Assembly: GCA_019637095.1 (NCBI GenBank)
Contig: JAHBWG010000096.1
Coordinates: 1 to 32,473 of the forward strand
DNA length: 32,473 bases
Direction: 5' to 3'
Origin: Sandaracinaceae bacterium
Lineage (GTDB): Bacteria > Myxococcota_A > Polyangia > Polyangiales > Sandaracinaceae
The notes under the pieces were generated by a model. It did not search any database. It was given only the letters and a program-made list of their open reading frames with translations, and was not told where the DNA came from. Position 1 is the first letter of the stretch. Each line of letters begins with the position of its first letter. Made by a program: the position numbers and the translations under genes. This document shows, piece by piece, positions 1-32,473 of this stretch.

Positions 1-1000
1 CTGCTCCATCGGCGCCCGGGCTCGCGGCGTCGGCGCCGGGGCTCGCCGCGTCGAGCGCGGGGCTCGCCGCGTCGACGCCGGCGTCCGGTGGCGCCGCGCC
101 GCACGCGGCCGAGACGATCCCCGGCGTCGCGCAGAACGCCGCGATGACGGGCGCGATCGCGGTGAGCGTCTCTCCGTCTCCGTCGGGCACCGGATCGATC
201 ACGAACACCTCGTTGCACCCTCCGCCGCCGCGCCGGCGCCGGTAGTCCTCCGGCGCGCCCGCGACGAGGATGCCGACGACCTCGCCCGCGTCGTCGAACA
301 CGCCCGAGCCGGAGTTGCCGAAGAACGCGTCGACGTCGGCGTAGAGCTCGATCCCGATCGCGTCGCGGATCGTGGCGTTGCCCGCGATCTTCATCGGGAT
401 CCCGTTGGGGTGCCCGATGAGCGTGACGCGGGCTCCGATCGGGCGCGGGCCGCCGATCGCGGCGGGCGCGCGGCCGGCGACGGGTCGGTCGAGCTCGACG
501 ACGGCGTAGTCGGCCGAGGCGTCGTCGCGCAGCACGATCGCGCGCGTGCAGAAGTAGACGTCGTCGCTCGAGAGGCGGCGCAGGCGGCCGGCCGCTTCGT
601 ACGAGAAGCCGAAGACCCACGGCCAGCTCGCGCCGTCGCAGTCGTCCGGGCCCGAGACGCAGTGGCCGGCGGTCAGGAGGTGTCGATCGCCGATCAGCGT
701 GCCCGAGCACGTCCCGGGATCGATCTGGTCGGCGTAGCGAACGTCCTCGCAGAGGGCGTAGCTCTCGCCGAGCGTCTGCGTGTAGGACAGGCGCACGTCG
801 CTCGGGTCGCGGCGGTCGAGGTCGCCGACGTCGAGCTGCACGGCGATCGCTCGCTCCGCGAGCTGCCGGTGGACGCCTGGCGGTGCCTCGTACACCTCGA
901 GGCGGTCGTCGGCGCCGTAGACGACGGGCGCGCGCGCCGCGTCGAGGTCGGTGCAGCCGACGGCCAGGAGCGAGGCGAGCGAGACCAGCGAGAGGCGCAT
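1..1000 (-). CDS. Trypsin-like serine protease, lipoprotein (C-terminus cut by window edge)
   Basis: Seen: reading leftwards from the ATG at 1000-998, an uninterrupted frame runs off the window. It opens with a short hydrophobic signal peptide ending in the lipobox LAVGC (Cys16), so the product should be an exported, lipid-anchored protein. The chymotrypsin-fold triad is visible: His113 in LLTAGHC, Asp164 in ADYAVVELD, and Ser230 in GNSGSGVF, with TCSGTLIG before the His block as in S1/V8-type peptidases. After the catalytic domain comes an Asp/Ala/Ser/Pro-rich linker with DAASP repeats that continues past position 1. Known: family members are secreted endopeptidases. Inference: a surface-anchored protease with a disordered C-terminal tail or further domain outside the window. 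Substrate unknown. Confidence 0.88.
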   Translation of the reverse strand, partial: MRLSLVSLASLLAVGCTDLDAARAPVVYGADDRLEVYEAPPGVHRQLAERAIAVQLDVGDLDRRDPSDVRLSYTQTLGESYALCEDVRYADQIDPGTCSGTLIGDRHLLTAGHCVSGPDDCDGASWPWVFGFSYEAAGRLRRLSSDDVYFCTRAIVLRDDASADYAVVELDRPVAGRAPAAIGGPRPIGARVTLIGHPNGIPMKIAGNATIRDAIGIELYADVDAFFGNSGSGVFDDAGEVVGILVAGAPEDYRRRRGGGGCNEVFVIDPVPDGDGETLTAIAPVIAAFCATPGIVSAACGAAPPDAGVDAASPALDAASPGADAASPGADGA

Positions 1001-1071
1001 GGCTCGATCGTGCCCCCGGCGCGCGGCGCCGACGAGCCCTTTCGGGCGGCGCGCCGCGGTAGGATGAGCGC

Positions 1072-1723
1072 ATGGCGTTTCGTGACGAGGACGATGCGCG
1101 CCGCGCGCGGCTCGCGTCGCTCGAGGCGAGGGCGGCGGAGGCGGAGCGGCTCGGCGAGGAGAACCGGGCGCTGCGCGCGCGCCTCCGGGCGCTCGAGGCG
1201 CGCCTGCCCGAGCCGCCGCGGCGCGCCGCGCGCCGCGGTTCGTCGCGCCGCCGCCGCTCGATCTGCCCGGAGCTCGCCGCAGTGGGTCGCCCTCGACGAC
1301 TGGGCCCAGGCGGTCGACGCCGCGCGCGCGCTCGCCGCCGACGCGTCCGCGCCGCTCGCTCGCCGGGCCGCGGCCCTCCACGCCGCCGCGTGGATCGCCG
1401 AGGTGCGGCTCGGCGACCCGTCGCAGGCGGCCGCGCTCCACGACGAGCTGCTCGAGCTCGACCCGCTCGACGTGCGCGCGCTCGAGCAGGGGCTGCGCCT
1501 CGCCGAGGCGCGGGAAGAGTGGTCGCGCGTCGCCGAGCTGCACGACCGGCTCGCGGAGCTCGCGACGGACGCGCGCACGCGGCTCGCCCACCTCCTCGCG
1601 CTCGCGGCCGTCTGCGAGGACCGGCTCGCGGACGCGCGCGGCGCCCTCGCCGCCGCGCGGCGCGCGCTCGCGATCGATCCCGCGCACGAGGCGGCCCTCG
1701 CGCTCGCCGCGCGCCTGACGTGA
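1072..1723 (+). pseudogene. Coiled-coil/TPR protein with apparent frameshift
   Basis: Seen: from the ATG at 1072 the frame encodes a clean Leu/Glu/Arg coiled coil (about 45 residues, LASLEARAAEAERLGEENRA and onwards) and then turns Arg-rich. After about 1290 the sensible protein continues in the +1 frame: WVALDDWAQAVDAARAL, then TPR-like helices with ALHDELLELDPLDVRALEQG, ending at the TGA at 1721-1723. The two halves look like one protein of about 216 residues joined by a one-base shift between about 1225 and 1290, a stretch of CG runs prone to sequencing error. An ATG at 1064 would give one unbroken 219-residue frame, but its N-terminus is Arg/Ser-rich as in shadow frames. It could be intact with an assembly error, a real frameshift, or the shorter-coiled alternative. 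Function unknown; TPRs suggest protein binding. Confidence 0.5.
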
Positions 1724-1750
1724 GCGCGCGTGGGCACGAGCAGACCCGGC

Positions 1751-2302
1751 TCAGCGCATCGCTTCGCGGCGCGCGAACCAGCGCAGCGCGGCGAGCGCGA
1801 GCGCGAACGTCGAGAGCGCGCAGCAAAGCCCGCTGGCGGGCGGCACGACCAGCGTCGCGATGGCGCCGATGACCGCGAGCAGCGCGAGCAGGATGATGTC
1901 GATCAAGAACGTGACCACGTAGAGGACGGTCCCGGCCCAGCCGACCTCGCCCCACAGCCACGAGGTCGTCACGAGGCCCACGTCGTCGGGGTGCAGCGGG
2001 AGCGCCGAGATGGCGAGGAACGCGCCGATGCCGATCGCGAGGCCGAGCGTGAGGCCGGCGCCGAACGCGACCGCGCCTCGCGCTCCGTGCGGCGCGAGGA
2101 GCCACGCGCCGAGCCCTCCGACGCCGGCGCCGCCCGCGCACGCGACGGTCGCCACGATCAGGAACGCGAGCAGGGTGCGCTCGGAGGCCGGGCTCTCGGG
2201 CTCGAGCCCATACAGCGCCCCGAGGCACGCGCCGGTCGCGGTGAGGGCGCCCGTCCCGAGCGAGGCCCCGGCCGTGAGGAGCTGTCTGCGCGCGAGCTCC
2301 AC
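1751..2302 (-). CDS. Small multi-pass membrane protein, unknown function
   Basis: Seen: 183 residues, ATG at 2302, strongly hydrophobic with about four or five membrane segments (near residues 7-30, 43-67, 73-100, 122-150 and 153-175), Gly/Ala-rich in the first half. The most apolar helix includes VLYVVTFLIDIILLALLAVI, and the C-terminus is basic (RWFARREAMR), suggesting a cytoplasmic tail. It begins 6 bases after the stop of the receiver-domain gene upstream on the same strand, so the two are probably cotranscribed. I do not recognise a family. Inference: an inner-membrane protein that may work with or be tuned by the receiver protein; nothing in the sequence proves this. Confidence 0.75.
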   Translation of the reverse strand: MELARRQLLTAGASLGTGALTATGACLGALYGLEPESPASERTLLAFLIVATVACAGGAGVGGLGAWLLAPHGARGAVAFGAGLTLGLAIGIGAFLAISALPLHPDDVGLVTTSWLWGEVGWAGTVLYVVTFLIDIILLALLAVIGAIATLVVPPASGLCCALSTFALALAALRWFARREAMR

Positions 2303-2308
2303 GCGCGC

Positions 2309-2707
2309 TCAGCTCTGCCAGACCTCGAGCAGCGCGCCGACCTGTTGCACGAGCGCCGCCGGCCCCGCGATCTTGAGCACGACCGCGTCCGCGCCGCACG
2401 CCCGCGCGCGCGCCGTGAGCTGGCTCGCGTCGAGCGCCGACCAGAGCACGATCTTCGGCGCCGCGAGCCCGGGCTCGGCCGCGGCGCGCACGCGCTCCGC
2501 GACCATCGGCCCGTCGAGGCCGGGCATCATCACGTCGAGCACCAGCACGGCGGGGCGCAGGTCGCGCACGAGCCCGATCGCCTCCTCGGGGTCCGCGCAC
2601 AGCACCACCTCGACGTCGAGCGCGCGCAGCGCGACCTCGACGAGGCGCCGCGACGCGTCGTCGTCATCGACGACCAAGACGCGCGCCGGCCACAACCGCT
2701 CCGACAT
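2309..2707 (-). CDS. Single-domain response regulator (CheY-like receiver)
   Basis: Seen: 132 residues, one receiver domain and no output domain. The conserved positions are present: acidic pair in LVVDDDD (Asp14/15), phospho-acceptor Asp58 in VLVLDVMMPGLDGP, Ser90 in the switch position (LWSALD), and Lys112 in VVLKIAGP. The usual KP is KI here, so the cis-proline after the Lys is missing. Known: such proteins relay phosphate from a histidine kinase and act by protein contact or as phosphate sinks; myxobacteria carry many orphans. No kinase gene is adjacent. The gene heads a likely two-gene unit with the membrane protein 6 bases downstream. Confidence 0.92.
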   Translation of the reverse strand: MSERLWPARVLVVDDDDASRRLVEVALRALDVEVVLCADPEEAIGLVRDLRPAVLVLDVMMPGLDGPMVAERVRAAAEPGLAAPKIVLWSALDASQLTARARACGADAVVLKIAGPAALVQQVGALLEVWQS

Positions 2708-2848
2708 GGGGGGAGCCTAGAGCACCGGTCCACTCGAGACCACCGGAGCGCGAGGCGGAACGCCGAGGTAGCGCCGTCGCTCCGGCGCGAGGGCTCGACG
2801 CGAGCCACCGCCCTCGCGTACACGTCGAGGCGAGCCGGAGGCAGACCG

Positions 2849-4639
2849 ATGCGGACGACGACCCTGGCGCGGATGGTGGCGTGGATGGCGCTCGCGGGCT
2901 GCGGCGGCGAGGGCGCCCCGGCGAGCCCCATCGTCGCCGACGAGCCCGCGAGCCCGCCGCCGGAGGCGGCGCGCGTCGAGGACGCGCGCGACGACGCGCG
3001 CGAGGAGGACCCACCGGAGCCCGAGCCGCGCCCGCGCGTCACCTTCGCGCTCTCGGACGCGCCGCTGCCTTCGCTCCCCAGGCTCCCCGCGCGCCTCGCG
3101 CACTCGCGCGGGGCGGCCTGGCACGTGATCCGGCACCCGGACCCCGTCGCGCGCCGCCGCCTCGAGCAGCTCGTCGAGGCGCTCGCCTACGGCGCGGGCC
3201 GTGTCTACTGGAACTACGAGCCGGCGTCCGACGACTCGACCGAAGGGACCGCGGGCTGCCGCGTCCAGCTGGCGACCGAGCGCGTCGTCTCGTACGTGTG
3301 CCGATCGATCGAGTGGGACCGCAGCGGGAGCCCGGTCTCCTCGGCCGATCCCGTCGTCGCGCACTTCGCGATCCACGGCTCCGAGGTCCGGCCCTTCGCG
3401 CTGCGCGAGGCGCTGCGCGACGGCGCGAGCTTCGGCGGCCTGATCGACGAGCGGATGTGTGTCGCCGCGGTGCGGCGCCGAAACTCCTACTACTCGCCGC
3501 CCGCGGCGCGCGCGCTCTGTCGGCGGCGCATGCCCTTCGCCGACGCCGTCCTCGTGCCGGGTGGCGTCGACGTGATCGTCGACCCCTACGTGGTGGTGCA
3601 CCGGCCGTTCGCGAGCGTACGCGAGGCGCTCCGTGACGACGGACCGATCGCGTGGCTCTTCGCGGAGGTCGACGCGCCGCCCCCGCCGAGCGCGGAGGAC
3701 GCGGGCGGCTGGGCGCTCGGTGAGATCGCGCCCCCGGGTGAGCTCGTGACGCGCTGGCTCGCGCTGCCCGCGGCGCTGCGCGCGCACGTCGCCCTGGCCG
3801 ATCGCGGGAGCGGCGCGCGCCAGCTCGTCGTGGCGCGCGAGCGCGGGCTCGCCGAGGCCCGCGCCGCCGCGCAGGCGCTCGACGTCGCGCTGGTGCGCAC
3901 GCGCTGGGAGGCCGCGCCCGTGCGGCTCGTCGCCGCGCGCCTCACCCGCGACGCCGATCTCGGCGGCGCGCGCGGTGGCCACGTCGTCCGCGCGCTGCCC
4001 GCGGGGACCCGGGTCGTCGCGCTCGCGAGCGGCCCGGAGCTCGGCGTGTCGAGCGACTGGGTGGAGGTGGTCGTCGCGCCGCGCGTCACGGGCTGGGTCA
4101 CGGCGGACGCGCTCGTCGCCGACGAAGCCTGCGTCCCGAGCGCCGACGCGGTGGTCGGCGGGTTCGACGAGGCCGATCGCGAGGAGGCGGCCGAGCGCGC
4201 CATCGTCGCGACCGTGACCCTCGGCGGCGAGCCGCCGCGCCCGGCGACGCTGATCGTCACGCGCGCCGGCGCGAGCACGCGCGTGCGCCTCGAGACGCGC
4301 GACGAGGCGTGCGGGCCCGCCGAGCGGATCTTCGAGCAGCGCGTCGCCGGCGCGTTCTTCGACGTGCGGCTCGTCACCACCGAGCCCGAGGGCGGCGAGC
4401 GGCTCGTGGTGCTCGGGGTGCTTCGTGGATCGCGCCGCGAGTACGTCGCGCACCACGTCCCGTCGGGCCGTCAGGTCCTCTCGGCCGCGCTCGAGGAGGC
4501 GTCGCGCGCCGGCACCGAGCTGGGCTCGGTGCGCCGGCTCGTCGTCGCTCACGACCCGACGCAGGCGGGGCGCTGCCCGCTGTCCATCGAGTACGAGTGC
4601 TACCGATGGAACGGGCGACAGCTCGTCGTGACGGAGTGA
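2849..4639 (+). CDS. Large lipoprotein with SH3-like segment, unknown function
   Basis: Seen: the ATG at 2849 gives 596 residues with a signal peptide and lipobox (MALAGC), then a Pro/Glu/Asp-rich linker to about residue 60. Upstream codons in the same frame are Arg-rich shadow sequence, so this start is preferred. The middle contains scattered Cys and aromatic residues with no family I recognise. Residues about 365-430 (VRLVAARLTRDADL ... GTRVVALASG ... DWVEVVVAPRVTGWV) resemble a bacterial SH3 (SH3b) fold, which often binds peptidoglycan or peptides. The C-terminal part is an Arg/Glu-rich beta-type domain. The stop overlaps the GTG start of the next gene in GTGA, so the five-heme cytochrome is likely translated together with it. 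Inference: an envelope protein, perhaps a partner of the cytochrome. Confidence 0.82.
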   Translation: MRTTTLARMVAWMALAGCGGEGAPASPIVADEPASPPPEAARVEDARDDAREEDPPEPEPRPRVTFALSDAPLPSLPRLPARLAHSRGAAWHVIRHPDPVARRRLEQLVEALAYGAGRVYWNYEPASDDSTEGTAGCRVQLATERVVSYVCRSIEWDRSGSPVSSADPVVAHFAIHGSEVRPFALREALRDGASFGGLIDERMCVAAVRRRNSYYSPPAARALCRRRMPFADAVLVPGGVDVIVDPYVVVHRPFASVREALRDDGPIAWLFAEVDAPPPPSAEDAGGWALGEIAPPGELVTRWLALPAALRAHVALADRGSGARQLVVARERGLAEARAAAQALDVALVRTRWEAAPVRLVAARLTRDADLGGARGGHVVRALPAGTRVVALASGPELGVSSDWVEVVVAPRVTGWVTADALVADEACVPSADAVVGGFDEADREEAAERAIVATVTLGGEPPRPATLIVTRAGASTRVRLETRDEACGPAERIFEQRVAGAFFDVRLVTTEPEGGERLVVLGVLRGSRREYVAHHVPSGRQVLSAALEEASRAGTELGSVRRLVVAHDPTQAGRCPLSIEYECYRWNGRQLVVTE

Positions 4640-5613
4640 GGTGGCTCTGGGTCATCGGGCTGCTCGCGGCGTGCGCGGAGCCCGCGACGAGCCTCGACGC
4701 GGGGCGGGCCTCGAGCGCGAAGGCCTGCGAGGACTGCCACGCCGAAGAGGCGCGCGAGCACGCGCGCTCGGCCCACGCCGGCGCGTTCACGAGCCCGCTG
4801 TTCGCGCGCGAGTGGGCGCTCGCGCCGTCGGCGTTCTGTGCACGCTGCCACGCGCCGCGCGTGGCGAACGCGCTCGACGAGCCGGAGCTCGCGGCGCGCG
4901 GCGTCGACTGCGAGACCTGCCACCTCGACGGCGACACGGTGCGCGCGACGCGCGTCACCGGGACCGCGCCCCACCCGAGCCGCGTCGATCCCGCGCTCGC
5001 GACCACCGACGCGTGTCGGGGCTGTCATCAGGTGGACTTCCCCTCGAGCCCGGGCCAAGCGCTGCAGGACACGGTGGCCGAGTGGGAGGCGGCCGGCGCG
5101 CCCGGCGGCGCGTGCCAGCGCTGCCACATGCCGCGGGCGGGCACGCGCCGGCGCCACGACTTCCCCGGCGCCCGCGATCAAGAGACCCTCGCGCGCGCCC
5201 TCGACGTGCGCGTGAGCGCGGCGCACGATGGGTGGAGCACGCAAGCTACGTTGGCGCTCGAGGCGGCCGGCGCGGGGCACGCGGTCCCGACGGGGGACGT
5301 GTTCCGGCGGCTCGTCGTCCGGGCGAGCGACGACGCCGGCGGGGAGCGCGCGGTCGAGCTCGGCCGGCACTTCGTGTTCTCGGACGGCGCGCCGTGGAGG
5401 CCGCTGCGTGACGATCGCGTCCCGGCGGTCGGCGTCCGCGAGGTGACGCTGCGTCTTCGGGGGCGTGCGTCGCGCGTCCGCTGGGCGGTCGAGCACTGGT
5501 CGGTCCCGCCCGAGACCGCCGCGCGCACGGGCCTGCCGCGCGAGACGCTCCACCGCGAGCTCGCGCGCGGCGCCCTGGACGTTCCCGCGACGGATGGCGC
5601 GCGCGCGCCGTAG
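4636..5613 (+). CDS. Pentaheme cytochrome c lipoprotein (c554-like)
   Basis: Seen: five CxxCH heme-attachment motifs at residues about 31-35 (CEDCH), 68-72 (CARCH), 92-96 (CETCH), 127-131 (CRGCH) and 160-164 (CQRCH), all in the first half of a 325-residue protein. The GTG at 4636 is preferred over the ATG at 4606 because it puts the hydrophobic segment WLWVIGLLAAC directly at the N-terminus with a lipobox Cys13 and makes a 4-base GTGA overlap with the preceding gene. The second half (after residue 185) is heme-free and beta-rich, with no known domain. Known: c554-type multiheme proteins transfer electrons outside the cytoplasm. Inference: a periplasmic or outer-membrane electron carrier; partner and donor unknown. 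Confidence 0.9.
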   Translation: MRWLWVIGLLAACAEPATSLDAGRASSAKACEDCHAEEAREHARSAHAGAFTSPLFAREWALAPSAFCARCHAPRVANALDEPELAARGVDCETCHLDGDTVRATRVTGTAPHPSRVDPALATTDACRGCHQVDFPSSPGQALQDTVAEWEAAGAPGGACQRCHMPRAGTRRRHDFPGARDQETLARALDVRVSAAHDGWSTQATLALEAAGAGHAVPTGDVFRRLVVRASDDAGGERAVELGRHFVFSDGAPWRPLRDDRVPAVGVREVTLRLRGRASRVRWAVEHWSVPPETAARTGLPRETLHRELARGALDVPATDGARAP

Positions 5614-5708
5614 CCGCGCACGCGGCGAGGTATCCTCCGCGCGCGAGGTGCCGCGCACGCGCCGCGGGGGATGCGCGCGGTGCGGTCGTGCTCTAGAGAG
5701 ACCGGACC

Positions 5709-6719
5709 ATGACCGTCCTCGACGTACTGCCGCTCGGTTTCCCCTGGGTGACCTTCGACCCCTTCCTCTTCTGCGTCCACCACGACGACCGCTACCCCGC
5801 GGGTGACGAGGCGATGGGCCCGGCTGCCTCGCTCGCCGGCCGCAACCTCGGGATGGACTTCGAGATCAAGGACGGCTGGCGCATGTACCACGGCGACGTG
5901 GTGCCCGGCTTCCCGCGCCACCCGCACCGGGGCTTCGAGACGGTGACCCTCGCGCGCAACGGCTACATCGATCACAGCGACTCGCTCGGCGCGACCGCGC
6001 GCTTCGGCCACGGCGACGCGCAGTGGATGACCGCGGGCCGCGGCGTCGTGCACTGCGAGATGTTCCCGCTCGTGAACCGCGACGCGCCCAACCCGACGGA
6101 GCTGTTCCAGATCTGGTTGAACCTCGCGCCCGACGACAAGATGGTCGAGCCGCACTTCGCGATGCTCTGGGGCGCCACGATCCCGAAGGTGCGCCTCGGG
6201 CCCGACGGAGCCGGCGCCGAGATCGCCGTCGTCGCGGGCCGGCTCGGCGACGCGATCGCGCCGCCGCCCCCGCCGCGCTCGTGGGCCGCGCGGCCGAGCT
6301 CGGACGTCGCGATCTGGACGATCCGCGTCGACGCAGGATCACAAGTCACCTTGCCCCCGGCGAGCGCGGGCGCGAACCGCACGCTCTACTTCTTCCTCGG
6401 CGACGAGGTGCGCGTCGCGGGCACGAGCGTGCGCGAGCCGCGCGCGATCCGCGTACGCCCCGACGTCGAGCTGACGATCGAGAGCCCGCGCGGCCCGACG
6501 GAGCTCCTGCTGCTCTCGGGCCAGCCGATCGGCGCGCCGGTCGCGCACTACGGCCCGTTCGTGATGAACACGCGCGCCGAGCTCCAGCAGGCGTTCGCCG
6601 ACTACCAGCGCACCGGCTTCGGCGGCTGGCCGTGGGATCGCGACGACCCGGTGCACCCGCGCGAGCGCGGCCGCTTCGCGAAGCACGCGGACGGCCGCGT
6701 CGAGGACGGCCCGGGCTGA
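5709..6719 (+). CDS. Pirin family protein (bicupin)
   Basis: Seen: 336 residues, ATG at 5709. The pirin metal ligands are all present: His71 and His73 in RHPHRGFET, His115 and Glu117 in GVVHCEMFP, together with the GDAQWMTAGRG segment that precedes them in the family. A second cupin half follows with the typical GPFVMNT signature near residue 280 and a tail PWDRDDPVHPRERGRFAKHADG, also common in pirins. Known: pirins are cupin proteins binding one Fe(II); some show quercetinase activity and others act in redox-linked regulation. A redox sensor or a dioxygenase are both possible; the context (heme lipoprotein before, kinase after) does not decide. Confidence 0.95.
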   Translation: MTVLDVLPLGFPWVTFDPFLFCVHHDDRYPAGDEAMGPAASLAGRNLGMDFEIKDGWRMYHGDVVPGFPRHPHRGFETVTLARNGYIDHSDSLGATARFGHGDAQWMTAGRGVVHCEMFPLVNRDAPNPTELFQIWLNLAPDDKMVEPHFAMLWGATIPKVRLGPDGAGAEIAVVAGRLGDAIAPPPPPRSWAARPSSDVAIWTIRVDAGSQVTLPPASAGANRTLYFFLGDEVRVAGTSVREPRAIRVRPDVELTIESPRGPTELLLLSGQPIGAPVAHYGPFVMNTRAELQQAFADYQRTGFGGWPWDRDDPVHPRERGRFAKHADGRVEDGPG

Positions 6720-6999
6720 GCCACCTCCCCGTCCTCGCGTTGCGGCCTCGGCGCGCGACCGGTACGCTCGAGCGCGATGGCCTCCGCGTCCTTCATCCGT
6801 TTGCGCTAGCGCCGGCAGCCCTCCGCTTCGGCCCGCGAGCTTCGAGCGCGCTCGAGCGCGGCGGCGCTGCCTTCGTGCCCGTCTCTCGTCCGCTTCATCG
6901 TCCATGGCCGAGAGCGCCGGCGCGCGGCGCACCCGCGCTCACCACGCGAGGCTTCGCCCCGGATCTCTTGCGCCCCTCGTGCGCCAGGAGGAGGTCCCT
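6720..6999. other. Intergenic region between pirin and kinase genes
   Basis: About 280 bases with no convincing coding frame. The stretch from 6765 to 6900 is GC-rich with short repeats of gagcgcg/cgagcgcg type. I see no clear promoter or terminator. The only sure element is the ribosome-binding site at its right end. Confidence 0.5.
6986..6994 (+). promoter_or_regulatory. Strong Shine-Dalgarno fixing a TTG start
   Basis: AGGAGGAGG lies five bases before the in-frame TTG at 7000. An ATG further upstream in the same frame (6904) has no such site. The unusually perfect RBS with a weak start codon is why I place the kinase start at 7000. Confidence 0.8.
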
Positions 7000-7977
7000 T
7001 TGACTACATCTCGTGACTCTGAAGCTCCGCGTTCCGCCGTACCCGTCGCCGTCGAGCCCGCCGACCGCGAGGTCGACGTCCCGGCGCGCGTCGTCGCGCT
7101 GGCCGCTCGCCACGGCCTCGCCGTGGAGGCGGACGCGCTGCGCCTCGAAGAGGCGGGGCTCGACTACCGCGTCGCCTTCGCGCGCGCAGCCGACGGAGTC
7201 GACTGGGTGCTGCGGATCCCACGGCGCCCCGACGCGGCCGCCAAGCGCGTCGCGGAGCGGCGGATCCTCGAGCTCGTCGCGCCTCGCCTGTCGGTGGCGG
7301 TGCCGCGCTGGCAGGTGTGCACCGAGGAGCTCATCGCCTATCGCCGCTTGCCTGGGGCGCCGGGCCTGACCCTCGACGCGCGCGGTGAGCCGGTCTGGCA
7401 CGTCGAGCCGTCGTCCGCCGCGCTGGCCGCGGCGCTGGGCCGGCTCATCGCCGAGCTCCAGTCCATCGACCTCGACGACGCGCGCCGGGCCGGGGTCCCC
7501 GCGCGGACGGTGGGCGAGGTGCGCGCACGCTGGCGCCGGGACCTCGAGCGGGTGGGCGCCGAGCTCGAGATCGCGCCCGCGCTGCGCGCGCGGTGGGAGG
7601 CGTGGTTGAGCGACGACGCGCTGTGGCCCGAGCCCGCGGCCTTCTCGCACGGCGAGCTCTACGCCGCGCACGTGCTCGTCGACGCATCGGTCCACATCGT
7701 CGGCGTGCTCGACTGGACCACGGCGGAGGTCGGCGATCCGGCGATCGACTTCACCTACCAGCACATGATGGGCAGCGCGGCGTTCGAGGCCACGGTGGCG
7801 GCGTACCTCGAGGCCGGAGGGCGCGAGCACCCTCACCTCGCCGCGCGCTGCGAGGCGCTCGCCGCCGCGGCGCCGCTCGCCTACGCACGGTTCGCGCTCG
7901 AGAGCGGCGACCCGCAGCACCGCGCGCGCGCGGCGGCGCAGCTCGGAGCGCCGTCGCCCAGCGGTGCGCCGGGCTGA
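7000..7977 (+). CDS. Macrolide 2'-phosphotransferase-like kinase (Mph/APH family), HGE variant
   Basis: Seen: 325 residues from the TTG at 7000. The pattern matches Mph enzymes along the whole length: ALAARHGL, EAGLDYRV, WVLRIPRRPDAA in the N-lobe (Lys82 nearby), an AVPRWQV block, a kinase catalytic-loop segment FSHGELYAAHVLVD (residues 215-228), and the metal-binding DWTTAEVGDPAID (Asp238 onwards). The C-terminus ALESGD...AAAQL is also Mph-like, and length is close to the roughly 300 residues of Mph(A). Oddity: the catalytic Asp of HGD is Glu219 here. Known: Mph proteins use GTP or ATP to phosphorylate the 2'-OH of macrolides. Inference: an environmental relative that may detoxify a macrolide or another hydroxylated small molecule; the Glu may slow or change catalysis. 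Confidence 0.87.
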   Translation: MTTSRDSEAPRSAVPVAVEPADREVDVPARVVALAARHGLAVEADALRLEEAGLDYRVAFARAADGVDWVLRIPRRPDAAAKRVAERRILELVAPRLSVAVPRWQVCTEELIAYRRLPGAPGLTLDARGEPVWHVEPSSAALAAALGRLIAELQSIDLDDARRAGVPARTVGEVRARWRRDLERVGAELEIAPALRARWEAWLSDDALWPEPAAFSHGELYAAHVLVDASVHIVGVLDWTTAEVGDPAIDFTYQHMMGSAAFEATVAAYLEAGGREHPHLAARCEALAAAAPLAYARFALESGDPQHRARAAAQLGAPSPSGAPG

Positions 7978-8078
7978 CTGCGGCGGTCCGCGATCCGAGA
8001 GGCCGGCGCGAACGAGCGACGACCGAGCGGGTGCGGGCGGCCGGGCGCCCGCCGTCCGGCGTCAGCCCGAGGCGGCCA

Positions 8079-8276
8079 TATGTGCGCGTGGGCGACGATG
8101 CCGAGCGTCGGATCGCCGACGCGCGCCGCGAGCTCGAGCAGGCGCCGCGCCTCGTCGATCTCGCCCCGCTCGAGCGCGATGAAGCCGAGGCTCAGCCCCG
8201 CGTGCAGCGTTACGTGCCCCATGCCGAGTCGCGTGGCCTCCTCGCGCGCGCGGAAGCCCGCGCGTCGAGCCGCGTC
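8079..8276 (-). pseudogene. TPR-protein fragment (remnant)
   Basis: Seen: in one minus-strand frame about 65 residues read like a genuine TPR helix pair: AGFRAREEATRLGMGHVTLH, LSLGFIALERGEIDEARRLL, then LAARVGDPTLGIVAHAHI. Before and after this the frame collapses into low-quality Arg/Pro-rich sequence, and no start or domain accompanies it. The same style of TPR is found in the C-terminal half of the large STAND regulator ending at 8673. Inference: debris of a duplicated or replaced STAND/TPR gene, or the displaced 3' part of a longer ancestor. Confidence 0.45.
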
Positions 8277-8361
8277 CGGCGGCCCCGCATCGCGAGGGGC
8301 GCGCGCGGTGGACCCGCGCGGGCCCGCCGTGGTGCACACGCACCCGCTGCAGCCGTCGTAG

Positions 8362-8378
8362 CCCGTCGACTCGACGGG
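8362..8378. repeat. Perfect 17-base palindrome
   Basis: CCCGTCGA-C-TCGACGGG, 8-base arms around one central base, flanked on both sides by GTAGC(C). It lies in the decayed intergenic stretch downstream of two converging genes. It may be a protein-binding site or a terminator stem; there is no T tract. Confidence 0.5.
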
Positions 8379-8672
8379 GTAGCCGGGGGCCCGGACGACC
8401 CGCCCCCAGAGCACGCGGGCGCGCACATCTGCGCCGGGAGCCAGCTGCTCGAGTCGATCCGCGCGTCGGTCGCCGGCGGGGCCACGGCGTGCGGCGCACG
8501 AGTCGCGGTCGAGCACGGTGCATGGCCGTGCGCCGTGAGCTCGGGCTTCGACGCGACCTCGCGGGCCGCGCCGTGCCAAGCGACGCCACTGGCAGCTCGT
8601 GGTCGGCCGGGCGCCCTCGACCGCGCGCCAGCGCCTCGCGGGCGCGCCAGGAGGCGGGCACCGAGCGCGCGA

Positions 8673-11297
8673 TCAGTCGAGCGCGTAGGGGGCGCAGAGC
8701 ACGACGCGCGCGCGCGGAGCGATCCGCGTGCCGTCGTCGGCTCGCTCCAGCCACGCGCGCATCCCCAGCTTGCGGAGCGCGCTCAGCGCGACGTGAGCCC
8801 GGTTGTACGCGGCGCGCGCGGTGAGCCGCTCCCCCGGCCAACCCGCGGTCGCGAGCGCGTCGATCGGCGCGGGGCCGGCGCGGCGGCGGTGTTGCTCGGC
8901 GAGCGCGACCAGCAGGCGCCGCTGCGCCGGCGTGTCCACGCGCTGTCGCGCCCCTCCGGGCGCGCGGAGCCAGGTGCCGTCCTCCGCCACCGCGAGCGCG
9001 TCGCGCGGCGGGAACAGTCGATCCCACGCCTCCCGCACGATCCGGCGGAGCAGTCGTCCCTCGAACCGCGATCCGGTCGGCGCCTCCGGCCAGGCGGCGA
9101 GCAAGGCGCGCGCGCGCTCGTCGAGCGAGCGCGCCGCCGCGTCGTCCGCGCGCCGGAGCGCGGCGTGGGCGGCCGCGAGCTCGACCAGGCTGCGCGCCGC
9201 GACGCACGGGGGCCGCGGATCGCGGCCCGCGGGGTCGACGGCGTCGAGGAGCTCCCGGGCCTCGTCGACGCGCTCCTCGAGCGCGTAGGCGGCGGCGCGG
9301 CACGCGGCCCACCGCGCCTCGAGCGACTCGTTGCCGAGGTCACGGGCCTGCTGGACCGCCTCTGCGAGGTCCTCGCGTGCCTCGGCGGTGCGGCCGAGGC
9401 CGAGCCGGCAGAGGCCGAGCAGGCCGAGCGCCGCCGATCGATCGGCCGCGGTCCGCGTCGTGGCGATCGCGCGCCGCAACCGCTCCTCGGCGTCCCCATC
9501 GTCCCCGCGCTCGAGCGCCACGCACGCCTCGGTGCGCTCGACGAGCCCGAGGGTGCGCTGGTGCTCGATCGGCGCCGCGAGCGCGCGCGCCCGCGCAGAG
9601 GCCTCGAGCGCTGCGTCGAGCTGCCCTTGCTCCAGCCGGCAGACGGCGATGTTGCTCCACGCGAGCGCCTCGGCGCGACGGTCGCCGCTGCGGCGCAGCC
9701 GGTCGGCGGCGCGGACGAGGAGCGCGCCGCCGGGGTCGCGCCCGGCGATCTGCTCGATCGCGCCGAGGTGGGCGGCGAGCGTGCCCTCGAGGTGCAGCTC
9801 GCCGAGGCGCGCTGCCTCGGCCAGCGCGCGGCGGAACAGCAGCGGCGCGCTCGCCGTCCGGCCGAGCTCGTAGTGCAGCCGCGCGAGCGTGCCGAGGGCG
9901 TTCGCCCACGCGCGGGCGTCGGCGTGGTCGCGCGCGAGGCGCAGGGCGCGCTCCGCCGCGGCGAGCGAGTCCGCGGCGCGACCTTCGTGGCGGAGCAGGA
10001 CCGCGTGGACGTGCCACGCGCGCCCGGTGCTCGCCGCCGGCGGGCGCGTGTCGGACGCGAGCAGCGCGGCCACGCGCGTCGCGAGCGCCGGCATCCCTCG
10101 GTCGGCCATCACGAGCGGCTCCAGCGCCGCCGCGGCGTCCTCCCCGAGCGACCGATCGAGCGTTCCATCGACCGCTCGATCGACGATCGCGAGCAGGTTG
10201 GTGGTCTCGCGCCGTAGCAGCGCGAGCGCGCGCGCGTGATCGTACGTGCCGCCCTGCACGCCGGCGCCGCGGAGCTCCGCGACGCGGCGAAGGTAGTAGC
10301 GCGCGTGTGCGTCCCGGGCGTCGTCTCCCGAGCGCGCGGCGAGCTGCTCGGCCGCGAACTGCTGCACGCTCGCGTAGGTCCGAAGGCGCACGTCGCCGCC
10401 CTCCGTCCGCGCGTAGAGGAGGGAGCGATCGAGGAGCGCGTGCGCGAGATCGATCCCGCCGGCTCCGAGCACCGCGTCGGCGGCGTCGGCGTCGAACCCC
10501 CCTCGGAACGCGGAGATGCGCGCGAGCGCCCGCTGCTCCTCGGGCCCGAGCAGCCGCCACGACGCCTCGATCGCGGCGCGGAGCGTCTCGTGGCGCGTGG
10601 GGCCGTCGCGCGCGCCTGCGCCGAGCGCGTCGAGCCCGCGCTCCTCGAGCCTCGCGAGCAGCTCGGCGTAACCGACCACGCGGCAGCGCGCGGCCGCGAG
10701 CTCGATGGCGAGCGGGATTCCGTCGAGGAGCGTGACGATGCGGGTGACCGTGGCCCACGGCGGGTCGTCCAGCGTGGCGCCGTGCGCGCGCGCGCGCCGC
10801 ACGAACAAGGCCTCCGCCGGCGCGGAGGCGGTCCCGGACGCCAGCGGCGCGAGGGGCAGGACCTGCTCCGCCTTCAGCCCGAGGCGCTCCCGCGACGTGA
10901 CGACGAGCGCGACGTCGCCGCCGAGGTAGCAGCCGACGCTCTGCGCGGCGGTGGGCGCGAGGTGCTCGAAGTCGTCGATCACCACCAGCGCGCGGGGGCG
11001 GCCGCGCAAGCTCTCTTGCACGCGCGCGAGCGCGTCGCCCGGCGCGTCCGAGGTCGCGCCGAGCGTCGCGGCGACCGCCCGGTGCAGGGTCTCCGGCGAC
11101 TCGGCGTCGGCCGCCCGGACGAAGTACGCCCCGCCCGGCCAGCGCGAGGGGGCCGCGCCAGCGACGAGAGCCTCGGCGAGGCGCGTCTTACCGACCCCGG
11201 CCGTGCCGAGCACGGTGACGAGCCGCGCCCCCTCGGCCAGCAGCCGCTGTAAGGCGGCGAGGTCACCTTCGCGCCCGATGAGCGGGTCGGGGTCCAC
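8673..11297 (-). CDS. STAND ATPase regulator: NTPase, TPR repeats, C-terminal winged helix
   Basis: Seen: 874 residues from the GTG at 11297, placed just before LIGREGDLAALQRLL, the usual opening of these ATPases. Walker A GTAGVGKT (31-38), Walker B ALVVIDDFEH (103-112), a sensor-like VVTSRE (132-137) and a GIPLAIELAAAR block follow as in AP/NB-ARC-type STAND proteins. The middle and C-terminal half is an array of TPR-like helices (AERALRLARDHADARAWANA, ALAEAARLGELHLEG and more). The end (DTPAQRRLLVALAEQ ... AAYNRAHVALSALRKLGM ... ADDGTRIAP) resembles an OmpR-type winged helix, so the DNA-binding module is C-terminal. Known: STAND proteins are signal-gated switches that oligomerise. Inference: a transcriptional regulator, plausibly of the divergent gene at 11370. 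The upstream spacer is only 72 bases and unusually AT-rich. Confidence 0.88.
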   Translation of the reverse strand: MDPDPLIGREGDLAALQRLLAEGARLVTVLGTAGVGKTRLAEALVAGAAPSRWPGGAYFVRAADAESPETLHRAVAATLGATSDAPGDALARVQESLRGRPRALVVIDDFEHLAPTAAQSVGCYLGGDVALVVTSRERLGLKAEQVLPLAPLASGTASAPAEALFVRRARAHGATLDDPPWATVTRIVTLLDGIPLAIELAAARCRVVGYAELLARLEERGLDALGAGARDGPTRHETLRAAIEASWRLLGPEEQRALARISAFRGGFDADAADAVLGAGGIDLAHALLDRSLLYARTEGGDVRLRTYASVQQFAAEQLAARSGDDARDAHARYYLRRVAELRGAGVQGGTYDHARALALLRRETTNLLAIVDRAVDGTLDRSLGEDAAAALEPLVMADRGMPALATRVAALLASDTRPPAASTGRAWHVHAVLLRHEGRAADSLAAAERALRLARDHADARAWANALGTLARLHYELGRTASAPLLFRRALAEAARLGELHLEGTLAAHLGAIEQIAGRDPGGALLVRAADRLRRSGDRRAEALAWSNIAVCRLEQGQLDAALEASARARALAAPIEHQRTLGLVERTEACVALERGDDGDAEERLRRAIATTRTAADRSAALGLLGLCRLGLGRTAEAREDLAEAVQQARDLGNESLEARWAACRAAAYALEERVDEARELLDAVDPAGRDPRPPCVAARSLVELAAAHAALRRADDAAARSLDERARALLAAWPEAPTGSRFEGRLLRRIVREAWDRLFPPRDALAVAEDGTWLRAPGGARQRVDTPAQRRLLVALAEQHRRRAGPAPIDALATAGWPGERLTARAAYNRAHVALSALRKLGMRAWLERADDGTRIAPRARVVLCAPYALD

Positions 11298-11369
11298 TCC
11301 GGCGAAGAAATAAACTCGAATAAATCGCGGGACAAGGTGCCCGACCCCACGCTGACGAGCGGAGGCGGG
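11298..11369. promoter_or_regulatory. Divergent promoter/operator region
   Basis: The 72-base spacer between the STAND regulator and the TPR protein holds the only markedly AT-rich patch nearby, AATAAACTCG followed by AATAAATCGC (11309-11328). This is a tandem repeat with a 10-base period, one helical turn. It fits overlapping divergent promoters or a cooperative binding site for the winged-helix regulator. No clear -35 boxes could be assigned. For the minus-strand gene the patch ends about 12 bases before the GTG, so that message would be leaderless or nearly so. Confidence 0.5.
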
Positions 11370-12140
11370 ATGCGATCGACGGTTCGGATGGCGGCCCCGG
11401 GGTGGGTCATGGGGTGGTGCGCGCTGTGGCTCGCCCCGGCGGCGGCGGCGGCCCAGACTCCCGACGAGATCGAGGAGGCGCGCTCGATCTTCGAGCGGGC
11501 GACGCAGGACTACCGAGAGGGGCGCTTCGACGACGCGTGGCGCGGGTTCACGCGCGCGCACGAGCTGACGGGCGCGCCCGAGCTCCTCTACAACGCTGGC
11601 GCCGCCGCCGAGCGGCTCGGGCGGGACGGCGACGCGCTCGTGGCCTACGAGGCGTACCTCGCCTCGCTCCCCGAAGGCGCCGAGCGCGCGGAGGTGGAGG
11701 CCCGCGTGCGACGCCTGCGCGAGCTCACCCGCGCCGAGCCGCCCGCGCAGCGAGAAGAGGAGGGCGTCACGACCCACGCGCCCGAGCCGCTCGCCGCGGC
11801 GCTCCCGCCCGCGCGGGAGAGCCTCGTGGGGTGGGCGGTCGCCGCGTGGGCCGCGGCGCTCGTGGGCGCGCTCGGGTGGGGCGTCGCGGGGGGCCTCGCG
11901 CTCTCGGAGTACGAGCACCTGTCGAGCGCGTGCCGGTCCGAGTGCGACCTCGCCGGCTCGCCGCTGCCGACGCTCAACGTCCTCGCCGACGCGAGCTTCG
12001 CGTGGACCGCGGCGGCGGCGACCGCGGCCGCCGTCCTCACCGTCGTCGCCGCGCTCGACGCCGAGGACGGCGCGCCGGTCGCGCTCGCGCCCTGGGCGAG
12101 CCCCGGCGCGCTCGGGGTGCTCGTCGCGGGGAGGCTCTGA
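11370..12140 (+). CDS. Exported TPR protein with C-terminal membrane segments
   Basis: Seen: 256 residues from the ATG at 11370, with GGAGG 4 bases upstream. A signal peptide (WVMGWCALWLAPAAAAAQ) is followed by two or three TPR-like helices (ARSIFERATQDYREGRFDDA, then APELLYNAGAAAERLGRDGD), a Pro/Glu linker, and two apolar segments (VGWAVAAWAAALVGALGWGV and AATAAAVLTVVAALDA). A Cys-containing loop (SACRSECDLAG) lies between them. This architecture (signal peptide, TPR, linker, two transmembrane helices) is very common in myxobacterial envelope proteins of unknown role. It sits 2 bases before the next gene and divergently to the STAND regulator. Inference: an inner-membrane protein whose TPR domain is periplasmic. 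Confidence 0.82.
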   Translation: MRSTVRMAAPGWVMGWCALWLAPAAAAAQTPDEIEEARSIFERATQDYREGRFDDAWRGFTRAHELTGAPELLYNAGAAAERLGRDGDALVAYEAYLASLPEGAERAEVEARVRRLRELTRAEPPAQREEEGVTTHAPEPLAAALPPARESLVGWAVAAWAAALVGALGWGVAGGLALSEYEHLSSACRSECDLAGSPLPTLNVLADASFAWTAAAATAAAVLTVVAALDAEDGAPVALAPWASPGALGVLVAGRL

Positions 12141-12142
12141 CC

Positions 12143-12946
12143 GTGCGTGCGTGGGAGGCGCTCGTCATCGGCCTGATCGGCGCGTCGCTCGGCTGTAGCG
12201 TGTGGTTCGATCCTGCGCGCCTCGAGCGCGACGCCGGCACGCCCGCGGACGGCGGGCTCGCGGACGGCGGGCTCGCGGACGGCGGGCTCGCGGACGGTGG
12301 GCTCGCGGACGGTGGGCTCGCGGACGGCGGGCTCGCGGACGGCGGGCTCGCGGACGACGACGCGGGGGCCCCGGCGCTCGACGCGGCCTCGCCCGACGGC
12401 GGCCCGCGGTGCTCGTCGTCGACCGACTGCGACGACGGCAACCCGTGTACGGTGGGATCCTGTGAGCGCGGCGACTGTGTGCAGCACGCCCGCGCCGAGG
12501 TCATCGCCTGCGACGACGGGGACGCCTGCACGGTGGACGACGCGTGCGTCCCGCGCGAGGGCGTGTGCACCGGGCGCGCCGTGGTCTGCGACGACGGGCA
12601 GTCGTGTACCCGCGACGAGTGCGATCCGGCGCGCGGCTGCGTCTTCACGCCGCTGGTCCCGACCGACGGACCGATCGCGTGCGACGACGGAGACCGCTGC
12701 ACGGTCGACGACGCGTGCGCGGCTGGTCGCTGCGAGGGGCGCGCGTACGAGTGCACCGCGCCGGCGGCGTGCAACGGCGCGGGTGCGTGCGTCTGTCCGG
12801 CCGCTCGGCCTCGCTATTGCCCTTCGCGCGGCTGTTTCGCGCAGTGCTGCCCCGGCGAGCCGGATCGCCCCAACACCTGCGGCGCGATGAACCAGGGGAC
12901 GACGCACTGCAACGGTGACGGCGTCTACATCTGCCTCGGCGGGTGA
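12143..12946 (+). CDS. Cys-rich lipoprotein with ADGGL tandem repeats and CDDGxxCT repeats
   Basis: Seen: 267 residues from the GTG at 12143, with GAGG 8 bases upstream, 2 bases after the preceding stop. The signal peptide ends in GASLGC (lipobox). A linker consists of seven ADGGL copies encoded by a 15-base tandem repeat. Then come four Cys modules, CDDGNPCTVGSC, CDDGDACTVDDAC, CDDGQSCTRDEC and CDDGDRCTVDDAC, and a final Cys-rich domain ending CNGDGVYICLGG. The CDDGxxCT pattern resembles the slime-mould (Dictyostelium-type) Cys repeat widespread in myxobacterial surface proteins. Inference: an outer-surface protein on a flexible stalk, disulfide-stabilised; probably an operon partner of the TPR protein. 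Ligand unknown. Confidence 0.85.
   Translation: MRAWEALVIGLIGASLGCSVWFDPARLERDAGTPADGGLADGGLADGGLADGGLADGGLADGGLADGGLADDDAGAPALDAASPDGGPRCSSSTDCDDGNPCTVGSCERGDCVQHARAEVIACDDGDACTVDDACVPREGVCTGRAVVCDDGQSCTRDECDPARGCVFTPLVPTDGPIACDDGDRCTVDDACAAGRCEGRAYECTAPAACNGAGACVCPAARPRYCPSRGCFAQCCPGEPDRPNTCGAMNQGTTHCNGDGVYICLGG
12245..12349 (+). repeat. 15-bp tandem repeat, seven full units, within a coding region
   Basis: Unit GCGGACGGCGGGCTC repeated seven times, with units 4 and 5 carrying the same C-to-T silent change (GGTGGG). An eighth partial copy follows. Being a multiple of three, unit gain or loss only changes linker length. The shared variant in adjacent units suggests recent expansion by slippage or unequal recombination. 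Confidence 0.95.
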
Positions 12947-12975
12947 GCTCCGCGAGCGCACAGGACGTGCTCACC
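12942..12975. terminator. Possible terminator stem after the Cys-rich lipoprotein gene
   Basis: GGTGAGC (12942-12948) and GCTCACC (12969-12975) form a perfect 7-base stem that overlaps the TGA stop codon, with a 20-base loop and no T tract. The long loop makes it a weak call. Confidence 0.3.
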
Positions 12976-13209
12976 TGACGAGCTCTCCAGATCAGTTCGT
13001 GTTGGCTTGGTAGCCCCATCTGCTCTCAAACGGCGCTTGATTGCGGCCCTGCGCGGTGAATCGAATCGGTCTCACTGACGCTGGGGCCACCGGCCCGATG
13101 ACCGGACATCGCAGACCAGGGGTAGGTCAGGAGTCTGGATTCGAGTCTAGCCCGTAGCCGCGCGTCTCGGGGGCGAGCGGCTGATCCGGCACGCGCCGCA
13201 CCCTCACGC
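12976..13209. other. Intergenic stretch of lower GC, unassigned
   Basis: About 230 bases before the arsenic operon look less GC-rich than the surroundings. One minus-strand frame ending at 12992 reads FTAQGRNQAPFESRWGYQAN, which looks protein-like, but it has no start or recognisable domain. A TTCGAGT motif near 13140 recalls a tRNA T-loop but the flanking stems do not pair. I see no intact gene here. Confidence 0.4.
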
Positions 13210-13246
13210 TTGACCCCGAAGCCGAGTTATCGTATTTCGCCGATGA
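13210..13246 (+). promoter_or_regulatory. Probable arsR promoter with overlapping operator; leaderless start
   Basis: TTGACC (13210-13215) is followed by a 17-base spacer and TATTTC (13233-13238), a fair -35/-10 pair. An imperfect inverted repeat, TTATCG-N8-CGATGA (core ATCG at 13229-13232 and CGAT at 13241-13244), straddles the -10 and the arsR start codon. The predicted transcription start falls at or next to the ATG at 13243 and no Shine-Dalgarno is visible, so the message may be leaderless. The position fits ArsR autorepression. Confidence 0.5.
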
Positions 13247-13614
13247 ACGATTTGCCTACCGCTCCGACATCGCGCCGCAAGCGCAAGGCCGAGGCGCGGT
13301 GCTGCCCGCCGAGCGAGGTGGCGCCGGTCGTGCCGCGCGATCGGGCGGAGGCGGACGCGAGGCTGGCGGCGCTGGCGAAGGCGCTGGGGCACCCGGCGCG
13401 GGTGGCGATCGTGCGGCTGCTCGCGCGCCGCGAGACGTGCGTCTGCGGCGAGATCGTCGACGAGCTGCCGCTCGCGCAGTCGACCGTGTCGCAGCACCTG
13501 GCGCAGCTGAAGCGGGCGGGGCTGATCCGCGGGGAGGTGGATGGGCCGCGGGTCTGTTACTGCCTGGACGAGGGGGCGGTCGCGCTGCTGAAGGCGCTGG
13601 TGGAGGGGCTGTGA
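13243..13614 (+). CDS. arsR: ArsR-family arsenite-responsive repressor
   Basis: Seen: 123 residues, ATG at 13243. The winged helix-turn-helix is typical: [20 protein letters not shown], then [14 protein letters not shown], then the recognition helix in [17 protein letters not shown] (79-95). The metalloid-binding Cys pair Cys66/Cys68 in the CVC motif corresponds to the site of classic ArsR. Two further pairs are present, Cys20-Cys21 near the N-terminus and Cys105/Cys107 in VCYC. Known: As(III) binding to such thiols releases ArsR from DNA. The gene leads the operon arsR, small ORF, acr3, arsC, and its stop overlaps the next GTG (GTGA). A longer TTG start at 13210 is possible but would overlap the -35-like box. 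Confidence 0.93.
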
Positions 13615-13784
13615 GCGCGTGCTCCCGGACGGTCGACGCGACCGCGGCCGCGGCCGAGGTGGCGCGCTGGGCGAGCGAGGAGATCGCGAACGACTCGATC
13701 AGGTCGGTGATGGGCGAGCTCGCCGCTGCTCGCGTCAGGCGCGCGACGGCTGGGGGACGACCGGTGAGCCGCGTCCCGGCGTAG
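13611..13784 (+). CDS. Possible 57-residue protein between arsR and acr3
   Basis: Seen: a GTG overlapping the arsR stop (GTGA) opens a 57-residue frame, with a helical, protein-like centre, [20 protein letters not shown], ending at 13784, 26 bases before acr3. One Cys (Cys4) and a basic C-terminal third. The frame fills an otherwise unexplained 200-base gap inside the operon and is coupled as one expects of a real gene. I do not recognise a family; it does not resemble ArsD or ArsA. It could instead be the remnant of a longer inserted gene. Function unknown. Confidence 0.45.
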
Positions 13785-13810
13785 CCGGTCCTCGACCGTG
13801 GAGCAGCCGC

Positions 13811-14827
<1,017 letters not shown>

Positions 14828-14836
14828 GAGGTCCAC

Positions 14837-15274
<438 letters not shown>

Positions 15275-15342
15275 GCGAGGGACCTGTCTTCGTCGTCGGT
15301 CACCCCATGGGTCGCGCGCGCGCGCGGCGGTACGGTCGCGCC

Positions 15343-15984
15343 ATGCGGGTCTCGCGCGCGTGGCCGATCGTCGCGATCGGCGTCCTCTCGGCCGGGTGCG
15401 GGGACGTCCTGTCCACCACCATCACCGACACCGAGGGCCGGCGCTTCGAGGTGACGAGCGAGTGGCGGTGGATGCTCGCGCCGTGGTGCCTCGGTGATCT
15501 CTGCACGCCCTACTGGCCCCACATCGGCGACGAGGACGCGGTCCGGGCGCTCGACCCGGAGGCGACGTCCGAGGCCTGGCGCGTGACGTGGGAGCGCTCG
15601 ATGCTGCTGCCCCTCGTCGGACCGGACGTGGAGCTCGACGCCACGAGCGCGGTGCGCTTCCGTCCGCTTCGGTGCGCGCGCGATGGCGACTGCCCCCGCT
15701 GGCACCGCTGGGGCGAGACGAGCTGCGGTGAGCTCGGTCTCTGCTCAGGCGGCACGCAGACCCTCGCCCTCCTCCAGGATCACGCCGACTCCGATCCTGC
15801 GGCGTTCCTCGTCACGGCCACCGCGCTGTGCCTCGCCGGCACGGGCGCTGGGCTCGGCGAGCCGAGCCAGAAGGACCGCCTCCACGCGCTCCACGCGGCG
15901 TGCACGCTGGACCGGCAGACGATGCAGGCGAACGAGGGCTGCTCGCTGCCGCCCCAGTGCGTGCCCGCCCGCTCGCGCCCGTGA
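15343..15984 (+). CDS. Lipoprotein of unknown function
   Basis: Seen: 213 residues from the ATG at 15343. The start is chosen because it places a signal peptide with lipobox (GVLSAGC) at the N-terminus; an earlier in-frame GTG at 15271 overlapping the arsC stop would add 24 Arg-rich residues. The mature part contains ten or so Cys, Trp-rich segments (SEWRWMLAPWCLGDLC) and a Cys-rich end (EGCSLPPQCVPARSRP). No family recognised. It begins 68 bases after arsC on the same strand, so it could be read through from the ars operon, but nothing ties it to arsenic. Confidence 0.75.
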   Translation: MRVSRAWPIVAIGVLSAGCGDVLSTTITDTEGRRFEVTSEWRWMLAPWCLGDLCTPYWPHIGDEDAVRALDPEATSEAWRVTWERSMLLPLVGPDVELDATSAVRFRPLRCARDGDCPRWHRWGETSCGELGLCSGGTQTLALLQDHADSDPAAFLVTATALCLAGTGAGLGEPSQKDRLHALHAACTLDRQTMQANEGCSLPPQCVPARSRP

Positions 15985-16014
15985 GACCGCGGGGCCGCCG
16001 AGCTGGCAACACGG

Positions 16015-16050
16015 CGTGTGATTCTACAGTCGTCTGCGATATCACCGTTC
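16015..16050 (+). promoter_or_regulatory. AT-richer patch, possible promoter
   Basis: The sequence around GTGTGATTCTACAGTCGTCTGCGATATCACC is the only low-GC patch between the two lipoprotein genes and lies about 40-70 bases before the start of the second. No confident -35/-10 pair can be assigned. Confidence 0.25.
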
Positions 16051-16088
16051 GGGGAATGCGCGGGCGTGCCCTCGCGTTGGGGCGCACC

Positions 16089-16571
16089 ATGACTTCCGAC
16101 CTCCTCGTTCTCCTTCGTGGCGCGCCGGCGCTCCTCGCGGCGCTCTCCCTCGCGTGCGCCGAGACGCACGAGCCCGGCGGCGCCGAGTGCGACGTCCTGC
16201 GCCAGACCGGGTGTGAGCCCGGCCAGGCCTGCCACCCTCATCGCCCCTCGGGTGGCGCCGACCCCATCACCCTCTGCCTCGAGGCCGGCGCGGCGGAGGT
16301 CGGTGAGGTGTGCTCGTTTCCCCAGGACTGTGTCGCGGGGACGACCTGCCACGGCACGGGCCTGGCCACCTCGGGCCGCTGCGTCCCCTACTGCGACCTC
16401 GCGCGCGACCCGGACTGCAGCGGCGCGGAGGCGTACGGGTTCGAGCTCTTCCCTGGCGTCGGCGTCCGGTTCCCGGCGTGCGCCGACACCGATCCGCCGT
16501 GCCCCGAGGGCCTCGAGTGCGTCGAGACGACCCGCCACCGGGTCTGTCTCGGCGTCCATGACGCGCCGTGA
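16089..16571 (+). CDS. Small Cys-rich lipoprotein
   Basis: Seen: 160 residues from the ATG at 16089, signal peptide LLRGAPALLAALSLAC with lipobox LSLAC. An in-frame ATG at 16056 would extend the N-terminus by 11 residues and is also possible. The mature protein has about 14 Cys, in patterns such as GCEPGQACHPH, VCSFPQDCVAGTTCHG and PPCPEGLECVETTRHRVC. They recall disulfide-rich modules common in myxobacterial surface proteins. No catalytic motif. Inference: an extracellular binding or structural lipoprotein; no partner evident. Confidence 0.72.
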   Translation: MTSDLLVLLRGAPALLAALSLACAETHEPGGAECDVLRQTGCEPGQACHPHRPSGGADPITLCLEAGAAEVGEVCSFPQDCVAGTTCHGTGLATSGRCVPYCDLARDPDCSGAEAYGFELFPGVGVRFPACADTDPPCPEGLECVETTRHRVCLGVHDAP

Positions 16572-16655
16572 CGCTCGACCGCGAAGGATGTCGTTGACCG
16601 GCGTGGCGCACCGGACTCGTGCGCCTACGCACAGCCTGTCGCGCGGACACTCGAA

Positions 16656-16694
16656 CCCACGGCCGAGGGGGATGTAGTCTCCCCCGGCCGTGGG
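16656..16694. terminator. Strong hairpin, possible terminator
   Basis: CCCACGGCCG-A-GGGG pairs with CCCCCGGCCGTGGG across a loop of about eight bases, at least 14 base pairs with one bulged A. It lies 85 bases after the small lipoprotein stop. It is probably a terminator that isolates the downstream cassette, though there is no T tract. Confidence 0.5.
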
Positions 16695-16737
16695 GGCACT
16701 CCGCCGGGCGAGCGCCCCCGTGATCGGGGGCATTCCG
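16692..16737. repeat. Direct repeat with competing hairpins upstream of the accessory cassette
   Basis: GGGGGCACTCCG (16692-16703) recurs as GGGGGCATTCCG (16726-16737), 11 of 12 identical. Between them GCGCCCCCG can pair with either copy: GGGGGC(16692-16697) with GCCCCC, or the perfect 7-base stem GCCCCCG-TGAT-CGGGGGC (16714-16731). The two stems are mutually exclusive, as in an attenuator, but a TACTATA box just downstream (16742-16748) may be the actual promoter -10. Confidence 0.45.
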
Positions 16738-16741
16738 TTCG

Positions 16742-16748
16742 TACTATA
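16742..16748 (+). promoter_or_regulatory. Possible -10 element for the accessory cassette
   Basis: TACTATA in an otherwise GC-rich region, 69 bases before the ATG at 16817. No convincing -35 box lies 16-18 bases upstream; that position is inside the hairpin cluster. Confidence 0.35.
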
Positions 16749-16816
16749 CCCTCGCCTTCACGTCAGGAGAGTTGGCCGGCGCTGGTAGGTGCGACTGAGA
16801 GGCGTAGGGGACGACG

Positions 16817-17746
16817 ATGCGTGGGCGACCGAAGCAGAAGGCGAGTGGCACGACCAAGCGCGTTGAGCGCGGGGCGTCCGAACCGCGCCGCAGGACGTCC
16901 ACGAAAGCTACCGGTGGAGCTGGGGGCCGCGGCCTGACCGGCAAGGGCAAGGGGCTGGTGACGAGCACCTACCCCGAGGCCGACCTGAGTGCCAAGGACG
17001 TCTCCGTCATCGCGCGCCAGCTCCGAGCCGTTGCAGCGCTGCTCGGTTGGAGCTCGATGTACTCCTCCGGGAGTGATTGGAGCAAACTCCTGGAGTACAC
17101 CGGATTCTCTCATGAAGAGCTCGGGCGCTTCATCGTTGCTATGACCGACGCTGATCTCGTGAAGAGCGTGATCGTCCCGGCTCAGAGAACGCCCATCGGG
17201 GGCCGATCGTCTCGACGCACGGTGTGGCAGTCGACCCAGACCACGCCACAGTGGGCGAGAGACGTGCTCTCGCGCTATCGCAGACGGAAAGGGGCAGATG
17301 AGCGCGTCATCGAGGACCTCGGCGCCGCTCTGCGAGGCGAGGCTCCTCCCTCCTTGGTGGCCGCCCGCGAGCGTGTGCGCGCAGCCGAAGCGAAAGCCAG
17401 AGACGACGCCGAGCGCGCGCGCACGGAGCGTCGGGAGGTGCACCGGCGCCGCCTGGTGGCCGCCATCGAGACGGCTCGAGAGGGCGGTCCCGAGAGCGAT
17501 GAGCTCCGCGCGATCGTCGAGAAGGCGAGCCGGCTGCGTTCGGGAGCGGCGAGCACACCGGGGTTCGACAGCATTCTCGGTCTCAGTAACTACCTCGACG
17601 GGTTCCAGAGCATTCTCGCATCCGACTTTGCCGCGCTTCTCGAGCACATCGAGCCTCACGCCGATGGTGTGGCGTGGGCGCTCATCGTGGGCGCCTCGGC
17701 AGGTCTCTCGACCCGTCGCGCGCCGATAGCCGCTTCGCCGCCATGA
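16817..17746 (+). CDS. Unknown protein; possible winged helix plus coiled coil, first gene of accessory cassette
   Basis: Seen: 309 residues, ATG at 16817. Residues 1-45 are basic and low-complexity (RGRPKQKASGTTKR, GGAGGRGLTGKGKG), typical of a nucleic-acid-binding tail. Residues about 57-150 look folded: ARQLRAVAALLGW, DWSKLLEYTGFSHEELGRFI, then a possible hairpin TVWQSTQTTPQWARDVL. This order of helices and a strand pair would suit a winged helix-turn-helix. Residues about 175-235 are a charged coiled coil (RVRAAEAKARDDAERARTER). The C-terminus is mixed helical. No family recognised. The stop overlaps the next ATG (ATGA), so the two products are likely made together. The GC content appears lower than in the flanking chromosome. 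Inference: a DNA-binding accessory or regulator of the restriction cassette. Confidence 0.78.
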   Translation: MRGRPKQKASGTTKRVERGASEPRRRTSTKATGGAGGRGLTGKGKGLVTSTYPEADLSAKDVSVIARQLRAVAALLGWSSMYSSGSDWSKLLEYTGFSHEELGRFIVAMTDADLVKSVIVPAQRTPIGGRSSRRTVWQSTQTTPQWARDVLSRYRRRKGADERVIEDLGAALRGEAPPSLVAARERVRAAEAKARDDAERARTERREVHRRRLVAAIETAREGGPESDELRAIVEKASRLRSGAASTPGFDSILGLSNYLDGFQSILASDFAALLEHIEPHADGVAWALIVGASAGLSTRRAPIAASPP

Positions 17747-18597
17747 TGAATGAGCTCCGTGTCTGCGGGGCACGCGATGACGCCGGTGAAGCGCACGGCG
17801 GCGTCGCCTATGAGGCAGAGGCGCTCTGCCACGCCGCGTTCGAGACCTCGAGCCCCATCGAGAGCTCCTTGCGATTGCGTGACTTTTTCACGAAGTGCGA
17901 GGAGGAAGATCGGGAAGACGATCGTTGGGGCATCGCGGCCGTCCTCTTCTCAGACACGGGGTTGACCGAGCTCTGGGATGACTATCATGCCATGGCGATT
18001 CTACGCCAGAGAGGCGTCGACGAGGCCTTGACGTGGGTCGAGGACCGTCGCTCGAGGCGCCCCTTCGGCAGTCAGGCGTCTCAGGCGGCTGTTTGCTTGG
18101 CGCTCGCGCGAGCGGCGCTGCAGTCCCTACCGTCCTGGACCCGCTTCTGCACGGTCGTCACTCCCTACACCAGCGATGAAGGGAACGTGATGGGCGAGGC
18201 GATTGACATGGTGAAACACGACCCTCCCAAGCTGCTCGCGCTGCTCGTCGGAGCCTGGCGGCGGGAATGGTCTCTGCACTTCATGCTGTTGGACCTCGCT
18301 CGACGTGGCATACACCTGGACGCGAACGACGCGAAGTCGCTGAGAGCCGAGCTCGGGAATGACTGGAGTGCCAGCGCGCTCCCGTCCGCCTGGGCCGTGG
18401 CCGCCTCGCTTCTCCTTTCTGGCGCAGAGGCAGAGGGTCGAGCCGTCGTGACTCAGATCCGCCAGCAGCTGAGGCAGGGAAGCACGAAGCGGGTGGACCT
18501 CCTCTCGCATCCAGATCCGGCGCGTGACGAGTGGCTGGAGATCGTCCCCGATCTCCTCCGGGCCGAGCCCCCTCCGAGTCGGCGCCGTCGAAGCTGA
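17743..18597 (+). CDS. Unknown helical protein, second gene of accessory cassette
   Basis: Seen: 284 residues from the ATG at 17743 (ATGATG; the second ATG at 17746 is equally possible), overlapping the previous stop by four bases. Largely alpha-helical and soluble; notable segments are SLRLRDFFTKCEEEDREDDR, LTELWDDYHAMAILRQRGVD, AWRREWSLHFMLLDLARRGI and a basic tail PPPSRRRRS. There are no transmembrane helices, nucleotide-binding loops or nuclease motifs that I can see. It ends 38 bases before the start of the restriction-modification enzyme, with no terminator between, so all three should be on one transcript. Inference: a partner of the preceding protein, possibly modulating or targeting the enzyme. 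It could also be an independent two-gene system that merely neighbours it. Confidence 0.78.
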   Translation: MMNELRVCGARDDAGEAHGGVAYEAEALCHAAFETSSPIESSLRLRDFFTKCEEEDREDDRWGIAAVLFSDTGLTELWDDYHAMAILRQRGVDEALTWVEDRRSRRPFGSQASQAAVCLALARAALQSLPSWTRFCTVVTPYTSDEGNVMGEAIDMVKHDPPKLLALLVGAWRREWSLHFMLLDLARRGIHLDANDAKSLRAELGNDWSASALPSAWAVAASLLLSGAEAEGRAVVTQIRQQLRQGSTKRVDLLSHPDPARDEWLEIVPDLLRAEPPPSRRRRS

Positions 18598-18635
18598 CGG
18601 TTCCCGACAGGACGCGCTTGCACCGCGTGGGCCAC

Positions 18636-21600
18636 ATGGCCTATGACCCTCCCATGTCATCGCTGCGCCGGCTCTTGGATCGCTACCGCGACGCGGCGAC
18701 GAACCGCGAGGCGGGCACCTACTTCGAGGAGCTGACGGCGAAGTTCCTGCGGACGGACCCGAAGTACGCGAGCCGCTATCGCAGCGTCGTCTCGTACGCC
18801 GAGTTCGCCGCCGGTCGTGGCCTAGACCGGCGTGACGCGGGGATCGATCTGGTCGCCGAGACGTACGGCGGCGAGCTACACGCGATCCAGTGCAAGCTCT
18901 ACCCGGAGGGTTACCAGCTCCAGAAGTCGGATATCGACAGCTTCTTCACCGCCTCGGGGAAGGAGATCTTCGCCGGTCGAGTCATCGTCGCCACCACGAG
19001 CCACTGGAGCGAGCACGCGGAGGCCGCGCTCGAAGGGCAGCAACCACCGGTCACCAAGATCGATCTCCACGCGCTCGAAGAGAGCCCAATCGATTGGTCG
19101 CGGTTCGAGCCAACCGAAGAGACGCTTCCGAGAAAGCCAAAGAAGCAGCCGCTGAAGCACCAAGAGCGCGCCATCGAGAAGGTCCGCGCGGGGCTCGCGG
19201 CGCACGACCGCGGCAAGCTCATCATGGCGTGCGGGACCGGGAAGACGTTCACGAGCCTCAAGGTCGCCGAAGCGGTGGCCGGGGAAGACAGGCGGGTCCT
19301 TTTCCTCGTACCGAGCCTCGCGCTCCTCTCGCAGACGCTCACGGAGTGGACCGCGGAGGCCCACGTCCCTCTGCGCTGCTTCGCTGTCTGCTCGGACGCC
19401 GACGTCGGCAAGAAGAAGCGGCGCAAGCGCGACGACGACGCGATCCAAACCTTCGTTCACGAGCTGTCATACCCCGCCACCACCAACGCGGCGCGCCTGG
19501 CGCTGGAGGTCGAGCGGGCACACGCCGCGTCTGCGATGACGGTCGTCTTCTCGACCTACCACTCCATCGAGGTCGTGAGCGCAGCGCAGCATCAGCACGG
19601 CCTCCCCCCGTTCGACCTCATCGTGTGTGATGAAGCGCACCGCACGACGGGCGCGAAGTTCGCGGACGCAGACGAGAGCCACTTCATCAAGGTCCACGAC
19701 GCCGCGTTCCTGCGCGGAGCGAAGCGCCTCTACATGACGGCGACCCCGCGCGTGTACGGCAACGCCGCCAAGGCGACCGCGGAACAGCAGAGCGTGGCGC
19801 TCTGCTCCATGGACGACGAGGCGCTCTACGGCCCGAGCTTCGACGTGCTCACGTTCTCCGAGGCGGTGAAGCGCGGCCTCCTCGTCGACTACAAGGTCTT
19901 GGTCCTCGCGATCGAGGAGTCTCACGTCAGCCGCCGCCTCCAGGGCCTGCTGGCGGACGCTGACAACACCCTGCGCATGGACGACGCAGCGAAGATCGTA
20001 GGCTGCTGGAAGGCGTTGGGGAAGCAGGGACTCCACGAGGAGCTCCTCGGCGATCGTGACCCGATGCGTCGCGCCGTGGCCTTCTGCCAGGTGATCGAGG
20101 AGCGGCGCGGCGCGAAGGTACACAAGGTCGCGAGCAAGACGATCGCCGAGATGTTCCCGCCGGTCGTCGAAGAGTATGTGCGCACCGCGACGGGCGAAGA
20201 GCGCGCGATCCTCATGGAGCTCTCGACGGAGGTTCGCCACGTCGACGGAGGCATGAATGCCACCGAGAAGCAGGACCACATCGACTGGCTGAAGGAAGAC
20301 GGGCCCGAGGGGACCTGCCGGATCCTGTCGAACGTGCGCTGCCTCTCGGAAGGGGTGGACGTCCCCGCCCTCGACGCGGTGCTCTTCCTCACGCCGCGCA
20401 GCTCGCAGATCGACGTCGTCCAGTCCGTCGGACGCGTGATGCGCACCGCGCCGGGGAAGAAGCGCGGGTACGTGGTCCTGCCGGTCGTCATCCCGGCGGG
20501 GGTCGAGCCTCACGAGGCGCTGAACGACAACGAGACCTACCGCGTCGTCTGGCAGGTGCTCCAGGCGCTGCGCTCGCACGACGATCGCTTCGACGCGATG
20601 ATCAACAAGCTCGAGCTGATCGGCAAGGACCCTACGAAGATGGAGGTCATCGCGATCGTCGACAAGGTCGCCCGCCCCGCCCCGAGCGAGACGAGCGCAG
20701 AGCGCGCGCGGCGCTTCGCCAAGAGCGGGCGCGCCATCGGCAGCGCCCAAGCCCGACGGAGCGACAGCCAACGCACCCTCGAGTTCGAGATCGGCGAGGT
20801 CGAGCGGGCGATCTACGTGAAGCTCGTGCAGAAGGTCGGGAACCGGCACCACTGGGAAGACTGGGCCAAGGACATCGCCGCGATCGCGATGCGCCACATC
20901 GACCGCATCCGCGCCATCCTCGCCGACCCGGGGAGCCACCGGGAGCGCGAGGAGTTCCAGCGTTTCGCCGCGGAGCTGCGCGACGACCTGAACGACGCGA
21001 TCACGGACGACGAGATCGTCGAGATGCTGGCACAGCACCTCGTCACGCGGCCGGTCTTCGACGCGCTCTTCGCCGGCGAGAGCTTCGTCCGCGAGAACGC
21101 CGTCTCCCGCGCGATGCAAGGCCTCCTCGAGCTGCTCAAGGGCCACCACCTCGACAAGGAGGCCGGGACGCTCGAGCAGTTCTACGAGTCCGTGAAGCTC
21201 CGCGCCTCGGGGATCGAGAGCGCGGCGGGCAAGCAGAAGATCGTGCTCGAGCTCTACGACAAGTTCTTCCGCCACGCCTTCCCGCGGATGAGCGAGCGGC
21301 TGGGCATCGTGTACACCCCCGTCGAGATCGTCGACTTCATCCTCCACAGCGTGGCGGAGCTGCTCGAGCAGGAGTTCGGGCAGACGCTCGGGAGCGAGGG
21401 CGTGCACATCCTGGACCCGTTCACCGGCACGGGCACGTTCATCACGCGCCTGTTGCAGAGCGGGCTCATCGAGAAGGACGCGCTCCCGCGCAAGTACGCC
21501 GAGGAGATCCACGCCAACGAGATCGTCCTGCTGGCCTACTACATCGCGGCGATCAACATCGAGGCGACCTACCACGGCATCGTCGGCGGCGCGTACCGGC

Positions 21601-23705
21601 CGTTCGAGGGGATCTGCCTCACCGATACGTTCCAGCTCTACGAGAAGGACGACCTCATCTCCCGCGTGCTGGTGGACAACAGCGCGCGAAGGACCCGGCA
21701 GAAGGGGCTCGACATCCGGGTCATCGTGGGGAATCCACCGTACTCCGTGGGGCAGCAGAGCGAGAACGACAACAATGCCAATGTCGCGTACGCCACCCTC
21801 GATGGGAGAATCGCGAGCACCTATGGAGCTCGCTCCGGGGCCAAGCTCGCCAAAGGGTTATACGACAGCTACGTACGGGCGATCCGATGGGCGAGTGATC
21901 GGGTCGGCGCGAGCGGAATCGTCGCCTTCGTTACGAACGCGAGCTTCGCCGAGGCCCCGACCTTCGACGGTTTACGACGGTGCCTCGTCGAGGAGTTCTC
22001 GAGCCTCTATGTGTTTCACCTGCGGGGAAACCAGCGGACTTCAGGCGAAGTGTCGCGCCGAGAGGGAGGGAAAGTCTTCGGGAGCGGCTCCCGCGCGCCC
22101 GTCGCGATCTCGGTGTTGGTGAAGAACCCAGCCGCGAAAGAGCGTGGGCGTATCCACTTCCGCGACATCGGTGACTACCTGACCCGGGAGGAGAAGCTGG
22201 ACAGGGTGGCTTCTTTCGGCAGTGTTGGGGGCATCGCGAGGGCGAGCGGGTGGCAACACGTCGCTCCCGACGCGCACGGCGACTGGCTCAGGCAGCGCAG
22301 TCGCGACTTCCATCAGTACATAGCCGCGGGAAGCAAGGACAAGGTTGATTCGTCACCAAGGATCTTCGACACCTTCTCGCTCGGGGTCGTCACGAACCGG
22401 GACGCGTGGGTCTACGCCACCTCCGGGCCCGTCCTCGATCGCCATCTTCGCTCCATGGTCGCGTTCTATGTTGCGGAGCTGGAGCGATTCGAGGCCGCTC
22501 ACGCCGGGCTCGACCGGCGCGAGCGCGCAGGTCGCGTCGATGACTTCGTCGAGACGGATCCCACGAAGATCGCCTGGACGCGCGCGCTCAAGGCCGAGCT
22601 CGCGAAGGGTACCCGGCTCGGGTACGACCGCACGAGGATCGTGCCATCGCTCTACCGCCCGTTCGCCAAGCTCTGGCTGTACTTCGACCGGAAGCTGAAC
22701 GAGATGGTCTACCAGATGCCGCGGATGTTTCCTTCGGCGGCTGCGGCGAACCGCGTGATTGGGGTGTCCGCTAGCGAGTCGCGCAGCGGCTATTCGGTGC
22801 TCATGGCCGACGTCATCCCGAGCCTCCACGCGGTCGACATGGTCGGCTCGCAGTACTTCCCGCTCTACCTCTACGACGGAGACGCTGAAGGCGACGACGA
22901 GAGCGACGAGCAGGGCGCGCTGTTCGCCGCAGCCAAGGCGTCACCGAGGGGTACGGCCCGACGGGACGGCATCACCGACGCGGGCCTCGCGCACTTCCAG
23001 AGCGCCTACCCTGGCGAGGGGATCACGAAGGAGGACGTCTTCTACTACGTCTACGGGCTGCTCCATTCGCCGGACTACCGCACGCGCTTTGCCGACAACC
23101 TCGGCAAGGAGCTCCCGCGCATCCCGCGCGTCGCGACGCGAGACGACTTCTGGGCGTTCAGCCGCGCCGGCCGCGCGCTCGGCGAGCTCCACGTCGGTTT
23201 CGAGCGCGTCCCCGAGTACCCGGCGCAGATCGAGGAGCGGGGCGCGAGCCGGGACGCCGCACACTATCGCGTCGAGAAGATGAAGTTCGGCGGCGCGGGA
23301 AAGACCAAGGACAAGAGCGTCGTCGTCTACAACTCCTTCGTCACGGTCCGCGGCATCCCGCTCGAGGCCTACGACTACGTGGTGAACGGCAAGCCGGCCA
23401 TCGAGTGGGTGATGGAGCGGCAGAGCGTCACCACCGACAAGAAGAGCGGCATCGTAAAGGATGCGAACGACTACGCGATCGAGACCGTCGGCGATCCCCG
23501 CTACCCGCTCTCGCTCCTGCTCCGGGTCGTCACCGTGAGCCTCGAGACCAACGCCATCGTCGCGGGCCTCCCTCCTCTGGAGATCATCCACCCCGACGCG
23601 GCGGCCTACGCCGAGCAGCCCCAGACGGAGGAGGAGCGCGCCACGGACGACGATCTCCTCGCGCTCGATGCGGAGGGCTGGGATGACCACGCTCCGACGG
23701 GGTGA
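18636..23705 (+). CDS. Type ISP restriction-modification enzyme (nuclease-helicase-methyltransferase in one chain)
   Basis: Seen: about 1,689 residues, close to the 1,570-1,600 of LlaGI/LlaBIII. Domain order: Mrr-like nuclease with Asp71 (GIDLVAE) and Gln85-X-Lys87 (IQCKLY); SF2 helicase with KHQ (174-176), Walker A ACGTGKT (198-204), DEAH (332-335), TATPR (368-372) and QSVGRVMR (596-603); a helical coupler; an N6-adenine methyltransferase with DPFTGTGTF (927-935) and NPPY (1033-1036); and a long C-terminal region expected to hold target recognition. Known: type ISP enzymes methylate one strand of an asymmetric site and, when unmodified, translocate and cut DNA after convergent enzymes meet. 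The start is uncertain: ATG 18636 or ATG 18654, neither with a good RBS. All catalytic motifs are intact, so it should be active against phage. Confidence 0.93.
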   Translation: MAYDPPMSSLRRLLDRYRDAATNREAGTYFEELTAKFLRTDPKYASRYRSVVSYAEFAAGRGLDRRDAGIDLVAETYGGELHAIQCKLYPEGYQLQKSDIDSFFTASGKEIFAGRVIVATTSHWSEHAEAALEGQQPPVTKIDLHALEESPIDWSRFEPTEETLPRKPKKQPLKHQERAIEKVRAGLAAHDRGKLIMACGTGKTFTSLKVAEAVAGEDRRVLFLVPSLALLSQTLTEWTAEAHVPLRCFAVCSDADVGKKKRRKRDDDAIQTFVHELSYPATTNAARLALEVERAHAASAMTVVFSTYHSIEVVSAAQHQHGLPPFDLIVCDEAHRTTGAKFADADESHFIKVHDAAFLRGAKRLYMTATPRVYGNAAKATAEQQSVALCSMDDEALYGPSFDVLTFSEAVKRGLLVDYKVLVLAIEESHVSRRLQGLLADADNTLRMDDAAKIVGCWKALGKQGLHEELLGDRDPMRRAVAFCQVIEERRGAKVHKVASKTIAEMFPPVVEEYVRTATGEERAILMELSTEVRHVDGGMNATEKQDHIDWLKEDGPEGTCRILSNVRCLSEGVDVPALDAVLFLTPRSSQIDVVQSVGRVMRTAPGKKRGYVVLPVVIPAGVEPHEALNDNETYRVVWQVLQALRSHDDRFDAMINKLELIGKDPTKMEVIAIVDKVARPAPSETSAERARRFAKSGRAIGSAQARRSDSQRTLEFEIGEVERAIYVKLVQKVGNRHHWEDWAKDIAAIAMRHIDRIRAILADPGSHREREEFQRFAAELRDDLNDAITDDEIVEMLAQHLVTRPVFDALFAGESFVRENAVSRAMQGLLELLKGHHLDKEAGTLEQFYESVKLRASGIESAAGKQKIVLELYDKFFRHAFPRMSERLGIVYTPVEIVDFILHSVAELLEQEFGQTLGSEGVHILDPFTGTGTFITRLLQSGLIEKDALPRKYAEEIHANEIVLLAYYIAAINIEATYHGIVGGAYRPFEGICLTDTFQLYEKDDLISRVLVDNSARRTRQKGLDIRVIVGNPPYSVGQQSENDNNANVAYATLDGRIASTYGARSGAKLAKGLYDSYVRAIRWASDRVGASGIVAFVTNASFAEAPTFDGLRRCLVEEFSSLYVFHLRGNQRTSGEVSRREGGKVFGSGSRAPVAISVLVKNPAAKERGRIHFRDIGDYLTREEKLDRVASFGSVGGIARASGWQHVAPDAHGDWLRQRSRDFHQYIAAGSKDKVDSSPRIFDTFSLGVVTNRDAWVYATSGPVLDRHLRSMVAFYVAELERFEAAHAGLDRRERAGRVDDFVETDPTKIAWTRALKAELAKGTRLGYDRTRIVPSLYRPFAKLWLYFDRKLNEMVYQMPRMFPSAAAANRVIGVSASESRSGYSVLMADVIPSLHAVDMVGSQYFPLYLYDGDAEGDDESDEQGALFAAAKASPRGTARRDGITDAGLAHFQSAYPGEGITKEDVFYYVYGLLHSPDYRTRFADNLGKELPRIPRVATRDDFWAFSRAGRALGELHVGFERVPEYPAQIEERGASRDAAHYRVEKMKFGGAGKTKDKSVVVYNSFVTVRGIPLEAYDYVVNGKPAIEWVMERQSVTTDKKSGIVKDANDYAIETVGDPRYPLSLLLRVVTVSLETNAIVAGLPPLEIIHPDAAAYAEQPQTEEERATDDDLLALDAEGWDDHAPTG

Positions 23706-24021
23706 GATCCGCTGGCACACCTTCAAGCCGCCGGACAAGCGGCGGCCCGTCCTCCTCCTCACGCGGGCGGAGACGATCGACGTGCTCGATCCGATCATGG
23801 TCGCGGTGATCACCACCACCGTGCGCGGAATCCCGACCGAGGTGCGCCTCTCGGTCGAGGAGGGCATGCCCGCGCCGTCCGCGATCAAGCTGGATCACGT
23901 CACGCTGGTGCGACGCTCGGATGTCGGGAGGTTGATCACCACCCTGGACGAGGAACGCTGGCCGGAGGTCGAGCAGGCCCTGCTCGTCGCGTGTGGCTTT
24001 CGGCGTCCACCGAGCCGTTGA
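23683..24021 (+). CDS. MazF/PemK-like endoribonuclease toxin without adjacent antitoxin
   Basis: Seen: 112 residues from the ATG at 23683, with GGAGGG six bases upstream inside the preceding gene, which it overlaps by 23 bases. The MazF core is clear: LRRGEIRWHTF, the RPVLLL strand with Arg21-Pro22, AVITTTVRGIPTEVRL with Thr44 at the catalytic position, and SAIKLDHVTLVRRSD (66-80), ending in a helix that closes the fold. Known: MazF family members cut RNA at short sequences and are normally held by MazE encoded just upstream. Here the upstream gene is the restriction-modification enzyme, and no antitoxin-sized gene lies on either side. Inference: either control comes from elsewhere, or the toxin is part of the cassette's defence response, or it is a harmless derivative. 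Confidence 0.85.
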   Translation: MTTLRRGEIRWHTFKPPDKRRPVLLLTRAETIDVLDPIMVAVITTTVRGIPTEVRLSVEEGMPAPSAIKLDHVTLVRRSDVGRLITTLDEERWPEVEQALLVACGFRRPPSR

Positions 24022-24052
24022 GGCGTGTGTTCGCGCTCGAGCCGGCTGCGGG

Positions 24053-24075
24053 GCCGTCCACCCGAGCTGGACGGC
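24053..24075 (+). terminator. Inverted repeat ending the accessory cassette
   Basis: GCCGTCCA (24053-24060), a 7-base loop CCCGAGC, then TGGACGGC (24068-24075): a perfect 8-base stem 31 bases after the MazF-like stop. No T tract follows, as is usual in this GC range. Confidence 0.6.
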
Positions 24076-24103
24076 GCCGGCGCGATGCGCGAGGGTCGGC
24101 GCG

Positions 24104-24328
24104 ATGAGGACGTGGCAGACCGAGGGGCCGGATCGCTCGTTCGTGTGCGAGGTGTCGGACGGCGGCGTGAGCGTCGGCGAGACGCGGGGCGACCCGCACA
24201 CCGACGCGTTCCAGAGCTGCACGCACGCGGAGTTCCTCGCGGGCCGCTTCGAGGGCGTGGTGCGCGCGCACCACGGAGACGCGGTGCTCGCCGAGGTGCG
24301 CGAAGAGGTCCGGCGCCGCGCGCGTTGA
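24104..24328 (+). CDS. Small hypothetical protein, 74 residues
   Basis: Seen: ATG at 24104 with GAGGG eight bases upstream. The frame contains FVCEVSDGGVSVGETRGDPH, FQSCTHAEFLAGRFEGVVRA and ends in a basic helix VREEVRRRAR. It has two Cys and an acidic first half, is soluble, and has no signal peptide. I do not recognise a family. It lies after the terminator-like repeat and 43 bases before the C45-type gene, so it belongs with the following operon rather than the defence cassette. Function unknown. Confidence 0.6.
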   Translation: MRTWQTEGPDRSFVCEVSDGGVSVGETRGDPHTDAFQSCTHAEFLAGRFEGVVRAHHGDAVLAEVREEVRRRAR

Positions 24329-24371
24329 GCGCGTGTGGCGCGGCTCGACGCCGCGGGGCACGCTCCGGCGG

Positions 24372-25412
24372 ATGGACGTCCTCCGGCTCAAGGGCCTCGC
24401 GCCGCGCGAGCGCGGGCGCGCGCACGGCGAGCACTTCCGCCCGCGCATTCTCGAGCTCGCCGAGCTGCGCGTGGAGCTCGCGCTGTCGCAGGGCAAGCTC
24501 TCGAGCGAGGCGAAGCTCCTCGAGATCTGCCGGCAGCACCTGCCCGTCCTGTCGGCGTTCGACGCGGCGCTCGCCGACGAGCTCGCGGGCATCGCGCAGG
24601 GCGCGGACCTCGACCCGGCGCGTCTGGTGGCGCTCAACCACTACACCGACCTCAAGGACATCGCGGACGAGGAGTGCTCCTCGGCCGCCGCGCGCACGCC
24701 CGACGGGCCGGTCCTCGGGCAGACGTGGGACATGCACGGCTCGGTCGAGCCGTTCGTGTGCATGCTCGAGCTCGACGACGTGGTGATGTTCAGCATCACC
24801 GGCTGCCTCGGGATGGCCGGGATGAACGCGGCCGGGCTCGGCGTCTGCATCAACAACCTCCGGAGCGACGACGCGCGCGTCGGCGTCGTGTGGCCGGCGC
24901 TCGTGCGCCGCATGCTGCGCGAGCCGAACGCCGAGGCGGCCCTGCACGTCTTGATGACCGCGCCGATGGCCTCGGGCCACCACTACCTCTTCGGCGACGC
25001 GCGCCGCGTCTACGGCGTCGAGACGAGCGGCGAGCGCAAGCACGTCGTCTACGACGCGCGCTTCGACGCGGCGCCCGTGTCCTACCTCCACACCAACCAC
25101 TGCCTCAGCCCCGAGATCGGCGCGGTGAGCTCGGTCGGCGAGACGTCGACGAGCTACGAGCGCTACGCGTGGCTCGACGCGAGCGTGCGCGCGCGCGCGC
25201 TCGAGAGCCGGCGCGATTTGTGGGAGCGCCTCGGCAGTCACGACGGCTACCCGAGGAGCGTGTGCACGCACCTCGCGAGCGAGGCCGCGCCGCACGCGAT
25301 GAAGACCTGCGGCGCCGTGGTGATCGATCCCGCGCGGCGCGAGCTCTGGGCCTGCCAGGGCTGCGTGCACGGCGCCGAGCCCATCCCCTTCACCGTCGGA
25401 GCGAGCGCGTGA
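24372..25412 (+). CDS. C45-type N-acyltransferase/amide hydrolase (acyl-CoA:6-APA acyltransferase family)
   Basis: Seen: 346 residues from the ATG at 24372. The Ntn-hydrolase core is visible: HYTDLKDIADEECSSAAA with the putative nucleophile Cys102, then GPVLGQTWDMHGSVEPFV (113-130) and MAGMNAAGLGVCINNL, all typical of peptidase family C45. C45 members usually self-cleave just before the Cys to expose it as N-terminal nucleophile. No signal peptide. Known: the family includes isopenicillin-N acyltransferase and beta-alanyl amide hydrolases. The stop overlaps the aminotransferase start (GTGA). Inference: it releases an amino compound from an N-acyl or aminoacyl amide, which the coupled transaminase then uses. 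A cytoplasmic catabolic or detoxifying role is likelier than antibiotic synthesis. Confidence 0.83.
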   Translation: MDVLRLKGLAPRERGRAHGEHFRPRILELAELRVELALSQGKLSSEAKLLEICRQHLPVLSAFDAALADELAGIAQGADLDPARLVALNHYTDLKDIADEECSSAAARTPDGPVLGQTWDMHGSVEPFVCMLELDDVVMFSITGCLGMAGMNAAGLGVCINNLRSDDARVGVVWPALVRRMLREPNAEAALHVLMTAPMASGHHYLFGDARRVYGVETSGERKHVVYDARFDAAPVSYLHTNHCLSPEIGAVSSVGETSTSYERYAWLDASVRARALESRRDLWERLGSHDGYPRSVCTHLASEAAPHAMKTCGAVVIDPARRELWACQGCVHGAEPIPFTVGASA

Positions 25413-26650
25413 GCGAGCCCTTCTTCTTCACCTGGTCCAAGCAGCGCGGCGCCACCGGCCTCGAGATCGTCGGCGGGGAGGGCCCGTGGTTCGACACCGC
25501 GGACGGCGCGCGCTGGCTCGACTTCGGCAGCCTCATCTACTCGGCCAACCTCGGGCACGGCCACCCGCGCATGATCCGCGCGATCAAGGCGCAGGCGGAT
25601 CGGCTCTGCCTCGCGATGCCGCAGAGCGTGTTCCCCGAGAAGCGCGCGCTCGCAGAGAAGCTGCTCGCGCTCGCCGGCGAGGGCTTCACCAAGGTCTTCT
25701 TCACGCTCGGCGGCTCCGAGGCGAACGAGAACGCGATCAAGATGGCGCGGCTCGCGACCGGCCGCTTCAAGGTGCTCAGCCGCTACCGCAGCTACCACGG
25801 CGCGACGATGGGCGCGCTCTCGCTCACCGGCGACTACCGCCGCCCGCCGCTCGAGCCGGCGCTCGTCGGCGCGATCAAGGCGATGGACTGCTACTGCGAC
25901 CGCTGCCCGTTCGGTCAGGAGGTCACGCGCTGCGCCCGCGAGTGCGCGACGCAGATCGACGAGGTGCTGCGCATCGAGGCGAACGTCGCCGCCGTGTTCC
26001 TCGAGCCGGTGCCCGGCGCCAACGGCGTGCTCGTGCCCCCCGACGACTACTGGCCGCGCGTGCGCGCCGCGTGCGACCGCCACGGCGCCCTGCTCGTCGC
26101 GGACGAGGTGCTCACCGGCTTCGGCCGCTGCGGCCACTGGCTCACCCACCAGCGCTGGGGCGTGACGCCGGACATGATCACGATCAGCAAGGCGCTCACC
26201 GGCGGTTACGGGGTGCTCGGCGCGGTGCTCGTCCACGACCGCGTCGCGCGCACGTTCGAGGACCACGCGCTCCTCGCCGGGCTCACGCAGTACGCGCACC
26301 CGCTCGGCGTCGCGGCGGCGCTCGAGGCGCTCGCGATCTACGAAGAAGAGGGTCTCGTGGAGCGGGCCGCGCGCCTCGGGCCCGCGCTCGCCGAGGGGCT
26401 CGCCGCGCTGCGCGAGGCGCACCCGCGCGCGCGCTTCTCGCGTGGCCTGGGCCTGCTCGGCGCGCTCGAGCTCGACCTCGACGCGGACGGCTTCGCCCGG
26501 CTCGGCGCCGCGCTCCGCACCCGTCGCGTGCACCTCTTCTTGCGCCCCACCGACCGCGCGCTGATCGTCGCGCCGCCCCTGTGCATCGACGAGGCGACGC
26601 TGTCGGACGGGCTCGATCGCATCGGCGCCGCGCTCGCGGAGGTGGCCTGA
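25409..26650 (+). CDS. Class III (omega) aminotransferase, PLP-dependent
   Basis: Seen: 413 residues, GTG at 25409 overlapping the preceding stop by four bases. Class III motifs: an ANLGHGHPRMIRAIKAQ opening, GGSEANENAIKMAR (PLP phosphate cup), SRYRSYHGATMGALSLTG, LVADEVLTGFGRCG with the ring-binding Asp, and the Schiff-base lysine Lys261 in ITISKALTGGYG. A Cys-rich insert CYCDRCPFGQEVTRCARECA is typical of one branch annotated as aspartate aminotransferase family. Known: the class transfers amino groups mostly from omega-amino acids or amines. Translational coupling to the C45-type enzyme points to a shared pathway. The substrate cannot be told from sequence. Confidence 0.92.
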   Translation: MSEPFFFTWSKQRGATGLEIVGGEGPWFDTADGARWLDFGSLIYSANLGHGHPRMIRAIKAQADRLCLAMPQSVFPEKRALAEKLLALAGEGFTKVFFTLGGSEANENAIKMARLATGRFKVLSRYRSYHGATMGALSLTGDYRRPPLEPALVGAIKAMDCYCDRCPFGQEVTRCARECATQIDEVLRIEANVAAVFLEPVPGANGVLVPPDDYWPRVRAACDRHGALLVADEVLTGFGRCGHWLTHQRWGVTPDMITISKALTGGYGVLGAVLVHDRVARTFEDHALLAGLTQYAHPLGVAAALEALAIYEEEGLVERAARLGPALAEGLAALREAHPRARFSRGLGLLGALELDLDADGFARLGAALRTRRVHLFLRPTDRALIVAPPLCIDEATLSDGLDRIGAALAEVA

Positions 26651-26652
26651 GC

Positions 26653-27207
26653 ATGGCCGTCCAGGGCCTCTTGCTCTTGCCGGTCGTGCTCGCGGACCAC
26701 GCGGTCCGCTACGCGCGCGATCTGGGATCGAGCGTCTCCACGCTCTTCTCGGGCGTGGGCCGCGAGGCGCCGGTCGACCTCTACACGAAGCAAGACGCGC
26801 TGTCGCAGATCATCACCCTCGCGGTCCTCGCCGACGGCGAGGTGACCGACGCGGAGGCGGAGAACCTGCGGCACCTGTTCGCGACGAGCGACCGCTTCCA
26901 CGGCGACGCGGAGGAGGCGGTGCAGCGGCTGCGGGAGGCGGCGCGCCGCGCCGCGACGCGCGACTCGCTCGAGAACACGGTGCGCGTGCTCGCGAGCGAT
27001 CTCGACCGCGCGTGGAAGGACGACGCGTTCTGGTTCGTGGCCGTGCTCGCGCTGCGCGGCTCGGGCTTCGGGCGGCAACAGAGCGGGTTCCGCGTCGCGC
27101 CGAGCTCGGACCCCGGCACGCTCCTCGCCGTGTTCGCGCGCGCGCTCGACATCCCGGACGACGCGAGCGACGCGGCGCTCGAGCGCGCCCGCGCGCTCAG
27201 CGTCTGA
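26653..27207 (+). CDS. TerB-like helical protein
   Basis: Seen: 184 residues, ATG at 26653, two bases after the aminotransferase stop. The central part resembles the TerB fold: LYTKQDALSQIITLAVLADG, EVTDAEAENLRHLFATSDRF, then LENTVRVLASDLDRAWKDDA, with acidic residues spaced as in metal-binding TerB proteins. The N-terminus (AVQGLLLLPVVLADHAVRYA) could be a single membrane anchor or a buried helix. Known: TerB-type domains accompany stress and tellurite-resistance systems and are often metal-linked. No other ter genes are nearby. It is probably the last gene of the operon, ending before the strong hairpin at 27228. Confidence 0.7.
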   Translation: MAVQGLLLLPVVLADHAVRYARDLGSSVSTLFSGVGREAPVDLYTKQDALSQIITLAVLADGEVTDAEAENLRHLFATSDRFHGDAEEAVQRLREAARRAATRDSLENTVRVLASDLDRAWKDDAFWFVAVLALRGSGFGRQQSGFRVAPSSDPGTLLAVFARALDIPDDASDAALERARALSV

Positions 27208-27227
27208 AGGTCTGCGGCCCGCGCAGC

Positions 27228-27256
27228 GGGGGCGGGGTGCGACGCACCCCTCCGCC
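27228..27256. terminator. Bidirectional terminator between convergent genes
   Basis: GGGGTGC (27234-27240), loop GAC, GCACCCC (27244-27250): a perfect 7-base stem, lying between the TerB-like gene and the convergently transcribed lipoprotein gene at 27260. Flanking GC pairs may extend it. Confidence 0.6.
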
Positions 27257-27259
27257 AAC

Positions 27260-27817
27260 TCAAGGCGTCGGGCCGAAGAAGCCGTTCGCGTTCACGTGCG
27301 CGGCGGCCTCGGTGGCGAGCTGCGCGCGCTCCGCGTCGGTCAGGCCGGTGATGAACCGCTTGTGCGCGACCGGGCGCAGCCCGCGGATCCGGGAGTCGGG
27401 GGTCTCGACGTAGAACGCGATGATCCGCGTCATCTGCTCGGCGGTCACCGGGCGGTCGATCGTGCCCATCGAGAGATCGACGCTCGCGGTGAGGCGGAAG
27501 TCGTGCATCAGGACGTCGGTCAGGGTCGGCGGCAGCGGGTACTCTCGGAGGTACGAGGGCACGGGCTGGCCCGCCGCGCGCGAGAGCTGGACGAGCTCGT
27601 TGCTCTGGAGCTGGCGCTCGTAGACCTCGAAGCTCGCGCTGTCCGTCGCGGGGGCGAGCGCCTCGACGCGTGAGAGCACGCTCGCCGGGGCGCTCTCGCC
27701 CGAGCTCGCGCTCGTCGTGTCGTCGTCGTCTCCGCTCCCGCCGCACGCGAGGGCGAGCGCGAGGAGCGCGCCGCCGAAGAGGGAGTAGAGCGCCTGGTGT
27801 CGTCGTCGTGTCGTCAT
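27260..27817 (-). CDS. Lipoprotein of unknown function
   Basis: Seen: 185 residues, ATG at 27817. Signal peptide with lipobox LALALAC (Cys25), then an Asp-rich linker GSGDDDDTTSASSGES. The mature domain is helical, with LSRVEALAPATDSASFEVYE, LREYPLPPTLTDVLMHDF, TAEQMTRIIAFYVETPDSRI and RFITGLTDAERAQLATEAAA, which gives the look of a small all-helical domain. No family recognised. A sigma-54-type element lies directly upstream and would put the transcript start within a few bases of the ATG. Inference: a regulated envelope protein, possibly coregulated with the rhodanese lipoprotein behind it, which carries the same promoter element. Confidence 0.8.
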   Translation of the reverse strand: MTTRRRHQALYSLFGGALLALALACGGSGDDDDTTSASSGESAPASVLSRVEALAPATDSASFEVYERQLQSNELVQLSRAAGQPVPSYLREYPLPPTLTDVLMHDFRLTASVDLSMGTIDRPVTAEQMTRIIAFYVETPDSRIRGLRPVAHKRFITGLTDAERAQLATEAAAHVNANGFFGPTP

Positions 27818-27830
27818 GCGGGCCCGCCGG

Positions 27831-27844
27831 GCAACGCGCGTGCC
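27831..27844 (-). promoter_or_regulatory. Sigma-54-type -24/-12 promoter
   Basis: On the minus strand: GGCAC-GCGCG-TTGC, with GG and GC spaced 10 bases as required for sigma-54. The predicted start of transcription is about 2 bases before the ATG at 27817, so the message would be leaderless unless a start codon further in is used. Confidence 0.5.
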
Positions 27845-27939
27845 CGCGCCGTTGCGCCGGTGTCGAGCGCGTCCGCCGACGCCGAGACGGCCGCGCGACG
27901 ACGTCCGTCGTCACCGCGACGGAGCCCGTCCGCGGCCCC

Positions 27940-28293
27940 TCACCACGCGCTCATCGAGCCCAGGTCGTGGACCTCGTAACCGCGGGCCCTCAGCAGCCGC
28001 GCCGCGCTCGCCGAGCGGACCCCCGAGTGGCAGTACACGACGACGCCGTGCTCGCTCGGCACCTCGGCGATCCGCCGCTCGAGGTCGCCGACCGGGATGT
28101 TGATGGCGCCGTCGGGGTGCCCCGCCGCGAACTCGCGGGGGGTCCTCACGTCGAGCAGCGTCGCGCCCGCGGCGACCATCGCGTGCGGGTCCGCGCCGCC
28201 GGCGGGCGCGGCGGACTCGGTGGACGCGCCGGCGGTGCTGCACCCGGCGGCGAGGAGGGCGAGCAGCGCGAGCGTGGTGAGGCGGCGCGTCAT
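27940..28293 (-). CDS. Rhodanese-domain lipoprotein
   Basis: Seen: 117 residues, ATG at 28293, with AAAGGA six bases upstream. Lipobox LLAAGC (Cys18) after a short signal peptide. One rhodanese domain: LLDVRTPREFAAGHPDGAIN (47-66) is the CH2A-type segment, and the active loop CHSGVR (Cys88-Arg93) in VVVYCHSGVRSASAA carries the catalytic Cys. The ending (LLRARGYEVHDLGSMSAW) is also usual. Known: single-domain rhodaneses move sulfane sulfur between thiols; lipid-anchored ones act outside the inner membrane. A sigma-54-type promoter with a normal 5' leader lies upstream. Inference: extracytoplasmic sulfur-transfer or redox role. Confidence 0.92.
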   Translation of the reverse strand: MTRRLTTLALLALLAAGCSTAGASTESAAPAGGADPHAMVAAGATLLDVRTPREFAAGHPDGAINIPVGDLERRIAEVPSEHGVVVYCHSGVRSASAARLLRARGYEVHDLGSMSAW

Positions 28294-28341
28294 GGCGTTC
28301 CTTTCGTGCTCGAGTCTCGTCGAGCTTCCCTCGCACGTCGA

Positions 28342-28355
28342 GCAACGCGCGTGCC
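28342..28355 (-). promoter_or_regulatory. Sigma-54-type -24/-12 promoter of the rhodanese gene
   Basis: On the minus strand: CGGCACG-CGCG-TTGCT, nearly the full consensus TGGCACG-N4-TTGCW with the correct 10-base GG-to-GC spacing. The predicted start lies about 37 bases before the ATG, leaving room for the AAAGGA ribosome-binding site. The GGCACGCGCGTTGC core is identical in the element at 27831-27844. Confidence 0.65.
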
Positions 28356-28487
28356 GGCGCCCTGCTGCGCTGGCGAGCGCCGACGAGGGGCTCGGGGTGT
28401 TGCGCGCGGCGCGGCGGGCGTCGCAGGTCGTTGCACGATCGGCGGCGCGCCGTTGACTCGCGCCCGGACCAGAGGCTTGATGGAGCG

Positions 28488-31400
28488 ATGAATGGCCTTC
28501 GCTGGGCGTTCGCCCTCACGCTCGCGCTCACGCTCCTGCCCTCGCGCGGGCACGCGTTCACGACGCGCATCCACATCGTGATCGCGAACGACGTGCGCGT
28601 CGCGCTGATCGAGAGCGGCGACGGGACCATCCAGCTGCGCTGGAGCGAGCACGCGGTGCGCATCCCGCCTCAGGACGCCGAGGCGATCATCAACCAGCCG
28701 CTCGCCTTCCGCGCCGGCGCGATCGGCCCCGACAACGTCGTGTTCCCCGCGATGACCGACGGAACGCACGGCGTGGAGCAGGACCCGTACCGGCAGTGCG
28801 AGCTCCTCTACCTCGAGGCGATCACCGAGGTGGAGCGCGCGTACGCGCTCGGCTGCTTCCTGCACGGCGCGACCGACGCGGTCGCCCACCACTTCGTCAA
28901 CGCGTTCACCGGCGAGACGTTCACGCTCGCCCCGATCACCGCCTCGCGCGGGCCGAGCTGGGACAACGTCGTCGGTCACATGGTCACCGAGAGCGTGATC
29001 CAGGGCGCGGTCCACGCCGCCGAGCCGAGCCGCTTCGCGTCGGGGCAGCTCCAGCATTCCGTCCCGCACGACTTCGTGCTGCGCACCTACTTCTCCACAC
29101 GCAGCCCCGTCTGGCAGCAGATGGCGGCGCACTCGCTCGAGCGCTGGGAGGTGCTGCGCGCTGCCGATCCCGAGGGGACGGTGCTCACCTGGGCGCGCGG
29201 CGCGGGCTACGGCGCGTGGGAGCAGATCGCGATGGCGCCCGTGTACATCGACGAGCTGCAGCGCCTGCGCGCGAGCCTGCGCACGTGGGTGCTCGCCGAG
29301 ATCACCGACATGAGCGACCCGAGCACCGAGCGCGGCATGCGGCTGCGCATCGAGCCCGGCCCCGACGCAATGCGCGGCACGCCCGACGACGTCCGCGGCT
29401 CGGGCACGTGCAGCGTCACCTCGCCGTCCTGCGCAGAGCTCGTCGCGCGCTACTACGTCTTCGTCAACGTGCTGGCGCCGCGGCGCGACGCCGGCGGCCG
29501 CGAGCTCCCGTCCGCGTTCGACACCCTCTCGGACGGGCTCGGCGACCAGCTCTACGGGTTCCTCCCCGCGCTCGTGCGCGTGATCGACAACCTCTCCGCC
29601 GTCCTCAACGCGCCCATCCCCGCGGGGGACACGACCGATCACGGCTTCGACCTGCGCCCCGCCGAGATCACCGGCCTGTTCATGCCGCTGACCGACTGGG
29701 TCAACGGGCTCGTGCGCACGACCGACGCCGGCTTCGACGGGCTCGCCGACGCGATCACGCCCGCGTGGTACCGCGACCTCTCCGCGTTCCTGCGCTCGCT
29801 CTCGATCGACATCACGGTGGGCAGCATCCTGCGCGCGCTGTTCGGTCCGATCCTCGCCGACATCCGCGACGCGCTCGTGCGCGAGGTGCGCGAGCGCGCC
29901 GAGGCGTACGTGCGCGAGCTCGCGTCCGAGTACGCGTCCGGTCGCGACGGCTGGCGCGCGTCGGTCGCGGGTAGGCTCGCCGAGTCGGCGCCGAGCGGCC
30001 TGGGCGGTCACGCGCTCGACCACGCGCTCAGCTCCGGCCTCTACGCGTACGCGTTCAACCTCACCGCCGCGGCGTTCGCGAACCACGAGGTGGTGCTGGT
30101 CTCGGGCGACCCGATCGCGAGCGGGCCGACATCGTTCGACGCGTCCTACACGCCCGACTGGACGCAGGCCGGCGCGTGCGACTACCTGCGCGCCGCGGTG
30201 TTTCCGGAGGGCCTCGGGCTCGCGCCGCTGCTGTCGGCCGAGCGCGACGGCGTCGTGCTGCGCGCGACGAGCGAGGACAGCCCGGTCGAGTGCCACGCCG
30301 GCTCGCTCAGCGCGTTCGGGCCGCCGAGCCGGGTGAGCTGCGCCCACACGCGCATGCAAGATCTCTTGCTCGATCCGAACGGGTCGCTCTCGCGCGCCTA
30401 CCCACCGCTCCACGCGTCGGGGGACCCGGGCTGCCGCCGCCTCGTCGTCCCGGGCCTGCCCGACCCACCGCCGCTCGGGAGCGACGGCGGCGTGCCGGGG
30501 CTGGACGGGGGCGTGGTGGTGCACCCCGACGGATCGACGCCGCTGCCCGGCATCGACGGGGGGTCCGGCGGCGAGCCGAGCGACGGCGGGTGCGGCTGCC
30601 GCGCGACGGGCAGCGCGCCGCCGCGCGGGTGGCTGTTCGCGCTCGCGGTGCTCGGCGCGCTCGCGTGGCGGCGCCGGCGGCGCTTGCGCGCGCCGCTGGC
30701 CGCGTTCGGCGTGCTCGCCGCCCTCGCCGGCTGCGACGGCGGCCCGGTCGATCCGCCGGGGACCGACGCGGGCGGAAGCGACGCGGGGACGCCGCCGATG
30801 ATGGACGGCGGCGTCACGCCGATGGACGACGCCTCGATGCCGCCGATGATGGACGCGGGCGCAGACGCCGCGGCGCCGCCGATGGACGCGGGGCCCGACC
30901 CGCGGCGCGTCCTGCTCGACGCGCTGGCCGGATCGGTGTGGAGCGCGCAGCTCCCGCGCGACGAGGGCGGCCGCGCCGTCACCCGCGCCTACGAGATGCG
31001 CTTCGAGTCGCGCGACCTCCAGTGGGCGGAGATCCGCAACCCGTTCGGGCCGTCGCGTCAACGGATCTTGCGATCCTTCGCGCCGCGTGCGGACGGCCTC
31101 ACGGTGGACAGCACGATCATGATCCCTGCCGGCTGGGAGACCCCGGAGCCCCTGCGCGGCCGCCGCGAGACGTGGGAGATCGAGATCATCGAGGGCGACC
31201 CGCGGATCTTGCGCCTGCGCAACGCGACGACCGGAATCGCGGAGGAGCTCGCCGAGGGCGCGTGGCCGGTGCCGGACGACGGGCTCACCGCGGAGCTGCG
31301 CGTGTTCGCCACGGGGGGCGCGGTCGACGAGGCCTACTGCGCGTGCGGCACGTTCTGCTCGTTCGACCGCGGCGTGCTCTGGGACTTCGCGCGAGGCGCG

Positions 31401-31934
31401 AGCCTCGAGCTGCCGCTCGGCGAGGACGTCGCCGGCGGCGTCCGACCCGCGCAGTGGCTCGACACGAGCGGTCGCGACGCGTTCGCGGTGACCGACGTGC
31501 CCGGCTTCGACCGGCTCGGCGCGACCACCCTGAGCGCGCAGAGCAACTTCGTCGTGCGCTACCACGGCACGCTCCGCCACCCGGGCGGCGACGTCTGGTT
31601 CCGCGAGCGCGACACCGGCGGCACCGCGAGCGTCAACGGCGGCCTCTGGGCGTGGATCGGGCCGGGCGTCGGCACCACCACCTCGACCGGCCTCTGGTTC
31701 GAGTCGCACTGGGCCGCGACGTCCGACTGGACTCCCGACGAGGTCAGCGCGAGCTTCCCCGCCGGCGACGTCGCGATCGAGATCGTCATGGTCCGCTGCC
31801 GCGACCGCGAGCTCTCGGGCCGGCGCGACATCACGCCGCAGATGCGCTTCGGCAGCGGCGCCTTCCTGGACACCGCCACCATCGACCGCTTCCGTCCCGA
31901 CCTCGACCCCGCGCTCTTCCCTCCCGCGCTCTGA
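28488..31934 (+). CDS. Zinc phospholipase C-like secreted protein fused in frame to a second lipoprotein
   Basis: Seen: 1,148 residues from the ATG at 28488. Residues 1-22 are a signal peptide. The first domain has TRIHIVIANDVR (His29), Asp82 in AIGPDN, and FLHGATDAVAHHF (His126, Asp130, His134/135), the pattern of zinc-dependent phospholipase C/S1-P1 nuclease-like proteins. A Gly/Asp/Pro-rich linker leads at 702-704 to GCGC, an apolar segment GWLFALAVLGALAW and RRRRR, a MYXO-CTERM-like sorting tail that normally ends a protein. Instead the frame continues as LRAPLAAFGVLAALAGC (lipobox Cys749), a DAG/PPMMDGG linker and a 350-residue beta-rich domain with CACGTFC. A TTG at 30684 could start this second part separately. 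Either a true fusion, or two genes whose intervening stop was lost or misread. Confidence 0.8.
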   Translation: MNGLRWAFALTLALTLLPSRGHAFTTRIHIVIANDVRVALIESGDGTIQLRWSEHAVRIPPQDAEAIINQPLAFRAGAIGPDNVVFPAMTDGTHGVEQDPYRQCELLYLEAITEVERAYALGCFLHGATDAVAHHFVNAFTGETFTLAPITASRGPSWDNVVGHMVTESVIQGAVHAAEPSRFASGQLQHSVPHDFVLRTYFSTRSPVWQQMAAHSLERWEVLRAADPEGTVLTWARGAGYGAWEQIAMAPVYIDELQRLRASLRTWVLAEITDMSDPSTERGMRLRIEPGPDAMRGTPDDVRGSGTCSVTSPSCAELVARYYVFVNVLAPRRDAGGRELPSAFDTLSDGLGDQLYGFLPALVRVIDNLSAVLNAPIPAGDTTDHGFDLRPAEITGLFMPLTDWVNGLVRTTDAGFDGLADAITPAWYRDLSAFLRSLSIDITVGSILRALFGPILADIRDALVREVRERAEAYVRELASEYASGRDGWRASVAGRLAESAPSGLGGHALDHALSSGLYAYAFNLTAAAFANHEVVLVSGDPIASGPTSFDASYTPDWTQAGACDYLRAAVFPEGLGLAPLLSAERDGVVLRATSEDSPVECHAGSLSAFGPPSRVSCAHTRMQDLLLDPNGSLSRAYPPLHASGDPGCRRLVVPGLPDPPPLGSDGGVPGLDGGVVVHPDGSTPLPGIDGGSGGEPSDGGCGCRATGSAPPRGWLFALAVLGALAWRRRRRLRAPLAAFGVLAALAGCDGGPVDPPGTDAGGSDAGTPPMMDGGVTPMDDASMPPMMDAGADAAAPPMDAGPDPRRVLLDALAGSVWSAQLPRDEGGRAVTRAYEMRFESRDLQWAEIRNPFGPSRQRILRSFAPRADGLTVDSTIMIPAGWETPEPLRGRRETWEIEIIEGDPRILRLRNATTGIAEELAEGAWPVPDDGLTAELRVFATGGAVDEAYCACGTFCSFDRGVLWDFARGASLELPLGEDVAGGVRPAQWLDTSGRDAFAVTDVPGFDRLGATTLSAQSNFVVRYHGTLRHPGGDVWFRERDTGGTASVNGGLWAWIGPGVGTTTSTGLWFESHWAATSDWTPDEVSASFPAGDVAIEIVMVRCRDRELSGRRDITPQMRFGSGAFLDTATIDRFRPDLDPALFPPAL

Positions 31935-31982
31935 GCTCGCCAGGCATTCGAGGCGTCTGTGTCTGGGACGCAAGACCGCCGA

Positions 31983-32203
31983 TCAGAGCGTGCGGAGGTA
32001 GGCCACGATCTCGGCGCGCTGCTCCGGATCCGCGACACCGTGGAGCTCGACGTCGCGACACGAGCCGTCGAGGGTCTGCGCGAGAGATCGCGCGCATCCG
32101 TCGTGGAGCCACGGACCGCGATAGGCTACGCCTCCCAGCCGTGGTGTCTGCACCGGGCCGGCTCCCACGTCGTGGTTCGTCTCATCGGAGAAGCGAGGGC
32201 CAG
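31983..32203 (-). pseudogene. C-terminal remnant of a cytochrome c peroxidase-like gene
   Basis: Seen: a minus-strand frame reads GPRFSDETNHDVGAG, TPRLGGVAYRGPWLHDG, ARSLAQTL and ends EQRAEIVAYLRTL. This is the usual C-terminal end of di-heme cytochrome c peroxidase/MauG-type proteins, from the second heme domain onwards. The heme-binding parts expected upstream are absent; at about 32200 the sequence becomes the transposase fragment in another frame. It is therefore a truncated, presumably non-functional gene. Confidence 0.7.
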
Positions 32204-32473
32204 CGCCCGAAGTACGTCCCCGACGACGCCTGCTCGAGTCGTCGCCACCGACCGTCTTCCTCCTCCACCTCTTCCTCGTCCGTCGTCATGCGCTGCAGGT
32301 CGTCACCCTCGCGCCGATGCAACCCCTCGCGCATGATCTCCGCCGCCATGTTGTTACGCTGCTCGAACGTCGAGCTCGGCCCAAGCCGTCGCTGAACCTC
32401 CCGCTCGATCATCGCCGCCAGCTTGTCCACCGACCGCTCCTTCGCCCGGGCGCTCTGCACCGGGGGCTTCTCG
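32182..32473 (-). mobile_element. ISKra4-like transposase, N-terminal fragment (runs off the right edge)
   Basis: Seen: a frame open from the window edge to a stop at 32182, containing VDKLAAMIEREVQRRLG, TFEQRNNMAAEIMREGLHRR and RLEQASSGTYFGRW. This order (an IEREVxRR helix, EQRxNMAAE, then SSxTYxGRW) is what I recall of the N-terminus of ISKra4-family transposases, which are usually about 500 residues. Here the protein stops a few codons after GRW, exactly where the cytochrome remnant begins, so the catalytic part is missing on this side. An ATG at 32460 is present but the frame continues past it. No terminal inverted repeat is visible. The family call is from memory and moderately sure. Confidence 0.6.

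Follow-up and report, generated by a model that had tools for sequence, protein, structure and literature searches.

A MYXO-CTERM sorting signal that runs in frame into a lipoprotein signal: a recurrent class of putative surface polyproteins in Myxococcota

To our knowledge, it is rare for a cellular bacterial polyprotein to be cleaved into separate surface proteins; an older polyprotein with an internal signal is the fbcH cytochrome b/c1 precursor. According to Guo, Haft and Wall (2025; PMC11980579), the MYXO-CTERM signal is cut by myxosortase after export, its cysteine is thought to be lipidated, and internal copies of the motif are rare. One such example is MXAN_5598 of Myxococcus xanthus, described there as an atypical, apparent gene fusion in which an outer-membrane beta-barrel and an OmpA domain follow the internal MYXO-CTERM, and for whose N-terminal part the authors propose processing and surface anchoring (PMC11980579). 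A comparable case in archaea is HVO_0405 of Haloferax volcanii, which joins two formerly independent genes and undergoes cleavage at an archaeosortase site in its centre (PMC7157517).

The locus considered here lies in a window of 32,473 nucleotides, by which we mean the whole stretch of DNA that was analysed (contig JAHBWG010000096.1 of the Sandaracinaceae assembly GCA_019637095.1), and is a single open reading frame on the forward strand (28488–31934; 1148 residues), opening with ATG and closing with TGA (31932–31934). It begins with a putative Sec signal peptide (MNGLRW...GHA, 28488–28556), read from the sequence with the cleavage site placed by eye, and continues through an upstream domain (28557–30485) to an internal, tripartite MYXO-CTERM signal (30582–30683), namely the Cys motif GCGC (Cys codons 30591 and 30597), the transmembrane segment GWLFALAVLGALAW (30630–30668) and the Arg cluster RRRRR (30669–30683). 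Behind RRRRRLR (30669–30689), an Arg-rich loop common to the MYXO-CTERM end and the n-region of the next signal, which presumably is cytoplasmic and serves both, the frame goes on into APLAAFGVLAALAGC. The latter is a type II (lipoprotein) signal (30684–30734), delimited by pattern and hydropathy into the n-region RRRRRLR, the h-region APLAAFGVLAA and the lipobox LAGC (Cys codon 30732–30734). It occupies residues 733–749 of the ORF rather than the N-terminus of the chain, and leads into a second part, roughly 400 codons long, composed of a low-complexity Asp/Gly/Pro-rich linker (30735–30899) and a downstream lipoprotein domain (30900–31931). That a MYXO-CTERM tail runs without a stop into a lipoprotein signal at 30585–30740 had been noticed in a sequence-only reading and was borne out by the stop-free translation (GGCGCRATGSAPPRGWLFALAVLGALAWRRRRRLRAPLAAFGVLAALAGCDG) and by the MYXO-CTERM model TIGR03901 (NCBIfam), whose score was 31.6 bits for the protein and, in a genome scan (30582–30683), 37.8 bits, with a cut-off of 20. 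Because 416 residues follow it, placing it away from the extreme C-terminus, we call this MYXO-CTERM an internal variant and not a canonical member. GC3 stayed at 96–100% across the junction. The opposite strand carries an antisense ORF of 1227 residues (28290–31973) facing the fusion, as is to be expected at about 74% G+C, and just upstream of the fusion a small ORF on the reverse strand (27940–28293), rhodanese-like by eye, has a lipoprotein signal of its own (LLAAGC).

With MXAN_5598 the window ORF shares an internal MYXO-CTERM within a fusion; however, in the former a barrel and an OmpA domain follow and not a lipoprotein, whereas the window ORF is of a recurrent type with a lipobox (PMC11980579). 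It likewise resembles the MYXO-CTERM proteins sorted by MrtX (TraA and others) in its Cys motif, transmembrane segment and Arg cluster, in a score above the NCBIfam cut-off and in a myxosortase (MrtC) encoded in the genome, but its signal is internal and leads on, without a change of frame, to a lipoprotein signal and a second protein (PMC11980579). HVO_0405 is also a two-gene fusion with a central sorting site, yet it involves an archaeosortase and a PGF motif, is described as strain-specific, and no second lipoprotein signal is named in the portion of the report at hand (PMC7157517). The TraA-TraB pair is reminiscent of the split homologues treated below, as a MYXO-CTERM gene overlaps the gene of an envelope partner, although it consists of two ORFs and two proteins without fusion (PMC11980579). 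Ordinary lipoproteins processed by Lgt and LspA have the same positive n-region, hydrophobic core, lipobox and disordered linker, but in the window the signal comes about 730 residues into the chain and behind another transmembrane segment. Thus, single internal MYXO-CTERM fusions are known from MXAN_5598, whereas we did not find the tandem of MYXO-CTERM and lipobox described as a class in the literature searched, outside which most subscription papers lay. The same search yielded no paper on lipo-invert or internal lipobox signals, none on the fbcH precursor and, among the papers listed, nothing relevant on polyproteins.

The upstream half of the protein scored 25.1 bits against the Zn-dependent phospholipase C family (PF00882), just under the gathering cut-off of 26.8, a remote likeness; its AlphaFold2 model (pLDDT 83.9) is mostly helical. 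A known fold for this half was rejected, as a Foldseek comparison of the model with PDB structures returned no match at E ≤ 0.001 and the PDB profile search gave just weak matches to DCC-interacting protein (E 0.04–0.09). The downstream half was predicted with a pLDDT of 92.1, and in a fold search its residues 2–120 (about 30900–31259) resembled a lipocalin-like barrel (4iab, Z 10.1) and its end (about 31263–31913) the PA14/flocculin-like fold (2xjv, Z 14.5, rmsd 2.9, 173 aligned residues), including the PA14 domain of an RTX adhesin (6m8m, Z 13.7), though a PDB profile search found no match for this half. The predicted fold suggests a role in sugar binding, with the reservation that a shared fold as such shows no function.

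A whole-protein search of 56 related genomes recovered open, full-length, stop-free fusions in seven further genomes, spanning several genera and families (G005, G006, G008, G015, G045, G051 and G053). A scan of named genomes, some of them the same as in that search, gave 34 loci, which were sorted by their reading frames. Seventeen are fused with both signals, two are fused through both signals with a frame break further downstream (L070 and L075), and one, L083, is fused but has just one hydrophobic segment (GCGGC...LLLVLLAGAC-TRRG) that may double as MYXO-CTERM and lipobox, so that the tandem is not universal in the family. Three loci hold separate adjoining genes: in L074 the stop of the first gene and the ATG of the lipoprotein gene overlap, L078 has two bases between the genes, and L077 appears to have overlapping frames. 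Each of these split genes keeps its own signal, the MYXO-CTERM ending the first and the lipobox beginning the second. At five loci (L071, near a contig end, and L093–L096) the MYXO-CTERM closes the upstream gene and no partner was seen, and a further six (L076, L081, L084, L086, L087 and L092) are cut or truncated ahead of the junction. Fusion was therefore found at 20 of the 28 loci with a readable upstream gene end (17 + 2 + 1). The fused homologues include the isolate Paraliomyxa miuraensis SMH-27-4 (L069). On the closed plasmid pSa001 (209,732 bp) of Sandaracinus amylolyticus MSr10575 the fusion is one RefSeq CDS, WP_206607166.1, annotated merely as "MYXO-CTERM sorting domain-containing protein".

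Within the fusions, the sorting residues stand out from an otherwise variable linker. When eight fusions, of which two are near-identical, were aligned, residues 661–813 contained only six invariant columns, namely one Gly (G692), both MYXO Cys (C702 and C704), two Arg (R729 and R730) and the lipobox Cys (C749). Among 23 aligned junctions, two of them from other families and all chosen for having the lipobox Cys, the lipobox Cys and the first of the MYXO Cys were invariant, and the second MYXO Cys was nearly invariant, as were two Arg. Furthermore, pooled pN/pS from ten pairs, which share some rows and thus are not all independent, was 0.50 for the MYXO-CTERM with the Arg cluster and 0.58 for the loop with the lipoprotein signal, both short stretches, and 0.45 and 0.42 for the flanking domains; the junction evolves as coding sequence.

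The arrangement is a recurrent class and not one gene. Among the best 30 of the 34 TIGR03901 hits in the window genome (G000), 27 end within 15 residues of the signal and three, namely the window gene, L033 and L038, run on, all of them reaching a lipobox. Together with the best 30 of 43, 43 and 61 hits in G006, G001 and G155, this amounts to 120 MYXO-CTERM tails, of which 109 end within 30 residues, one at 31, and ten run on for more than 100. A lipobox lies within 55 residues in nine of these ten, the tenth being a tail in G001 that runs on for 117 residues without one (L225). By the same loose rule, chance lipoboxes occurred in 511 of 12,648 non-junction windows of 50 residues (4.0%), so that a lipobox behind a MYXO-CTERM that runs on is not due to chance; in each shifted frame, none of 74 tandem junctions had one. 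A junction profile, with 22 candidates scored per genome, detected many more stop-free hits in 289 genomes of the class, numbers which are lower bounds, and both signals lay in one open frame in 38 of 40 stretches taken from such hits; one of the two exceptions stops after the Arg residues (L174). In the other, L164, the MYXO-CTERM tail runs into a signal-peptidase-I-like signal and not a lipobox, hence lipoproteins are not the sole kind of partner.

Clustering of the 74 tandem ORFs gave 17 clusters for the upstream and 20 for the downstream parts, including three large ones of 23/22, 20/20 and 13/11 members. Their junctions were picked by profile hits or by reading as stop-free with both signals, leaving out L164, L174, L131 and L083, and their uniformity is thus partly by construction. 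According to Pfam, some fusions join complete enzymes. For instance, L132 combines a GH15 glucoamylase with an alpha-amylase, L186 an Amidase_3 with a PD40 propeller (the latter just below cut-off), L122 subtilase, P-domain and PKD with lamin-tail domains, L144 LGFP repeats with a pectinacetylesterase, L143 and L160 Kelch with Kelch, and L184 a nidogen-like domain with MopE motifs, while the first half of L151 contains a trypsin and the second half of L167 a GDSL lipase. Several of the tandem ORFs with assigned partners exceed the MYXO-CTERM cut-off. As a name for the junction, the lipo-invert tail model NF058595 (NCBIfam; 19.1 bits in the window, cut-off 37) was rejected as noise, because it matched weakly in relatives (16 of 19) and control genomes (5 of 14) alike and never exceeded its cut-off, including in all 19 relatives.

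From the open frame, the presence and conservation of both signals, the homologues in fused as well as split form, the wider class and the enzyme genes, all of which were observed, we propose that the gene probably encodes a polyprotein, in which the tandem signals form a membrane hairpin that is cut by myxosortase and LspA, freeing two lipid-anchored surface proteins. The window genome encodes the myxosortase MrtC (NF040594, 257 bits, cut-off 195) as well as LspA (122 bits) and Lgt (155 bits), both over cut-off. The topology, the lipidation, both cuts and the surface location we infer as follows. The upstream part would be exported by its own N-terminal signal peptide, whereupon the MYXO-CTERM segment would insert from outside to inside, leaving the Arg cluster in the cytoplasm. 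There, the cluster would also act as n-region of the lipoprotein signal, which would insert from inside to outside, resulting in a membrane hairpin between two lipidatable cysteines; positively charged residues at this place would suit both signals, as the inner end of the first transmembrane segment and the n-region of the second. Myxosortase, here MrtC, would then cut just behind the MYXO-CTERM Cys, and Lgt and LspA would lipidate the lipobox Cys and cut before it. The hairpin would be thrown away, yielding in equal amounts a phospholipase C-like protein anchored at its C-terminus and a lipocalin/PA14-like protein anchored at its N-terminus.

Several other readings have to be weighed against this polyprotein model. 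The sequence-only reading itself had considered a lost stop or an assembly error between two genes, such as an assembly or sequencing indel, and many of the genomes are indeed draft MAGs, with frame breaks downstream in L070 and L075. But stop-free, in-frame junctions of differing length recur in many genera and also in the closed pSa001, which excludes an assembly error for the family, and the likelihood of such an artefact is negligible. Contrary to the case that would have refuted that reading, in which orthologues are always two separate genes, most orthologues are fused and a few separate. The two sorting signals are carried back to back by one real polypeptide. Nested genes would be another way to obtain a second protein, by re-initiation at an internal GTG or TTG, making the read-through fusion minor or unimportant. 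Two in-frame codons of the window precede the lipobox, GTG 30648 and TTG 30684, either of which might in principle serve as a separate start for the second protein (GTG 30711 being too near). Some usable ATG, GTG or TTG, meaning one 13–45 residues before the lipobox Cys, occurs in 61 of the 74 junctions, a share that may owe something to chance. However, only 26 have a usable ATG, 13 have no usable start and 6 none at all, and in L002/L003 and L004 no ATG, GTG or TTG was found between the GCxC motif and the lipobox. Internal initiation was therefore rejected as a general explanation, and since no stop precedes it the fused product must still be made, so that nested genes seem very improbable.

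The remaining alternatives concern what becomes of the fused chain. If neither signal were processed, the hairpin would be an inner-membrane anchor holding two ectodomains together, which the topology would permit. Yet the six sole invariant residues of the junction region include both sorting Cys and two Arg, for which a plain anchor would have no need; furthermore, the split homologues end and start separate proteins with the same signals, and myxosortase, Lgt and LspA are all encoded, all of which makes an uncut fusion unlikely. Alternatively, only one cut might take place, for instance at the MYXO-CTERM and not at the internal lipobox, leaving the second half signal-anchored. Processing at an internal MYXO-CTERM has been proposed for MXAN_5598 (PMC11980579) and the central archaeosortase site of HVO_0405 is cut (PMC7157517), and in the literature examined we found no comparable precedent for an internal lipobox, nor a documented case in which LspA cleaves a signal preceded by about 730 residues. 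Against this stands the lipobox Cys, invariant in 23 of 23 aligned junctions, albeit in a set picked for having it, and we regard a single cut as quite improbable. The strongest, though indirect, support for the double-cut hairpin comes from the existence of split homologues with the same ends.

Extending the polyprotein model to the class, we consider it rather likely that Myxococcota follow a general strategy, in which functionally paired surface proteins (for instance glucoamylase and alpha-amylase, or phospholipase-like and lectin-like proteins) are made in one chain with a removable tandem myxosortase/LspA hairpin, giving equal amounts of C- and N-terminally lipid-anchored partners, and in which fused and overlapping-gene forms interconvert. 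The class spans many families; its candidate proteases are defined, its size predictions are clear, and it offers natural substrates for testing myxosortase and LspA in one molecule. Moreover, fusions show which MYXO-CTERM proteins are partners, and they are a warning for annotation, as a second lipoprotein can be hidden inside proteins named only "MYXO-CTERM sorting domain-containing". As both Cys would lie on one hairpin, the class also bears on which acyltransferase lipidates the MYXO-CTERM Cys, for which an extra Lgt paralogue is a candidate. The window genome contains eight Lgt-family matches over cut-off, seemingly about seven genes (on C79, C111, C110, C90, C154, C185 and C3), and at C90:97017-99192 two adjoining LspA matches are directly followed by an Lgt match.

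Fused and split states require at least three changes on a tree of both halves, forced by well-supported branches; two of the rows, L027 and L134, comprise the downstream half only, and two changes suffice if L027 is left out. L027 is the free-standing lipoprotein half in G038, where the upstream half is cut by the contig end, and its sister L065 is fused. Finally, L039 and L052 are MYXO-CTERM genes that end normally and have an ORF with a lipoprotein signal downstream in another frame, reminiscent of an unfused version of the pairing.
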